Shown: one piece after another, positions 1-64,000 of the stretch
Position numbering within the stretch: the stretch's first letter is position 1
Layout of the letters: every line of letters begins with the position of its first letter
Assembly: GCA_016933965.1 (NCBI GenBank)
Contig: JAFGTS010000022.1
Coordinates: forward strand, 1-64,000
Direction: 5' to 3'
DNA: 64,000 bases
Source of the DNA: Deltaproteobacteria bacterium
GTDB taxonomy: Bacteria > Desulfobacterota > Syntrophia > Syntrophales > UBA2210
Notes under the pieces: model-generated
Databases searched by the model: none
The model's input: only the letters and a program-made list of their open reading frames with translations
Told to the model about the DNA's origin: nothing
Position numbers and translations under genes: made by a program

Positions 1-179
1 CAATGTCTATCTCAGGCCATAAGACACGATCAGTTTTTGATCGTTACAACATCGTCAATGACACCGACCTAATGCTTGCTGCACATAAGCAGGAAGTGTA
101 TCTCAAATCCCAAATAGGCACAATTTCAGGCACAGTTCACAAAATCGGCGAAAAAAGAGCAGTCGGTCAGTCGAGCTAA
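1..179 (+). CDS. C-terminal end of a tyrosine-recombinase integrase (partial)
   Basis: A frame open from the left edge (codons in phase with position 3) ends at TAA 177-179. It reads [15 protein letters not shown] early on, which matches the C-terminal box of phage-type tyrosine recombinases: GH is the His/Trp catalytic position and the Tyr in FDRYNI is the nucleophile. About 40 non-conserved residues follow. Most of the gene lies outside the window, so whether it is intact cannot be judged. The stop lies 13 nt from the 3' end of the convergent tRNA-Leu gene, the usual position of an integrase in an element inserted at a tRNA 3' end. It is either the end of an intact integrase or a decayed remnant. 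Confidence 0.8.
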
Positions 180-192
180 CCCCTTGAAATCA

Positions 193-280
193 TGGTGCCT
201 GGGGCGGGAATCGAACCCGCACAGAGGCAAGCTCCGAGGGATTTTAAGTCCCTTGCGTCTACCAGTTCCGCCACCCAGGC
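193..280 (-). tRNA. tRNA-Leu (anticodon UAA)
   Basis: The reverse complement folds as a class II tRNA with a 7-bp acceptor stem (GCCTGGG/CCCAGGC), discriminator A, encoded CCA, the T-loop GGTTCGATTCC, a long variable arm and the anticodon loop CTTAAAA (anticodon TAA). Its 3' end faces the integrase fragment, so this 3' half is a plausible attachment-site core. Confidence 0.96.
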
Positions 281-355
281 ATGTATGATGACCCTGACCG
301 CCCGCTAATCAAGGAGAAACGAATGGTCCGGCAGTCGATTCGTCTTTGCGTTCTG

Positions 356-382
356 GCTATAGCATTTTAAAAAACCTGTCAA
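356..382 (-). promoter_or_regulatory. possible sigma-70 promoter for tRNA-Leu
   Basis: On the minus strand a perfect TTGACA (377-382) is followed after 15 nt by TATAGC (356-361), about 75 nt upstream of the tRNA 5' end. The spacer is short for sigma-70, so the call is tentative. The rest of 281-557 shows only the leader of the next gene, with its ribosome binding site AAAGGAG at 541-547. Confidence 0.45.
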
Positions 383-557
383 TACCTTAATCCGGGCAAT
401 TCACGGTTGATTCAGAAGTCGATGAGAATTTTCAGGGTATCCTTCCTTTTCTCACTTCCCTTCTTGAAGAATATCAGCCACCTGTGATAATGCAGTGAAG
501 CGCTGGCAGCAGCAGTGTCACAGTTAAGTCCTATATCACAAAAGGAGACGGCCTGTA

Positions 558-1889
558 ATGCAGGATGTTGACATTATCATCTCCGGCGGCACGGTGCTCA
601 CCATGGATGGTACCGAACCGCCGATCCATGACGGATACATCGCGATCAGGGGGGATGAGATAATCGCCGTCGGTGACAGGAATACCATGTCTCCGCTCTA
701 TCGGGGGAAACGAACCCTTGAAGCAGCGAATCACCTGGTCATGCCGGGCCTCGTCAATTGCCATACCCATGCCGCCATGACCTGTTTCAGGGGCATTGCC
801 GACGATAAGGAGCTCATGGACTGGCTGAACAATTACATATTCCCGGCTGAATCGCGGAACGTCGATCCCGAGCTTGTCTACTGGGGCAGCCTCCTGGCCT
901 GCGCTGAGATGATACGATCGGGAACAACCACGTTCTGCGACATGTATCTCTTTGAAGAAGAAACGGCACAGGCTGCCCATCGCGCCGGTATGCGGTGTCT
1001 CCTGGGGGAGGTGCTCTTCGATTTTCCGTCTCCCAATATCAAGACACCCGAAGAAGGCCTCGCATACACGGAACGGCTCATCGATAAATGGCATGACGAT
1101 CCGCTGGTTTCCATCGTGGTCGAGCCACATTCCCTGTACACCTGCTCACCGGAGCTTCTCAAGGCCGCCAAGGCACTCGCCAACCGTTATGGCGTCCCCT
1201 ATGCGACCCATTTTCTGGAAAACCGGGGAGAGTTCGACCAATTGAAGGCAAAGCTCGGCAGGCGCGCCTCCCTGTATCTGAAAGATATCGGCTGTCTCGA
1301 CGAGCGGTTCTTTGCCTTTCACTGTGTGTACATGGATGCCAAGGACATAGATATCTTCGCCGAGCATGGCTGCAAGGTGGTCCACAACCCGGAGAGCAAT
1401 ATGAAACTGGCATCGGGAACACCGCTCCTTTCGGTCATGCAGGAACGAGGACTGACCGTCGGCCTCGGAACAGACGGCTGCGCCAGCAACAACAATCTGG
1501 ATATGCTGCAGGAAATGGATACGGCGGCGAAACTTGAAAAGGTAGTGCGTTTCAATCCGACGGCCATGGCCGCAATGACCGTCGCGCGCATGGCCACAAC
1601 CGACGGCGCCAGGGTGCTCGGCCTTGAAAACGTTACGGGACGATTGAAGCCCGGCATGAAGGCCGACATTATCATGATCGACCTCGACAGGCCGCACTTG
1701 ACCCCCGTTTATGATGAATATTCAACACTGGTGTATGCGGCGAACGGTTCCGACGTGACGACGGTGATCATCAACGGGAGACCGGTCATGGAAGACCGGA
1801 CGCTCCTGACGATCGACGAAAAGGAAGTAATGGACCGTGTCGAAAACATTTCCCGGCGTATCAAGAAGAACATGGGGTTTGACACATGA
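558..1889 (+). CDS. MTA/SAH-deaminase-type amidohydrolase 1
   Basis: A 443-residue amidohydrolase of the MtaD/TrzN branch, predicted to hydrolytically deaminate S-adenosylhomocysteine, methylthioadenosine or a related adenosine derivative in the cytoplasm. The metal site is complete: HTH at H69/H71, H218 in ATHFLE, and D306 in GTDGCASN. The catalytic Glu (E221) and His (H255), and the substrate-region motif PHSLYTCS, are also present. AAAGGAG lies 10 nt before the ATG. The stop overlaps the start of a paralogue by 4 nt (ATGA), so the two are translationally coupled. Aminofutalosine deaminases belong to the same branch, so the exact substrate is not fixed by sequence. Confidence 0.9.
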
Positions 1890-3229
1890 CGCAGGAAAAA
1901 CTCGACATTCTCATTCACAGTGGCGCGCTTATCACCATGTCCGAGAACATGGATGTTATCGAGGATCCTTTCATTGGGATCCGTGACGGACGTATCCTTT
2001 TCGTCAGGAATCCGGAACAGGCGTCCGCGTCATGGAGTGCCGAAACGACCATCGATGCGACGGGACAGGTCATCATGCCGGGCCTTGTCAATACGCACAC
2101 GCACCTTCCCATGATCTGCTTCAGGGGGTACGCGGACGATCTGCCCCTCATGGAATGGCTCAACGAGCACATCTTTCCCGCGGAAGCGAAATTCGTGAAC
2201 CCCGAGATGGTGTACCAAGGATCGCTGCTGGCAATGGCTGAAATGATACTCTCGGGAACCACGACATTCTGCGACGCCTATTTTTTTGAGGACCGCGTCG
2301 CCCGGGCCGCCCTGGACAGCGGTATGAGAGCCGTCGTCAGCCAGGGGTTCCTCGATTTCCCAACCGTGGACAACCCTGAGCCCGCGAGAAATCCCGACAT
2401 TGCGGAATCGTTTGTTAAAACATGGCGGGGGGTATCGGACCGCATCACGCCCGCGCTCTTCTGTCACTCGCCGTATACCTGTTCACCGGAAACCTTGAAG
2501 AAGATCAAGAACATCGCCCGCAGGGAAGATGTCCTCTACCTGACCCACCTTTCAGAAACCATAGCCGAGGTTGAAGAGATCAAGAATCGCTACGGGAAAA
2601 CACCGGTCCATCATCTTGAAGCGATCGACGTCCTCGATGAAGGGACCGTCTCCGTTCATTGTGTCTGGATACACAACAGCGAGGTTGAGATCCTCGCCCG
2701 GCACGGCGTCAAGGTATCACACACGCCGGAGAGCAACATGAAACTGGCGACGGGCACCGCTCCCGTGCCGGAAATGCTCCGGCATGGTATCACCGTTGGG
2801 CTGGGAACAGACGGGTGCGCCAGTAACAATGACCTCGACCTCTTCCTGGAAATGGGAACGGCGGCGAAAATCCACAAGCTCGAATCCCTTGATCCGACGA
2901 CCATGGACGCCCGGACGACGGTGCGGATGGCAACGCTCGGCAGCGCCCGTGTCCTCGGCCTCGACGACCGCATCGGTTCGATAGAACCCGGCAAGCGCGC
3001 CGACATCGTCCTGGTCGACTTCCGAAAACCCCACCTGACACCCGTTTATGACTATTATTCACACATCGTGTATGCCGCATCCGGCTCCGATGTAAGCACT
3101 GTGGTCATAGACGGGAAAGTTGTCATGCGGGACCGCATGATAATGACGATCGACGTAGCTGACGCCATGAAAAAAGTCCGTGAGATCGCCGGCAGGATCG
3201 CCGGTGCCGGCAATATCCGAAACGTTTGA
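1886..3229 (+). CDS. MTA/SAH-deaminase-type amidohydrolase 2
   Basis: A 447-residue paralogue of the preceding gene with all metal and catalytic residues (H71, H73, H221, E224, H258, D309) and CHSPYTCS in the substrate region. The shared start of the barrel (FRG-ADD-LMEWLN-IFPAE) shows that the pair arose by duplication, but divergence is wide and differs near the substrate (HFLEN in copy 1, HLSET in copy 2). The two copies may therefore handle different adenosine derivatives. It starts inside the stop of copy 1. There is no obvious terminator before the convergent hydrolase gene 12 nt downstream. Confidence 0.9.
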
Positions 3230-3241
3230 CCCCTGCTGCCG

Positions 3242-4228
3242 TTACCCATCCGCGGGACGGTGCTTTTTGAGAAATGCCATCTTTCTGGCGGTCACTTCAT
3301 CAGCACATATACAGGCGGGCATGATGTGAAACCCGCCTTCCACGACATAGAGCTCCGCTCCGGGGATCGATGATGCCGTAAACACAGCGTGTTCCATGGA
3401 GACATCGTGATCGTCCGTTCCATGCACCACCAGGGTCGGCACCCGTATGTCCCCCAGAGCAGGTTCCTTTATGACGGCAAGTTGTTCCAGGTCGTTGGCA
3501 AGTCCCCTCCGGCGAAGGCTTGTGGGGCTCATGGACTTCAGAACCCCCATGAGAATTTGTTCCTTTTCAGGGTTTTGCATTATCCGCGAAAGAACCGCCT
3601 TGACCTTGTCTTCACTCAGCGTGCTTTCCATGTCTATCATTGACCGGAACGTTATTTCAGGCTCATGGCGTGCAAAAAGATTCATGAGCCAGTTGATCGG
3701 ATCATTGAACATGAGCCGGGAATAGAGAAGTTTTTCCTCCACGTTGCCGGGATCTATCACGTACCGTTTACTGACGGCGCATTCCATGATCAGGGCCCAT
3801 ATCCGGTCGGGATGACGGAGGGCGAAGTGGAGACCGACAGGGCCTCCTGCCGAGTAGGCAAGCAGGGCCGCCCGATCTATTCCGATGGAATCCATCAAGG
3901 CCGCCAGGGCGTCTGCCTGCTCTTCGAAGGTTTCTCCCACTTTCAACGGCGTTCGGAGATATCCCGGCCTGGACCAGGACAGGACACGAAAGCCTTTATC
4001 AAGCATATCCGGGTACAGGGCGAATATCTGGTCGTATCCGCCCGGTGCCCCATGCAACCCCGCCAGCCAGGGGCCTGCGTATCCGCTCAGAGCGAATTCG
4101 ATCCGTCCCCGCGCGGTTTTCACCACCGAACTGCGTTCTCGGAGCTCTTTTTTCAGATCATGCCGCCAGACGAAGAACTCATCATTAAGGATGCCCTGTT
4201 TCATCATCGGTCCTGTGCCATTCCCCAT
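3242..4228 (-). CDS. alpha/beta-hydrolase family protein
   Basis: About 320 residues with the alpha/beta-hydrolase fold. The nucleophile elbow is AYSAGG (first Gly of GxSxG replaced by Ala), the acid is in VVHGTDDHD and the catalytic His in GGFHIM near the C-terminus. The N-terminal part has the GAPGGYDQIF turn that resembles the oxyanion-hole loop. The start is uncertain: ATG at 4207 or 4204 (MMKQG) has AGGA just upstream and looks better than the first ATG. Substrate unknown. It is the last gene of a minus-strand run and follows a second, unrelated-looking alpha/beta hydrolase by 21 nt. Confidence 0.8.
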   Translation of the reverse strand: MGNGTGPMMKQGILNDEFFVWRHDLKKELRERSSVVKTARGRIEFALSGYAGPWLAGLHGAPGGYDQIFALYPDMLDKGFRVLSWSRPGYLRTPLKVGETFEEQADALAALMDSIGIDRAALLAYSAGGPVGLHFALRHPDRIWALIMECAVSKRYVIDPGNVEEKLLYSRLMFNDPINWLMNLFARHEPEITFRSMIDMESTLSEDKVKAVLSRIMQNPEKEQILMGVLKSMSPTSLRRRGLANDLEQLAVIKEPALGDIRVPTLVVHGTDDHDVSMEHAVFTASSIPGAELYVVEGGFHIMPACICADEVTARKMAFLKKHRPADG

Positions 4229-4249
4229 CCCCGTCAGGAGGAACGGTTT

Positions 4250-5110
4250 TCAGCGGGAGTGCCCCCTGATCCAGTCGGCGGTGTAGCGGAATACAGCCTC
4301 CCGATGCCGGTCGATGCACCCCGCGTGTCCGGTCTCGGGAAGAATGATCATCTTCTTTTCACAGGTCAGCCGTTCAAAGAGGCGACGCGATGAATCTGAA
4401 GGGTCGACTTCATCATTCTCTCCATGGAGGACAAGGGTCGGAACGCTGATGGAATGTACCCGGTCAATAGTGTTCACCACTGATGCCTGGTACGCTCCCG
4501 GTACGGGAACAAAGGCAGCCTGGAAACGCGGGTCCTCGATGATGGAACGGTGCGCTTCACTATCCCAGGCTATTTTTCGCTTTCCCACGAGGTCACGAAG
4601 TGGCAATTGAACAGGCCGGCCGGTCACCGCCTTTTTTGCAGCCGCAAAGGGAAGCAATGCCGCATAGAGGAGCATATCAAGAGGGGTCATCACGTTCCTT
4701 ACGGTTGCGGCGAACACGACAAGGCTTCTGAGCCTCGGCTCCACAAGGGCGGCTTCCAGGACGGCCGTTCCGCCCGTTGAAAGTCCGAATGCCGAGATCC
4801 CGTGAGGATCGATACCTGTTTCATCAATGAGAAAGTCAAGGGCACCGCGGATGTCCGATATCCAGCGGCGGATGTTCACATGATACCGCTCGCCGTCACT
4901 CTCACCATGTCCGTTCATGTCGGGGACGAGAGTCGTTATTCCCCGTTCTGAAAGATACGCGGCCAGCTCGAAATAGCGCTCCTTGAACTCAAAGGCGCCG
5001 TGACAGATGACCACCGCCGGACAGTGGTCTTTCCGTTCCTTTCCGAACAGGGCCGCCCGGATCGTATTTCCACCGGAACGGTATGTGATACCAGTTCCCG
5101 GCCCGCTCAT
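4250..5110 (-). CDS. alpha/beta-hydrolase (lysophospholipase/peptidase-like)
   Basis: 286 residues. ICHGAFEFKERYFELA forms the oxyanion-hole strand and loop, GLSTGG is the nucleophile elbow, HGENDEVDP carries the acid and ETGHAGC the catalytic His, so the triad is complete. The pattern VPDMNGHGESDGE resembles serine aminopeptidase S33 and monoacylglycerol-lipase-like hydrolases. No signal peptide, so cytoplasmic. The start overlaps the stop of the upstream small membrane protein gene by 4 nt, indicating coupling. Confidence 0.82.
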   Translation of the reverse strand: MSGPGTGITYRSGGNTIRAALFGKERKDHCPAVVICHGAFEFKERYFELAAYLSERGITTLVPDMNGHGESDGERYHVNIRRWISDIRGALDFLIDETGIDPHGISAFGLSTGGTAVLEAALVEPRLRSLVVFAATVRNVMTPLDMLLYAALLPFAAAKKAVTGRPVQLPLRDLVGKRKIAWDSEAHRSIIEDPRFQAAFVPVPGAYQASVVNTIDRVHSISVPTLVLHGENDEVDPSDSSRRLFERLTCEKKMIILPETGHAGCIDRHREAVFRYTADWIRGHSR

Positions 5111-5391
5111 GGAGCACCACCGTTTCCCAGGGCCGGTCCGTTCCGTTTTCCCGCCTTCCTCAACCTGCGATAAAAATTACGGGCATATCGAACACCTTCG
5201 GGTCCTGCAAGAAGAACCCCGATGCCCAGCATTATCCAACTGATGCCGTAAAGCGTGATGCCGAGGTAGGCGGGGAACATACTGTGCCGCTGAATGGCAA
5301 ACGAGTCGCAGACCAGCATGGCGGCCCAGCCGAGGGGTTGATTCGTCGTCAAAAGGATGATGCCGACCCAGAAACGGTAAGGGTGTTTCAT
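5107..5391 (-). CDS. small two-helix membrane protein, unknown function
   Basis: 94 residues starting MKHPYRFWVG. This start has GGGGAGGG directly upstream, whereas a longer frame (to 5535) lacks support and would run into the neighbouring gene. Two hydrophobic stretches (about residues 7-30 and 40-62) are followed by a basic tail (YRRLRKAGKRNG), suggesting a small inner-membrane protein with a cytosolic C-terminus. No family recognised. Coupled by 4-nt overlap to the downstream hydrolase. Confidence 0.65.
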   Translation of the reverse strand: MKHPYRFWVGIILLTTNQPLGWAAMLVCDSFAIQRHSMFPAYLGITLYGISWIMLGIGVLLAGPEGVRYARNFYRRLRKAGKRNGPALGNGGAP

Positions 5392-5464
5392 TCCCTCCCC
5401 CAGTGCACCCCATGCATTGTATTCGGATAAACAAAATTCCAGCCTTGAAAACAGCCACGGAGAT

Positions 5465-5929
5465 TCAGCTGCCGATCCTCTGATAGGTTTTCCAGCCCTC
5501 GGACAATCCAAGGACCTCAAACTGTTTCCTGACATCCTCGTTTGGAGCTTGAAACAGATATTGAAAACTATTGTCCGTAATATTCTGTATCTCCACTTTC
5601 GAAGGCGTCATGGGCTGCCATGTCGTCCATGTTCCATCAGCCGTTATTATGCGTCGATATTTGTCGGACCACTCAAGGGTACCCCCCTCAACCCTATATT
5701 CCCCCTTTAATTCTTCCACAGCCACGTTATTGTTGTATGTAGTCGCCGCATAAGTACCGTCATCCTTGTAACGGACTTGCTGTCTGACCATGATCGGCTG
5801 CTCCTGGTAAGTAACTTGGAATTCGATTTCGTAAAGTCCCGGCCTTATGCTGTTAACGCCTTCCTCTTTTTCCGATGAACAACCAAACACCAGCAACATG
5901 ACGATAATGAGAATTATTTTCCTCTGCAT
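5465..5929 (-). CDS. small predicted lipoprotein, unknown function
   Basis: 154 residues from MQRKIILIIVMLLVFGC, a short type II signal peptide with lipobox VFGC at about residue 17, then an acidic SSEKEE linker. The mature part is beta-rich with alternating polar strands (GLYEIEFQVTYQ, GEYRVEGGTLEW), reminiscent of lipocalin-like or META-like small barrels, but no family is recognised. The chosen ATG has AGAGGTG upstream; an earlier in-frame ATG at 5971 would bury the signal peptide. Likely membrane-anchored in the periplasm. Confidence 0.7.
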   Translation of the reverse strand: MQRKIILIIVMLLVFGCSSEKEEGVNSIRPGLYEIEFQVTYQEQPIMVRQQVRYKDDGTYAATTYNNNVAVEELKGEYRVEGGTLEWSDKYRRIITADGTWTTWQPMTPSKVEIQNITDNSFQYLFQAPNEDVRKQFEVLGLSEGWKTYQRIGS

Positions 5930-6055
5930 ATTAGATAGCACCTCTTGGGAATATCTAAGATCCACATCCAATAGATATTGCGTGTACGTGTTTTTTATAG
6001 CTGTACTTTGCCGTTCTCTATCATAGTGACTTATTCCCCATTGGCAAAGATGTAC

Positions 6056-6358
6056 TTACCGTGCCCCCTTCGCGGCGATCTCCTCAAATATCTCTATGGA
6101 CGGATCCCCATCGAGGAGCGGCGCGACGGCAAGAAAAAGCTCCTGAAATTCCTTTGTCGACCCATGGTATGCCAGGGCGTCACCGTCACGGTATTTTTCA
6201 TAGACAAGGAATTTCCCCGCATCGTTCTTGGAACGGTGAAGAATGTATGACAGGGTCCCCTCTTCCTTTTCAACGGCAGGCATGAACCCGTTCAACGCTT
6301 TTTCCATTTCACCTTCTTTTCCCGATTTTGCCTTCATGACAGCCACGACAACGACCAT
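6056..6358 (-). CDS. antibiotic biosynthesis monooxygenase (ABM) domain protein
   Basis: 100 residues forming one ABM ferredoxin-like domain (YgiN type): VVVVAVMKAKSGKEGEMEKAL, then GTLSYILHRS, then FLVYEKYRDGDALAYHG with the conserved aromatic/His patch, and FQELF near the end. Relatives act as quinol monooxygenases or heme-degrading enzymes, usually dimers. Substrate cannot be assigned. It stands alone between the lipoprotein gene and a hypothetical gene, with about 220 bp upstream in which no further gene is seen. Confidence 0.82.
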   Translation of the reverse strand: MVVVVAVMKAKSGKEGEMEKALNGFMPAVEKEEGTLSYILHRSKNDAGKFLVYEKYRDGDALAYHGSTKEFQELFLAVAPLLDGDPSIEIFEEIAAKGAR

Positions 6359-6577
6359 GTTCGCCTCCTTCCTTTTTTCCCTCGACCATTATGTGTCCGG
6401 GCATAAATCCACCGAATCGTTCCGTAATACAGAAAGGCGCTTTTGTAAAGCCCTTATTATGTGATCACCGGATCGTCGTGAACGATCTTGCTCAGCTGAT
6501 CACACACTTCCGGCAGATGGAATCGATCCAGTTCAGACTCTCTTGCAGACCTCTTTTCGATCATCCAGGACCCGACA

Positions 6578-7048
6578 TCACAAATCGGATCTTCGGACCA
6601 GTTCCATCGACCAGGAAGACATCATCACTTCACCGCGGAGCAGGACCCCCCTGTTCGTGTACCGCTCATGTGACAGGCGAAGCAGGTATTCAAATCCCCG
6701 ATAATCTCCCGTGGCGCTTCGAAACAGCGACAGGATCGAATCGGAAACGATGATGAAATCTCCCATGAGCCTTCCCAGCGTAGGATTCCGGGAAACCCAG
6801 GTCGTTCTCGATTCATGGGGTTTGAACGGTTTTATTTCATAGTGATTGAAAATTTCAACCGGTTCCGGGAAATAGACCGTTATCGAGCCTTCATTGATCC
6901 AGAGGGTGTCGCCGTGTATGATGTGGGCGGTCCCCCGCGCCTGTACCGTCCGCCCGAACTCGTCCGTATAGTATCCCTCGGCGTTCCATATCCCCGGCTC
7001 GGCCAGAAATGAATGGGTCACCGTCACTATTGAGAGTTCTTCATCCAT
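6578..7048 (-). CDS. conserved-looking hypothetical protein
   Basis: 156 residues, no signal peptide or membrane helix. The sequence alternates strands (WNAEGYYTDEFGRTVQARG, LWINEGSITVYF) and looks like a beta-rich fold with a shorter C-terminal half. No family recognised. The ATG overlaps the end of the HXXEE membrane-protein gene by 8 nt and has AAGG about 5 nt upstream inside it, so the two are co-translated and may act together. Confidence 0.6.
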   Translation of the reverse strand: MDEELSIVTVTHSFLAEPGIWNAEGYYTDEFGRTVQARGTAHIIHGDTLWINEGSITVYFPEPVEIFNHYEIKPFKPHESRTTWVSRNPTLGRLMGDFIIVSDSILSLFRSATGDYRGFEYLLRLSHERYTNRGVLLRGEVMMSSWSMELVRRSDL

Positions 7049-7844
7049 CGACCTTCACCGTGTCCGATCTGTCGGCCCGCAGCGAGCCTATCAGGGGGCA
7101 GAGCAAGCCGCCGACATAGGTGAGCTCAACCCCCCGGATCCCCCCCGGCAACTGATCCCATTCGACCAGTGTATAGAACAGGCCGCTGTAGCGGATGGAC
7201 CCTCCGTCCTTGTACTGCGCGGTCTTCACGGCGAACAGCGGGGCCCGCCCCTGCCGCAGCCGTTCATAATCAATGCCGCCGAATCCCCATGAAAACAGAA
7301 AGAACGCCAGGTAAATGCAGAGCAGAAAAAGGACCATTCTGGATATTGAATATTTTCCACCGCCCATCGATCGCAGCTTTCGCCCCAGGGCGAAGAGAAC
7401 GGGGATAATTCCAACGATCATGACGATAAAACCACCGGACCAGATGATGAGAGGAACGGCCGTGACGGTCCCGGTGGACAGGAGACGCCATAGAAGGCAG
7501 ATCGTCACCGGCGCGATGAAAAGTGCCCCCGTGATAAGGCCCGGCGCGTAGCTGCGCATCACCAGCGTCGCGACGAGATGCGGCATGATGACGTTTATCA
7601 GCATCGCCGCACAGTATCCGGCGAAGAGATAGTCGCTGACACTCCCTTCGTGATCTGAGATGCTCAATGCGGTAATCACATATGCCGCCACGGTCAAAAC
7701 GGTAACAGCGAACCTGAATTCAAACTCTCCCACCGCTCCATGGAATTTCCCCGCTTTTCGAGACCATCCGGGCAGCCATATCCACTCTTCAAGATTATGG
7801 AACGTCAGCGCAATTGGAAACAGCCACTGAATCTGATCGGTCAT
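7041..7844 (-). CDS. HXXEE-domain membrane protein with C-terminal extension
   Basis: 267 residues. The N-terminal half carries the HXXEE signature (HNLEEW near residue 16) and four to five hydrophobic helices, as in HXXEE integral membrane proteins of unknown function. A further helix (about 168-190) is followed by a soluble tail containing FAVKTAQYKDGGSIRYSGLF, a pattern seen in small membrane-anchored proteins. The two parts look like a fusion. First gene of a two-gene unit with the hypothetical gene it overlaps. Confidence 0.7.
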   Translation of the reverse strand: MTDQIQWLFPIALTFHNLEEWIWLPGWSRKAGKFHGAVGEFEFRFAVTVLTVAAYVITALSISDHEGSVSDYLFAGYCAAMLINVIMPHLVATLVMRSYAPGLITGALFIAPVTICLLWRLLSTGTVTAVPLIIWSGGFIVMIVGIIPVLFALGRKLRSMGGGKYSISRMVLFLLCIYLAFFLFSWGFGGIDYERLRQGRAPLFAVKTAQYKDGGSIRYSGLFYTLVEWDQLPGGIRGVELTYVGGLLCPLIGSLRADRSDTVKVDG

Positions 7845-7990
7845 CGTGCCTTCCTTCCCCTCTTCTATGGGCGGATTCTACACAATTCCCGAAAGCAAGT
7901 AAATTGATAACCATCCGTGTGACCGGCGTCAGGACCTGGTCACGGGGCCGCTCGTATAGCGTGAAAGAAGAAACAGGGTCGGATAATTTC

Positions 7991-8043
7991 AGGATTACGG
8001 ATTAGAGGATTATGGATTACGGATTACGGATTACGAATCACGA
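7991..8043. repeat. GGATTAC heptamer array
   Basis: An intergenic array of about seven imperfect GGATTAC/GGATTAT units between the HXXEE and RDD genes. Related arrays occur near 14315-14380, 42553-42620 and 51142-51206, always between genes. The remainder of 7845-8073 shows no gene. Confidence 0.85.
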
Positions 8044-8073
8044 TCCCTGACCCCCTCTCCCGGAACTGTTTCA

Positions 8074-8820
8074 TCAGGCTCCCGCTGTGGCGGCGATGAG
8101 AAAAATAACACAGATCACTATCCCGATATAGACGGCCACCCTGAGTGCACCGATCTTCTCATGGGTAACCGAGAAGCCTCCCTTTCTGTCCCAGGAGGTG
8201 ATACCGTTCTTGCTCAACCGGTTATAGGCCACGATCAGGGTCACCAGTGAGATCAGCGGGAGTCCCAGGCCGAGCCCGCGCACCCATACATTGAAACTTC
8301 TGCCCAGGGCTTCGACGTATGAAAGCTTACCCCCCGAATTCGTGCGCAGCGTCACCCGCAGAAGGGCCTTTCCCGGCGTAGCCCCCCATGATGAGAGAAG
8401 GATTGGTTCCACGAAGACAAAGAGAAAGAGGATAAGCACTCCCAGGACATTGTCGTTCATCATGAGGGCCGACGGGCAGAAGATCCCCACAAGGATCCCG
8501 AAGATAAGGGCGAAGAGTATAAGGTCCATCATTCTGGCCCAGTACCGGACCCAGGGACGGGCAGCGGGATAATATGAAACATCTTGCTCCGCACCTGATC
8601 CATCACCATATTCAACGTTCTCTTCCACGTCCGGGATGGCACCGGGCGTTTGAAACCCGCCGACCCGTGAGATCGGCAGCCAGTCCGTCTGACCGTCGGC
8701 CCACACGAGCGTGGCCCCGCCGATGGCGCCGGTGTCGACCAGGTGCTGCATTTCTTCGTCCGAGAAAGGCCCCATCTGTTCCTCTCCCCGCTTGTAGTAC
8801 CATCGTTTCCCACTGTTCAT
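8074..8820 (-). CDS. GYF_2 plus RDD-family membrane protein
   Basis: 248 residues. Residues about 5-55 (RWYYKRGEEQMGPFSDEEM ... ADGQTDWLPI) form a GYF_2-type domain, a bacterial protein-interaction module. The rest is an RDD domain: PWVRYWARMMDLILF is the RDD-type entry helix, followed by helices near 120-140, 185-205 and 225-245. RDD proteins are inner-membrane proteins, some linked to ion transport. Monocistronic, divergent from mnmA. Confidence 0.85.
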   Translation of the reverse strand: MNSGKRWYYKRGEEQMGPFSDEEMQHLVDTGAIGGATLVWADGQTDWLPISRVGGFQTPGAIPDVEENVEYGDGSGAEQDVSYYPAARPWVRYWARMMDLILFALIFGILVGIFCPSALMMNDNVLGVLILFLFVFVEPILLSSWGATPGKALLRVTLRTNSGGKLSYVEALGRSFNVWVRGLGLGLPLISLVTLIVAYNRLSKNGITSWDRKGGFSVTHEKIGALRVAVYIGIVICVIFLIAATAGA

Positions 8821-8900
8821 GGATACCTCCCCGGTTCGGTTTTCTTTCTGTGTAAAAAGAGAATACCCTACCTGTCGTCTTTCTGTAAAGAGCGGTTTTT

Positions 8901-8936
8901 CCCTTGAACCCTTGAACCCTTGGCCCCTTGAATCCC
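8901..8936. repeat. CCCTTGAA octamer array
   Basis: Four imperfect units of CCCTTGAA lie in the divergent spacer between the RDD gene and mnmA. They do not match the GGATTAC family. No promoter could be assigned with confidence in 8821-9058. Confidence 0.75.
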
Positions 8937-9058
8937 GAAAAAGACAGCAACTTTTTCGGAGGTGAGCCTCTTGTTATAATCTCTCCCTTCCTTTAAGATT
9001 GACACCCGTGTCGTTTCGTTTTAGAACGGTCGGCCTTGAAAAAGAAAAAGATCGGCAC

Positions 9059-10135
9059 ATGATCGTTATGAAGAAAAAAAGCGTTCTGATCGGCATCAGC
9101 GGCGGTGTCGACAGCGCCGCTGCCGCTGCGCTCCTCATTGAGGGGGGCTTTCACGTGGAGGGACTGCACATAGAGAACGGATTCCCCGGCAGATCGGAGA
9201 GAGCCCTCCGCCAGATATCCGATCGGCTTCGTATTCCCATTCACCGTGTCGATGCATCATCACGATTCAGGCGTGAGATAGTCGATTATTTCATTTCAGA
9301 GTATGTCGAAGGACGGACACCGAATCCCTGCATCGTCTGCAACAAAAAGATAAAGTTTGCTCTGCTCATTGAAGAAGCCGCCGCCCGGGGGCTCGATCAT
9401 TGCGCCACCGGCCATTATGCACGGATCGGCCGGAACGACGAAACCGGGGATTTGCACCTCCTGCGGGGCAGCGACAGCGCGAAGGACCAGTCCTACTTTC
9501 TTTTTGAACTGGGAAGAAAGGAACTGGAACTTCTTTTTTTCCCGAACGGGAATAAACGAAAACATTACATACAGCGGATCGCGCGTGATGCCGGCCTTGG
9601 TTCTCTCGCAGAACGGGAGAGCCAGGATATCTGCTTTATTCCTGATGATAATTACCGCCGTTTCTTGGAAAAGACCGTCGGTACCGCCGTGTTCTCGCCG
9701 GGGGTCATCGTGAACCGGCTCGGCGAGGTCGTCGGGAGACATCACGGCATTCACACGGTCACGATCGGCCAGCGAAAGGGTCTGAACATCGCTTCCGAGC
9801 GTCCCTATTACGTTATCGATATAGACAGGGCATCGAACACGGTCATCGTGGGCCGTGATGAAGACCAGTTCTTCGACGGCCTGATCGCCGGGAAGACATC
9901 CTGGAGCTCTCCCCTCAGGAAGGAGCGGTTTCCCCTGAGAGCGCGGGTACATATCAGATACCGTCATCGCGGGGTCGACGCGACGATCACACCCGTCCCC
10001 GATGATCCCGATCGAATTCTTGTCCGCTTTGATTCCCCGCAGAAGGCCGTAACGCCCGGTCAGGCGGCGGTTTTTTATAATGACGACGCCCTTCTCGGCG
10101 GAGGGTGGATCGTAGGGGGTGTCCGCTATGATTAG
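9059..10135 (+). CDS. mnmA: tRNA-specific 2-thiouridylase MnmA
   Basis: Thiolates U34 of tRNA-Lys, -Glu and -Gln at C2, using sulfur relayed from IscS. The PP-loop SGGVDS sits at residues 14-19. The catalytic Cys is in NPCIVCNKKIKF (C91 or C94) and the second Cys in DICFIPDDN (C192). GQRKGL lies in the central domain and a beta-barrel ends the protein. The chosen start (MIVMKKKS) gives 358 residues, typical of the family; an upstream ATG at 8999 would add 20 unconserved residues, and MKKK at 9068 is also possible. The stop overlaps the start of mtaB. Confidence 0.95.
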   Translation: MIVMKKKSVLIGISGGVDSAAAAALLIEGGFHVEGLHIENGFPGRSERALRQISDRLRIPIHRVDASSRFRREIVDYFISEYVEGRTPNPCIVCNKKIKFALLIEEAAARGLDHCATGHYARIGRNDETGDLHLLRGSDSAKDQSYFLFELGRKELELLFFPNGNKRKHYIQRIARDAGLGSLAERESQDICFIPDDNYRRFLEKTVGTAVFSPGVIVNRLGEVVGRHHGIHTVTIGQRKGLNIASERPYYVIDIDRASNTVIVGRDEDQFFDGLIAGKTSWSSPLRKERFPLRARVHIRYRHRGVDATITPVPDDPDRILVRFDSPQKAVTPGQAAVFYNDDALLGGGWIVGGVRYD

Positions 10136-11441
10136 GGTCGCCATAACCACCCTGGGTTGCAAGGTCAACCACTTCGAATCGGCGGCGATCTCAGAAGCGG
10201 TGGCGGTGCGGGGACACGGCATCGTTCCCTTCGAGAACACGGCGGATGTGTACGTCATCAACACCTGTACGGTCACAGGAAACACGGATTACCAGTCACG
10301 GCAGCTTATCAGAAGGGCCTGGAGAAGGAACCCCGCGGCATCGATAATCGTCACCGGTTGCTACGCGCAGACGTCGCCCGACCTCCTTGCGACAATGCCG
10401 GGTGTGACATTCGTCGTTGGAACGGGTGACAAGAAGATGATTCCCGATCTTATCGGGGAGGCCACCATGAGACACAAGCGGGTCATCGTCTCCCCTGCCG
10501 CGGAGCTCAGTCGGTACTCCCATCTCCCCCTCTCCCGGGATTCCCGTCAGACTCGGGCTTTCCTCAAGATCCAGGACGGATGTCATTCCTTCTGCAGTTA
10601 CTGCATCATCCCCTACGCACGGGGTCCAAGCAGGAGCCTTGCCGAAGCGACCGTCATTGATCAGGTACGGGCCCTCAAGGCCGGCGGCCACCGGGAGATC
10701 GTTCTCACCGGTATCCATCTCGGCATGTACGGGCTTGATCTCAGGCCGGCGACCGATCTGGTCCGCCTGCTCCGGAGAATAGAAGAGGAAACCGATGTGG
10801 AGCGACTCCGCATCAGTTCCATTGAACCCATGGAGGTAACGGACGAACTCATCGACCGCATGGAGAGTTCCAGGATACTCTGCCGGCACCTCCACATCCC
10901 GCTTCAGAGCGGGTGCGACAGGATCCTGTCCGCCATGAACCGGAACTACGACACTGACCGGTTCAGGAGACGGCTTGAAGATATATGCAGGGCGATTCCC
11001 GGTGTCGGCGTCGGAATAGATGTCATGGCCGGGTTTCCCGGGGAAGGAGAAGATGAGTTCCTGGCGACCAGGGAGTTTGTGGATTCCCTTTCGCTTTCAT
11101 ATCTCCATGTGTTTCCCTATTCCCGGCGTCCCGGCACCGTTGCCGCCGGCCTGCCCTGCCAGACGGAAGCAAGCGTAATAAAGGAACGGGCGCGGATACT
11201 CCGGGAAATCGGTTTCCGCAAGCGGCGCTCTTTCAATGAAAGTTTCAGGGGAAAGGTCCTTACGGTCCTGGTCGAGGAAAAGCGTGATCGAAAAGCGGGA
11301 TTTTTCAGGGGGTACTCGGACAACTACATCCCCGTGCTCATCGAGAACGGAACAGCGGATATGACGAACCGCATAATGGCGGTCGAGGCAACGGGGACCA
11401 GGGATAATTCACTCGTCGGGAGGGCCGTCATCCATGGATAA
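10128..11441 (+). CDS. mtaB: threonylcarbamoyladenosine tRNA methylthiotransferase MtaB
   Basis: A radical SAM methylthiotransferase that converts t6A37 to ms2t6A37 in tRNA. The N-terminal UPF0004 domain has TLGCKVNHFES and later NTCTVT and TGCYAQ, giving the three Cys of the auxiliary cluster. The radical SAM motif is DGCHSFCSYC (CX3CX2C). A TRAM-like C-terminal part follows. The ATG at 10128 has AGGGGG at 10114-10119; a GTG at 10119 lies inside this binding site. Overlaps mnmA by 8 nt and rnc by 8 nt, so the three tRNA/RNA-processing genes form one unit. Confidence 0.93.
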   Translation: MIRVAITTLGCKVNHFESAAISEAVAVRGHGIVPFENTADVYVINTCTVTGNTDYQSRQLIRRAWRRNPAASIIVTGCYAQTSPDLLATMPGVTFVVGTGDKKMIPDLIGEATMRHKRVIVSPAAELSRYSHLPLSRDSRQTRAFLKIQDGCHSFCSYCIIPYARGPSRSLAEATVIDQVRALKAGGHREIVLTGIHLGMYGLDLRPATDLVRLLRRIEEETDVERLRISSIEPMEVTDELIDRMESSRILCRHLHIPLQSGCDRILSAMNRNYDTDRFRRRLEDICRAIPGVGVGIDVMAGFPGEGEDEFLATREFVDSLSLSYLHVFPYSRRPGTVAAGLPCQTEASVIKERARILREIGFRKRRSFNESFRGKVLTVLVEEKRDRKAGFFRGYSDNYIPVLIENGTADMTNRIMAVEATGTRDNSLVGRAVIHG

Positions 11442-12144
11442 GGAACGGATCGGCCTGCTCGGTACGCTTGAAACGATCATCCGTCATCATTTTAAGGACC
11501 TTGGCGTCCTCGAAGAAGCCCTTACACACCGGTCATACGTCAATGAATGTCCCGGGACGGATAAAACGGACAATGAGCGACTCGAATTCCTCGGTGACGC
11601 CGTCATTCAACTCTGCGTCAGCGAACTGCTGATGGAGGAATTGCCCGATTCGTCCGAGGGAGACCTGACGAAACTGCGGGCCGCATTGGTGAATGAGCGC
11701 CGACTTGCAGATGTGGCACAGGTGTTCGGATTGGGTGATTACCTTCACCTGGGAAAGGGCGAAGAGACTTCGGGAGGGCGCTGCAAAAACTCCATCCTGG
11801 CCAACACCTTCGAAGCGGTTGCCGGTGCCGTTTTTCTTGACGGCGGATATGACGGGGCCCTCTCCTTCATCAAAGTCGCCCTCACGGACATCATTCGTGA
11901 ATTGATCCAGGAACCGTCCCATCAGAACTTCAAGTCCCTCCTCCAGGAACTGTCTCAGAGGGAATACCGGACGTCTCCCTGCTACGAGCTTCTCAGCGAA
12001 ACCGGCCCCGACCATGAAAAAAACTTCGAGGTCCGCGTTTCCGTGGGTGAGCACCTTACCGCCGCCGGGTCGGGAAAGAGCAAAAAGAGTGCCGAACAGA
12101 ACGCGGCGCGAAAGGCCTATCTTGCATTGGTCGAAAAAGAGTAG
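11434..12144 (+). CDS. rnc: ribonuclease III
   Basis: A double-strand-specific endonuclease for rRNA and mRNA processing, 236 residues. The RNase III signature NERLEFLGDAV is at residues 47-57, and the second acidic cluster is in NTFEAVAGAVFLDGG (Asp/Glu metal ligands). A C-terminal double-stranded-RNA-binding domain (about 160-234) ends GKSKKSAEQNAARKAYLAL. Length and domains are standard. Starts within the end of mtaB. Confidence 0.96.
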   Translation: MDKERIGLLGTLETIIRHHFKDLGVLEEALTHRSYVNECPGTDKTDNERLEFLGDAVIQLCVSELLMEELPDSSEGDLTKLRAALVNERRLADVAQVFGLGDYLHLGKGEETSGGRCKNSILANTFEAVAGAVFLDGGYDGALSFIKVALTDIIRELIQEPSHQNFKSLLQELSQREYRTSPCYELLSETGPDHEKNFEVRVSVGEHLTAAGSGKSKKSAEQNAARKAYLALVEKE

Positions 12145-12154
12145 GTCAGCATTC

Positions 12155-13219
12155 ATGAAAACATTGATCATCCCTATATTCGTTGTCTATAAAGGTTGTC
12201 CGAACCGTTGCGTGTACTGTAACGAGAGGATCACCGCAGGTTTACATCCCGACCGCATCACTCGTGACCGCTTCAGGATGATCGTCGACACCCATATCGC
12301 CGGGACGACACGGAATTACGGAAAGGTACAGGTGGCGTTCTACGGCGGCAATTTCACCGGCATGAGCATGGAATACCAGGAAGAACTCCTGGGATTTGCC
12401 GAAGAATACATTGCCGGAGGTGTGGTCGACTCCGTCAGGATATCGACCCGTCCCGATTATATCGATGAGGTGCGTCTTTCCCTCCTGAACGCTCACCACG
12501 TGCGGACCGTCGAGATCGGCGCCCAGTCACTCATCGATACCGTCCTTGAACGCTCCCGGCGTGGGCACTCGGCCGATCAGGTGCGTCAGGCAGTGTCCCT
12601 TCTGCGGGAACAGGGTTTTGAAACGGGAATGCACCTCATGGCGGGCCTCCCCGGTGACAGCGATGAGGGTTTTCGATACACCGTGGAGGAGACCATCAGG
12701 CTTGAACCGGATATGGTCCGTATTCACCCGACCGTGGTCCTGAAAGATACGGCACTTTCAAGATCTTACCAGGCAGGAGACTATCGCCCTCTCAGCATGG
12801 AAGATGCCGTAGGGCTCTGCAAATACGCACTGGTCCGTTTCAAGCAGGAAGGGATCTCCGTCATCCGGATCGGCCTGCAGACAACGAGCGACATGGAGAT
12901 CGAGGGGAATATCGTGGCCGGGCCCCATCATCCCGCTTTTCGTTCCCTTGTTGAGGGAGCGCTCTTTCTTGACATGACGGTGCGCCTGCTTGCCCGGGGA
13001 GGGCTTACCGAAGGGACCGTCGAATTCCTCGTTTCCCCGCGGGACGAGTCACGCTTCAGGGGCATGAAGAACGGGAACATCGCATTCTTCAGGAACCGGT
13101 ATCCCTACCTCTCTATCAGTCTCGCCGCGGACCCCGGCCTTCCGGGGGATTCGCTCGTCATGAAGGGTCCGCGGGGAATGCTGGCAATGGCCGTGAGTGA
13201 CCTGCCGGTACAGGCATGA
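12155..13219 (+). CDS. Elp3-like radical SAM protein
   Basis: 354 residues. YKGCPNRCVYCNE gives a CX3CX2C radical SAM cluster near the N-terminus; FYGGNFTGM and IRISTRP-like strands follow, and GHSADQV, GLPGD and RIHPTVVLKDTAL are typical of the Elp3/MiaB subfamily. It lacks the GNAT acetyltransferase domain of true Elp3, so tRNA modification is only a guess. The chosen ATG lies 11 nt after rnc. A much longer in-frame start inside rnc (12014) adds 47 low-complexity basic residues and is rejected. Confidence 0.85.
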   Translation: MKTLIIPIFVVYKGCPNRCVYCNERITAGLHPDRITRDRFRMIVDTHIAGTTRNYGKVQVAFYGGNFTGMSMEYQEELLGFAEEYIAGGVVDSVRISTRPDYIDEVRLSLLNAHHVRTVEIGAQSLIDTVLERSRRGHSADQVRQAVSLLREQGFETGMHLMAGLPGDSDEGFRYTVEETIRLEPDMVRIHPTVVLKDTALSRSYQAGDYRPLSMEDAVGLCKYALVRFKQEGISVIRIGLQTTSDMEIEGNIVAGPHHPAFRSLVEGALFLDMTVRLLARGGLTEGTVEFLVSPRDESRFRGMKNGNIAFFRNRYPYLSISLAADPGLPGDSLVMKGPRGMLAMAVSDLPVQA

Positions 13220-13281
13220 TCTACCGCCCCGCCGCTCAACGGATCATAACGAACAACAACCAACCAGAATAAATATATTTA

Positions 13282-13310
13282 TTGACATCTTCATTTATTT
13301 CATCTAAACA
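13282..13310 (+). promoter_or_regulatory. sigma-70-like promoter for the cold-shock gene
   Basis: TTGACA at 13282-13287, a 17-nt spacer and TAAACA at 13305-13310, within an AT-rich stretch. Initiation here would give an untranslated leader of roughly 165 nt before the csp start, as expected for cold-shock mRNAs. Confidence 0.55.
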
Positions 13311-13482
13311 CAACCGGTAAAGCATCCCGCAGGATATTCGGCACCGGGGTATGCGCCAAGAAGTTGGGTATCGACATTTTGAAGTAAAGCGGTAAGCCAC
13401 CATGTTCCTTGGAATGTGATGGTCATGTTCTCTCAAAGTGCGATCCGACTTTGGAAAATCACAAGAAAGGAGAAAGTCGCCG

Positions 13483-13683
13483 ATGATAGAGGGAACGGTA
13501 AAATGGTTTAACGAGCGCAAAGGTTATGGCTTCATCACAAAAGATGACGGAGAAGACATCTTTGTGCATCACACCGCCATCCAGTCCGAAGGTTTTAGAA
13601 CCCTCCACGAAGGCCAGCGAGTCAGTTTCGAGATTGAACAGGGGCGAAAAGGACCGTCTGCTGTTAACGTTAAAACACTGTAA
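13483..13683 (+). CDS. CspA-family cold-shock protein
   Basis: 66 residues, one complete cold-shock domain: [16 protein letters not shown] (RNP1 core KGYGFI), DIFVHHTAI (RNP2) and a closing GPSAVNVK strand. Binds single-stranded RNA/DNA and acts as an RNA chaperone. The ATG has AAAGGAGAAAG upstream; an earlier in-frame ATG (13438) lies in the leader and lacks homology. Monocistronic with its own promoter, long leader and terminator. Confidence 0.95.
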
Positions 13684-13701
13684 GATCAAGGGTGCGGGGA
13701 C

Positions 13702-13743
13702 AAAGAGATAATCTCATTGCCGATGGGGTTATCTCTTTTTTTT
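13702..13743 (+). terminator. rho-independent terminator of the csp gene
   Basis: AGAGATAA (13704-13711) pairs with TTATCTCT (13729-13736), and eight T residues follow. It begins about 20 nt after the csp stop. Confidence 0.85.
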
Positions 13744-13785
13744 GAATATCCCGCACGGTGGTGACATCTTGTTCTTCTAACAGTG

Positions 13786-14157
13786 TTATGCCGCCTTCGG
13801 CAGATGCGGGCCCTGCCAGATATCCGGTGTCAGCGGTGCAAGGCCCCAGGCCGCCCGGGCCTTGTCGCATAGAGGGTTATGGACACCGTTCATCCAGGAT
13901 GGCGCGAAATCACGGCAAACCGACGAGCGGCGCTCATAGATCGTACAGAACACGCTCCCGCCGATGACACCTGAAAGAGCGCAGCAACGGGGATCGTTCC
14001 CGTTCGTGCCTCTCATGACATATCGAAAAGCATCGAATTTCTGAACCATCTCAAGGGGGACGGAGATATCATCTTCGCCCGCTTCGGCCCAGTAAAAAGA
14101 AGCTCGATAAAATGCACAACACGCCCCGCACTCGAGGCAGGGATTAATGCCGTCCAT
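13786..14157 (-). CDS. YkgJ-family cysteine-cluster protein
   Basis: 123 residues with the zinc/iron-chelating cysteine pattern of the YkgJ family: CLECGACCAF at residues 7-16, RCCALSG in the middle, FCTIYERRSSVCRDF, and a late Cys in NPLCDKAR. Such proteins probably bind a metal or iron-sulfur cluster; function is unknown. It is convergent with csp and separated by about 300 bp of repeat-containing spacer from a second, different cysteine-cluster protein on the other strand. Confidence 0.85.
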   Translation of the reverse strand: MDGINPCLECGACCAFYRASFYWAEAGEDDISVPLEMVQKFDAFRYVMRGTNGNDPRCCALSGVIGGSVFCTIYERRSSVCRDFAPSWMNGVHNPLCDKARAAWGLAPLTPDIWQGPHLPKAA

Positions 14158-14280
14158 ACAATCGATGTCGCCTCTCTTTCTTCAAACACCATCCGGTAAT
14201 GCGACGCAAATATATGCCTTCTTTTTTTATTTGCAAGAGAATTGTTTCAATTGCATGTTGCCTGACCGGCATACCTTTTG

Positions 14281-14380
14281 AAACGGCCATTGAAACGTTT
14301 TCAGGGACCGGGGATCATGATTCGTGAACCGTGATTTGGGGTTCGTAATCCGTAATCCGCTAATCCATAATCCGCCCAAG
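14281..14380. repeat. intergenic repeat region (20-mer plus AATCCGT array)
   Basis: The 316-bp spacer 14158-14473 holds no gene except the tail of a spurious N-terminal extension of the next frame. The 20-mer at 14281-14300 recurs exactly, in the same orientation, at 52580-52599. A degenerate AATCCGT heptamer array follows (14341-14380), the reverse complement of the GGATTAC arrays elsewhere. Confidence 0.8.
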
Positions 14381-14473
14381 CTAAAGAACAGTTGCCTTTT
14401 GTCAGCTCTTTGGATATGCAGGAACGTAACGGCAACGGGTCTGTGGTGTCTCCCGCGATCAATGAGGGCGGCC

Positions 14474-14920
14474 ATGGCGGCAAAAAGAAATTTCTGGCGT
14501 GAAAAGTCACTGTGGGATATGACCACCGGGGAATGGGAGTCACTCTGTGACGGCTGCGGATGGTGCTGTCTGATCAAGATCGAGGATGATACGACACAAA
14601 CCGTTCATTATACCGGTGTAGCCTGCAGGTTCCTCGATCTTGAGACCTGCCGGTGCACCTGTTACGAAAACAGGACCCGGCATGCTCAAGACTGCCTGGT
14701 GCTTGCTCCCGACATGATCGCCGAACTCACCTGGCTGCCTTCGACTTGCGCCTATCGCCTGATTTTTGAGGGACGCGACCTTCCCTGGTGGCACCATCTC
14801 GTAACAGGTGACCGGGAGACGGTCCACGATGCGGGTTTCTCCGTCCGTTCCGTGGCGATCAGTGAAAAATTCGTCAACCTCGCTGACCTGGAAGCCTATG
14901 TCCTTGACCGTCAAATATGA
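14474..14920 (+). CDS. YcgN-family (UPF0260) cysteine-cluster protein
   Basis: 148 residues beginning MAAKRNFWREKSL, the family N-terminus. CDGCGWCCL, then CRFLDLETCRCTCYENR and DCLVL supply the conserved metal-binding cysteines, and WLPSTCAYRL with RDLPWWHHLV completes the UPF0260 pattern. Presumed metal-binding; role unknown. The frame extends upstream to 14324, but that part is translated from the heptamer repeat, so it is excluded. GAGGG lies about 7 nt before the chosen ATG. Confidence 0.88.
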   Translation: MAAKRNFWREKSLWDMTTGEWESLCDGCGWCCLIKIEDDTTQTVHYTGVACRFLDLETCRCTCYENRTRHAQDCLVLAPDMIAELTWLPSTCAYRLIFEGRDLPWWHHLVTGDRETVHDAGFSVRSVAISEKFVNLADLEAYVLDRQI

Positions 14921-14954
14921 CCCCATCAGGTGAATTCCACTGAAAAGAGTCGGC

Positions 14955-16475
14955 ATGTCCCTGCTTCTGATCAATCCACCCATTGTGAAACCCTGCGAAC
15001 CGCCGGCCGGTCTCGCATACCTGGCCGGCGCGCTGCATGCTCATTCTCTCCCCTACACCGTCCTTGACGCAAATATCGAGGGGATCCTCCACATCGCGGG
15101 CCTTCCCGCGATATCAGGCGATACCTGGACCCGACGGGCCGGCCGTCATGTTCAGCGAAACCTGAACGCCCTCAGGGATCGAAGGACCTTTGGAAATGTC
15201 GACCGCTACAAGCGTGCCGTCATTGATGTGAACAGGATTCTGCAGGTCAACACGGAGACCGGTGGGTTCCGCGTCACCCTGTCCAATTTCCAGGATTCCT
15301 TCCGTTCACCGCTGAGAAGCGCCGATCTCATGGAGAGCTTCAGGGAGTTCGAGAAAAACCCTTTCTTTTCCTATTTTCAGGAACGCTTTCAGCCCCTTCT
15401 CGAAAGGATCCGGCCGTCAATGGTGGGATTTTCTCTCAACTACCTGAGCCAGGCTTTGTGCACCTTCGCCATGATGGGATTTCTCAGGCATCTCCATCCC
15501 CGGGTGAAGATCCTCCTCGGCGGCGGGCTCGTGAATTCCTGGATGAAAAGCCCCGCCTGGTCCGACCCTTTCAGGGAGATCGTCGATCATTGTATCGCCG
15601 GTCCCGGAGAGGCCCCTCTGTTCGGCATTCTCGGCAAGGAACCGCCGGTGCGATCCTCAGCACCCCGCTATGACGATTTTCCCATCTCATCATACCTTTC
15701 CCCGGGGTTCATTCTGCCATACAGTGCCTCACGCGGATGTTACTGGCAGCAATGTTCGTTCTGTCCCGAACGGGCGGAAGGCAACTCCTTTGAACCCGTC
15801 CCTCCCTCACGGGTCATTTCCGACCTTCGCCGGCTCTCCGAAAAAACCGCCCCCGCACTGATCCATCTACTGGATAACTCTATACCCCCCACCCTGCTCA
15901 ATATGCTGGCCGATACCCATCCCGGCGCTCCCTGGTTCGGCTTCGCCAGAATATCCAACATCCCGATCGACCTTGAATTCTGCAGGTCTCTGAAACGTTC
16001 GGGGTGTGTGATGCTGAAGCTTGGAGTGGAATCGGGAAGCCAAGAGGTCCTCGATGCCATGAACAAAGGGATCGACCTTCGAAAGGCTTCCGTGGTCCTG
16101 CGAAACCTTTCCGGAGCCGGCATCGCCACCTATGTCTACCTGCTGTTCGGAACACCGCCGGAGAGTATTTCAGAAGCCCGCGAAACACTTGCATTCACTG
16201 AGCGCCATGGTGATGTCATCGATTTTCTCAACCTTGCCGTTTTCAATCTTCCGGCCTATGGACCGGATGCCGATGTCCTGCACAGTGATGACTTCTATGA
16301 AGGGGATCTTACCCTCTATCGACGGTTTTCTCACCCCCGGGGCTGGGACCGCCCGCTGGTGAGAAAATTTCTTGACACCGAATTCAAGAATCATCCGGCT
16401 GTTGCGAAGATCCTTCGGAGGGACCCGCCTTTTTTCTCATCCAACCATGCACCGTTCATCAAACGCACGGATTGA
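14955..16475 (+). CDS. B12-binding-type radical SAM protein
   Basis: 506 residues. The N-terminal part (LLINPPIVKPCEPPAGLAYL) matches the entry of cobalamin-binding radical SAM enzymes, though a clear DxHxxG cobalamin motif is not seen. The cluster motif at C262, C267 and C270 is spaced CX4CX2C, a variant seen in several such families. LKLGVESGSQEVLDAMNKG and YLLFGTPPES are canonical TIM-barrel elements. Substrate not predictable. It begins 34 nt after the YcgN-like gene and is probably co-transcribed. Confidence 0.82.
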   Translation: MSLLLINPPIVKPCEPPAGLAYLAGALHAHSLPYTVLDANIEGILHIAGLPAISGDTWTRRAGRHVQRNLNALRDRRTFGNVDRYKRAVIDVNRILQVNTETGGFRVTLSNFQDSFRSPLRSADLMESFREFEKNPFFSYFQERFQPLLERIRPSMVGFSLNYLSQALCTFAMMGFLRHLHPRVKILLGGGLVNSWMKSPAWSDPFREIVDHCIAGPGEAPLFGILGKEPPVRSSAPRYDDFPISSYLSPGFILPYSASRGCYWQQCSFCPERAEGNSFEPVPPSRVISDLRRLSEKTAPALIHLLDNSIPPTLLNMLADTHPGAPWFGFARISNIPIDLEFCRSLKRSGCVMLKLGVESGSQEVLDAMNKGIDLRKASVVLRNLSGAGIATYVYLLFGTPPESISEARETLAFTERHGDVIDFLNLAVFNLPAYGPDADVLHSDDFYEGDLTLYRRFSHPRGWDRPLVRKFLDTEFKNHPAVAKILRRDPPFFSSNHAPFIKRTD

Positions 16476-16546
16476 AACCGGACACTCAGATGGACCCCTG
16501 TGCGTATGGATTCTTTTGACGGGAATAATATTTTGAAGGACGCATC

Positions 16547-17614
16547 TCAGACGCTGAAGCGGATGCTCAGGATATCCCCGTCTTTCACGACGTAATCCTT
16601 CCCTTCAAGGCGAAACCGGCCCTGGTCACGGACACTTTTCTCCGAACCGCAGGCAATGAGAGAATCATAGGAAAAACATTCGGCCCTGATAAATCCCCGG
16701 GCAAGATCGGAATGGATCGTCCCTGCCGCCTGGAGCGCGGTTTCTCCCCTCCTGATCGTCCATGCCCTCACTTCATCGGTACCGACGGTCAGGAAGCTGA
16801 TATAGCCGAGCACTTCATAGGCGGCACGCGTCAACCGGTCCCGGGCCGATTCTTCGATCCCCATGTCGGCCATGAAAAGTGATCTTTCTTCATGATCGAG
16901 GCTGTTCAGCTCCATTTCAAAGGTGCCAGCAAATTCGACAGTGAGATATTTTTCTCTGAGCACCCTTATGAGACCCTCGTTCATTCCGAAATTACCTTCA
17001 TTGGAATTCAGGATCACCATGAGCGGTTTCTTTGTCAGAAACTGAAATCCGCTGATGAGCGACCCTTCATCTTCCGCAAGCGGTATTGTTCCGACAAACC
17101 TGTTTTCATTCAGCGCTTCCTCGACCCTATGAAGCAGACGCTTTTCCCGCTCCAGCGCCTGGGTCTTCTTCCCCCGGCTGAACCACTCTTCGATCCTGGC
17201 GAGGCGTGTCTCGGTTATTATCAGGTCTGAAAGAACGAATTCCGTCGCAATCAGGTCGAGTTCGGCAAGCGGTTCGGGCGCTTCTCCCCGGTCATTCTCA
17301 AAATTCCTGACGACAATGGCAAGGGCGTCCATGGTCTTTATCAGTGCCAGGAAGGACTGGGAAAACCCTTCTTTCCGCGAAACACCCGCACTGAAACCTG
17401 AAAAATCGACCAGTTCAATGGTCGGATAGGTTGTTTTTCTGGGATGGTAGAGTTCCTGCAGCCGCGTTACCCGTTCATCGGCAACCTCTATGACGGCGAC
17501 GTGTGTCTCCGCTTCCCGGGACGCCCAAGCGGCGACCTGGGCATCGGATCTTGTGAGAGCATTGAATATCGTTGTCTTTCCCGAATTGGGAAGTCCGATC
17601 AGTCCTATCTTCAT
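16547..17614 (-). CDS. divergent YchF-like GTPase/ATPase with TGS domain
   Basis: 355 residues with the layout of YchF/OLA1: P-loop GLPNSGKTT at 7-15, an alpha-helical insertion, and a C-terminal TGS domain (FLTVGTDEVRAWTIRRGETALQAAGTIHSDLARGFIRAE, cited in parts). Switch II reads DFSG (70-73) instead of DIAG, and the specificity segment is NSNEG rather than the usual NxxE, so it is a divergent paralogue whose nucleotide preference is open. Convergent with the B12 radical SAM gene; followed upstream by about 110 bp and the methyltransferase gene. Confidence 0.82.
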   Translation of the reverse strand: MKIGLIGLPNSGKTTIFNALTRSDAQVAAWASREAETHVAVIEVADERVTRLQELYHPRKTTYPTIELVDFSGFSAGVSRKEGFSQSFLALIKTMDALAIVVRNFENDRGEAPEPLAELDLIATEFVLSDLIITETRLARIEEWFSRGKKTQALEREKRLLHRVEEALNENRFVGTIPLAEDEGSLISGFQFLTKKPLMVILNSNEGNFGMNEGLIRVLREKYLTVEFAGTFEMELNSLDHEERSLFMADMGIEESARDRLTRAAYEVLGYISFLTVGTDEVRAWTIRRGETALQAAGTIHSDLARGFIRAECFSYDSLIACGSEKSVRDQGRFRLEGKDYVVKDGDILSIRFSV

Positions 17615-17723
17615 GTTGTTCCCTGCAGATGATATTGAATCCGACCCATTATCCTTACACTGTTAAGGAATGTGGCCGGTCGCATGCAAATCGGGGCTTT
17701 CTAAAATATAAGGGATGGTATTG

Positions 17724-18443
17724 TCAAGAACAATCGGCAGGTTTCGTTCCCCAGACCAGGCCGATCGTTCCCAGCATGAAACGTCGATGCCGCACATCAT
17801 GAAATCCCGCGCCTCTCATCATGACAGCAAGTTCCTCGGGCGGTTTGAAGGTCTGGGTTGATTCGGGAAGGTACCGGTAGGCCGCCCGGTTGCCGGTAAG
17901 CAACCCGCCGATACGCGGCATGACGGCGCGAAAATAAAACATGATCAGGGGATACAGCACATTCTTTCGCGGCGGGCAGGTATCGAGGCACACAACACAT
18001 CGCCCCGGTTTCACCACACGCAGCTGTTCCGAAAAGGCCTTCTCAACGTCGGTGACATTGCGCATCAGATATCCGGAAATGACACCGTCGAAACGGTCAT
18101 CGACAAAGGGAAGGTTAAGCGCGTTGCCGCAGCACCACATGATGGAGCCGCCTCCAGGGCTCCGGAACCCCACCTCCATCATTTCCCGGGTGAGGTCAAG
18201 GGCCGTAATCGAAGCGGCGGGGTCTTTCCGTTTCATGTCAAGCGAAAGTTTACCCGTTCCGGCACCGACATCGAGAAACTCCCCGCCCGGGAGCAGCGAG
18301 ACCGCCTGAAGAGCCCTCCGGCGCCATGCCCGGTCCCTGCCGAAGGTCATCAGGGTATTGATCATATCGTAACGATACGATATCGACCGGAACATCTCCT
18401 GCATCCTTTTTTCCCACGCCGGCCCTGTCAAACCCCGTTTCAT
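17724..18443 (-). CDS. ubiE: demethylmenaquinone methyltransferase (UbiE/MenG-type)
   Basis: 239 residues. A class I SAM methyltransferase with glycine motif FLDVGAGTGKLSL, ALDLTREMMEVG, and the UbiE family elements MFRSISYRYDMINTLMTFGRDRAWRR (in parts) and VKPGRCVVCLD. Methylates demethylmenaquinone (or the ubiquinone precursor). ATG at 18443 has GGGGAG 9 nt upstream; the earlier ATG at 18470 lacks one. It lies 66 nt downstream of a DnaJ-like gene on the same strand. Confidence 0.85.
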   Translation of the reverse strand: MKRGLTGPAWEKRMQEMFRSISYRYDMINTLMTFGRDRAWRRRALQAVSLLPGGEFLDVGAGTGKLSLDMKRKDPAASITALDLTREMMEVGFRSPGGGSIMWCCGNALNLPFVDDRFDGVISGYLMRNVTDVEKAFSEQLRVVKPGRCVVCLDTCPPRKNVLYPLIMFYFRAVMPRIGGLLTGNRAAYRYLPESTQTFKPPEELAVMMRGAGFHDVRHRRFMLGTIGLVWGTKPADCS

Positions 18444-18509
18444 TTGATTTTCTCCCCTGTCGACAGTCACGTCACTTTACCCTGCGGTTTCGTATCGAGA
18501 ACCTTTTTT

Positions 18510-19304
18510 TCAGTGGATGACCCGTTTGACGAAATGACTCATCTCTTTCACAAAGGATTCCTTCACGCGCACCACGAGATACAGGTCCCCCCGTTCTCCA
18601 CCGCCCTTTCCTTCATCTCCCATGCCCGCAAGCCGTATCTTCTGACCGTCCCTGATGCCCGGGGGTATCCTCATCCGTAACCGCGTCCCCCGCCACCAGT
18701 GCATGTATTCACGCGGGCCGCCCGAACGTGCTTCTTCCGGACTCAGCCGTATTGTATCCACCACGTCATGTCCCCGCTCGGGAATTTCAATGCCTGTCAC
18801 TTTTTTGAGGAAATAGCCTATCATCTTCCCCGCCGCTTTGGGAATCTGCCGGCCGCCTTCCCATCCGCCACGACCGGGGGTATACACATAGCCCCTGCCG
18901 GAAAATCCCCGTCCCCCAAAATGGAACATCCGGTACTCATTCCCGTAGGCTTCCCGGAATATTTCCTCAAAGCCGCGCAGGCCGAAGGTTCGGGACAGTT
19001 CTTCAAAAATACTGTGTATGTCGGAACCGTTGAAAATATCCTGCTCCGAATAGGTCCGGCGGAACCGGTCATGTGCCGCGGAGCCGAAATGGTGCCTCAT
19101 CGCGTCGTATTCACGCCGCTTGTCCGGATTTGACAGAACGGCATAGGCCTCGTTGATGAGCCTCATCTTCTCGGCTGCACCGTCTTCACTGTTGCGGTCG
19201 GGATGATATTTCAGCGCGAGCTTCCGGTAGGCATTCCTGATATGCTCATGATCGGCGTCCTGCTCAATACCCAGGACATCGTAATAATCCGTTTGTGTCG
19301 TCAA
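18510..19304 (-). CDS. DnaJ-domain co-chaperone (CbpA-like, no zinc finger)
   Basis: 264 residues. The J domain (about 5-70) has [10 protein letters not shown] with the HPD triad that stimulates DnaK ATPase. A Gly/Phe-rich linker ([18 protein letters not shown]) follows, and one C-terminal substrate-binding domain containing [20 protein letters not shown]. No CXXCXGXG repeats, and only one C-terminal domain rather than the two in DnaJ/CbpA, so it is a shortened type. Confidence 0.85.
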
Positions 19305-19451
19305 TTGAATTTCCTTTCGGCGCCTTTGAAAGTTGGAAACGGCAGGATCTTCTGTGGATGGTTGCCGTTCATTTCGTGATTATTATAATCATCAATCCCG
19401 CCGATGCAATGGTGAGTACCGCCTTTTCCGGTCATAACGGTGTTTCACCTG

Positions 19452-19479
19452 TTGACATATTGAGAAAAAGGATTATAGT
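19452..19479 (+). promoter_or_regulatory. strong sigma-70-like promoter for the MFS gene
   Basis: TTGACA at 19452-19457, 16-nt spacer and TATAGT at 19474-19479, about 90 nt upstream of the MFS start. The remainder of 19305-19569 shows no gene. Confidence 0.7.
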
Positions 19480-19569
19480 GCCGCTTTGCCTTCACGGGAT
19501 GCCGGTGACAGGGAAATATCTGTCCTCACGCGGCATGATCGAAGACGCAGGTCTGACGGGAGCAACGGC

Positions 19570-20787
19570 ATGTCCAACAAAGTTTCATCGGTCATCACAG
19601 ATAACGAACGTATCCGAAACGGGATGTCGTTGAACCACCACCTCCTGCCCGTTCTCTTTCTCACGTTCATTTTCTTTCTCAATTTCATCGCCCGTGTGAT
19701 CCTCTCTCCCCTGGCCCCTGTCATTGAAGAAAGCCTGGGGCTGAAGCACAGTCAGGTTGGATTTTTCTTTTTCCTGATCACGCTCGGATACTTTATTTCT
19801 CTTTTCGGATCGGGATTCATCGCGTCACGAATAAACCATGGAAGAACTATCGTACTTTCAACCCTCTCCTTCGGGGTGGTCATGTTTTTCATTTCCGCCA
19901 CCGGCGAGGTCTTCTGGACCGGTACAGGCATGTTTCTTCTTGGTCTTGCCACGGGAATGTACATACCCTCCGGAATCGCCACCATCACCGACCTAGTGAC
20001 CCCCCGTCAGTGGGGAAAGGCTCTGGCGATCCATGAATTCGCGCCGAGCCTAGCCTATATGGCCGCCCCCCTTGTCGTTGAGATCCTCCTCAGACATGTC
20101 TCCTGGAGAGGTGTTATGATCACCGTCGGCGTCGTCGCCCTGCTTGCCGGAACCGCCTTCATCCGTTTCGGCCGCGGCGGAGAAACCTTCGGAGTACGGC
20201 CCGACATCGGCTCCGTTACGTCCCTGCTTTTCGACCGGTCATTTCTGATGCTCATAGCCCTTTTCGGCCTCGGCATCAGCAGCACCATCGGCATTTATTC
20301 AATGCTGCCCACATACCTGGTGTCCCACTTTGGTATGGATCGGGTGGGAGCCAATACCCTGGTGGCGCTCTCCCGCATATCCGCCCTCATTCTGGTCCTT
20401 ATCGCCGGTTGGGCCACGGACCGGTTCGGGGCCGTTCGAACCATTAAAAGCACCCTCCTGCTTGCAGGAATGCTGACGGTGCTCCTCGGCATCACACCCC
20501 GGGGCTGGATCACATTGATCGTATTCCTGCAGCCTGCGTTTGCCGTCTGCTTCTTCCCGGGGGCCTTTGCCCTGCTTTCAATGATCGTCCCGCCCGAACA
20601 CCGGAGCCTCGCTGTCTCTCTTGCCATACCGGCCGCCTTTATGTTCGGTGCCGGCATACTTCCCATGATCATCGGGATCCTCGGAGATATGGGGCATTTC
20701 ACCCATGCCTTTATTGCGGCCGGCCTGTGCATCGCCTCAGGTGCCTTTCTCGCCCCCCTTATCAGAAATGTCAACCGTGAAGGATAG
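19570..20787 (+). CDS. MFS transporter
   Basis: 405 residues, about 12 hydrophobic helices. Helix 2-3 loop GSGFIASRINHGRT and the matching helix 8-9 loop GWATDRFGAVR are the major-facilitator motif A pair. Probably a proton-linked transporter of the inner membrane; substrate unknown. ATG at 19570 has GGGAG 8 nt upstream, and earlier in-frame starts give a polar extension without homology. Stands alone behind its own promoter. Confidence 0.88.
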   Translation: MSNKVSSVITDNERIRNGMSLNHHLLPVLFLTFIFFLNFIARVILSPLAPVIEESLGLKHSQVGFFFFLITLGYFISLFGSGFIASRINHGRTIVLSTLSFGVVMFFISATGEVFWTGTGMFLLGLATGMYIPSGIATITDLVTPRQWGKALAIHEFAPSLAYMAAPLVVEILLRHVSWRGVMITVGVVALLAGTAFIRFGRGGETFGVRPDIGSVTSLLFDRSFLMLIALFGLGISSTIGIYSMLPTYLVSHFGMDRVGANTLVALSRISALILVLIAGWATDRFGAVRTIKSTLLLAGMLTVLLGITPRGWITLIVFLQPAFAVCFFPGAFALLSMIVPPEHRSLAVSLAIPAAFMFGAGILPMIIGILGDMGHFTHAFIAAGLCIASGAFLAPLIRNVNREG

Positions 20788-20889
20788 GAGAAGGAAAATA
20801 TTTGTGTTTTTTCCAGCTTTGATGCATGTATGGGTTCAAGCATATCGAAAGGCGCCATAAGACAGCCGCCGTCACACCAGGAGTGAACA

Positions 20890-21783
20890 ATGGGTCGATC
20901 AAAATCCGGGTTCATCGGTATCGTTGGCAGGCCCAATGTGGGTAAATCCTCGCTCCTGAACGCCATCATGGGCGAAAAGATAGCCATAACCACGCATAAA
21001 CCCCAGACAACACGAAACCGGATCAAAGGAATAAAGAACACGGCTGGGGGCCAGTTCATTTTTCTCGATACGCCGGGCATTCACCGGGCTCGCAATCCCA
21101 TGAACAGAGCCATGGTAATGGCAGCCGTAGACACCTTAAGCGATGTCGATATTATCCTCTTCCTTGTCGAATGCGGCTCTCCATTGAACGATGACGACCG
21201 GCTGACGATAGGATCATTCAAGGAGTTGACCATCCCGGTCATGCTGATCATAAACAAGATAGACCTGGTCACCAAGGAGGAGTTGCTCGGTCTTATCGAC
21301 CGCCTGCGCCACCTGCATGATTTTGAAGAGGTCATACCCCTGTCGGCATTAAAGGGGTTCAATGTGGATACCCTTCTCAACGTCATCGGCCGTCATCTCC
21401 CCGAGGGTCCTCCCTTTTTCCCGCCGGACATGATCACCGACGCAACGGAGCGGTTCCTTGCCGCCGAGATGATCAGGGAAAAAATAACCCTTCTTACACA
21501 CCAGGAAGTGCCCTACGCAACGGTGGTCATTGTGGATTCCTTCAAGGATGACGAGAAAAAGAACCTGATCGGCATCCAGGCCACGATACATGTGGAAAAG
21601 CATTCCCAGAAGGGCATCATCATCGGAAGGGGGGGGACCATGTTGAAACGGATCGGCACCCAGGCACGCATTGACATGGAGCGATTCTTTAATTCCCGCG
21701 TTTTTCTCGAGCTTTTTGTCAGGGTTTCGAAAGATTGGACACGGGACTCCCGTTTCCTTGATGAAATGGGCTACCGGCAATGA
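20890..21783 (+). CDS. era: GTPase Era
   Basis: 297 residues. G domain with GRPNVGKSS, DTPGIHR (G3) and NKIDLV (G4), then a C-terminal KH domain with KGIIIGRGGTMLKRIG that binds the 3' end of 16S rRNA during 30S maturation. Length and order are standard. CAGGAG lies 9 nt before the ATG. Followed after 67 nt by der, so two ribosome-assembly GTPases sit together. Confidence 0.97.
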   Translation: MGRSKSGFIGIVGRPNVGKSSLLNAIMGEKIAITTHKPQTTRNRIKGIKNTAGGQFIFLDTPGIHRARNPMNRAMVMAAVDTLSDVDIILFLVECGSPLNDDDRLTIGSFKELTIPVMLIINKIDLVTKEELLGLIDRLRHLHDFEEVIPLSALKGFNVDTLLNVIGRHLPEGPPFFPPDMITDATERFLAAEMIREKITLLTHQEVPYATVVIVDSFKDDEKKNLIGIQATIHVEKHSQKGIIIGRGGTMLKRIGTQARIDMERFFNSRVFLELFVRVSKDWTRDSRFLDEMGYRQ

Positions 21784-21850
21784 GGGGCTCCGGAACGGGC
21801 CGTCCGGAAGCTTATCACTGTTTAATGAGCTGTTACGAGGTCATCAAAAG

Positions 21851-23167
21851 ATGAAACCGCTCGTCGCGATAGTCGGCAGACCGAATGTTGGAAAATCGAC
21901 ACTTTTCAACCGGCTGTCGGAACAGAGAAAAGCCATCGTCGTCGATATGCCCGGAGCGACCCGTGACCGGAACTATGCCGATTCATCATGGAAGGACCGG
22001 TCTTTCACCATCATCGATACCGGTGGTTTCGAACCCGTTTCGAAGGAACGGATGCTGATCCAGATGCGTGAGCAGACCAGCCTCGCCATTGAGGAAGCCG
22101 ATGCCATCATTTTTCTCCTTGACGGGAGAGAAGGTCTCACTCACTCTGATATTGAAACCGCGGACATCCTGAGACGGGTCAAGAAGCCGGTGTTATACGC
22201 TGTGAACAAGATAGACGGCCCACGGCAGGAGGAACTGCTCTTTGATTTCTATCGACTTGGCGTGGAACGGCTTTTTGCCGTTTCAGCGCAACACGGCGGA
22301 CTTGGCGTTGCCGATCTCCTTGACGCCCTTGTCGAGATCCTTCCGGAAACACCGGAATACCCCGAAGAAGAGGTCAGGATCAGGGTCGCCGTCCTGGGGC
22401 GGCCGAACGTAGGCAAGTCATCGCTGGTCAACAGGATCCTCGGATTCGAACGAACCATCGTCAATCCCGTACCGGGAACGACTCGCGACGCGATCGACAC
22501 GCCATTCTCACTGGGGGGGAAGAACTATCTCCTCATCGACACGGCTGGCATCAGAAAGAAAAGCAAGATAAGTCTTCAGCTCGAAAAATACAGCGTTGTG
22601 GAAGCCATTAAAACACTGAACCGGACCGACATCGGCCTGATCCTTATAGACGCGCAACAGGGCGTCACCGAGCAGGACGTGAAAATCGCCGGCCTCGCTT
22701 ACGAACGGGGGGTCGCTACCATTATCGTGCTCAACAAGTGGGACCTGCTCGAGAAGGACAACAGCACCATCGGCACGCAGGTGTCCAGGGTGAAGGAAAA
22801 ACTGAAATATCTCGATTTCGCTCCAGTTGTTTCGGTATCAGCCCTGACAGGGCAGCGTGTCGTAAAGATATTCAATTTCATAGACGATGTATACGACCAG
22901 TATACCCGGAGAATCGCCACAGCGAAACTGAACGACGGATTTCGTGAAATAACGGAGAAACTGCCGCCTCCGCGGTACCGCGGCCGACCGAACAAGATCA
23001 GCTACGTTACCCAGACGGCAATAAAACCCCCGACGTTCGTGCTTTTTGTCAGGGAACCGAAGGCCGTTCATTTTTCCTATGAGCGCTATCTGGTGAACCG
23101 GATCCGTGAAATGTTCTCCTTCGACCTCACTCCCATACGGCTCATTTTCAGAAAGAAAGGGGATTAA
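21851..23167 (+). CDS. der: GTPase Der (EngA)
   Basis: 438 residues with two tandem G domains: GRPNVGKSTLF and DTGGFEPV in the first, GRPNVGKSSLV, DTAGIRKKS and NKWDLL in the second, then a KH-like C-terminal domain (KLPPPRYRGRPNKISYVTQ). Required for 50S subunit assembly. The frame opens 60 codons earlier but homology starts at MKPLVAIVG, which sets the start. Ends 4 nt before a substrate-binding protein gene. Confidence 0.97.
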   Translation: MKPLVAIVGRPNVGKSTLFNRLSEQRKAIVVDMPGATRDRNYADSSWKDRSFTIIDTGGFEPVSKERMLIQMREQTSLAIEEADAIIFLLDGREGLTHSDIETADILRRVKKPVLYAVNKIDGPRQEELLFDFYRLGVERLFAVSAQHGGLGVADLLDALVEILPETPEYPEEEVRIRVAVLGRPNVGKSSLVNRILGFERTIVNPVPGTTRDAIDTPFSLGGKNYLLIDTAGIRKKSKISLQLEKYSVVEAIKTLNRTDIGLILIDAQQGVTEQDVKIAGLAYERGVATIIVLNKWDLLEKDNSTIGTQVSRVKEKLKYLDFAPVVSVSALTGQRVVKIFNFIDDVYDQYTRRIATAKLNDGFREITEKLPPPRYRGRPNKISYVTQTAIKPPTFVLFVREPKAVHFSYERYLVNRIREMFSFDLTPIRLIFRKKGD

Positions 23168-23171
23168 GTAA

Positions 23172-24326
23172 ATGATGGGAACCAGGGGATGTGCCGCTTT
23201 CCTCATCACGCTTCTCGCGATAGCCTTCATCATGACACCGGTCATGGCCGCTCAACAACCTGGTCCGGTCAAGATCGGGGTGCTCCTGCCCTTGACGGGA
23301 CCTGACGCGAAAAAGGGAATGCATCTGTACGAAGGCATCGTGACGGCCCGTTCATTGAAACCGGAAATATCCGGTTCTCCCGTCAACATAATTCCCGCGG
23401 ACACGGAAAGCACCCGTGAGGGTACCGTAAACGCCATGAAAAGACTTCTCGAAGAGCAGAAAGTACTTGCCGTCATCGGAGAAGCCGGTCCGGATAACAC
23501 CCGCGCCGCAAGCACCCTTTCTGAAAAGGCCGACATCCCCCTGATCGTCCCGGCCGTCCATGAAGATCATCTGACCAGAGATTGCGAGTACCTGTTCAGG
23601 ACCTGTCTGTCCGATTCAGCATTGAGCAGCGCAAGCGCCTGGTATGCCGTGAAAAAACTGGGCGCTAAGAATGCCGCCGTTCTGGTTGACATCGCCGACG
23701 AAGGCAGTGTCCGGCGGGCCATGGTCTTCAAGAAGCATTTCTCCGACCTGGGTGGGAAGATCGTTGCCGTTGCATACTGCCAGTCCGGTGATGTCGATGT
23801 GAATGTACCGCTCGAGTATGTGATCTCCCAGAAAGCGGACGTCATTTTTCTCCCCGAGAAATACCGGGAGGTCATCCTGGCCTGTTCACGTGCCCTGGAA
23901 GCGGGTTATAAAGGACATATCATGACAACCGATCATGCCGACCGTCGGCAGTTGATCGAGCGGGGCGGCCCGTCGGTGGATGGCGTGCTGATGATAGACC
24001 ATTTCGACATCCGGGCGTTGCAGACGGCACTCGGCCAGGCATACGCCGAACAGTTCGGCAACCAGACCGGAAAGGAGCTGAACCGGGAAAACGCCCTTGG
24101 CGCCGACGCCTATTTCTCGCTTCGCGAAGCCCTGGAGCGTACGGAATCACACAAGGGGTCGGCGATCAGAAAGGTCATGGCCTCTGGTGACGAATTCACG
24201 GGCATCATGGGCCGCATAGTGCTATCCCCCGGAGGCGAAGCGAAACGAGCCGCCGTGGTTCTCCGGGTGAGGAACGATGAATTCACCTACCTCGAGACCA
24301 TCAACCCCGAACCCGGCATGATGTAG
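23172..24326 (+). CDS. periplasmic substrate-binding protein, branched-chain amino acid type
   Basis: 384 residues. A signal peptide (hydrophobic core about residues 9-22, cleavage near VMA-AQQ) precedes a type I periplasmic binding fold: KIGVLLPLTGPDAKKG, ADTESTREGTVNAMKRL, then AVIGEAGPDNTRAASTLSEK. Belongs to the LivJ/AmiC family; ligand not predictable. AAAGGGG precedes the ATG (23172 or 23175). It is convergent with livF and may use the adjacent livHMGF permease together with the second binding protein at 28151-29326. Confidence 0.85.
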   Translation: MMGTRGCAAFLITLLAIAFIMTPVMAAQQPGPVKIGVLLPLTGPDAKKGMHLYEGIVTARSLKPEISGSPVNIIPADTESTREGTVNAMKRLLEEQKVLAVIGEAGPDNTRAASTLSEKADIPLIVPAVHEDHLTRDCEYLFRTCLSDSALSSASAWYAVKKLGAKNAAVLVDIADEGSVRRAMVFKKHFSDLGGKIVAVAYCQSGDVDVNVPLEYVISQKADVIFLPEKYREVILACSRALEAGYKGHIMTTDHADRRQLIERGGPSVDGVLMIDHFDIRALQTALGQAYAEQFGNQTGKELNRENALGADAYFSLREALERTESHKGSAIRKVMASGDEFTGIMGRIVLSPGGEAKRAAVVLRVRNDEFTYLETINPEPGMM

Positions 24327-24338
24327 CATCAGAAGATC

Positions 24339-25052
24339 TCAGATACCCAGATATGCCCTTTTGACGTTCTCATTGGCGAGGAGATTCGCGGAACTGTCAC
24401 TGATGGTGATTCTGCCGTTTTCCATGACGTATCCCCTGTTCGCAACTTTCAGTGCTATGTTCGCGTTCTGCTCCACCAGGAAAATGGTCGTCCTGTTTTC
24501 CCTGTTTATCTTGCCGATAATTTCAAATATCTGCCTGACGACGAGAGGCGCAAGCCCCAATGAAGGTTCATCAAGGAGCAGCAAGCGTGGCCGAGCCATG
24601 ATGGCCCGTGAAATAGCGAGCATCTGCTGTTCGCCTCCACTGAGGGTTCCCCCGGCCTGATGCCGGCGCTGCGCAAGGATCGGAAAGAGATCAAAGACAT
24701 ACTCCATGTCCTTATGAATGCCTGCCCGGTCTTTTCTGAGATAGGCTCCCATATCAAGATTTTCCACCACGGAAAGATAGGGGAAGATATGGCGGCCTTC
24801 CGGCACCTGGCAGATCCCAAGGGAGACGATCTTGTTCGGAGGCAGACCGCTGATCGGCGCCCCCTCGAAATATATCTCACCACGCCGGGGCGGCACGATA
24901 CCGCAGATAGACATCAGCGTTGTAGACTTTCCCGCACCGTTGGCACCGATGAGCGTTATGATTTCACCTTCCGACAGTTCCAGAGAAATTCCCTTCAGCG
25001 CTTCTATATTCCCGTAATAGGTGTGAACATCCCTGAGCTCAAGCATCGGCAC
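24339..25052 (-). CDS. livF: branched-chain amino acid ABC transporter ATPase LivF
   Basis: 237 residues. Walker A GANGAGKST, signature LSGGEQQ, Walker B LLLLDEPSLGLAP and the switch His region IFLVEQNAN are intact. LPPNKIVSLGICQVPEGRHIFP is the hallmark LivF segment. Last gene of the liv set; overlaps the end of livG by 14 nt. Confidence 0.95.
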   Translation of the reverse strand: MPMLELRDVHTYYGNIEALKGISLELSEGEIITLIGANGAGKSTTLMSICGIVPPRRGEIYFEGAPISGLPPNKIVSLGICQVPEGRHIFPYLSVVENLDMGAYLRKDRAGIHKDMEYVFDLFPILAQRRHQAGGTLSGGEQQMLAISRAIMARPRLLLLDEPSLGLAPLVVRQIFEIIGKINRENRTTIFLVEQNANIALKVANRGYVMENGRITISDSSANLLANENVKRAYLGI

Positions 25053-25872
25053 CCTCCCCGAGATATGCCTTTATGACGACGGGATTGTTCTTGATATCCA
25101 TGGGTGTCCCTTCCGCGATCTTTCTGCCGTAATCCACAACATAGATACGCTCCGAAAGGCTCATGACCAACTTCATGTCATGCTCTATGAGAAGGATCGA
25201 CACTTCTTCCTCGTCCCGGATCCTGTTGATGAGGTCGACGAGTTCCCTCGTTTCCTGCGGGTTCATGCCAGCCGCCGGCTCGTCAAGAAGCAACAGGAAC
25301 GGTTCCGTCGCCAGCGCCCGTGCTATTTCAAGTCGCCGCTGCGCCCCGTAGGGCAGGTTCTTGGCGAATTCATTGACATAGTGAACAAGCCCGATCTTCT
25401 GAAGTACCTCGTAACTGTCCGATACTATGCGCCGCTCTTCATCACGTGTCTTTTTCCCCCGGAATACGGCCCCGGCGATGCCCGAACTCGTTCTGCAGTG
25501 CCTTCCGATCATGATGTTCTCCAGTACCGTCATATTCGGAAAGAGCCGGATGTTCTGAAACGTCCGGGCAAGCCCCCGTGCCGTCACCAGGTTCGGTTTG
25601 AGTCCGTTGATCCGCTCCACGTGCTTCTTTCCGGGCCGGGCGATAAGGATATCTCCGTCCGTGGGAGGATAGATACCCGTGACACAGTTAAAGAAGGTCG
25701 TCTTGCCGGCACCGTTCGGTCCGATCAGGGCGACGATCTCCCCATGGCTGACCCGCAGATCGACCTCATCGAGCGCACGGATGCCGCCGAAGTTCATACC
25801 CAACTTCTTAACGTTCAGTATGGGGGTTTCACTGCTTGTTTCCACCTGCACCTGCACCTGCTTCAGCCTCAA
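25039..25872 (-). CDS. livG: branched-chain amino acid ABC transporter ATPase LivG
   Basis: Up to 277 residues. Walker A GPNGAGKTT, the LivG-type signature LPYGAQRRLEIARALA, Walker B LLLLDEPAAGMNP and the long insert PNLVTARGLARTFQNIRLFPN are all present. The start is uncertain: the longest frame begins at TTG 25872, but GTG codons at 25857, 25851 and 25845 lie in a (CAGGTG)3 hexamer repeat, and the last gives the more typical N-terminus. The overlap with livM is 17-44 nt depending on the choice. Confidence 0.93.
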   Translation of the reverse strand: MRLKQVQVQVETSSETPILNVKKLGMNFGGIRALDEVDLRVSHGEIVALIGPNGAGKTTFFNCVTGIYPPTDGDILIARPGKKHVERINGLKPNLVTARGLARTFQNIRLFPNMTVLENIMIGRHCRTSSGIAGAVFRGKKTRDEERRIVSDSYEVLQKIGLVHYVNEFAKNLPYGAQRRLEIARALATEPFLLLLDEPAAGMNPQETRELVDLINRIRDEEEVSILLIEHDMKLVMSLSERIYVVDYGRKIAEGTPMDIKNNPVVIKAYLGEGADA

Positions 25873-27061
25873 ATTTATATGTTCTTCTTACATCGCTTAC
25901 GATCCCGCCGGGTCTGAAGACCATCATGACGACCAGCATCGCTCCGAATGCCAGCATCCGATACTCCGAAAAGGCACGAAGATATTCGGGAAGAAGGATG
26001 AGGACCATCGCACCCATGATCACCCCGACCACGGACCCCATGCCGCCGAGGACGACGATACAGAGAATGATAATTGATTCCCACACGGTAAATGATGCCG
26101 GATTCACGAAGGTCGTCTTTGCAGCGAAGACGACGCCGCCCATGCCGGCCCAGGTCGCTCCCAGGGCAAAGGCCGTCAGTTTTGTTCTCGCCTTGTCGAT
26201 CCCCATGGCCTGACAGGCGATCTCATCCTCCCGCAAGGCAATCCATGCCCGTCCGATCCTCGAGTCCTGTAGGCGGTTCACGATAAAAATCGTCATGATG
26301 CACAGTAAGATAATAATATAATACATATAAATGGTCGCGGCATGCACCGACAGGTCCAGTCCGAAGAGCGACGGGCGGGGGATGTTCGATATACCACTGG
26401 GACCGAAGGAAAATTCATTCCAGTTCTCAAGAATGAGACGGATGATCTCGCCGAATCCCAGGGTCACTATGGCGAGGTAATCCCCGCGGAGCCTCAATAC
26501 GGGAAAACCGAGGAGAATGCCGAAAGTGGCCCCCATGGCGGCACCGATCGGCAGGACCATCCAGAAATTAAATCCGAAATGATAATGCAGGAGTGCATAG
26601 GAATAGGCACCCACGGCGTAGAAGGCGACATACCCGAGATCGAGAAGCCCCGCAAGGCCCACAACGATATTCAGGCCCAGACCGAGCATGACGTATATCA
26701 TTGCCGTTATCATGATGTTCGTCTGATACAGAGAGAAGATAAAAGGAAATATGATGATAGCGATACCGAACAGAACGGCGAGGGGAATGAAGATCTTTCT
26801 GTTCGTCAGTATCCTCTGGGCAAATGTCTGGGTGACGCCGCCTTCCTCTTCCCGTTTCGCCCCCATTTCCTTGCGCTGCAGCATGTAACGCCATATAAGG
26901 GAAATAATAAAACTTCCCAGTCCGACGAAGAGCATGTTCACCCAGCGCCATTCGACGACCTTTTCGATCGTATTGACGCGGATGACCATGATCGGAAAGG
27001 TGAGGAACATGAACCAGAGTGATACGTAAAATGATTTTTTTATTTCTTTCAGTGCAAACAA
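25829..27061 (-). CDS. livM: branched-chain amino acid ABC transporter permease LivM
   Basis: 410 residues. Two to three N-terminal hydrophobic segments and a linker precede the core LivM permease, with GLGLNIVVGLAGLLDLGY, GILLGFPVLRLRGDYLAIVTLGFGEI (in parts) and the EAA-like loop IGRAWIALREDEIACQAMGI. The C-terminus ends in an Ala-Gly-rich tail (EAEAGAGAGG) encoded by the hexamer repeat shared with the livG start. 22 nt downstream of livH. Confidence 0.93.
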   Translation of the reverse strand: MFALKEIKKSFYVSLWFMFLTFPIMVIRVNTIEKVVEWRWVNMLFVGLGSFIISLIWRYMLQRKEMGAKREEEGGVTQTFAQRILTNRKIFIPLAVLFGIAIIIFPFIFSLYQTNIMITAMIYVMLGLGLNIVVGLAGLLDLGYVAFYAVGAYSYALLHYHFGFNFWMVLPIGAAMGATFGILLGFPVLRLRGDYLAIVTLGFGEIIRLILENWNEFSFGPSGISNIPRPSLFGLDLSVHAATIYMYYIIILLCIMTIFIVNRLQDSRIGRAWIALREDEIACQAMGIDKARTKLTAFALGATWAGMGGVVFAAKTTFVNPASFTVWESIIILCIVVLGGMGSVVGVIMGAMVLILLPEYLRAFSEYRMLAFGAMLVVMMVFRPGGIVSDVRRTYKFEAEAGAGAGGNKQ

Positions 27062-27083
27062 GGTACCGACACCCGGAAATTCA

Positions 27084-27986
27084 TTAAACTTTATGACGCT
27101 CGGATCTTCCCAGGATTCCCGCAGGTCTGAAAATCAGGATGAGAACGAGAAAGATGAAGGCGAACACATCTTCGTAGTCGCTTGATACATACCCGGTAGC
27201 AAAACTTTCCGTCCAGCCGAGGACGAAGCTTCCCAGCACTGCGCCCGGTACGCTGCCGATCCCGCCGAGAACGGCCGCAACGAAGGCCTTGATGCCGGCG
27301 ATGAACCCGATGTAAAAATTGATCATTCCCACGTGTGATGCGATCAGGACGCCCCCGATGGCCGCCGTCGCCGATCCGATGATAAAGGTCATCGAAATCA
27401 CCGTATTGATATCCACACCCACCAGGGATGCCATGACCCGGTCCTGTGATGTTGCCCTCATCGCCTTGCCGATCCGGGTAAACTTTATGAGGATCGTGAG
27501 CAGGACCATGACAACGGCCGTCGTGATCAGGATAACAAGATCGCTGGAACCGATAGTGTGTGCATAGGGTTCCATGAATTCGAAGTTCGGTATCAGGTTT
27601 GGAAAGGGAAGGAAGTCAGACGTCTGTGCGAGAAGCACATAATTTTGAAGAAACAGTGACATTCCGATCGCGCTGATCAGCGCCGACAGCCGGGGTGCGT
27701 TTCGAAGCGGTTTGTAGGCTATTTTTTCAACGGTAAATCCGTAAACCGAGGAATAGACAACGGCGATGAGGGCCGCAATGATCAGGATCGCGACGGAATT
27801 CATGCCCATGAAGGTAAAAACCGATATGACAATCAGGGCGGTAAAGGCGCCGATCATATATATCTCACCATGAGCGAAGTTAATAAGCTCGATGATGCCG
27901 TACACCATGGTGTATCCGAGAGCGATCAGCGCATAGATGCTGCCCCGTGTCAATCCGCCAAAAAAAAGTTCCAGGAAATAATCCAT
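27084..27986 (-). CDS. livH: branched-chain amino acid ABC transporter permease LivH
   Basis: 300 residues, eight or so hydrophobic helices. GSIYALIALGYTMVYGIIELINFAHGE (in parts) is the LivH N-terminal signature, and IGKAMRATSQDRVMASLVGV is the cytoplasmic coupling loop. First permease gene after the binding protein gene, with a hairpin between them. Confidence 0.95.
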   Translation of the reverse strand: MDYFLELFFGGLTRGSIYALIALGYTMVYGIIELINFAHGEIYMIGAFTALIVISVFTFMGMNSVAILIIAALIAVVYSSVYGFTVEKIAYKPLRNAPRLSALISAIGMSLFLQNYVLLAQTSDFLPFPNLIPNFEFMEPYAHTIGSSDLVILITTAVVMVLLTILIKFTRIGKAMRATSQDRVMASLVGVDINTVISMTFIIGSATAAIGGVLIASHVGMINFYIGFIAGIKAFVAAVLGGIGSVPGAVLGSFVLGWTESFATGYVSSDYEDVFAFIFLVLILIFRPAGILGRSERHKV

Positions 27987-28059
27987 AACGTTGTTGGAAA
28001 ACTACTCCTTACCAATAATTCGATCGAGCACGATAACTCCCTGTATCGCCCTCAATAAA

Positions 28060-28102
28060 ATCAGGGGTCAGACCGGCCTGACTGCGCCTTCTGGCCCCTG
28101 AT
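28060..28102. terminator. hairpin between the binding protein gene and livH
   Basis: ATCAGGGG (28060-28067) pairs with CCCCTGAT (28095-28102), with further partial pairing inside. No T-run follows on either strand, so it may attenuate or protect the mRNA rather than terminate. Such a hairpin would let the binding protein be made in excess of the permease. Confidence 0.5.
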
Positions 28103-28150
28103 CACGTGGTTTCCATTCTGTTTTGTGTTTCGACCCAAGGTCTATTCTAT

Positions 28151-29326
28151 TTATTCTACTTCCACATAGACGCCGTTCTGAACCTGATACATGGCGAAAC
28201 CGATGCCGATAGCGTCTCCCTTTTCATCAAAGCGCAGTATGCCCAGAGGTGTCGCCACGAACTCCGTCTGCAGGGCCTTTGAAACAGCATCGTAATCGGT
28301 TGAACCTGTTTTTTCGACCGCATTGAGCAGTGCGCAGGCAGCGGCATAGGCGTTCAGGAAAAAGGCCCCGGGGTCTTCTCCGTACACTTTCCTGTGCTCT
28401 TCGATTGCGGTGATCGCCATGGGGTTCGTTGAGGTATCAATGGGTCCCGTCGCATACACACCCTCTGCAAATTCCCCGGCGACCTTGATGAAGGTGTCGT
28501 CCTTGACGCCGTCATCGGATATGAAAGGAATGTCCATGCGTTTCTTACGCATCTGCATGACGATCTTTGAGGCTTCCGGATGGTACCCACCGAAAATGAC
28601 CGCGTCCGCCTCGGCATTCTTGATCTTCTGAACCACCGCCGAGTAATCCACGGCACCAGGTGTAACACCTTCAAAAAGCACTACTTCGGCACGCTCATCA
28701 GCTTCCAGGAATCCCTTGGCGAACTCGGCAAGCCCTTTGCCGTAATCGCCCTTGTCATGAATGACGGCCACCTTTTTCACGCCGAGTCTGCCCAGAGCGA
28801 AATCCACTTCGAGCTTGGCCTGGGCGTCATCGGAAGCAATGGTCCGGTAGAAATTGGGGTAGTCCCCGCTCTGTGTCAGAGGCGGGTTGGTCGCTGACGG
28901 CGACATGCAGACGATACCGGCATCCTTGTAAATGGGAAGGGCCGCTTTCGTGGCACCGCTGCAGATATGTCCGACCACAACATCGACTCCCTGTGAAACG
29001 AGTTTTGTGGCCGTATTGGTGGCCTTCTCGGGCTTGCACTCGTCATCTTCCACAAGAAGCACGATCTTTCTACCGCAGATGCCGTTCATTGCGTTCTTGT
29101 GATTTACCAGCAGTTCACATGCCTTTACCGTCGGCAGCCCGTATGACGCCAGGTCACCACTGTGAGCTCCGGCAACACCGAGCTTGATGGGTTCGAGCTC
29201 GACCTTTTTCGCGACTTCCGCCGGCTTCTCCTTCTCACAGGCGGTGAAAAGAGATACCCCTATGAACGATATGAGGACAACAAGGGTTACAAAGCCGAAA
29301 ACTTTGAAATTCCGCAACGTTTTCAT
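28151..29326 (-). CDS. branched-chain amino acid ABC transporter substrate-binding lipoprotein
   Basis: 391 residues. Signal peptide with lipobox LFTAC (Cys about residue 30) predicts a lipoprotein; KPAEVAKKVE is a short tether. The mature part is a LivJ/LivK-type fold: KLGVAGAHSGDLASYG, GVDVVVGHICSGATKAALPIY, ISDDGVKDDTF. Delivers ligand to LivHM. First gene of the minus-strand liv unit, with a good promoter and an AAGGAGGAAAG ribosome binding site. Confidence 0.93.
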   Translation of the reverse strand: MKTLRNFKVFGFVTLVVLISFIGVSLFTACEKEKPAEVAKKVELEPIKLGVAGAHSGDLASYGLPTVKACELLVNHKNAMNGICGRKIVLLVEDDECKPEKATNTATKLVSQGVDVVVGHICSGATKAALPIYKDAGIVCMSPSATNPPLTQSGDYPNFYRTIASDDAQAKLEVDFALGRLGVKKVAVIHDKGDYGKGLAEFAKGFLEADERAEVVLFEGVTPGAVDYSAVVQKIKNAEADAVIFGGYHPEASKIVMQMRKKRMDIPFISDDGVKDDTFIKVAGEFAEGVYATGPIDTSTNPMAITAIEEHRKVYGEDPGAFFLNAYAAACALLNAVEKTGSTDYDAVSKALQTEFVATPLGILRFDEKGDAIGIGFAMYQVQNGVYVEVE

Positions 29327-29377
29327 GTCAACTTTCCTCCTTATTTTTCTGAAACATCAAATATTTATAAATGTGCC

Positions 29378-29406
29378 TTTATAATAGTACCGGCACCGTA
29401 AGTCAA
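29378..29406 (-). promoter_or_regulatory. sigma-70-like promoter for the liv unit
   Basis: On the minus strand TTGACT (29401-29406), a 17-nt spacer, then TATAAA (29378-29383), about 50 nt upstream of the lipoprotein start. Confidence 0.72.
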
Positions 29407-29470
29407 GTTCAAAAGGGAAGCTTATCCGCCGGGATATTTCGTCAGACCCGGGTCCTTGCGGCTCAACACC

Positions 29471-30664
29471 TCATTCTAGCCCGTTCACGGCATCACTGAT
29501 CCGCTCCATACCACGCTCTATATGGGCCATCGATGCGGCATAGGAAAGTCTCATGTGAGCGTCGCTGCCGAATGCGGCGCCGGGAACGACCGCCACCAGC
29601 GCGTCATCAAGAAGCCATGCCGCAAGCTCTGTTGAGTTCGTGATGGAGGTCCCCCGAAATGAACGGCCGTACAGTCCGCTGACCGTGGGAAATACATAGA
29701 AAGCCCCGGCGGGCATGGTGCAGGATATCCCTTCTATGTCGTTCAATGCGGCAACGATATAATCCCTGCGCTTCTGAAATTCAGAAACCATGATCCCGAC
29801 GGTGTCCTGACCGCCCCGGATGGCCTCGAGGGCGGCTTTCTGAGCGATGGACGACGGATTTGAGGTGTTCTGGCTCTGCACCTTTGCAACCTGGGACATG
29901 ATCTCTTCAGGACCGGCGGCATAGCCGATCCGCCATCCCGTCATGGCATAGGTTTTTGAAACACCGTTCACGACGATCGTTTTTTCCTTCATCTCTTCGC
30001 TGATGTTGGCGATGGTGCAAAAGGGTACATCGTCATACAGTATGTGTTCATAGATATCGTCGGAAATAACGACCATGTCGTGTTCCAAAACGATTTCCGC
30101 CAATGCGGCGAGTTCGTCACGGGTATAGACGGCACCCGTCGGGTTCGAAGGACTGTTCAGGATCAGGGCCTTTGTCCTTTTCGTGATCGATTCGGACAAT
30201 TGTCCGGGCGTCATCTTGAAATTCGTTGTTTCATCTGTTTTCACGATGACCGGTTCGGCATCGGAGAGACAGACAATATCGGGATAGGACACCCAGTACG
30301 GCGCGGGTATTATCACCTCATCGCCTCTTTCGAAAAGCACCTGGGACAGGTTTGCCAGGCTGTGTTTTGCTCCACAGGATACGACGATCTGAGACTTTCG
30401 ATATACCAGATTATTGTCACGTCTGAATTTTTCCGCTATTGCCTCTCTCAGCTCGTCTGTACCCGCAACGGGGGTATATTTCGTAAATCCCTGATGTATG
30501 GCGTCGATCGCCGCCCGTTTAATGTTCATCGGCGTGTCAAAATCCGGTTCCCCCGCACCGAAGCCGATTATATCCTTCCCCTCGGCCTTTAGAGCATTTG
30601 CCCGGGCCGTTATCGCTAATGTCGCCGAAGGTTGAATTCGCTGTACCCGTTCCGCCAGTTTCAT
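29471..30664 (-). CDS. aspC: class I aspartate-type aminotransferase
   Basis: 397 residues, a PLP-dependent fold-type I transaminase of the prokaryotic aspartate aminotransferase (Ib) group. NSPSNPTGAVY, VISDDIYEHILYDD and NGVSKTYAMTGWRIGY (Schiff-base Lys in SKTYAMTGWR) are present; MRLSYAAS holds the carboxylate-binding Arg. Probably makes aspartate from oxaloacetate; prephenate activity cannot be excluded. MKLAERVQRI is the family start; the frame extends 44 codons upstream without homology. GGAGGAACGG lies upstream. Confidence 0.9.
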   Translation of the reverse strand: MKLAERVQRIQPSATLAITARANALKAEGKDIIGFGAGEPDFDTPMNIKRAAIDAIHQGFTKYTPVAGTDELREAIAEKFRRDNNLVYRKSQIVVSCGAKHSLANLSQVLFERGDEVIIPAPYWVSYPDIVCLSDAEPVIVKTDETTNFKMTPGQLSESITKRTKALILNSPSNPTGAVYTRDELAALAEIVLEHDMVVISDDIYEHILYDDVPFCTIANISEEMKEKTIVVNGVSKTYAMTGWRIGYAAGPEEIMSQVAKVQSQNTSNPSSIAQKAALEAIRGGQDTVGIMVSEFQKRRDYIVAALNDIEGISCTMPAGAFYVFPTVSGLYGRSFRGTSITNSTELAAWLLDDALVAVVPGAAFGSDAHMRLSYAASMAHIERGMERISDAVNGLE

Positions 30665-30837
30665 TGCCGTTCCGTTCCTCCACCTCACACAACACGAGTC
30701 CCGTATATTTTCATCCGGGTCGTCCGTCACCCGGAGGTGAATCATTTGTAATACCGTCATTGCAGCGCTTATTATCGCGCATCCCGGCTCAGCCACACGC
30801 CAGCATGCACCATAAGAGGATCGCCTCGGAAGACCTG

Positions 30838-31335
30838 TCAGTTATTGTCCTTCATTTCGGGATATTTCTTTTTCAATTGCTTGAGCACCACGTCGGGAAC
30901 CATTCCCTTGACGGAACCTCCCAGACTGGCTGCTTCCTTTATGATTCTTGAGTTGCAATAGAACCACTTCGATCCCGTCATCAGGAAGACCGTCTCTACA
31001 TTTCTGTTGAGCCTCCGGTTCATCAGGGCGAGCTGGAACTCATACTCGAAATCCGACATGGCCCGCAATCCCCTGAGAATGCAGCAGGCCTCGGAATTCT
31101 TGATATAATCCACGAGAAGACCTGCGTAGCTGTCGATGCTGATCCGGGGATCATTGCTGACGGCCTGCCTGATAAGTTCGGTCCGTTCCTCAACGGTAAA
31201 GAGCGAGGTCTTGTTCGGGTTGTACCCGATCACGATAATAATCTTGTCGAATATTCTCAATCCGCGCTTAATAATGTCCAGGTGGCCGTTGGTAATGGGG
31301 TCGAATGAGCCGGGATATACCGCTGTCTTGGGCAT
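30838..31335 (-). CDS. coaD: phosphopantetheine adenylyltransferase CoaD
   Basis: 165 residues. Penultimate step of CoA synthesis (4'-phosphopantetheine + ATP to dephospho-CoA). YPGSFDPITNGHLDI carries the TxGH-type nucleotidyltransferase motif, and LRGLRAMSDFEYEFQLALMNRRL (in parts) and SSRIIKE-like NSRIIKEAASLGG complete the family pattern. GAGAGGAG precedes the ATG, which begins 2 nt after the rsmD stop. Confidence 0.96.
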   Translation of the reverse strand: MPKTAVYPGSFDPITNGHLDIIKRGLRIFDKIIIVIGYNPNKTSLFTVEERTELIRQAVSNDPRISIDSYAGLLVDYIKNSEACCILRGLRAMSDFEYEFQLALMNRRLNRNVETVFLMTGSKWFYCNSRIIKEAASLGGSVKGMVPDVVLKQLKKKYPEMKDNN

Positions 31336-31337
31336 GA

Positions 31338-31895
31338 TTATTCTCCTCTCTGAGTGATAGTGAGAAAAGAGAGTACCGTGTCGCCGTACTTTCTCCGCTC
31401 TATAACAACCAGGTGCTCCGTACCTGCACACTCCTCGCGGGTGGAGTGCTCCATGACGAACACACCATTTTCTGACAGCAACGGCTCTTCGCCGATGTAC
31501 TGGAGTGTTTTCCTGACCAGGTCTTGCTCATAGGGGGGATCGGCGAAAATGATATCAAAGGTCACCCGTCTTTTTGCAAGGCGTCGTATGCCCGCGTCGA
31601 CGGTTGCTTCCACAATCTCACAGCCGCTCGTGAAACCACAGAGCTCCACATTCTTCCTGACGATGTCACAATGACGGCGGTTCTTTTCAACGAAGAGGAC
31701 CGGATCCGCCCCCCTGCTCAATGCCTCGATCCCCACGTTACCGGTGCCGGCAAAGAGGTCAAGGAACGATTTCCCCTCGACGGCACCCAGAATGTCAAAT
31801 AACGATTCCTTGATCCGATCCGCTGTTATTCTGATATCTCCGCTCCGCGGCGCAATAAGCGTTCTCCCTTTCGCCGCACCCCCGACAACTCTCAT
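31338..31895 (-). CDS. rsmD: 16S rRNA (guanine-966 N2)-methyltransferase RsmD
   Basis: 185 residues. RVVGGAAKGRTL is the family start, FLDLFAGTGNVGIEALSRGA is the SAM-binding motif, and FADPPYEQ is the catalytic (D/N)PPY-type motif for guanine N2. The rsmD-coaD pair is widely conserved. Lies 10 nt after asd. Confidence 0.95.
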   Translation of the reverse strand: MRVVGGAAKGRTLIAPRSGDIRITADRIKESLFDILGAVEGKSFLDLFAGTGNVGIEALSRGADPVLFVEKNRRHCDIVRKNVELCGFTSGCEIVEATVDAGIRRLAKRRVTFDIIFADPPYEQDLVRKTLQYIGEEPLLSENGVFVMEHSTREECAGTEHLVVIERRKYGDTVLSFLTITQRGE

Positions 31896-31905
31896 GTCCC
31901 CCCTT

Positions 31906-32925
31906 CTATTTCAGGTAATCGGAAATGATAATTTCCGCTATCTGCACCGCGTTCAGGGCGGCTCCCTTCCTGATGTTATCGGAAACAACCCACATATTGA
32001 TACCATTCGGAATGGATTCATCTTCCCTGATCCTTCCTACGAAGGTATCGTCCTTTCCGGCGGCATCGGACGCGAGCGGGTACTGCCGTTCCCCCGGGTT
32101 GTCGATAACGGTGACCCCCGGAGCCCGGGAAAGGATCTCTCGCACCTCGTCAGCCGTTATCTTTCTCTCCGTCTCAATGTTGACCGCTTCCGAGTGACCA
32201 TAAAATACGGGCACCCGAACCGCCGTCGCCGTGACCGCAATGGAGGGATCGCGCATGATCTTCTTTGTCTCGTTCACCATCTTCAATTCTTCCCGGGTAT
32301 ATCCGTTGTCGAAGAAAATGTCTATGTGGGGAAGACAGTTGAAGGCGATCCGGTGAGGATATACCTCGATCGTCGGTTCCTTCATGACGAGCAGGTCCCG
32401 TGTCTGCCGGACCAGTTCCTCGACCGCCTCCTTCCCCGTCCCGGAAACGGCCTGATAGGTCGATACGACGATACGCTTGATCCTGGCCACGTCATGGATC
32501 GGCTTCAGGGCCACCACCATCTGTATGGTCGAACAGTTGGGATTGGCGATGATGCCCCTGTTCGTATACTGAGCGATGTCCTCCGGATTCACCTCCGGCA
32601 CGACGAGGGGGCACAGGGGGTCCATCCGGAAGGCACTGGTGTTGTCTATCACAACGCACCCGGCCTCTGCAGCGATGGGCGCGAACTTTTCACTGATGCT
32701 TCCTCCTGCGGAGAAAAGACCGATCTCAACACCCTCAAATGAATCTTCTCCGAGGACCTCGACGTGGCAGGCCTTCCCGCGAAACTCGAGGGTCTTCCCC
32801 AGCGAGCGTTCGGATGCAAGAAGCTTCAACTCACCGACGGGGAAATTCCGCTGTTCCAGGGTCCGGATCATCTCGTTCCCGACCAGTCCGGTCGCTCCCA
32901 CTACTGCAACGCTGTATGTTCTCAT
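31906..32925 (-). CDS. asd: aspartate-semialdehyde dehydrogenase
   Basis: 339 residues. Reduces aspartyl phosphate to the semialdehyde for Lys/Thr/Met and diaminopimelate synthesis. GATGLVGNEM is the NADPH-binding start, NPNCSTIQMV holds the catalytic Cys, and the substrate-binding His/Arg region is AFNCLPHIDIF. Length is standard. 93 nt downstream of pssA, with a hairpin in the spacer. Confidence 0.95.
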   Translation of the reverse strand: MRTYSVAVVGATGLVGNEMIRTLEQRNFPVGELKLLASERSLGKTLEFRGKACHVEVLGEDSFEGVEIGLFSAGGSISEKFAPIAAEAGCVVIDNTSAFRMDPLCPLVVPEVNPEDIAQYTNRGIIANPNCSTIQMVVALKPIHDVARIKRIVVSTYQAVSGTGKEAVEELVRQTRDLLVMKEPTIEVYPHRIAFNCLPHIDIFFDNGYTREELKMVNETKKIMRDPSIAVTATAVRVPVFYGHSEAVNIETERKITADEVREILSRAPGVTVIDNPGERQYPLASDAAGKDDTFVGRIREDESIPNGINMWVVSDNIRKGAALNAVQIAEIIISDYLK

Positions 32926-32971
32926 ACGTCCTTCTTACTCCAGTCTGTGCATGATATTTCCATACGAGAAA

Positions 32972-32992
32972 GCCACAAGAGCTTCTTGTGGC
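32972..32992. terminator. perfect 9-bp hairpin between pssA and asd
   Basis: GCCACAAGA (32972-32980) and TCTTGTGGC (32984-32992) with a 3-nt loop. On the minus strand only TTT follows, so termination after pssA would be weak or partial. Confidence 0.5.
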
Positions 32993-33018
32993 CCGCAGTA
33001 ACGCATGTTCTTTTCCTG

Positions 33019-33798
33019 TTACGTGTTGTTCCTTTCAAGTTTTTCCTTGTCCCCCTGTGGCAGTGACTTTCTGCGACACATACCTGCTACGAGAAAGAGG
33101 GGGCCGGAAAAGGCGTATGTCAGCGCCACGGCAAAGAACATGATCTGCGGTTCAAGAACGACAATGACCAGGAGAAAAATTATCGACACAAAGGTCATGA
33201 ATGGTTTCCGCGTGAATATGTTCAGGTCCTTGAAGCTGTAATACTTTATATTACTGACCATCAGCATGGCGAGAACAACCATGCCCAGGAGCATGACCGG
33301 TTGATGCAGGGGTGCCTGGTGCCCGAGATACTGATAGAACAGCACCGTGGTGGCCACGACGAGAGCGGCGCCCGGGATCGGCAATCCGTTGAAGAGCTTG
33401 CTGTCAACGATACCGATCTGAATATTGAAACGGGCAAGCCTGAGCGCCCCGCACGCGACGAAGAGGAACGCCGCGAGCCATCCGTATCTCCCGAAGGGGG
33501 CGAGGGCCCAAGTGTAGGCAAGCAGCGCCGGCGCGACACCAAAGGCGATGAGGTCCGAAAGTGAATCATACTCCGCACCGAATTTGCTGCTTGTATTGGT
33601 GAACCGGGCTATTTTTCCGTCAAGGCCGTCCAGGAAAAAGGCGATGATCACGGCGATCGCCGCACTGTGGTAGTTTCCCTGGACCGATGCGATGACCGAA
33701 TAGAACCCGCAGAAAAGGCTTGCCGTCGTAAACAGATTGGGGAGGATATAAATACCTTTTTTCATATTTTCCCTGCGGTTACCCGCATTCTTTTTCAT
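33019..33798 (-). CDS. pssA: CDP-diacylglycerol-serine O-phosphatidyltransferase
   Basis: 259 residues, about eight membrane helices. The CDP-alcohol phosphotransferase motif DGKIAR, eight residues, G, and DSLSD is complete (around residues 58-80). Makes phosphatidylserine, the substrate of the adjacent decarboxylase. Its start overlaps the psd stop by 4 nt, so the two steps of phosphatidylethanolamine synthesis are coupled. Confidence 0.95.
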   Translation of the reverse strand: MKKNAGNRRENMKKGIYILPNLFTTASLFCGFYSVIASVQGNYHSAAIAVIIAFFLDGLDGKIARFTNTSSKFGAEYDSLSDLIAFGVAPALLAYTWALAPFGRYGWLAAFLFVACGALRLARFNIQIGIVDSKLFNGLPIPGAALVVATTVLFYQYLGHQAPLHQPVMLLGMVVLAMLMVSNIKYYSFKDLNIFTRKPFMTFVSIIFLLVIVVLEPQIMFFAVALTYAFSGPLFLVAGMCRRKSLPQGDKEKLERNNT

Positions 33799-34439
33799 GA
33801 TAAATATCCAATCCCGGTCTCGCCGGACCGCACTCTGTCCCCAACACGGACAAGAACTTTGGAACCTGCGGGAAGAAAGACCTCCAGCCGCGAACCGAAC
33901 CGGATAAGTCCGAATCGTTCCCCTCTGGCTGCTTTCATCCCCTCCCCTATCCAGCAGACGATCCTTCGGGCCACAATACCCGCGATCTGGATGGTCAGGA
34001 CATCTTTGCCCTCATCGGTCTTGATCAGGATCGAATTCCTCTCGTTCAACTCGGAGGCCTTGTCGAGGTTCGCCGACAGAAACTTTCCTTTCCTGTAATG
34101 TATGGCGGTCACCTCTCCCGAACAGGGCAGCCTGTTGACGTGTACGTTGAACACATTCATGAAAATACTTATCTTGACGAAATCTCCGGTTATCAGGTCC
34201 TGTTCGCGCACCTCTTCGATCTTGATAACCTTTCCATCCGCCGGGGAAAGCACCGTTTTTTCATCGGTTGTCGTGCTCCGCTCGGGATTCCTGAAGAACC
34301 ACAGGACAAAGAACATCAGGACGAACAGCGCCAGAGCGCCCCAGCTCTGACCATAGTGGATCAGGAGGGCCGCCATGACGGCCAGCGGAATAAAGAAGAA
34401 AAAAGCATCGATGATTATAGGTGACGTTTTATAATTCAT
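33795..34439 (-). CDS. psd: phosphatidylserine decarboxylase proenzyme (short type)
   Basis: 214 residues, matching the short archaeal/Bacteroidetes-like PSD group rather than the roughly 320-residue enterobacterial one. Self-cleavage site is GLIRFGSRLEV, where the Ser becomes the pyruvoyl group. NVHVNRLPCSGEV is the conserved central element, and two N-terminal hydrophobic helices anchor it. Followed by pssA with a 4-nt overlap. Confidence 0.93.
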   Translation of the reverse strand: MNYKTSPIIIDAFFFFIPLAVMAALLIHYGQSWGALALFVLMFFVLWFFRNPERSTTTDEKTVLSPADGKVIKIEEVREQDLITGDFVKISIFMNVFNVHVNRLPCSGEVTAIHYRKGKFLSANLDKASELNERNSILIKTDEGKDVLTIQIAGIVARRIVCWIGEGMKAARGERFGLIRFGSRLEVFLPAGSKVLVRVGDRVRSGETGIGYLS

Positions 34440-34464
34440 ACACGCCGCTCATATGTTCATATTT

Positions 34465-34689
34465 TCAAAAATTCCGGTACTTTGAAAGGATCTCGAATAT
34501 TCTTTCCTTGCCGATCAGTTTCTTCTTCTGAAGCGTTTTTCTTTCCACCTCTTCTCCGGGCGTTAGATATACCTTCCTGTTCAAATCTTCAAGCGCTTTT
34601 TCGAATTCCCTGTGCTCCTCGACGTATTTCCGCAGTTCCTCGTCCTCTCCGATATATCGAGCGATCAGTTGCTCATCACCCTTTTCCAT
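34465..34689 (-). CDS. DUF465 (YdcH-like) small protein
   Basis: 74 residues, highly charged and helical. The second half (LNRKVYLTPGEEVERKTLQKKKLIGKERI, in parts) matches the YdcH/DUF465 pattern of a helical hairpin ending in KKxKL-KD. Function unknown. Lies 25 nt before psd within the housekeeping run. Confidence 0.8.
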   Translation of the reverse strand: MEKGDEQLIARYIGEDEELRKYVEEHREFEKALEDLNRKVYLTPGEEVERKTLQKKKLIGKERIFEILSKYRNF

Positions 34690-34752
34690 TTTACGTGGTC
34701 CTCCTTCGCAAAAGGCTTCCTTTTCGAGGGTTCTCCTTCACATATTCGCACA

Positions 34753-35424
34753 TCATCCGGCATAGGATACCCGCAGGTAATCCGGCACCATTTTCAGAGC
34801 GTCAACGGTATCACCTTCACGAAACTTTTTCAATCCTATAAGACCGATGCTTCCCGCCCTCGGATGGTCATAACAGGGCGGCAGGATCCGGGCCTTCTTA
34901 CCGAGTGTTTCCACAATAAGGTCCGCGTACGTCCGGGCGCCGCTTCCGATGAAGAGGGTCGTCTCCTTCATGTCAGCGAGTATACCGGCCGGCGTATCGA
35001 TTTTTCCTGGCATGTGCAGCTCCCGCGCGTCTCTTTCGTCACATCCGTATACCGCGGCATAGACCTTGCCCTGCCGGGCATCGATCATGGTACAGAGGTC
35101 CTGCCTCGACGCGGGGACATTCCAGGCAAGAGCCTCAAAGGTCGAAACACAGACGGCGGGGATGTCTCTCGCCATGATGAATCCCTTGGCGGTACTGACG
35201 CCGATCCGCAGACCCGTGAACGAACCGGGGCCGATCGTCAGCACCATGAGTTCCACATCATCAAAGGTAAGGTTGACGGAGGTCAAGAGCAGTTCTATGC
35301 TGGGAATGAGTGTTTCGCCATGATGTCTTCCCATTGCCAGAACAAGTTCCGCCGTGACGGTTTCATCCCGCAGCAGAGCAACGGCGAGGGTGTCCGACGA
35401 TGTGTCAAAGGCGAGCGTTAGCAC
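34753..35424 (-). CDS. tsaB: TsaB, t6A37 tRNA-modification complex subunit
   Basis: 223 residues of the actin-like ASKHA fold: LAFDTSSDTLAVAL at the start and GPGSFTGLRIGVSTAKGF, the TsaB signature. Pairs with TsaD and TsaE to make threonylcarbamoyl-A37. t6A is also the substrate of MtaB encoded at 10128-11441. Begins 2 nt after the rseP stop. Confidence 0.93.
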   Translation of the reverse strand: MLTLAFDTSSDTLAVALLRDETVTAELVLAMGRHHGETLIPSIELLLTSVNLTFDDVELMVLTIGPGSFTGLRIGVSTAKGFIMARDIPAVCVSTFEALAWNVPASRQDLCTMIDARQGKVYAAVYGCDERDARELHMPGKIDTPAGILADMKETTLFIGSGARTYADLIVETLGKKARILPPCYDHPRAGSIGLIGLKKFREGDTVDALKMVPDYLRVSYAG

Positions 35425-35426
35425 GT

Positions 35427-36494
35427 CTAATCACCGAAGATCCTGACGATATCATTATAGAAAACGAAGAGCATCAGCAGTATCAGTATGAAAAACCCCA
35501 CCTGCTGGGCGATCTCTCTCCATCTCACGTTGACCTCCCTGCCCGTGACCAGTTCGATGCAATAGAAAAGGAGGTGGCCACCGTCAAGGACCGGTATCGG
35601 AAGCAGGTTCAACACGCCCAGGTTGATGCTGATGACGGCCATGAAGTACATGAACGGCAGGATGCCTCGCTTTGCCTGGGTTCCGGCCATCTGTGCGATC
35701 AGGATCGGCCCCCCCAGTTCCCGGGGGGAAATGACCCCTTCAATTATTTTAACGACACCGACACAGATCAGTTTCGTCCAGGACCAGGTCTGACCGACGC
35801 CGGCGACCAGCGCCGACAGGGGGTTCCTGCGTTCGATCACCGTCTCGTCGGAGGCGCCGATACCGATCTGGTAGGAATCCACTGCTTCACCGAAGATGTT
35901 CGGACCGGCGACAAGCCTCGGCTGGACGGCTATCTGCAGTGTTCGTCCCTGCCGTTCAACGGTAAGGATCAGGGTCCGCCCCCCGCTTTCATGGATCCGG
36001 TCGGAAAGCTGGGACCAGTATGAAATCCGCTCACCGTCGACGGCGATAATGACATCATCCTTCTCCAGTCCCGCTTCCAATGCCGCTGATTCCTCCAGGA
36101 CCTCGCCGACACGCGATGTCAGGACGGACACACCGACACTGAAGATGAGAGCGAATACCAGAATGGCGAAGAGAAAATTGAACAGAGGACCGGCAATGAC
36201 GATTCCGATCTTTTTTGACACGGGCTGTTTCAGAAAGGACCGTTTTTCATCCTCCGGAGCGATGTCGTCCGTCCCGGCCTCACCGAGAAGGCGCACATAC
36301 CCTCCCAGGGGAACCGCCGACAGGACATATTCCGTTTCTCCAAATTTCCGGCCGACGATCTTCGGGCCGAAGCCCAGTGAAAACTTCATAACCCCGACAC
36401 CGAACAGCTTGGCCACCAGGAAATGACCCAGTTCATGAACGAATATCAGGATTCCAAGGACTATAATGACCGAAACTATATTGATGCCGAGCAC
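35427..36494 (-). CDS. rseP: RIP metalloprotease RseP (site-2 protease)
   Basis: 355 residues. The zinc motif HELGH lies in the first helix (FVHELGHFLVAKLFGVGV), one PDZ domain follows (VGEVLEESAALEAGLEKDDVI), and the second metal site is NLLPIPVLDGGHLLF. Cleaves membrane-bound regulators inside the lipid bilayer. The GTG at 36494, preceded by GGGGGAG, gives the usual N-terminus (VLGINIVSVI); a start at 36545 would add 17 odd residues inside dxr. Still overlaps dxr by 19 nt. Confidence 0.93.
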   Translation of the reverse strand: MLGINIVSVIIVLGILIFVHELGHFLVAKLFGVGVMKFSLGFGPKIVGRKFGETEYVLSAVPLGGYVRLLGEAGTDDIAPEDEKRSFLKQPVSKKIGIVIAGPLFNFLFAILVFALIFSVGVSVLTSRVGEVLEESAALEAGLEKDDVIIAVDGERISYWSQLSDRIHESGGRTLILTVERQGRTLQIAVQPRLVAGPNIFGEAVDSYQIGIGASDETVIERRNPLSALVAGVGQTWSWTKLICVGVVKIIEGVISPRELGGPILIAQMAGTQAKRGILPFMYFMAVISINLGVLNLLPIPVLDGGHLLFYCIELVTGREVNVRWREIAQQVGFFILILLMLFVFYNDIVRIFGD

Positions 36495-37663
36495 CGCTCC
36501 CCCCGCTTCCTTGCTATTATCCGCGCCGCTTTCTCCCGGGCCCACCGGTCGGCGGAAAGGATTCGCCCAATCGATCCCGGCACGTCGTTTTCGTGTTCGT
36601 CAAGTGTTTCTTCTATAACGGCGGGCATGTCCATGAAACCTATTTCTTCCGCCAGAAACGCATCAACCGCTGATTCGTTGGCCGCGTTCAGGACCGCCGG
36701 CATGGTCCCGCCCGCCCTCGCCGCACGGTAGGCAAGCCTCAGATTTGGAAAAGACTCGAAGTCCACCTCATAAAATTCGAGATCCGCAACGGCACAAAGA
36801 TCAAGCCTGCAGCCGTCGCAGGCCGGCAGCCGCTCCGGATACAAAAGGGCATAGGATATGGGAACCCTCATATCGGGAACGCCGAGCTGCGAGACCATCG
36901 AACCATCCATATATTCCACCAGGGAATGGACGATGCTCTGCGGGTGGATGATGACGTCGATGCGGTCCACGTCGATATCGAAGAGCCACCTGGCTTCGAT
37001 GACCTCGAGACCCTTGTTCATCATCGATGCCGAATCGATGGTGATCTTCCTGCCCATTTCCCAGTTTGGATGTTTCAGTGCATCGGATACGGTGACACGG
37101 GCAAGTTCCTTCGCGCCGTACCCCCGGAAGGGGCCTCCCGACGCGGTCAGCAGTATCCGCCTTACGCCTTTCCGGTCGTGCCCGGCAAGAGATTGAAAAA
37201 CGGCGCTGTGCTCACTGTCGACGGGCAGTATCACCGCACCGGTCTCGGCGGCCTTTTCCACCACAAGGTTTCCCGCCATGACCATTGTTTCCTTATTTGC
37301 CAGGGCGACCGTTTTCCCCGCTTCGATCGCCGCCATTGTCGGTACCAGTCCCGCCGCGCCGACCATGGCCGATACAACGGTATCCACATCCTTCATCGAT
37401 GCCGCTTCCCGGTATCCCTCGACACCGTGGAGGATCGCCGTTCTCGACCGGGGTCCCAGCATTTCCCGCAGCCTTTGCGCCCCGCCCTCATCCAGCACGG
37501 TCGCCACTGCCGGTCGGAAACGGATTATCTGCTCCTTCAGGAGCCCGATGTTCCGCCCCGCCGAGAGCGCGGTGACGGTGAACCGTGAGGCATTCGTTCC
37601 GATCACGTCAAGGGTGCTGACACCGATCGAGCCCGTTGAACCGAGGATGGCTATCTGTTTCAT
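36476..37663 (-). CDS. dxr: 1-deoxy-D-xylulose 5-phosphate reductoisomerase
   Basis: 395 residues. Second step of the MEP isoprenoid pathway. GSTGSIGVSTLDV is the NADPH site, ANKETMVMAG, LPVDSEHSAVFQ (metal-binding Asp/Glu) and TASGGPFRG are the family motifs, and MGRKITIDSASMMNKGLEVIEA (in parts) is complete. Feeds undecaprenyl synthesis by the neighbouring uppS. Overlaps cdsA by 4 nt and rseP by 19 nt. Confidence 0.97.
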   Translation of the reverse strand: MKQIAILGSTGSIGVSTLDVIGTNASRFTVTALSAGRNIGLLKEQIIRFRPAVATVLDEGGAQRLREMLGPRSRTAILHGVEGYREAASMKDVDTVVSAMVGAAGLVPTMAAIEAGKTVALANKETMVMAGNLVVEKAAETGAVILPVDSEHSAVFQSLAGHDRKGVRRILLTASGGPFRGYGAKELARVTVSDALKHPNWEMGRKITIDSASMMNKGLEVIEARWLFDIDVDRIDVIIHPQSIVHSLVEYMDGSMVSQLGVPDMRVPISYALLYPERLPACDGCRLDLCAVADLEFYEVDFESFPNLRLAYRAARAGGTMPAVLNAANESAVDAFLAEEIGFMDMPAVIEETLDEHENDVPGSIGRILSADRWAREKAARIIARKRGERCSASI

Positions 37664-38466
37664 CCGGCAAAATACACTTTGTAGTAATACACGAAAGGTA
37701 CAATGAAAATAAAAGAATCAAGGCGGTCAAGGATCCCTCCGTGACCCGGCAGCAACGACCCCGAATCCTTTATCATCGATATCCGCTTGAGCGAAGAGGC
37801 GCACAGATCACCTACCTGTCCCAGAATGCCCGCCATGAAACCAAGATACACCGCTGAAAGAAATGAAACCTGCTCAAAGAAGAATACCTTGAATATGAGA
37901 ACACAGAGAATGGTTCCCACCACCGAGCCCAGTGCCCCTTCCACTGTCTTCTTGGCGCTTACTTCAGGGAACAGCTTGCGCCTTCCCCAGTTCTTTCCCG
38001 CATAAAAGGCCGAAATATCGCTTGAAAATGTCATTGAGACGATGAAGATGACCCAGAGTATGCCGTCAGGCCACTGCCGGATGAGAACGAGAAAGCTCAT
38101 CATCAGTGAGATGTACATGTACCCGAAAACGACCTTCATCTGTGCCGAAAAGTCCGGCGGGCGTTGCCCGATACGGGCAAGAAAGAGAGCAAAAACGATC
38201 AGGAGACCGAACGTGGCCGTTCCGTACATGAAGGCGAACCCACCCAGACAGGCCGACAGCGGTATGGCCCCGCCGATGATGTACAGTTCCGTCTTTTCCC
38301 ATGAATGGTCCGGACCGAGGAACATGGCATTATACTCGTATATACCCAGGAGAATGACCGCACCGATCAGGATCGTGATACCCGGCACACCGAAGAAAAC
38401 GATGATCGCCACGATAATGGGAACGACGATAATGCCTGTCAGCCAACGTTTCAAATGGGAATCCAT
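37660..38466 (-). CDS. cdsA: phosphatidate cytidylyltransferase
   Basis: 268 residues with about eight membrane helices. The C-terminal CdsA signature LKRISMIKDSGSLLPGHGG then DRLDS is intact, with the metal-binding Asp in KDSG and DRLD. Makes CDP-diacylglycerol, substrate of PssA encoded about 4 kb downstream. Starts 3 nt after uppS. Confidence 0.96.
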   Translation of the reverse strand: MDSHLKRWLTGIIVVPIIVAIIVFFGVPGITILIGAVILLGIYEYNAMFLGPDHSWEKTELYIIGGAIPLSACLGGFAFMYGTATFGLLIVFALFLARIGQRPPDFSAQMKVVFGYMYISLMMSFLVLIRQWPDGILWVIFIVSMTFSSDISAFYAGKNWGRRKLFPEVSAKKTVEGALGSVVGTILCVLIFKVFFFEQVSFLSAVYLGFMAGILGQVGDLCASSLKRISMIKDSGSLLPGHGGILDRLDSFIFIVPFVYYYKVYFAG

Positions 38467-38469
38467 GGT

Positions 38470-39207
38470 TTAATCCTTGTGTAGTTGTTCGCTCGTAAGT
38501 CCGAAGCGCCGCTCTCTGCGCTGATAATCCGCTATGGCCTCTCGAAGATGCTCACGCGTAAAGTCTGGCCACAGGACATCCGTGAAATATAACTCCGTAT
38601 AAGCAGTCTGCCAGAGGAGAAAATTGCTCAGACGATATTCTCCACTTGTCCGTATCAGGAGATCCGGGTCCGGCATGCGGGCGGTGAAGAGATACTGCGA
38701 AAACCGTTCTTTCGTGATGTCCTTCTCGTCGATCAAGCCCGCCCTGCTGTCATTCACGATCTTTTTGACCGCCGATACGATCTCATCCCTGCTGCCGTAA
38801 CTGAGAGCAAGGGTCAGGACCATGCCTCTGTTTCCCTCAGTGTTTTCCATAGTTTCATTCAGGACCTTCCGTACACGCTGCGGCAGGGCCTGCGCATCCC
38901 CGATCATCGAGAGCCGTATGTCGTTTTCCAGCATGTCCCTGAGTTCCGACTTGAGATAATCCTCGAGAAGAGCTGTCAGGGCGTTCACTTCCTGTCTCGG
39001 TCGTGACCAGTTCTCAACGGAAAAGGCGTAAAGCGTGAGATAGGGTATGCCCCATTCCCGGCAGGACCGCACGACCCTGCGCACCGCCTCAGCCCCCTTT
39101 TTGTGCCCCGCGATGCGACCCAGCCCATGCCGTTTCGCCCATCGTCCGTTTCCGTCCATGATGATGGCGATGTGCCGGGGCAGATTGTTTGTATCAATGT
39201 TCTCCAT
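38470..39207 (-). CDS. uppS: undecaprenyl diphosphate synthase (cis-prenyltransferase)
   Basis: 245 residues. IIMDGNGRWAKRHGL carries the catalytic Asp (D18), GHKKGAEAVR is the second motif, and LTLALSYGSRDEIVSA plus DLLIRTSGEYRLSNFLLWQ complete the family. Provides the lipid carrier for peptidoglycan. First gene of the second half of the housekeeping run, after the terminator at 39422-39446. Confidence 0.97.
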   Translation of the reverse strand: MENIDTNNLPRHIAIIMDGNGRWAKRHGLGRIAGHKKGAEAVRRVVRSCREWGIPYLTLYAFSVENWSRPRQEVNALTALLEDYLKSELRDMLENDIRLSMIGDAQALPQRVRKVLNETMENTEGNRGMVLTLALSYGSRDEIVSAVKKIVNDSRAGLIDEKDITKERFSQYLFTARMPDPDLLIRTSGEYRLSNFLLWQTAYTELYFTDVLWPDFTREHLREAIADYQRRERRFGLTSEQLHKD

Positions 39208-39277
39208 GAAGGTCCATCAGCACCGTTTCACATGAGTGAATCGATGTCCTCCCATAAAACTCCAACAGATGGAAGGG

Positions 39278-39315
39278 CTTCGTAAAAAGTTCAGAGGCAT
39301 TGACCTTTTACGGAG
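39278..39315. repeat. CTTCGTAAAA inverted repeat upstream of uppS
   Basis: CTTCGTAAAA (39278-39287) and TTTTACGGAG (39306-39315) can form a 10-bp stem with one G-T pair. It lies in the 265-bp spacer 39208-39472, which otherwise holds only the frr terminator and no gene. Possibly a small dispersed palindrome. Confidence 0.45.
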
Positions 39316-39421
39316 TCGTCAAATTTGAGTATCACATTTCAAGAAACATTTAAAGAGGGCAAACAATTACGGGGCGGAAAGAGCCCACGATCCACTTCCC
39401 CGCCGCACCGTCGCCCGGCCT

Positions 39422-39446
39422 AAAAAAAGCGGCCCCGGGGCCGCTT
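39422..39446 (-). terminator. rho-independent terminator after frr
   Basis: On the minus strand AAGCGGCCCC pairs with GGGGCCGCTT (GC-rich, almost no loop), followed by seven T. It begins about 27 nt past the frr stop and separates rpsB-tsf-pyrH-frr from uppS onward. Confidence 0.88.
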
Positions 39447-39472
39447 CTCCATACCGTCGATCTCAACGCCGT

Positions 39473-40030
39473 TTATATTTCCATGATCTCCTCTTCCTTG
39501 TCTCTGAGGATCTTATCGGTCTTTTCTATGTATTCGTTCGTTATTTTCTGCACCTCTTCCTGAGCGGCATACTGGTCGTCCTCTGATATTTCACTGTCCT
39601 TTTTCAGGTTTTTCAGCGTGTTGTTCGCATCTCTCCGGGTATTCCGAAGGTTGATCCTGCATTCCTCGGCCATCTTCTTGACGACCTTGACCAGTTCCTT
39701 GCGCCGCTCTTCCGTAAGGGGCGGGATGGCTATTCGGATCACTTTCCCGTCGTTTGCGGGAACCAGGCCGAGCTCGGACTTCTGTATCGCCTTTTCGATA
39801 TTGCCGATGGCACTTTTATCCCAGGGAGAAATGACGATCAGCTGGCTTTCCGGAACCGACAGAGATGCCACCTGGTTCAAGGGCGTCATGGTGCCGTAAT
39901 AATCCACCTTGATCCCGTCAAGAAGCGATATGGATGCCCTCCCCGTCCGCACCTTGTTGAGCGATCGATCAAAGAAACGAATGTGCTTTTCCATTTCTTC
40001 CTTCAGCTCTTCATAGACAAGCTCTATCAT
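39473..40030 (-). CDS. frr: ribosome recycling factor
   Basis: 185 residues, the standard size. [26 protein letters not shown] (in parts), [23 protein letters not shown] and the C-terminal coiled-coil [14 protein letters not shown] match the family. With EF-G it splits post-termination ribosomes. Its start overlaps pyrH by 4 nt. Confidence 0.97.
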
Positions 40031-40749
40031 TTCCGGGCTCCTACAAAGGTTCCTACCGGTTCTCCACAGACAACGCTCTTGATATTACCTTTTTTTTCGA
40101 GATTGAAGACCACGATCGGAAGATCGTTGTCCCTGCACATCGATATTGCCGTGGAATCCATGACCTTGAGATTCCGTGAAAGCACCTCGGTATAACCGAT
40201 CGTCTCAAAGAACCGGGCATCCCTGTTCTTGACGGGGTCCTTGTCATAGACACCGTCTACCTTCGTTGCCTTGAGAATTATCTCCGCCTCGATCTCCATG
40301 GCCCGCAGGGAAGCCGCCGTATCGGTCGTCATAAAGGGATTTCCCGTTCCACCGGCGAAAATGACGACACGTCCCTTTTCAAGATGCCGGATTGCCTTCC
40401 TCTTGATGTAAGGTTCGGCGATCTCACGCATTTCGATCGATGTCTGTACCCGTGTCGGGATATCGTTCCGCTCCAGGATGTTCTGCAGGGCCACGCTGTT
40501 TATCACCGTCGCAAGCATCCCCATGTAGTCTGCGGATACCCGGTCTATCTTCCTGTCGGTCGCCTCGATCCCGCGGAATATGTTGCCGCCGCCGACAACG
40601 ATCCCGATCTGGACACCCAGATCCCTGACTTCCCCGATCTCCCCGGCAAGGTAATCGAGCACCGCACCGTCGATCCCGAAAGAGACTTTCCCCTGAAGAG
40701 CCTCGCCGCTCAATTTCAGAACAATCCTCTTATAGATCGCCTGTTCCAT
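40027..40749 (-). CDS. pyrH: UMP kinase
   Basis: 240 residues of the amino-acid-kinase fold. [11 protein letters not shown] is the N-terminal nucleotide site, [25 protein letters not shown] and [18 protein letters not shown] are the family signatures. Converts UMP to UDP and is a hexamer regulated by GTP/UTP in relatives. ATG at 40749 has GGAGAG about 6 nt upstream; an earlier ATG (40770) has none. 45 nt after tsf. Confidence 0.96.
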
Positions 40750-40794
40750 GGGATGCTCTCCACAACGCATGCTCTTCGGGGATGAACCCGTGGT

Positions 40795-41397
40795 TTATTC
40801 CGCTTCCCCGCCAAGCTGATAGCGGACGAATCGTTTGATGACGATGTTTTCGCCCGTGTTCGCTATCATGTTCTTTACCAGGGTTTCTATGGTGATGTCC
40901 GTATCCTTGACGAACTTCTGATTGATAAGACATACTTCTTCGTAGTATTTTCTCAGTTTGCCTTCGCATATCTTGTCAAGGATCTTCTCGGGTTTGCCTT
41001 CCGCCAGTGCCTGTTCCCGGTAGATCGCCTTCTCCCGCTCGATCTCCGGCTCGGGAATCGCCTCGGACGAAACGTATTTCGGGTTCATTGCCGCGATGTG
41101 CATGGCGATATCGCGGGCCAGGGTCTTGAACCCGTCCGTCTTTGCCACAAAATCCGTTTCACAGTTCACTTCCACCAGGACGCCGATCTTTCCTTCCATA
41201 TGGATATAGGAAGTTACGACCCCTTCCTTGGTCGCCCTCGAAGACCGCTTGGTCGCCGCCGACATTCCCTTTTTCCTGAGATATTCAATCGCCTTATCAA
41301 AATCACCGCCGGATTCCTGCAAGGCTTCCTTGCAATCCATCATGCCGGCATTTGTCTTGTCTCTCAGTTTCTTTACCAGTGCCGCTGTAATCTCCAC
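40795..41397 (-). CDS. tsf: elongation factor Ts (short type)
   Basis: 200 residues: ITAALVKKLRDKTNAGMMDCKEAL at the start (UBA-like domain, in parts) and NCETDFVAKTDGF, the EF-Tu-contact motif. Shorter than the roughly 280-residue enterobacterial form, comparable with the Thermus type with a reduced second half. Nucleotide exchange factor of EF-Tu. One nucleotide lies between its start codon and the rpsB stop. Confidence 0.96.
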   Translation of the reverse strand: MEITAALVKKLRDKTNAGMMDCKEALQESGGDFDKAIEYLRKKGMSAATKRSSRATKEGVVTSYIHMEGKIGVLVEVNCETDFVAKTDGFKTLARDIAMHIAAMNPKYVSSEAIPEPEIEREKAIYREQALAEGKPEKILDKICEGKLRKYYEEVCLINQKFVKDTDITIETLVKNMIANTGENIVIKRFVRYQLGGEAE

Positions 41398-41398
41398 T

Positions 41399-42247
41399 CT
41401 AATCTACCTCCTGCTCCTCATCACGGATATTGTCATCGCCGTACTTTTCCGGCGGTTCTTCCTCCATACCACCCAGGTCCTTTGTTTCAATGCTTTCGGG
41501 AACGTCCACCTCCGCTTCCTCCCGGTCCTCACCCTTATCGCTTTCAGCCTGTATCCGCTCCTCGAACCGGCGATTGCCTTCAATAACGGCATCGGCGATA
41601 CGCGAAGAGAACAGCTTGATCGCCCTGATCGCATCGTCATTACCGGGAATGATATAATCCACGTCATCGGGATCGCAATTGGTATCCACGATGGCCACGA
41701 TGGGAATGCCGAGATTCCGTCCCTCTTTAACGGCTATCTGTTCCTTTCGCGGATCCACCACGAAAAGCGCACCCGGCAGACCTTTCATGGTCCTGATGCC
41801 GCCGAGAACCCTCTCGAGTTTCACACGCTCGCGCTGGAGTCCCATGATCTCCTTTTTCGGGAAGGCGTTGATACTCTCGTCCTGGAACATAGTGTCAAGG
41901 GTGTTGAGCCGTTCGATACTTTTTCGAATCGTCACGTAATTGGTAAGCATGCCGCCCAGCCATCGCTGGTTCACATAGGGCATCCCGCAGCGCTCCGACT
42001 CCGCCTTGATGGATTCCTGGGCCTGTTTCTTTGTTCCCACCATAAGCAGTTCTTTTCCCGTGGAAACAAGATCGACCACAAAACTGTAAGCGATATCGAA
42101 AAGCTGAACCGTCTGCTGAAGGTCGATGATATATATGCCGTTCCGGGCACCGAAGATAAAAGGTTTCATCTTGGGGTTCCACCGGTTCGTCTGGTGACCG
42201 AAGTGGACCCCCGACTCGAGCAGCATTTTCATTGAAACATAAGACAT
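41399..42247 (-). CDS. rpsB: 30S ribosomal protein S2 with acidic tail
   Basis: 282 residues. Core S2 ([56 protein letters not shown]) is intact up to about residue 230. The last 45 residues or so are a low-complexity Glu/Asp-rich tail, not part of the core fold, starting after [20 protein letters not shown] lies 8 nt before ATG 42247; an in-frame upstream start (42307) is excluded by homology. First gene of the run. Confidence 0.97.
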
Positions 42248-42366
42248 GAGCATTTCTCCTTTCGTTTGTACCGCCACCCCTCTCTTCTTGTCCCGGGACT
42301 TTTTCAAGCAACGCCGGGTACAATCAAGGGATGTGAGTGATTTTCCCTTACGGGCTGCAGCGACAT

Positions 42367-42395
42367 ATCATATGCCGGTCGAATAATCAAGGCAA
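42367..42395 (-). promoter_or_regulatory. sigma-70-like promoter for rpsB
   Basis: On the minus strand TTGCCT (42390-42395), 17-nt spacer, TATGAT (42367-42372), giving a leader of roughly 115 nt before rpsB. The leader could host S2 autoregulation, but no specific structure is claimed. Confidence 0.68.
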
Positions 42396-42420
42396 AAAAA
42401 GTGGTTAGGGACATCCAGTG

Positions 42421-42620
42421 CATGAGTACCTGAGTGCCTAAGTACCTGAGTGCCTGGTAATACAGAAGTCCCCCTTTGCAAAAGGGGGATTGAGGGGGAT
42501 TTTAAATAGAAAAATCCCTCCCGGCCTCCCTTTACGAAAGGGAGGTGAAAAACCTAATCCGCAATCCGTAATCCTATAATCCGTAATCCTATAATCCGTA
42601 ATCCGCTAATCCCTAATCCC
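42421..42620. repeat. composite intergenic repeat, copy A
   Basis: The 384-bp spacer 42248-42631 has no gene. Three blocks follow each other: units of the type ACTCAGGC/GAGTGCCT (42421-42458); a double hairpin core (42470-42551) where CCCCCTTT pairs with AAAGGGGG and CCTCCCTTT with AAAGGGAGG, joined by AGGGGGATTTTAAAT and AAAAATCCCTCCCGG; and an AATCCGTAATCC array (42553-42620). A near-identical set in opposite orientation lies at 51142-51370. Confidence 0.85.
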
Positions 42621-42631
42621 TTTCTCACGGA

Positions 42632-43822
42632 TCACGTATGATACATCGCGTTTATCTTCACATAATCATATGAAAGATCCGATGTGTAGAGGTGGAAGGA
42701 TGCCTTGCCCATTCCAAGTCTGACCGTAACCGGGACCGTCTCGCGCTTCATCACCTCCGCAAGCCTTTCCTTCACCCCCGGAACACCCGTCCCGTTCCTG
42801 AAGAGCGGGATGCCGTCAATAAAGAGTTCTGTTGCATCCGCGGGCACAGGGACACCCGAGGCACCGACGGCCGATATAATGCGTCCCCAGTTGGGATCAT
42901 TTCCAAAAAAAGCGGTCTTCACGAGGTTTGAACGGGCGATCGCATAGGCCACCCGCCGGGCTTCCTTCATGTTCCGGGCACCCTCGACAACAAGAGAGAT
43001 CACCTTGGTAGATCCTTCACCGTCTCTCACGATGGCCCTGGCAAGAAAATCCATGACGCCGCCCAGTGCCTCGCGGAACATCGGCAGGGACTTCGACCGA
43101 GGCGTCAGCGGGTCATTACCGGCGACACCATTCGCCATGATGATGGCCATATCGTTCGTGCTCATGCATCCGTCGACACTGATGGCATTGAAGCTCTCGT
43201 CAACGGCCTTCCTGAAAACCCGCTCCAGGCAGGGTTGCTCTATGGAGGCATCGGTCATGATAAAGGCAAGCATCGTCGCCATGCCCGGTTCTATCATTCC
43301 GGCACCTTTCGCGATCCCGCAGACCGTGATCTCTTTCCCCCCAATACGGCATTTTTGCGCATGCATCTTCGGAAACGCGTCGGTCGTCATTATTCCTTCC
43401 TCTGCGGAGGGAATACCATAGGGGCTGACAGCTTTCGCCAGGTTGTCAATGTTCGCCAGTATCTTTTCCAGGGGCAGCCGCTCGCCGATCACTCCCGTGG
43501 ACGCCGCGAGGACCAGCTCCTCATCGATGTTCAAACGCTTTGACAGGGCCTTTGACACGGCCAGCGCGTCACGGAGACCTTCATCCCCGGTCGCGGCGTT
43601 GGCATTACCGCTGTTCACGATGACCGCCTGGGCCGTTCCTTTTCTGATCCGCTCCCGGGAAAGAACAACGGGAGCAGCCGTGAAAACGTTCGTCGTGAAC
43701 ACGCCGGCCGCCGCCGCCGGCACCTTCGAAAATATCAGGGACAGATCGTTCCGGCCGTTCGTCTTGATACCGCAGAAAACACTTCCGGCAAGAAACCCGG
43801 GGACATGTAACTCATCAGTCAT
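42632..43822 (-). CDS. argJ: bifunctional ornithine acetyltransferase/N-acetylglutamate synthase ArgJ
   Basis: 396 residues. The self-cleavage and nucleophile site AlaThr is A182-T183 in MIEPGMATMLAFIMTDA, the standard motif, so the protein should split into alpha and beta chains. SGNANAATG and SISVDGCMSTND-like GCMSTNDMAIIMANG match the family. Starts or recycles the arginine pathway. It lies 39 nt after secA on the same strand. Confidence 0.96.
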   Translation of the reverse strand: MTDELHVPGFLAGSVFCGIKTNGRNDLSLIFSKVPAAAAGVFTTNVFTAAPVVLSRERIRKGTAQAVIVNSGNANAATGDEGLRDALAVSKALSKRLNIDEELVLAASTGVIGERLPLEKILANIDNLAKAVSPYGIPSAEEGIMTTDAFPKMHAQKCRIGGKEITVCGIAKGAGMIEPGMATMLAFIMTDASIEQPCLERVFRKAVDESFNAISVDGCMSTNDMAIIMANGVAGNDPLTPRSKSLPMFREALGGVMDFLARAIVRDGEGSTKVISLVVEGARNMKEARRVAYAIARSNLVKTAFFGNDPNWGRIISAVGASGVPVPADATELFIDGIPLFRNGTGVPGVKERLAEVMKRETVPVTVRLGMGKASFHLYTSDLSYDYVKINAMYHT

Positions 43823-43861
43823 GATCTTCGGCTCTCCTTGTGTACCTCACTGCCTTTTAAT

Positions 43862-46384
43862 TCATCTCCCGCAGCAATGCTTGTACTTCTTACCGCTGCC
43901 GCACGGGCAGGGTTCGTTCCTTCCGACCTTCCTCGTATCCCGCTTGACCGTTTTGGGCGTCGCCCCCGCGTCACCACGACTCATGACATAATCCTGGCTC
44001 TGCGCCTCTTCGATCTCCCGCACCTCTTCCTGGCGCTGTATCTGGACCACGCACAATTTTTCGAGGGTATCCTGCTTGATCCGGAATACCATGTCCATGA
44101 ACATATCGTATCCCTCTTTCTGATACTCTCTGACGGGGTCCTTCTGGCCGTAACCGCGGAGCCCGATACCTTCCTTGAGGTGATCCATCGCCAGCAGGTG
44201 TTCTTTCCAGTGCGTATCTATCGACTGCAGCATGACGACCCGCATGATGTAGTTCATGAGGTCCGTCCCGTATTCCCGCTCCTTGCTCCGGAGATGTTCG
44301 ATCACGCTTGACGTGATCTTTTCCTGAATGGTGCTGCGGTCCATCTCCGCCCGGTTCATCCCGCTCAGGGGCAGCTTGAGCAAAAACCGCTTGAAAAGAA
44401 GATCTTCAAGTCCCTTGAGGTTCCATTCATCGGGATGGGCCTTCTCCTCCATGTATTCATCCACCAGGTCTTCCGTCACTTCCCCCAGCATCTCCTCAAC
44501 GGCCTGCCAGAGGTTTTCACCGCTCAGGACGTCCCGTCTCTGGGTATAAATGACCTCGCGCTGGCGGTTCATTACATTGTCATACTCCAGAAGATGCTTC
44601 CGTATATCGAAGTTCTGACCCTCCACGCGGCGCTGAGCGTTTTCGATCGCCTTGGTGATAAGGTTGTGCTCGATCGGCTGGTCCTCCTCGACGCCGATCC
44701 GATCCATGATCGACGAGATCCTCTCGGCACCGAATATACGCAGCAGGTCATCCTCAAGGGACAGATAAAACCTCGATGACCCATTGTCGCCCTGGCGTCC
44801 CGACCGCCCCCGCAACTGGTTGTCTATGCGGCGGCTCTCGTGCCGTTCCGTACCGAGAATGTGAAGCCCGCCCAGATCAGCGACGCCCTCCCCCAGCTTG
44901 ATGTCGGTCCCCCTGCCTGCCATGTTCGTCGATATGGTGACGGCATTGGGCTGTCCGGCCTGCGCGATGATCTCCGCCTCTCGCTCGTGGTTCTTTGCAT
45001 TGAGGACGTTGTGCCTGATCCCGTTCTTGGAGAGGTACTTGCTGAGAAGTTCCGATTTCTCGATCGAGATGGTGCCGATCAGAACGGGCCTTCCCATATG
45101 GTGAAGTTCCTTGACCTCGTCGATCACGGCCCTGAATTTTTCCTGCTCCGTCTTGTAGATGACATCTGAATAATCTTCCCGGATCATGGGCATGTTCGTG
45201 GGTATGACGACCACGTCGAGATCATATATCTTCTTGAATTCCTCAGCTTCGGTATCGGCTGTTCCGGTCATGCCGGCCAGTTTGTCGTACATGCGGAAGA
45301 AGTTCTGAAAAGTGATCGACGCCAGTGTCTGGTTCTCCCGTTCGATCTTCACATGCTCCTTCGCCTCGAGTGCCTGATGCAGGCCGTCGCTGTAACGGCG
45401 GCCGGGCATGACCCGTCCCGTAAATTCATCGACGATGACGACCTGCCCGTCCTTCACCAGATAATCGATATCCCGTTTAAAAAGCGTGTGGGCCTTCAGT
45501 GCCTGGTTCACATGATGCAGCAACTCGATGTTTTTCGGCTCATAGAGATTCTGTACCTTCAGCAGGCTTTCGACGCGCGCGACGCCCTCCTCCGTCAGAA
45601 CGACGGTTCTGCTCTTTTCATCAATGGTATAATCCCGTTCCCGGGTCAGACGTGGGAGGACCTGATTGATGCGGTAATATTTGTCGGTCGATTCCTCGGA
45701 CGGTCCGGAAATGATCAGGGGCGTCCGGGCCTCGTCGATAAGGATGCTATCCACCTCGTCGACGATGGCGTAATGAAAATCGCGCTGGACATAATCCTCG
45801 ATGCGGAAGTTCATGTTATCCCTGAGATAGTCGAAGCCGAACTCGTTGTTCGTTCCGTATGTGATATCGCAGGAATAGGCACGTCGCCGCTCATCATCGC
45901 TCATGCCGTGAACGATGATCCCCACCGAAAGCCCGAGGAAGCTGTAGATCGGCCCCATCCAGGAGGCATCCCTCCGCGCCAGGTAATCATTGACCGTCAC
46001 CAGGTGCGCCCCCTTCCCGGTCAGGGCGTTGAGATACAGGGGCATCGTCGCCGCAAGGGTCTTTCCCTCGCCGGTCTTCATTTCCGCGATCTTCCCCTCG
46101 TGAAGAACGATACCGCCGATGACCTGAACATCAAAGGGTCTCATCGCCACGGTCCTCGCTGCTGTTTCTCTCGCGACGGCAAAGGCCTCCGGGAGGATCG
46201 CATCGACCTCGGCGCCCTGCTGAAGTTTCTCCCTGAAATAAGGAGTTTTCGCCTTCAGTTGATCGTCGGTCAGCTTCCGGACCTCCGGTTCCAGTGCGTT
46301 TATTTCATCGAGAACAAGGGACAGCCGTTTCAGTTCCCTGTCGTTCTTGCTCCCGAATATCTTTTTCAGGACATAATTCAACAT
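43862..46384 (-). CDS. secA: protein translocase ATPase SecA
   Basis: 840 residues. [20 protein letters not shown] (Walker A, in parts), [20 protein letters not shown] (Walker B), [22 protein letters not shown], and the C-terminal zinc-binding SEC-C motif [15 protein letters not shown] for SecB/ribosome contact are all intact. Drives preproteins through SecYEG. Slightly shorter than the E. coli form (901). Stands behind a terminator of the upstream peptidase gene. Confidence 0.98.
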
Positions 46385-46396
46385 ACCTTCACCATT

Positions 46397-46425
46397 AAAA
46401 AACCCGGTAACACTCCATTACCGGG
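46397..46425 (-). terminator. rho-independent terminator after the M23 peptidase gene
   Basis: On the minus strand CCCGGTAA/TTACCGGG (46403-46410 with 46418-46425) with a 7-nt loop, then a run of six T. Ends transcription of the peptidase gene immediately before secA. Confidence 0.9.
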
Positions 46426-46471
46426 AGACACTCTCATTTACCTCTTTCCTTGCGGGGGGAAGACACGTTTC

Positions 46472-47380
46472 TTAAAAGAGATACTTCCGCGGATTGACAA
46501 AGACACCGTCGACGCGCACCCCGTAATGGAGATGGGGTCCCGTGCTCCTGCCCGAATTGCCCACGTATCCGATGATATCACCGCGCTTCACCTTCTGTCC
46601 CACGCCGGCGGTGGATTTTTTCAGGAGATGCCCGTAGCAGGTCGATATTCCGCTACCGTGATCGATAATGATCATGTTACCCATATCGGTCTCATAGGTT
46701 ATCTTTTTCACCTTCCCATCCGCCGGTGAAACGACTTCTTCGCCGATCCGGGTCGCTATGTCGATGCCTTTGTGAAACTCTCTGTTCCCGGTAAAGGGGG
46801 ATATCCGGTATCCGTATTCAGATGTCACCCACCCGATGACAGGCCATATCGAGGGTATGCCGGCAAGAACCGATTTCTGTTCTTCGAGGAACTGGTGGAG
46901 CTCTCTGAAACTATCCTGCTGAACAGTAGCCTCATCGAGAAGGTCATCCATGCTTTCATGGATCTTTTCAATCAATTCATCATCCATGCGGGCTGCGGGC
47001 GATTCCGAAAAGTAATCTTCCCTGACGGAGCCGCCCACTCCCAGGAAATCATTGCTTGAGTGGGGTTCCTCGAGGTTGGTCATGATCCGTAATTTCTTAT
47101 CGAACTGGCGAAGCTCCTCCATTTTCTTCTGAAAATCGCCCACCTTGTCGGCAAGCACGCTGATCTGTTCTCTCTGGGTTGCGCTGATCTCGCGCAAATC
47201 ATCCAGTTCACACAATTTGTCCCTTGTATTGATATACTCGTTTGCAAGGAAAACAAGCGCGAGAAGAGAAACGACACAAAGAATGATAATACCGGTGAAC
47301 AGCGTCGAAGACACCCGCAGCTTGCGTATGGTTCCTTTTTTTTGAGGTATGAGCAGAAGAGTATAATATCGCGTTCCCAC
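46472..47380 (-). CDS. membrane-anchored M23-family peptidase
   Basis: 302 residues. An N-terminal helix (about 30-50) anchors it, a coiled-coil region follows (about 55-100), and a LytM/M23 domain ends the protein: WVTSEYGYRISPFTG, FHKGIDIAT (zinc ligands H and D of HxxxD) and HLHYGVR (HxH). All metal ligands are present, so it is predicted to be an active endopeptidase in peptidoglycan remodelling. The GTG at 47380 has AGAGGAG upstream, better than the GTG at 47425. Confidence 0.88.
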   Translation of the reverse strand: MGTRYYTLLLIPQKKGTIRKLRVSSTLFTGIIILCVVSLLALVFLANEYINTRDKLCELDDLREISATQREQISVLADKVGDFQKKMEELRQFDKKLRIMTNLEEPHSSNDFLGVGGSVREDYFSESPAARMDDELIEKIHESMDDLLDEATVQQDSFRELHQFLEEQKSVLAGIPSIWPVIGWVTSEYGYRISPFTGNREFHKGIDIATRIGEEVVSPADGKVKKITYETDMGNMIIIDHGSGISTCYGHLLKKSTAGVGQKVKRGDIIGYVGNSGRSTGPHLHYGVRVDGVFVNPRKYLF

Positions 47381-47428
47381 TGCAGCTCCTCTTTCGATAT
47401 TTTCCTGATTGCCCCTCGATGTCACGAA

Positions 47429-47456
47429 AAATTATCATAGATCGGACAAATGTCAA
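47429..47456 (-). promoter_or_regulatory. possible promoter for the M23 peptidase gene
   Basis: Minus-strand TTGACA (47451-47456), then TAATTT (47429-47434) after 16 nt, or GATAAT (47431-47436) after 14 nt. The -10 element is ambiguous. Confidence 0.42.
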
Positions 47457-47598
47457 GCAGAGATTCAATCGTGCCGGATGAATCAGGGAGCCATCATATT
47501 GAATTCACACTGTTATTGGCGGCAGTCACGGTACGGCGGGGAATTTCCATCCCGCGACACCGACCGTTTTCCTGTTGTTCGATCCGGCAACCCGTTTC

Positions 47599-49545
47599 TC
47601 AGGCCTTTTTCTCGACCATGATCAGGGGCTCGCCCACGTCAACCTCGTCACCGGGCGATACGGCCACATCCGTCACGCGGCCGTTGATCTCGGATATGAT
47701 ATTGTTGAGCATTTTCATGGCCTCGAGCGTGACAAGCACCTCGCCGGCGGATACCTCGCTCCCGACTTCAACGGGAACTTCGTTCACCACTCCCTTGATC
47801 GGCGACCTCACATCACCGGCCTGCGCCAGTTCGCTGATCTCCTTCTGGGTAAGCGAGACCTTCCGTTCCTTCTTTTCTCCTTCGCTCTCAAGTTCGGTCA
47901 GGATCGGTTCCGGGTGGTGATCGATAATGAGATATGTCACGGCATCGCCGCCCTTTGTCCTTCGCTGCGGTCCGATCTCGATCCGGTGATGTTTGCCGTA
48001 GGCATCGGTAAAATCAAAGCGGTCTCCTAGGGTAAATCCGCCTTTTCTGAACCATACCGACGGCGGCAGCACCCAGGTCTTTCCATACTTTTCCTCGAAT
48101 TTGAAAAAATTCACCGCGTCGTTGGGATGCTGCAGGTAGAGGACCAGTTCATCGTCCGTCGCCTTCCTTCCCAGGCGCCGTTCAAGCACCCGCCGTTCGA
48201 TGTCGAGATCGACATCCTCTATCCGCTGATATCCGCCTTCGTTTTCAAGGATACTCTTCCAGGACGAGCCGAAGACCGTCTCGTAGATATCATCGCCGGG
48301 TCGGTAAAAAGGAAGTTCCCCGTAGCGGCCGAGCATCAGATTTTTCAGATCGTCGTTGGCGTCCCGGTATCGCTTCCCCTTCAGGACGTTATTGACGGCG
48401 GTCGTCCAGAGTATCTGCGAACCGGGTGTCACGCTCCACCAGTTACCCAGCTCCACCTGGACCCTCGGCAGTTCTTCCTGAAGTATCTGCGGCATCAGGT
48501 GCAGGAAACCGCCCTTGACGGCCTGCTCAAAACTGGAACCCGTTGCGCCGCCCGGCAATTTATGAACCTGAACGGTGGGATCGAAGCCGAGGAACTGGGA
48601 CTCAAAGTCCTTGTAATGCTCCCGTTCCGGGCGGAGCCTGTTCGACGTGGCGACCACCGCATCGCGATCGATACCGGCCGCTGTAAAGCCATACTCCTCA
48701 AGGGTTTCCAGAACTGTCAGTACAGGAGGAGGTCCGTAAAACCCGGTAAAGGCATGATCACCCGCGTCGGCGATCCTGGCACCGTTCCTGACGGCCTCCA
48801 CGATCCTGCCGATATCGTTACCATCGGTGTTATGCCCGTGATAATGGATGATCAGCTCCGGATACCGGTTGAGGATCGCCTTCACCAGGTCGCCCATCCG
48901 CTTCGCCGTTCCCAGCCCGCCATGGTTCTTGATGCAGAGGATGATCTCTTCACCGGTCACGGCAAGGATCTCGCCGACCTTGCGCACGTAATATTCATCG
49001 GTATGTTCCGGTCCCGTTGAAAAACAGATCGACGGCTCACAGATGCACCCTGCCGCCCGCACCTCCTCCAGAACGGGAACCATGTTGGGAATATAATTCA
49101 GGAAATCAAAGACCCGCCACACATGGATGTATCGGGCGAAACTCCGGACCGTCAATCGAATGACGTTTTCAGGATACGGGCGATATCCGAAGAGGTTGAT
49201 ACCCCTGCAGAGCGTCTGAAACATGGTGTCCGGCATCTGCGTCCCGAGTATTTCCAGCTTCTCCAGGGGGTTTATCTGCTTTCGCAGCATATCGACATGG
49301 ACGGACGCACCGCCGGATATCTCGATCGTGAAATAGCCCGCATTATTGCGTTCCTCCGCGACCAGCATCTGCGTATGGGGCATGATACGATTTTTAAAAT
49401 CCGACTGGGACAGGTCGCGCTCCGTATTGGTGATCAGGTAATCCTTCGCCCGACGGATCTTGTCGAGAACCGTCGCGGCCCCGCCACTGTGGAGGTCTTT
49501 CGGTGTAATTCGTTCATCCTGTGTTTTCTGTGGTGAGCTCATCAT
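47599..49545 (-). CDS. biotin-dependent carboxyltransferase subunit with biotinyl domain (PycB/OadA-like, divergent)
   Basis: 648 residues. A DRE-TIM/carboxyltransferase core: RDLSQSDF keeps RDxxQS (metal Asp), CIKNHGG keeps the carbamylated Lys, and HYHGHNTDGND keeps the HxH pair, but around them the usual KDMAG and HDTSG are altered. It ends in a biotinyl domain with EAMKM (biotin Lys about residue 611). Acts with the biotin carboxylase subunit just upstream to carboxylate a keto acid, likely pyruvate; 2-oxoglutarate or decarboxylation of oxaloacetate are alternatives. Starts MMSSPQ, 53 nt after its partner. Confidence 0.85.
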   Translation of the reverse strand: MMSSPQKTQDERITPKDLHSGGAATVLDKIRRAKDYLITNTERDLSQSDFKNRIMPHTQMLVAEERNNAGYFTIEISGGASVHVDMLRKQINPLEKLEILGTQMPDTMFQTLCRGINLFGYRPYPENVIRLTVRSFARYIHVWRVFDFLNYIPNMVPVLEEVRAAGCICEPSICFSTGPEHTDEYYVRKVGEILAVTGEEIILCIKNHGGLGTAKRMGDLVKAILNRYPELIIHYHGHNTDGNDIGRIVEAVRNGARIADAGDHAFTGFYGPPPVLTVLETLEEYGFTAAGIDRDAVVATSNRLRPEREHYKDFESQFLGFDPTVQVHKLPGGATGSSFEQAVKGGFLHLMPQILQEELPRVQVELGNWWSVTPGSQILWTTAVNNVLKGKRYRDANDDLKNLMLGRYGELPFYRPGDDIYETVFGSSWKSILENEGGYQRIEDVDLDIERRVLERRLGRKATDDELVLYLQHPNDAVNFFKFEEKYGKTWVLPPSVWFRKGGFTLGDRFDFTDAYGKHHRIEIGPQRRTKGGDAVTYLIIDHHPEPILTELESEGEKKERKVSLTQKEISELAQAGDVRSPIKGVVNEVPVEVGSEVSAGEVLVTLEAMKMLNNIISEINGRVTDVAVSPGDEVDVGEPLIMVEKKA

Positions 49546-49598
49546 CCCATCCTGTCGGCACACTTGCCACGGTAAGCGTGCATGCCCTATTTCAACCG

Positions 49599-51062
49599 TC
49601 AGTAAGCGTAAGTGTTCGTCTTCTTCGCGTGGATCTCTGCTACGAGGCGGGCGATCCTGGCAACCTCCCGCTCCTTTTCCGGATAATCAAAAACGTTGCT
49701 GTGGGTTTCCAGATAGGAGGTATCAAAGGTTCCCTTCTGGAAATCCGCGTCTTCGCAGATGTTGAGATAGAAGGGAATCGTTGTTTTCGGACCCACGATA
49801 AGAAAATCATTGAGGGCACGCTTCAGGCGCTGAACCGCCTGCTCCCAGTTATGCCCACGGATGGTCATTTTAACGAGCAGCGAGTCATACTCGGTCGGTA
49901 TCTTGTATCCCTGGTATGCCATACCGTCAAGCCTGATACCGGGACCCCCCGGAGACTGGTAGACCTCGACCCGCTTCCCTCCCTCAGGCATGAAATTATT
50001 TTTGGGGTCTTCGGCGTTGATCCTGACCTGGATGGCCTTTCCCAGCAGGTGGAACCGGACTTCGGGTATCTCAAGCCGATGTCCTTCCGCTATCCGTATC
50101 TGTTCCCGCACGATATCCACGCCGGTAAGCATTTCCGTGACGGTATGCTCCACCTGGAGCCGCGTATTCATCTCCATGAACCAGAATTCATTCGTCACGG
50201 AATCGACCAGGAATTCCACAGTCCCGGCATTGAGATATCCGGCGGAAGCCGCGGCTTCTACGGCCGTTTTATGGATGGATTGCAGAACATCCATGGGGAG
50301 GTCCGCCGGCGCGATTTCTATCAACTTCTGATGGCGGCGCTGGATCGAACAATCCCTGGTTCCCAGATGTATGACATTCCCCTGTGAGTCCGCCAGTATC
50401 TGGACCTCGACGTGACGCGGCCGCTGTATGTATTTTTCCACATAGACATTATCATCGTTGAAGGCCGACCGCGCCTCCGCCCGCGCCTGCGGCACCTGGG
50501 TAACGAGTTCGTCCCTGCTGCCGATCTTTCTGATCCCCCTGCCGCCGCCTCCCGATGACGCCTTCAACATGAGGGGGTATCCAACCCGCTCACCGAAGGC
50601 CACAGCTTCCGCGATCCCCTCTTCACCCTTTGCAAGGTTGTCGGTTCCCGGAATGGAGGGAATACCCGCTTTTTCCATGATCTGGCGGGCAATGATCTTG
50701 TTCCCCAGGTTTCGGATGACCTCAGGCGGCGGTCCGATGAAAATCAGCCCCGCCTCACTGCATGCCTGGGAAAAATCCGGATTCTCCGCAAGGAACCCGT
50801 ACCCGGGATGGATCGCATCCGCCCCCGTTTTCCGGGCGGCCCATATCATTCGCTCTATATCAAGGTAATCCTTTCGCGGTCCGTTCCCGATAAGTATCGC
50901 GTCATCGGCGAATCTGATAAAGACCGACTCGTTGTCGGGCCGCTCATAGACTGCAACAGCAGTGAGACCGAGTTCCTTGACGGTCCTGATGATCCTGAGG
51001 GCTATTTCACCCCTGTTCGCCACCAGAACCTTCCGTATCTCCCTTCTTGGCTGCATTTCCAC
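49599..51062 (-). CDS. biotin carboxylase subunit (PycA/AccC-type)
   Basis: 487 residues. RKVLVANRGEIALRIIRT, HPGYGFLAENPDF, the ATP-grasp loop SSGGGGRGIRK and FMEMNTRLQVEHTVTEM are intact, so it should carboxylate biotin with ATP and bicarbonate. The extended length beyond about 450 residues (QKGTFDTSYLETHSNVFDYP) is typical of pyruvate carboxylase subunit A rather than acetyl-CoA carboxylase AccC, and the partner gene supports this. Confidence 0.92.
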   Translation of the reverse strand: MEMQPRREIRKVLVANRGEIALRIIRTVKELGLTAVAVYERPDNESVFIRFADDAILIGNGPRKDYLDIERMIWAARKTGADAIHPGYGFLAENPDFSQACSEAGLIFIGPPPEVIRNLGNKIIARQIMEKAGIPSIPGTDNLAKGEEGIAEAVAFGERVGYPLMLKASSGGGGRGIRKIGSRDELVTQVPQARAEARSAFNDDNVYVEKYIQRPRHVEVQILADSQGNVIHLGTRDCSIQRRHQKLIEIAPADLPMDVLQSIHKTAVEAAASAGYLNAGTVEFLVDSVTNEFWFMEMNTRLQVEHTVTEMLTGVDIVREQIRIAEGHRLEIPEVRFHLLGKAIQVRINAEDPKNNFMPEGGKRVEVYQSPGGPGIRLDGMAYQGYKIPTEYDSLLVKMTIRGHNWEQAVQRLKRALNDFLIVGPKTTIPFYLNICEDADFQKGTFDTSYLETHSNVFDYPEKEREVARIARLVAEIHAKKTNTYAY

Positions 51063-51141
51063 CTTCCTGTCGTAGCGTATTACAAAGCGCGGTATACTAC
51101 CCGGACCTTACTATCATGTCAAGAAAATAGGAGAGGGGGTA

Positions 51142-51370
<229 letters not shown>

Positions 51371-51382
51371 GCCCCGATCATC

Positions 51383-52531
51383 TCAAATGTAGTTATACAT
51401 GATCGCCTTCAGGTCTCTCTCGAAGGCATCGGGCTCCGTGTTCCTGTAACGGTCGACAATGTCCTTGAGGGCATCGTAAGTGCGGCGCTCATCCAGGTCG
51501 TCGAGTCGGCGGTATATTCCACGCCGTCGTCCAAGCTGGTAAACCCGTCGCTTTTCTTCCGGCATGTCGCAGTAACGGTCAATGATCCCCAGAAGCCTTT
51601 CACGGTCCTCCGGAAGCTTCCCCTCCAACTCCTCCAGAAGGTTCAGGATATGATCGCTGACGACGGTGCTTTCAATGCCATCAAGGTTTTCAATGAAGAG
51701 GCGTATCTCGCGAACCATATCATCATCACTGAGCGGAATGAACTGCCCTTCATCCATCATGCGGTACAGCTCCGTTCCGGGGATCGCCTGGACCGACCGG
51801 AGGCGGATGAAATCGGGGTTTATCTCATTCATGACCCGCGCCGTTTCGACGGCGTGCTCGCGCGACCAGCGTTCTCCTCCAAGGCCCGGCATAATGTACT
51901 CGGACAGGGATATGCCCGCTTCCACCACGTTACGTCCGCCGGCCACATGCTCGGCCGCCGTCACACCCTTGCGAATGAAGGCAAGCAACGGGTCGTAACC
52001 GGTTTCCATACCGATGTGCACCCGGGAAAGTCCCGCGTCACGGAGCGTCTCGAATTCTTCACGGCTTTTCCGGGCCGCCGTTTTTGAGCGGCAGTATGAA
52101 GTGATCCGGGTTACTGACGGGAAGGCTTCCTTGATGAAGGAGATCACCTGCGCCAGGTCATCGGTCTTTACTACCAGCGAGTTGGCATCCTGAAGAAAGA
52201 CCGATTCCCCGCCGAAATAGAGCCACGCGGCAATGCTGCGGTAGCTGTCATTGAAGAGGGCCTCGTTCGCGAATATCCCGGCCACGACGGCCCGAGAAAC
52301 CGACCCGCCTTCACCCATCTTCCACGACAGGGACCTGATATCATCGGCGATCCGCCGGGCGCATCTGATATCTTCCTTCACATCCTCGATGGACCGTATT
52401 TCGAACTTCGTTCCCCGGTAACAGCGGCAGAAGGCACATTTATTCCAGGGACAGTTCCTCGTCACGCGGATCAGGAGGCTTTTCGCCTCACTGGGCGGTC
52501 TGATGGGCCCCTGTTCAAATGAAACGTTCAT
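51383..52531 (-). CDS. radical SAM protein, CX4CX2C type
   Basis: 382 residues from MNVSFEQGPIRPPSEA. The cluster motif NCPWNKCAFCRCY gives Cys at 27, 32 and 35. GMETGYDPLLAFIRKGVTAAEHV and EYIMPGLGGERWSREHA are typical of the Elp3/MiaB-like barrel; RAIPGTELY-like VQAIPGTELYRMM follows. No auxiliary domain or substrate is recognised. A frame start 11 codons earlier has no better ribosome binding site. Stands between the carboxylase genes and the permuted phosphoglycerate mutase. Confidence 0.8.
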   Translation of the reverse strand: MNVSFEQGPIRPPSEAKSLLIRVTRNCPWNKCAFCRCYRGTKFEIRSIEDVKEDIRCARRIADDIRSLSWKMGEGGSVSRAVVAGIFANEALFNDSYRSIAAWLYFGGESVFLQDANSLVVKTDDLAQVISFIKEAFPSVTRITSYCRSKTAARKSREEFETLRDAGLSRVHIGMETGYDPLLAFIRKGVTAAEHVAGGRNVVEAGISLSEYIMPGLGGERWSREHAVETARVMNEINPDFIRLRSVQAIPGTELYRMMDEGQFIPLSDDDMVREIRLFIENLDGIESTVVSDHILNLLEELEGKLPEDRERLLGIIDRYCDMPEEKRRVYQLGRRRGIYRRLDDLDERRTYDALKDIVDRYRNTEPDAFERDLKAIMYNYI

Positions 52532-52566
52532 AGTTTTACCTGCCACTAACTTGCGTTCTATCACTT

Positions 52567-52729
52567 GACATCCCTGTTTAAACGGCCATTGAAACGTTTT
52601 TGCAATACATCTCGGCGAAGCGGAGGATAAGCGATCTCAACTGTCTGAGCCGCAGGCGAGTTTTGAGATCGCCTGAAGCAAGCCGTTAGATGTATCAAAA
52701 ACGTTTCGGGCCGGTGAAAAAGGGATGTC
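52567..52729. repeat. 163-nt nested inverted repeat
   Basis: Three nested stem arms: GACATCCCT (52567-52575) with AGGGATGTC (52721-52729); AAACGTTTTTG..ATACATCT (about 52593-52612, with a CA bulge) with AGATGTATCAAAAACGTTT (52688-52706); GCGATCTCAA (52631-52640) with TTGAGATCGC (52663-52672). No open frame of note. Fits a dispersed palindromic (MITE-like) element or a structured RNA. Its left part includes the 20-mer also at 14281-14300. Confidence 0.8.
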
Positions 52730-52782
52730 ATGGATCACAGGCCGTTACTTGTTTCTGAACATCATAAGCACTGAGTAATATA

Positions 52783-54375
52783 TTAACCCTTTGCGGAAAA
52801 ATCAATCACCGGTCTTCCCTCTCCGTAGACAAGCATGCGATAGGTCTTTTCTATCCGGTCCCAGTTCTCTTCCCGGTCCATGGACCAGTAACGGCCGATG
52901 ACGGAGGCGACCACCCCGCCGCCCAGTTCCCGGCATTTCTGTTCGATCTTCTCAATATATATGGCGCCGCTTTCCGGTTTCTCCCCCCTCCGCCCGAGCA
53001 TGGCATGGATAAAGAAGTCCCTCACACCCTGCCGCCGGGCCAGTTCCATCAGGGCATAGAGATGGTCAACGGAACCATGGGAACTGAAAAAAGACACGAT
53101 CCCCATCAGGTGCAAAGCGCCGCCGCTGCGTTTGCATGCATCGATGACCTTAAGAAAAGCATCATTGTTGAAAAAAGAGCCGTCCGCTATCGCCCGGTCT
53201 ATCCTGACCCGATCGGAATATACCCTTCTTCCCGCACCGATGTGAAGGTGCCCGACCTCGGAATTTCCCACCATCCCCTCAGGAAGCCCCACCGCTATGC
53301 CGGAAGCGGCCAACCGCGATACACTGTGACGGCGCATCAGGTCGTCCATCACCGGTGTCTTGGACGCGGCGATCAGGTTTCCCCGCGTCTCATCGTTCAG
53401 ACCCCATCCATCAAGGATGAGGAGCATCACGCGCTTCGACGGAGCGATGTGTTCATCAAGGAGCAATGTGTTCCCCGTCATGACCGCCGGTTTTTCTATT
53501 CCAAAGATCTGCAGGATCGTCGGGGCGACATCGGCAAGTTCACCTTCCTTCTTAAGATTCACCTGCCCTGTTCCCGTCACGACCATGAATGGCACGGGCG
53601 AGTCCGTATGGCCCGTGTCGATTGCGCCGTCGGGATAGAGCCACTTTTCCACCGTCCCATGATCGGCCGTCACGAACGTCGTAACTCCGGCCCGCCCGGC
53701 TTCATCCAGGAGGATCCCCGCCGTTTCATCGACAACTTCGACGGCCCTCCTGATCGCACTTTCATTTTCAATATGTCCCACCACATCGACGTTCGGAAGG
53801 TTCACGACGACAAAATCATAGGTCACGTCACGGAGGGCGTCGATGACCGTGGAACGGATCTTTTCTATGGACATTTCAGGGGCTTCATCGAAGAGCACGA
53901 CATCCTTTCTGGTGGGAAGGATCGATCGTTCCTCGCCCGTGAAAGGCTGAAAGGATTTCCCGTCAAGGAAGAAGGAAAGATGAACGGCTTTTTCCGCCTC
54001 CGTTATCTTTATCTGCCGTTTTCCCCGCTGAGCCAAAACCTCGCAGAGGCTGTCACGGACCTTCCCTTCCGGTGGAAAGGCGACCTTTACGGGAAGGTCC
54101 TCGTGATACTGGATCATCGTCGCGTACCCGAGACGGAGGTCGTTTTCGACGGGAAATTCGTGAAAATCCCTTTCAACGAGGCTTCGCGTCAGTTCTATCT
54201 CACGCTCCCCCCGAATGTTGTAGAAAATGACCGAATCCCCCCGCCTGATACGGCCCACCGGATTTCCCCCGTCATCCGCGCGAACGAGAGGCTCAAGCGT
54301 TTCATCATCCTTGTCCGGCCCGTAGGATCCGCGGACGGCCCGGGACATGCAAAGATCACGTGATGCGTCTGTCAC
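52783..54375 (-). CDS. circularly permuted phosphoglycerate mutase (GpmI family)
   Basis: 530 residues. The normal second half of GpmI comes first: FYNIRGERE (R55, R58), EAEKAVH (K129), NVDVVGH (D197, H201), TADHG (D238, H239), GHTDSPVPF (H256), to VMTGNTLLL. Only then follows the normal N-terminus LLILDGWGL (D322) with GMVGNSEVGHLHIG (nucleophile S372), H433 and GRYWSMDRE (R495, R501), ending YGEGRPVIDF. The metal and Ser residues are all there. SDGGVHSH reads SFFSSHGS and LDGRDTPP reads LGRRGEKP, so substrate loops differ. GTG start with AGGAG 6 nt upstream. It should interconvert 3- and 2-phosphoglycerate, or a related phosphoester. Confidence 0.85.
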   Translation of the reverse strand: MTDASRDLCMSRAVRGSYGPDKDDETLEPLVRADDGGNPVGRIRRGDSVIFYNIRGEREIELTRSLVERDFHEFPVENDLRLGYATMIQYHEDLPVKVAFPPEGKVRDSLCEVLAQRGKRQIKITEAEKAVHLSFFLDGKSFQPFTGEERSILPTRKDVVLFDEAPEMSIEKIRSTVIDALRDVTYDFVVVNLPNVDVVGHIENESAIRRAVEVVDETAGILLDEAGRAGVTTFVTADHGTVEKWLYPDGAIDTGHTDSPVPFMVVTGTGQVNLKKEGELADVAPTILQIFGIEKPAVMTGNTLLLDEHIAPSKRVMLLILDGWGLNDETRGNLIAASKTPVMDDLMRRHSVSRLAASGIAVGLPEGMVGNSEVGHLHIGAGRRVYSDRVRIDRAIADGSFFNNDAFLKVIDACKRSGGALHLMGIVSFFSSHGSVDHLYALMELARRQGVRDFFIHAMLGRRGEKPESGAIYIEKIEQKCRELGGGVVASVIGRYWSMDREENWDRIEKTYRMLVYGEGRPVIDFSAKG

Positions 54376-54534
54376 GGCTCACTCCTGTCGGTCAATAGTC
54401 CCGGTAGTAGTATTACAGTGCGTCCTTCTTGTCAAATGTTCCGGAAGCGGGACGAACATGCTTTTCGGTTGAAAACGGGCGATGTCCGTGATAACGGTTT
54501 ATCTTCAATAATCAGTGGAATATGCGCATTACCG

Positions 54535-54924
54535 ATGAGTGACAAGGGCTATGAAAAAACCCAGGAAGAAATACTGAAGGAACGGGCCGAGGTCCTTTTC
54601 CGAACGGGCCGGATGCTGTCCGACGCCATCAACCGGGCACGGGATATCGAAAAGGACATTGACGAAAAAATGAACATGCTCAATGATCGCGTCCGAAACG
54701 GATACGTTGATAGCATCAACGGTCTGTGCCGGGACATTGATGAGCAGATCAACCAGTTCAACGAAGCCCGTGAATACGCAAAGATTCGGTATTACTACCT
54801 GATCGTGACGAGGGAGGCAATGGGGTTCCGGCGGCATGCCTGGGTGGAAAACATCTATCGAATTCCCAACAAGAAAAAAAATCTGAAAAGAAACCAATGG
54901 ACCGGTATGCAAAACGAAGGCTGA
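54535..54924 (+). CDS. small charged coiled-coil protein, unknown
   Basis: 129 residues from [12 protein letters not shown]. The N-terminal 90 residues are a charged helix or coiled coil ([26 protein letters not shown]), followed by a basic tail ending [11 protein letters not shown]. No family recognised. The frame runs 39 codons further upstream to 54418, but that part has no helical character and this ATG is the more natural start; its binding site is weak. Its stop overlaps the pcm start. Confidence 0.5.
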
Positions 54925-55550
54925 GAATGGTCGACGCTCAGCTGCGTTCTCGGGGAATACGGGATAAGCGTGTTCTGGAGGCCATGGGAAAGATCCCCCG
55001 CCATCTCTTCGTCGATGAAGGCTTCCTCGAACGGGCCTACTCGGACAATCCTCTTCCCATCGGGGAGCACCAGACGATCTCGCAGCCCTTCATGGTCGCC
55101 CTCATGACGGAAGCTCTTGAATTGAAGGGATGGGAGAAAATACTTGAAATAGGAACTGGCAGTGGTTATCAGACGGCGATACTCGCCGAACTGGCGGACC
55201 GGGTATGTTCGATCGAACGGATCGCCCCCCTCGCCTCGCGGGCACGGAAGGTCCTCGATACCTTACAATACCACAACGTATTGATACGGGTAGGCGACGG
55301 GACCTACGGGTGGAGCGAAGAGGCGCCCTTTGACGGCATCATCGTCACCGCCGGGGCCCCCGATGTCCCGGTGACGTTGAAAAAACAACTGACCGTGGGA
55401 GGCAAACTGGTGATCCCCGTGGGAGACCGACATATCCAGTCGCTGCTGCGGGTAACGCGTCTATCCGAGGACATGAGCGACACCCGAACAGAGGACCTCG
55501 GCGGGTGCCGGTTCGTCGACCTCATAGGTGAACATGGCTGGAAAGGCTGA
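54897..55550 (+). CDS. pcm: protein-L-isoaspartate O-methyltransferase
   Basis: 217 residues. [21 protein letters not shown] at the start (in parts), then [14 protein letters not shown] is the SAM site, and [21 protein letters not shown] is the active-site segment. Repairs isoaspartyl residues in damaged proteins. The ATG at 54897 keeps the family N-terminus; ATG 54927 with AAGG is an alternative. Followed after 8 nt by a YqaA-like membrane gene and then an NlpD-like gene, echoing the pcm-nlpD neighbourhood of enterobacteria. Confidence 0.93.
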
Positions 55551-55558
55551 CCTTCCTT

Positions 55559-56140
55559 ATGCTGAGACGACTGTACGACTGGGTCCTTCACTGGGCTGAG
55601 ACACCCTATGGTTCATGGGCACTTTTTCTTTTCGCTTTTGCCGAATCAAGTTTTTTCCCCGTGCCTCCCGACGTCCTTCTCATCGCCCTTGCCATTTCAA
55701 TTCCGGCCAGGGCCTTCAGATACGCTCTCATATGCACGACCGGTTCGGTCATGGGCGGCATGGCCGGGTACATGATCGGAATGTACTTCATGGACCTGGT
55801 CGGGTTGCGGATACTGCATTTTTATGATCTCATGGACACCTACGCGACCGTGGGCGATTTCTACAAGCGATACGACGCACTTGCCGTGGCCGTGGCGGGA
55901 TTTACTCCGATACCCTATAAGGTCTTTACTCTTTCCGCAGGCGCCTTCGGTATAAATTTCCCCGTTTTCGTTCTCGCGTCCACGCTTTCCAGGGCGGCAC
56001 GTTTCTTCCTGGTCGGCTGGCTCATATATGCGTTCGGAACAGGCATACGATCATTCATTGACAGATATTTCAACGCACTGGCCATTCTCTTCACCGTTCT
56101 TCTTGTCGGCGGATTTTTCATCATCAAATGGCTGCTGTAG
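55559..56140 (+). CDS. YqaA/DedA-family membrane protein
   Basis: 193 residues, four to five helices. FAFAESSFFPVPPDVLLIAL and FTPIPYKVFTLSAGAFGINF match the YqaA branch of DedA (SNARE-associated) proteins, with the conserved Glu and the PIPYK re-entrant element. DedA relatives are lipid scramblases or transporters in the inner membrane. The next gene's first possible start lies inside this one. Confidence 0.88.
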   Translation: MLRRLYDWVLHWAETPYGSWALFLFAFAESSFFPVPPDVLLIALAISIPARAFRYALICTTGSVMGGMAGYMIGMYFMDLVGLRILHFYDLMDTYATVGDFYKRYDALAVAVAGFTPIPYKVFTLSAGAFGINFPVFVLASTLSRAARFFLVGWLIYAFGTGIRSFIDRYFNALAILFTVLLVGGFFIIKWLL

Positions 56141-56145
56141 GGAAA

Positions 56146-56919
56146 ATGACATATTCAAAACACATATTCATCCTGGCGGTCGCCTTACTGATCCTGTTCG
56201 CTGCGTCCTGTTCGGTCCGCCCCCGGGGCGTGTATCACACGGTGCAGCCCGAGGAAACGCTCTGGCGCATCGCCCAGGCCTATAATTGCGATGTCGACGA
56301 GCTCGCGCGGGCAAACAACCTGAAAGACAAGAACCGCATCGAGGCGGGCCAGGTTATCTTTGTTCCCGGAGCCGACACGGTCCGCGTGACCACCCGGGGC
56401 ACTTCCGTAAAAGAACCTTCCCCGGGGACCTCGCCCGGTAAAAGCACCGTAACAACAACGCCGAAAGCGACAACGCCGCCGAAGGAGGAACCGAAAGCAG
56501 CCGCCGCGATCCAACCGCCGCCGGCGACGAAAAAATACACCCGCGCACGCTTTATCTGGCCGGTTAACGGTGACGTGGTCTCCACCTTCGGTCCCCAACA
56601 GAACGGTATGCGCCATACGGGTATAAAGATCGAGGCGTCAGAGAAAACTCCCGTGAGGGCATCGGCGGGAGGGATCATCATACACTCGGGACCGATCAAG
56701 TATTTCGGGGAAACCGTGATCATCAAGCATGACAACAATTACACGACGGTCTACGCCAATCTTTTCGACAGGAAGGTGCAGGTCGGAGATGCCGTCACCC
56801 AGGGCGCCCTGATAGCGCTTCTGGGGCGGGACGAAAAAACGGGCAAGGAATGCCTGCATTTTGAGATACGATATAAGAACGTCGCGAAAAACCCGCTTTC
56901 CTATCTCCCAAAACGATGA
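56146..56919 (+). CDS. NlpD-like lipoprotein with LysM and degenerate M23 domain
   Basis: 257 residues. Lipobox LFAASC (Cys about residue 22), LysM domain (YHTVQPEETLWRIAQAY to QVIFVPGA), a Pro/Thr/Lys-rich linker, then a LytM domain. The zinc ligands are changed: HTGIK instead of HxGID (K161) and CLHF instead of HLH (C236), so catalysis is unlikely. This matches NlpD/EnvC-type activators of cell-wall amidases. ATG at 56146 is preferred because AGGGAAA precedes it; an upstream ATG (56128) lies within the YqaA-like gene. Confidence 0.88.
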   Translation: MTYSKHIFILAVALLILFAASCSVRPRGVYHTVQPEETLWRIAQAYNCDVDELARANNLKDKNRIEAGQVIFVPGADTVRVTTRGTSVKEPSPGTSPGKSTVTTTPKATTPPKEEPKAAAAIQPPPATKKYTRARFIWPVNGDVVSTFGPQQNGMRHTGIKIEASEKTPVRASAGGIIIHSGPIKYFGETVIIKHDNNYTTVYANLFDRKVQVGDAVTQGALIALLGRDEKTGKECLHFEIRYKNVAKNPLSYLPKR

Positions 56920-56961
56920 GAAACGGCGGGACGCGGCCGAGAACTGACGAGAGGAGTCATT

Positions 56962-57630
56962 ATGAAGCTGACGGATGAACTGTATGTCTATGAATGGACC
57001 AATCCCTTTGAAAACAACTGCAACAGTTTTTACATCGGTGGGAACGTGGGTGCCCTGATAGATCCTGGCCTCCGCTCTTATGTCCCGGACCTGCTGAAAC
57101 GCATGAAGAACGACGGCATCAATGAAGATGATATCCGTTATGTGATAAACACGCATTCCCACCCCGATCATTTCGATGGGGCGGCGTATTTCAACGGCAG
57201 GGACTCCGTCTCTATCGGCCTGAACGATGAGGAGCTCGCATTCTACCGGGAGATCGGGTCATCCATGTACCGGCTCTTCGGCCTGGAGGCGCCCGAGATC
57301 GACATCGACATGGTCCTTCGCGAGGGCGACATCGAAATGGGAGGGGAATCGTTCCGGATACTTCACGTCCCCGGGCACTCCCCCGGCTCCATCGCCCTTT
57401 ACTGGCCTTCGCGCAAAGCCCTGTTCCCGGGAGACGTGATCTTCGCCCAGAACGTGGGCAGAACGGACTTCCCCGGTGGAAGCGGACAGCAACTCAAAGA
57501 GAGCATCCGGACGCTTTCCCGGCTCGACGTGGAATACCTGCTGCCGGGACATATCAATATCGTGACGGGAGCTGAATCGGTGAAAGGGAACTTCCGGTTC
57601 GTCATCGATCGGATATTCCCCTATATATGA
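56962..57630 (+). CDS. metallo-beta-lactamase-fold hydrolase
   Basis: 222 residues. VINTHSHPDHFDGAA is the HxHxDH zinc motif, HVPGHSPGSIALY and LFPGDVIFAQNVG (Asp bridging metals) and LLPGHINIV complete the MBL fold, in the glyoxalase-II-like or ComEC-like group. Substrate unknown. About 42 nt after the NlpD-like gene, same strand. Confidence 0.88.
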   Translation: MKLTDELYVYEWTNPFENNCNSFYIGGNVGALIDPGLRSYVPDLLKRMKNDGINEDDIRYVINTHSHPDHFDGAAYFNGRDSVSIGLNDEELAFYREIGSSMYRLFGLEAPEIDIDMVLREGDIEMGGESFRILHVPGHSPGSIALYWPSRKALFPGDVIFAQNVGRTDFPGGSGQQLKESIRTLSRLDVEYLLPGHINIVTGAESVKGNFRFVIDRIFPYI

Positions 57631-57680
57631 ACCAGTCCCCGTGTAATGATGGATCGCCTGTAATCCAGGGCTTTTCGCAC

Positions 57681-58664
57681 TCAGGCACTCAGCACATAGG
57701 CAAATATCAACGGCACCACGATGGTGGCATCCGATTCGATGATGTACCGCGGGGTGTCAATACCGAGCTTTTCCCAGGTTATCTTTTCGTTGGGAACCGC
57801 ACCGGAATATGAACCGTAACTGGTCGTTGAATCACTGACCTGGCAGAAGTATCCCCAGAGCGGCGTGTCGCGCAGTTCCATATCCTGCCGAAGCATGGGA
57901 ACCACACAGATGGGAAAATCCCCGGCGATGCCGCCGCCAATCTGAAAAAATCCGATGGTCCCTTTTTCGCTTGTTTTCTGGTACCAGTCCGCCAGGCACA
58001 GCATATATTCAATTCCTGTTCTGACCGTGTGAACGTTCTTTATCGTTCCCTTGAGACAGTGCGATGCGAATATGTTTCCCAGCGTCGAGTCCTCCCAGCC
58101 GGGCACGAAGATGGGAAGGTCCTTTTCACAGGCCGCCACCATCCAGCTGTCCTTCGGGTCGATCTGATAGTAACTGGTGAGTTTTTCTTCCTTGATCAAC
58201 TGGTAGAAAAATTCATGGGGGAAATACCGCGCGCCTTCGCGGTCGGCCCTGATCCATTCCTCGAGCATCGCCCCTTCTATCCGCCTGATCGCTTCCTCCT
58301 CAGGAATACAGGTGTCTGTCACCCGGTTCAGATGGCGCTTCAGAAGCCCCTGCTCTTCATCCGGGCTCAGGTTCCGGTATGCCGGAATGCGCACATAGTG
58401 TTCGTGGGCGACAAGATTAAATACGTCCTCCTCCAGGTTCGCACCGGTGCAACTGATGGCGTGTACCTTCCCGCGGCGGATCATTTCAGCCAGGGAAAGC
58501 CCGATCTCCGCGGTACTCATGGCCCCGGCCATGACGAGCAGCATCTTTCCGCCCGCTTCCAGTGATTTCCTGTATCCTTCCGCCGCGTCAACGAGGGCCG
58601 CGGCGTTAAAATGCCTGAAATGATGCTTTATAAATTCTGCGATTCCTGCCGTTTTCATGGTCAT
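57681..58664 (-). CDS. deoxyhypusine-synthase-like protein
   Basis: 327 residues. SCTGANLEEDVF is the NAD-binding segment of deoxyhypusine synthase, and SGAVPNEKITWEKLG aligns with the catalytic Lys loop (K299 in TWEKL). QIGGGIAGDF and PRYIIESDATIVVPLI are also family elements. Bacteria have no eIF5A; known bacterial relatives include homospermidine synthases, so it probably transfers an aminobutyl group from spermidine to an amine or an unknown protein. It stands alone, 159 bp from the next cluster. Confidence 0.88.
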   Translation of the reverse strand: MTMKTAGIAEFIKHHFRHFNAAALVDAAEGYRKSLEAGGKMLLVMAGAMSTAEIGLSLAEMIRRGKVHAISCTGANLEEDVFNLVAHEHYVRIPAYRNLSPDEEQGLLKRHLNRVTDTCIPEEEAIRRIEGAMLEEWIRADREGARYFPHEFFYQLIKEEKLTSYYQIDPKDSWMVAACEKDLPIFVPGWEDSTLGNIFASHCLKGTIKNVHTVRTGIEYMLCLADWYQKTSEKGTIGFFQIGGGIAGDFPICVVPMLRQDMELRDTPLWGYFCQVSDSTTSYGSYSGAVPNEKITWEKLGIDTPRYIIESDATIVVPLIFAYVLSA

Positions 58665-58823
58665 ACTTCTCGCTCGGATGAGGATTTTTCTCCTTTTTTT
58701 GGGGGGCTACGTTACCACAGGTGACGGGGAATGACCATTCTTTTCCATCATGGGAGAACGATCTGCAAAGGACACACAAAAACGGTTCGGGGTCCGCCGG
58801 AAACCGATGCGGCCGACGTGCCG

Positions 58824-59705
58824 TCAATTTCGGACCCAGGTCGCGCAATATTCGGCCCGGGGTGGAACGGTGTCAACAGCGGCGGGCCCCTTCTCCCATT
58901 GTCCGTCGATCCCTGCCTCACGCATAGCCAGATCGAAATGGCACATGGCTATCCCCATGTCTATCCGCTGGAGGTCCGCGGCCGGGAATAACTTCCTGTA
59001 TCCCGGCGTGCGTCTGAGGAAGAAGTATACCCTGTCGTCCGCAACGACAACGCGCCAGGGCTGCTTGTTCACCGCCGACGGCGCGAGCCTGACCATCTCG
59101 AGAGGTCGACCGTAGACGCCGGCCCGGTCTGCATCGATAGGAGTTCGAAAATCCTTTGAAAAAAACAGTTCCTTCCACTCCTTCCGTTTCGCCGAGCCGA
59201 CGCTCGCGCGCATGAACCTGTCGCGAAACGTCGGGGTCTCCTGTGGATATCCGACGGGACAGACGGCGGGCAGGATCTCATTTTTGGTCAGTCCGATCAG
59301 GTCCGCATAGGAAGAACGGCTGAAGGTCCCGCCTACCCAGCATGTAGCGAGGCGCAGACCCGTCGCGAAGAGAATGATCTTCTCAAACTGGTAGCCGAAA
59401 TCCTCCATGTTCGCCCCGTCCTTGTTCACCGCTCCGACGATGAAATGGGTCGCCCCTCTGATCACACCGTAGGTTCCGGGAACAGTTTTCAGACCCTCCA
59501 CGCCGCTCTCGACGAGATAAAATCTCGTCCGCGAGCCGAATGGGGGGTCCGCCTGAGACGCCATGAACGAATCGAGAAGTTCCTTTTCATTCATCCCCAG
59601 CGGCCGACCGCTGAAACTCCTGCACGACTTCCGCAGCTCCATCAGCTCCGTGAACGAGAGCCCCGTTCTGTGATTCACCGTCATGTGCCTGTCTCCATCG
59701 GACAT
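58824..59705 (-). CDS. nitroreductase-family protein
   Basis: 293 residues. FTELMELRKSCRSFSGRPL is the FMN-binding nitroreductase start, and the second half repeats an MVRLAPSAVNKQPWRVVV element, giving the TM1586-like double arrangement. LATCWVGGTFSR is the flavin region. Probably an FMN oxidoreductase; substrate unknown. ATG 59705 has GGGAGGA upstream and overlaps the epimerase stop by 3 nt (TGATG). Confidence 0.82.
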   Translation of the reverse strand: MSDGDRHMTVNHRTGLSFTELMELRKSCRSFSGRPLGMNEKELLDSFMASQADPPFGSRTRFYLVESGVEGLKTVPGTYGVIRGATHFIVGAVNKDGANMEDFGYQFEKIILFATGLRLATCWVGGTFSRSSYADLIGLTKNEILPAVCPVGYPQETPTFRDRFMRASVGSAKRKEWKELFFSKDFRTPIDADRAGVYGRPLEMVRLAPSAVNKQPWRVVVADDRVYFFLRRTPGYRKLFPAADLQRIDMGIAMCHFDLAMREAGIDGQWEKGPAAVDTVPPRAEYCATWVRN

Positions 59706-60676
59706 CACATTTCCTCCCGTACCCACCGTCCGATCGTTGTCATGGCCTCGTCATAGGATACCATCGTCCGCCATCCCAGTTCATCCGCCGCCCGCGCCGT
59801 CCTCACGTCATTGTCTCTTCCCATGACGCCCGCGGCGAGTCGGGTGACAGGAGGTCTGATATTGAGAGGTGACAGGAGCATTTCCAGCAGATACCCCAGA
59901 GACCAGGCCAGGGGAAAGGGAACGCTTCCCAGGGGCTTTTTACCGATCATCGCTCCGAGGTCTTCAACATAACGTTTCCAGGTAACGTCCCAGTCATCCC
60001 TGAAAAAATAGGTCCTCCCGTCCGCGGCATCCATGGTACCCGAGCGGTACAGACCATCGATGAGGTTGTCCACATAGAGCAGGCTGGCACTGTGCCTCCC
60101 GCCGTCGATCAACGGAACGATCCCGGTCCGGTAGCGTTCTATGATATCGCGGACCCAGACACTACCCGGGCCGATGACATTGGCCGGCCTTACAATGGTG
60201 CAGGACAGGCCCCGTGTTTCCCGGTATGAACCCACCAGCCGTTCGGCATCGAGCTTTGCATCGTTGTATGGCACTCCCGACTTACGCGGCTCATCATCTT
60301 CGTCGAAGCCCTTGAGGTGACGCCCGAGGCCGCAGGCCGCCATTGAACTCACATAGACGAACCGGGAAACATCCCCGGCGCATTCCTCGAGGAGGGAGCG
60401 GGTACCGCCGAGTATCGCATCGTAGAAGAGGTGCCGCCGCCCCCAATCGGTAACCCTGGCGGCAAGATGGAACACGATATCGACACCCTTGCCGATACCG
60501 TGCAGGCTCTCAGGCACGGTGAGATCACCGTAGCGGAATTCCGTCACATCGCCGGCGATATGGTCGACCCCTTCACCGGGGAGCACAAGGGCGGTGACGG
60601 CGCAATCCTTTTCGGACAGCTTCCTGCAGAGCCGTGAGCCGATAAATCCCGTGGCGCCTGTTACGAGTACCTTCAT
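59705..60676 (-). CDS. NAD-dependent epimerase/dehydratase family protein
   Basis: 323 residues of the extended short-chain dehydrogenase fold: VTGATGFIGSRLCRKL (NAD site), FHLAARVTDWG and YNDAKLDAERLV with the YxxxK catalytic pair. Resembles 3-beta-hydroxysteroid-type dehydrogenases and dTDP-sugar modifying enzymes. Part of a tight operon; substrate unknown. Confidence 0.85.
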   Translation of the reverse strand: MKVLVTGATGFIGSRLCRKLSEKDCAVTALVLPGEGVDHIAGDVTEFRYGDLTVPESLHGIGKGVDIVFHLAARVTDWGRRHLFYDAILGGTRSLLEECAGDVSRFVYVSSMAACGLGRHLKGFDEDDEPRKSGVPYNDAKLDAERLVGSYRETRGLSCTIVRPANVIGPGSVWVRDIIERYRTGIVPLIDGGRHSASLLYVDNLIDGLYRSGTMDAADGRTYFFRDDWDVTWKRYVEDLGAMIGKKPLGSVPFPLAWSLGYLLEMLLSPLNIRPPVTRLAAGVMGRDNDVRTARAADELGWRTMVSYDEAMTTIGRWVREEM

Positions 60677-60680
60677 ACCA

Positions 60681-61898
60681 TCACTGATGGGAGACCATTG
60701 TCTTGATCGCCCCGTATTTTCCCTTGTTCAGGTTTGTCTCTATCATTTCCCGGAAACGGTCAAGGGAGAATTTGTGTGTCATCATGTCCTTCACGACGGT
60801 CTTCCCGCCGGTGATAAAATCGATGGCCGCCTGGAATACATGCTTCCGTTCGCCGAAGGCATCGGTGAACCCGTAGCTGTAAACACCTCTGATCGTTTGC
60901 AGTTTCAACCAGAGAGGTGTCAGGTCGAGTTTTACGTCGTGCCCTATGCCGACGACGCTCAGGACCCCGTCGACGGCCAGGGCCCTCAACGAGGTGTTTA
61001 TCGTCGCCGTGTTCCCCACGACATCGAAGATACGGTTGAACCCTCCCATGAGTATTTCCGTCCCGATCATGGGTTTGTAACGCCGGGCACCGGTAACGGT
61101 CACGGCCTGGGAAAAAACATCACCATCGGTGAAGACACGATCGGCACCGGACCTCTTGATCGCTTCGGCGTGGAAGGGAGAGGTCTCCGACACCGAGATA
61201 CGGCAGTCGATATCGAGTGCGCGAATGGCTTTCACCACCATGGTCCCGATCACCCCGCCGCCGATGACGAGCACTTCGTCACCCGGCTCCGGCCGGTTAT
61301 CGGCAACGGCCTGCAGGGCGACGGCGTAGGGCTCTACCAGGGCCCCTTCCTCAAGGCTCATCCCATCAGGGAGCTTGTAGACCTGGCTGTAGTGAGCCAC
61401 CTGGTACTGTCCAAAGCCGCCACCCGTGTCCCGGCATATGCCGTTGAACATTCCCGGCGCGATGATCCCCTCGGCCATATTCTCGCAGTTGCCGGTACGT
61501 CCCGTCCGGCAGGCCCGGCATACCGGGTCTATACCCCGCGGTCCACAGTCCAGGTGGGGCGCTATGGTGACCATATCACCGACGCGGACGTTCGTGACGG
61601 CACTTCCCGTCTCAACCACCTCCCCCGACACCTCATGCCCCATGGTACAGGGAAAGGAGGTGAAGGGGCTTGCCGTCGGCGAATCCCTGAGCAGAATGAG
61701 GTTCAGGTCGCTGGCGCAGAACCCGCACAGATAATTTTTGATCTTCACCCACTCGGGCGACGGAAGGGACGGTTCGGGAACATCCACCAGTCGCGCCGTC
61801 GCCAGCGGCCCCTCATAATACAGTTTCTTGCTCACCAGTCCAAGTACCTTCAGCGCCGCGAATTGCGGAACTGTTACGGAAAACTGGAGTGCTTTCAT
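60681..61898 (-). CDS. zinc-binding alcohol dehydrogenase (MDR)
   Basis: 405 residues. Catalytic zinc ligands C58-like (CGFCASDL) and GHEVSGEV, a structural zinc lobe with DPVCRACRTGRTGNCENM, and the Rossmann motif VIGGGVIGTMVV. Medium-chain dehydrogenase using NAD(P); substrate unknown. Begins 4 nt after the ThDP enzyme stop and ends 4 nt before the epimerase gene. Confidence 0.87.
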   Translation of the reverse strand: MKALQFSVTVPQFAALKVLGLVSKKLYYEGPLATARLVDVPEPSLPSPEWVKIKNYLCGFCASDLNLILLRDSPTASPFTSFPCTMGHEVSGEVVETGSAVTNVRVGDMVTIAPHLDCGPRGIDPVCRACRTGRTGNCENMAEGIIAPGMFNGICRDTGGGFGQYQVAHYSQVYKLPDGMSLEEGALVEPYAVALQAVADNRPEPGDEVLVIGGGVIGTMVVKAIRALDIDCRISVSETSPFHAEAIKRSGADRVFTDGDVFSQAVTVTGARRYKPMIGTEILMGGFNRIFDVVGNTATINTSLRALAVDGVLSVVGIGHDVKLDLTPLWLKLQTIRGVYSYGFTDAFGERKHVFQAAIDFITGGKTVVKDMMTHKFSLDRFREMIETNLNKGKYGAIKTMVSHQ

Positions 61899-61902
61899 GA
61901 TA

Positions 61903-63570
61903 TTACTCCATCTTCAGACCGTCCACCAGCATAAGTGTGGCCGGACTTGTTACGGTCGGGTCCGTCAAAACGTTGACACATACAGGCTTGCGTGATCTCA
62001 GCGCCTTCCTGAGGGCCGGAACGATGTCCTTGTCCTTTTCAACCAGGATGCCGACACCACCCAGCGCTTCGACCACCTTCTCGTAATTCGCCGCCCGTAA
62101 TCCGGAGCCGTAACAGCGTTTCGGACCATAGCCCAGTTCCTGCCCGTGCTTGATCATTCCCCATGCGCAGTCGTTACAGATAACACAGATAAAGGGTATC
62201 TTGTGCCTGATGGCCGTATCGAATTCCATGGCATTGAAACCGAAGGAACCATCTCCCGTAATTACGACGACCGTTTTGTCCGGGCGCGCGACCTTTGCCC
62301 CGATGGCAAAGGGTATGCCCGTGCCCAGGCACCCGAAGAGACCGCCCGAACCGGGAAGTACGGAACCTTTTTCCGTCGCCGTCAATCCCACAAGACCGAA
62401 ATAGGACGTGTCACCGCCGTCGACCACGTAGATGGCATCATTGCCGATGGTGGCACGGACCTTCTCCACGAGCCTGGCCGGATGTATCGGGTGGGAAGGC
62501 TTTTTCCGCGCCGCCAGTTCCTCGGCTATGAGCGGGGCATACCCTTCCTTGAGCTGCTTCAGCCATTTCTTCCGGTCGGTCTTTTTCACGGCTGCGTTCA
62601 GTTCTTTCAGCGTGAGCCCGATATCTCCCACCAGTCCCACGTCGGACGCCCTGTTCCTGTCTATTTCGCTGGCTTCCACGTCTACTCTGACCACTTTTGC
62701 CTGGGGAAAGACCTCGCCGTACATCTGGATCCAGTTGAGACGGATCCCGGCGGTGATGATCAGGTCGGCCATGGAAAATGCCGCCAGGATCCCCGAAAGG
62801 CCGCCGTCCCAGATGGAGCTGGGATGATCGTCGGGCAGGACCCCCCTGCCGGCGTTCATCACGATGAAAGGAACACCTGTCTTTTCGATGAATTTTTTGA
62901 ATTCCCCGTCACAGTCGCTCCAGCAGAGACCGTTGCCGCCGATCAGGAGCGGCCGCTCCGCCTTGTTGATGAGTTTCGCCGCCTGCCGTATTGACGCCGC
63001 GTCAGGACGGCACCGGTAGACCGTGCCTCCCTTCTTCTGGCGGGGCAGCTCAGATTCATTTACCTTGATGTTCAGGATGTCCGGGGGCAGTTCGAGAAAG
63101 ACGGGACCGGGCCTGCCCGCCACAGCGTTCCGAAATGCCGTTGCGAGGTATTCCGGGATACGCCTGACGTCGTAACATACGCCGTGCCATTTCACGAAAT
63201 CCTTGATCATGTCCGCCTGGCACATATCCTGCAGCGCCCCCTTGATCCAGTCCCTCACGGGTGCCGTCCCGCTTATGAAGACCATGGGAGCATTCTCAAG
63301 CCGGGCATTTACGATACCCGTGAGGGCGTTGGTAAATCCCGGGCCGGCCGTTACGAGGCATACGCCCGCTTTTCCCGTATACACGCTCCAGGCCTGTGCC
63401 ATCATCGCCGCCGCCTGTTCATGTCGGACATCAATGATCTTTACCTTGTATTCCAGGCATCCGTCGTAGATGTTGTCAATGTGGCCCCCTACGAGGGAAA
63501 AGATCGTGTCGATGCCTTCGACGTTCTTCAGATATTTGGCAACCAGGTGCCCACCAGTCAATTCAGCCAT
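61903..63570 (-). CDS. thiamine-diphosphate-dependent lyase/synthase family protein
   Basis: 555 residues with the acetolactate-synthase-type three-domain layout. DVRHEQAAAMMAQAW has the catalytic Glu, GDGSFGFNAMEFDTAIRHKIPF with NDCAWG is the ThDP/Mg site. The segment GFNAMEFDTAIRHK resembles 2-hydroxyacyl-CoA lyase and oxalyl-CoA decarboxylase, but acetolactate synthase or benzaldehyde-lyase-like activity cannot be excluded. ATG at 63570 has a strong AGGAGGTG; an earlier frame start (63648) lacks homology. First complete gene of the operon. Confidence 0.88.
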   Translation of the reverse strand: MAELTGGHLVAKYLKNVEGIDTIFSLVGGHIDNIYDGCLEYKVKIIDVRHEQAAAMMAQAWSVYTGKAGVCLVTAGPGFTNALTGIVNARLENAPMVFISGTAPVRDWIKGALQDMCQADMIKDFVKWHGVCYDVRRIPEYLATAFRNAVAGRPGPVFLELPPDILNIKVNESELPRQKKGGTVYRCRPDAASIRQAAKLINKAERPLLIGGNGLCWSDCDGEFKKFIEKTGVPFIVMNAGRGVLPDDHPSSIWDGGLSGILAAFSMADLIITAGIRLNWIQMYGEVFPQAKVVRVDVEASEIDRNRASDVGLVGDIGLTLKELNAAVKKTDRKKWLKQLKEGYAPLIAEELAARKKPSHPIHPARLVEKVRATIGNDAIYVVDGGDTSYFGLVGLTATEKGSVLPGSGGLFGCLGTGIPFAIGAKVARPDKTVVVITGDGSFGFNAMEFDTAIRHKIPFICVICNDCAWGMIKHGQELGYGPKRCYGSGLRAANYEKVVEALGGVGILVEKDKDIVPALRKALRSRKPVCVNVLTDPTVTSPATLMLVDGLKME

Positions 63571-63661
63571 GCCATCACCTCCTGTTGTATCATGATGTAC
63601 CCACTTACTCTTCAAAACACCGACATCGCGTGCCGGTCGCTTCACCATGAAATAATACCCC

Positions 63662-64000
63662 CTATTTCACCTCCCCTCTCCGCCGTTTCAGAAATTCTGA
63701 CGCCGATGGCGGAAGGAAGTCCGACCATCCACGCAGGGCAAGGCGGGCCGTACCGGCCACGCTCTTCCGTGATAACAGCCGCACCACGCCCTGATGCAGT
63801 ATCTTGTTCTGCCACCCTACAACGGTGAACATCCGGCCTTTTTTAAAAGCCTCATATCCCGTTCGTACTACATCATCCACACTATTACACGAGAGGGTAA
63901 AGGGGATCAGATCCCCGGGGAAGTGAGCGTCCTCGAGGAGCGCCGTATTGGTGAAACAGGGATTGAGTACGGATATGACAACGTTCGATCTCTTCGGAAG
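63662..64000 (-). CDS. short-chain dehydrogenase, C-terminal part (runs off edge)
   Basis: The frame is open to the right edge and ends at 63662. It reads NVVISVLNPCFTNTALLED, equivalent to the PGxxxT segment after the YxxxK site in classical SDRs, then a C-terminal helix region and a basic tail (LKRRRGEVK). The Rossmann and active-site parts lie outside the window. 91 nt upstream of the ThDP gene on the same strand, so it may belong to the same operon. Confidence 0.75.
   Translation of the reverse strand, partial: LPKRSNVVISVLNPCFTNTALLEDAHFPGDLIPFTLSCNSVDDVVRTGYEAFKKGRMFTVVGWQNKILHQGVVRLLSRKSVAGTARLALRGWSDFLPPSASEFLKRRRGEVK

Follow-up and report, generated by a model that had tools for sequence, protein, structure and literature searches.

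A circularly permuted GpmI protein from a Syntrophales genome belongs to a multi-phylum family with altered substrate loops

The window, a stretch of 64,000 nucleotides from a draft genome of the Syntrophales (contig JAFGTS010000022.1), carries on its minus strand a gene of the GpmI family of phosphoglycerate mutases (PGMs), whose open reading frame runs through 530 codons in a single frame. Its coordinates, frame and GTG start are as an earlier note on this DNA had given them, and the upstream sequence confirmed the AGGAG motif at a spacing of 6 nt. The gene and the segments of its product are the following, with the basis of each assignment in brackets:

52783 to 54375, minus strand: permuted GpmI-family gene, 530 aa, GTG start (open reading frame, profile and structure alignment)
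54382 to 54386, minus strand: ribosome-binding site AGGAG, separated from the GTG by 6 nt (upstream sequence)
53461 to 54342, minus strand: residues 12-305, the half that is C-terminal in standard GpmI, i.e., the rest of the transferase domain and then most of the phosphatase domain (TIGR01307 positions 215-504; 1EJJ 220-510)
53431 to 53460, minus strand: residues 306-315, linker from the old C-terminus to the old N-terminus (alignments)
52813 to 53430, minus strand: residues 316-521, the part that is N-terminal in standard GpmI, i.e., first phosphatase strand, nucleophile and first part of the transferase domain (alignments)

The neighbours in the window are a radical SAM gene downstream as well as a divergent gene for an unknown 168-aa protein together with a protein-isoaspartate methyltransferase gene. 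In the interval that separates the biotin carboxylase gene from the radical SAM gene (51060-51380), open reading frames translate to short repeats (MDYGLRIMDYGLWIMDYGLW, PPFPKGE), which suggests repetitive non-coding DNA.

In standard GpmIs the N-terminal part with the nucleophile precedes the C-terminal part with the metal ligands, whereas in the window protein the two halves are rotated. The NCBIfam model TIGR01307 (GpmI) matches in two pieces, residues 12-305 to model positions 215-504 and residues ~314-522 to positions 6-214, and the score summed over both pieces (477 bits) lies above the curated cut-off of 331. Alignment to the Bacillus stearothermophilus structure 1EJJ gave the same picture, with residues 314-521 corresponding to chain positions 4-211 and residues 14-306 to positions 220-510. 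Both comparisons bear out the circular permutation that had been read from the motif order. The new ends therefore fall within the stretch 211-220 of the B. stearothermophilus (Bst) transferase domain, the domain to which the breakpoint had been assigned, between the helix ending in ...LVYGEG and the helix of the AVRxAY motif. The short linker proposed to join the old ends was also found; it comprises ~10 residues and differs among family members in both length and sequence. The LLILDGWG motif is present, although it starts at residue 318 and not at about 316. The ApgM model TIGR00306 reached 44 bits (cut-off 320) and covered the metal-site region only. The open reading frame thus encodes a cleanly permuted GpmI. 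The structure prediction that the earlier note had recommended, carried out with AlphaFold2 on an alignment of 40 permuted sequences, yielded a confident fold (mean pLDDT 90.9, pTM 0.87). All 22 significant matches of a PDB fold search were GpmI structures, most of them aligned over only ~275 of the 530 residues, which is to be expected of a sequential aligner that meets a permutation.

A rotated order could also stem from an assembly artefact, a pseudogene or a frame break, and the window's genome is indeed a draft of 55 contigs. However, no frame break occurs in the open reading frame, and the same order was found in one open frame in 80 loci from independent assemblies and in a genome consisting of a single contig (G052; 3,179,300 bp). 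With permuted homologues in these loci and in related genomes, we rejected this explanation, which has next to no probability left. A full-length permuted homologue of 58-66% identity is present in 26 of 59 related genomes, with one further copy cut by a contig end; the related sequences are permuted rather than in standard order, and the window's own genome contains no other GpmI match. In a genome-wide scan, in which the best 80 of 387 relatives were kept as loci, 80/80 were permuted with the same order and breakpoint, whereby some of these loci are on the same contigs as the homologues from the related genomes. Identity to the window protein is 50-66% among permuted members, which were found in Syntrophales (Syntrophus, Smithella), Aminicenantes, Chloroflexota, Stahlbacteria/WOR-3, Zixibacteria, Armatimonadetes, Eisenbacteria and Acidobacteria. 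Their prevalence is modest in the genome samples taken (14 of 297 genomes of the phylum; 11 of 60 genomes of the class that includes the Aminicenantes genome G082). For phylogenetic analysis the permuted sequences were rotated back, and a tree of 46 permuted and 40 standard-order GpmIs (an earlier tree had 28 standard sequences) separated the two groups by one branch with a support of 100. The permuted proteins are an old, monophyletic family. It is widespread among bacteria and apparently undescribed: in line with the earlier note, which knew of no GpmI permutation, the open-access literature yielded no report of one (subscription journals and preprints were outside this search).

Relatives outside chromosomes were considered as well. 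There were 44 plasmid records with relatives, all less than 60% identical, and those listed match in separate pieces, like standard-order genes; IMG/VR returned no relatives. Plasmid or viral copies of the permuted gene were therefore rejected. Two observations concern standard-order genes. Most standard-order GpmIs of the order (L130-L141) group apart on a long branch of their own, and their R185-R191 stretch is altered (SGGGRM), which sets them off from the type usual in bacteria. A gpmI gene on a Streptomyces plasmid (L150) lies beside an aroA gene on a very long branch and possibly encodes an enzyme of secondary metabolism.

The catalytic residues and substrate loops map to the window as follows, with the Bst equivalents in brackets:

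53773 to 53787, minus strand: D197...H201 (D403, H407), metal ligands, conserved in 81/81
53659 to 53664, minus strand: D238-H239 (D444, H445), metal ligands, conserved in 81/81
53608 to 53610, minus strand: H256 (H462), metal ligand, conserved in 81/81
53410 to 53412, minus strand: D322 (D12), metal ligand, conserved in 81/81
53260 to 53262, minus strand: S372 (S62), nucleophilic serine in GNSEVGH, conserved in 81/81, codon read
53071 to 53094, minus strand: SFFSSHGS (428-435) in place of SDGGVHSH, H433 (H123) kept, by sequence comparison
52966 to 52998, minus strand: LGRRGEKPESG (460-470) in place of LDGRDVGPQTA, with D151G, G152R, D154G and V155E, R463 (R153) kept, in 81/81 permuted vs 0/40 standard sequences

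The two-metal site and the nucleophilic serine are thus invariant in the permuted family, and the residues assigned to them earlier (D197, H201, D238, H239, H256, S372) sit exactly at the GpmI-family positions. Likewise, the equivalents of the anion-binding residues His123, Arg153, Arg185, Arg191, Arg261, Arg264 and Lys336 are kept in 81/81 permuted sequences. The substrate loops differ: D151-G152-R153-D154-V155 is replaced by G-R-R-G-E and G121-V122-H123-S124 by S-S-H-G, each in 81/81, Y187 is replaced by W, N447 by T or S, and G409 mostly by E. Asp154 is reportedly located at the substrate hydroxyl in the B. stearothermophilus structures of Jedrzejas and co-workers. Retention of the phosphate- and carboxylate-binding residues, together with replacement of the loop on the hydroxyl side, suggests that the phosphoserine chemistry is unchanged while the substrate is another one or is bound in another way.

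It could also be that the protein is a true phosphoglycerate mutase, i.e., a permuted GpmI isozyme with a rebuilt loop that serves glycolysis or gluconeogenesis beside another PGM and uses E465 for the hydroxyl-side aspartate. All other catalytic residues are kept, the score exceeds the equivalog cut-off of TIGR01307, and E465, which is invariant in the permuted family and only one residue away from the lost D154 position, might take over the role of Asp154; this counts against a new substrate. The substrate loops are less certain in the AlphaFold2 model (block means 65-84), and therefore the placement of E465 cannot be judged from it. However, D151, G152 and D154 are kept in 40/40 standard GpmIs, even in those with ~35% identity to the window protein, so that the isozyme would have lost residues that are otherwise invariant.

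This reading also has to be weighed against the other PGMs of the carrier genomes. The window's own genome encodes a PRK04135-type iPGM (561 bits; cut-off 468), which is likely the housekeeping PGM, and no GpmA or standard GpmI was found there. Overall, 54 of the 61 carrier genomes also encode another canonical PGM (standard GpmI, GpmA or PRK04135-type iPGM); homoserine-kinase-like ApgM relatives, e.g., one adjoining homoserine dehydrogenase, were left out of these counts. In the sample of the order, where ApgM matches were sorted into types by score with a check on two proteins only, another canonical PGM is present in 23/28 genomes with the permuted gene compared to 28/32 without it (Fisher p = 0.72), so the permuted gene does not track with the absence of another PGM. 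In the other groups, 31 of 33 genomes have another PGM, namely PRK04135 in 28 (three of them split), GpmA in two and standard GpmI in one. Among the seven genomes in which no other canonical PGM was found, four encode a histidine phosphatase whose activity is uncertain, and in three no candidate was found; these three speak for an isozyme that acts as PGM. Summed incompleteness of the order's 28 genomes predicts only ~1 missing gene, whereas five were seen; incompleteness thus explains part, but not clearly all, of the seven cases. One genome of the order that is 94% complete (G050) has no PGM of any searched type. Thermotogae and Deinococci hold only archaeal-type iPGM, which supports that this type can be the sole PGM of a cell (PMC2964296). 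On the other hand, two PGM types in one cell are common, as in E. coli with GpmA and GpmI (PMC2964296), and redundancy is therefore no proof of another function. Taken together, a permuted PGM isozyme is a serious but less likely alternative. As for the earlier label "GpmI-type phosphoglycerate mutase", the assignment as a permuted GpmI stands, whereas the mutase function is doubtful, given the loss of D-G-R-D in every permuted member and another PGM in most genomes.

The gene neighbourhood was rejected as a guide to the substrate, since neighbours differ between phyla: they are only locally conserved, and none that is conserved across phyla or names a substrate was found. In 30 of 73 loci (L035-L080, mostly Syntrophales), the next gene downstream has the same orientation and encodes a macro-domain protein, and ABC exporter genes are near the permuted gene in Aminicenantes. 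A transaldolase-sized gene is located upstream in three related loci and was identified as transaldolase in L085, which would suit an isozyme in central metabolism; clustering with tpiA/eno, as seen here for some standard gpmI genes, was however not observed for the permuted gene. In three Chloroflexota loci (L084:9572-10198, L089 and L093) the permuted gene is immediately followed by a gene for a histidine phosphatase, with an overlap of 1 nt in L084. The nearest model for the one protein scanned is MSMEG_4193, below its cut-off, and the phosphatase is a possible pathway partner of the permuted enzyme. Such a gene pair, together with an intact metal and serine site and changed transferase-domain loops, would also fit a phosphatase or phosphotransferase without mutase activity, in which the phosphoserine forms, the loop cannot reposition the product and the phosphate passes to water or another acceptor. 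However, the transferase-domain arginines are conserved as strongly as the phosphatase site, suggesting that both half-reactions are still selected, and we regard a loss of mutase chemistry as improbable.

Our preferred reading, to which we lean with some reserve, is therefore that of an active metal-dependent phosphoseryl phosphotransferase with a single origin by permutation of GpmI and probably a different, glycerate-like substrate. In the reaction, Ser372 would take up a phosphoryl group and give it back, assisted by two divalent metals. Since the arginines and the lysine for phosphate and carboxylate binding are retained, the substrate would be a phosphorylated compound that resembles glycerate and bears a carboxylate. 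The main reaction is probably other than the housekeeping 3PG/2PG interconversion, since the hydroxyl-side aspartate is lost and a new Arg and Glu line the loop. A single tandem duplication, followed by in-frame fusion and trimming of the outer parts, is the probable origin of the permutation. Standard-order intermediates already bearing G-R-R-G-E were not seen among the 40 standard sequences, the closest found in the phylum included, and the window's own genome showed neither a further GpmI match nor repeats of at least 25 bases around the gene that could be remnants of such a duplication.

Compared to known enzymes, the permuted family shares with GpmI/iPGM of the TIGR01307 type (1EJJ, E. 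coli GpmM) both domains, the two-metal site, the nucleophilic Ser and the anion-binding residues, and it differs in its rotated halves and in the two loop changes, D-G-R-D-V to G-R-R-G-E and GVHS to SSHG. The nearest standard GpmIs found show ~40-50% identity per half. The ApgM-type PRK04135 iPGMs are of the same alkaline-phosphatase superfamily but have only the metal-site region in common with it; they are ~400 aa long, not permuted, and have a different transferase domain. A precedent for a PGM relative that turned to another substrate is PhpG (CMP-5'-phosphonoformate--3-phosphoglycerate phosphonoformyl transferase, NF038358), whose model gave a weak match in 2/40 permuted members; unlike the family described here, PhpG is ApgM-like, neither GpmI-like nor permuted.

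To our knowledge, natural circular permutations of enzymes of central metabolism are rare. Here, the permutation is unanimous across a multi-phylum family and coincides with an equally unanimous change of the pocket, so that the family allows a test of whether permutation and functional change go together. We see an even chance that the permutation through the GpmI transferase domain founded a multi-phylum family in which the 3PG pocket gave way to a new one, and that these enzymes shift a phosphoryl group within some other phosphorylated hydroxy acid, a reaction not yet described. Automatic annotation in databases names the family a glycolytic mutase, and the actual reaction may differ. The curated GpmI model accepts the permuted proteins as equivalogs though both order and substrate motif fail, and because of this blind spot, pathway reconstructions for Syntrophales, Aminicenantes and Chloroflexota may credit the wrong PGM.
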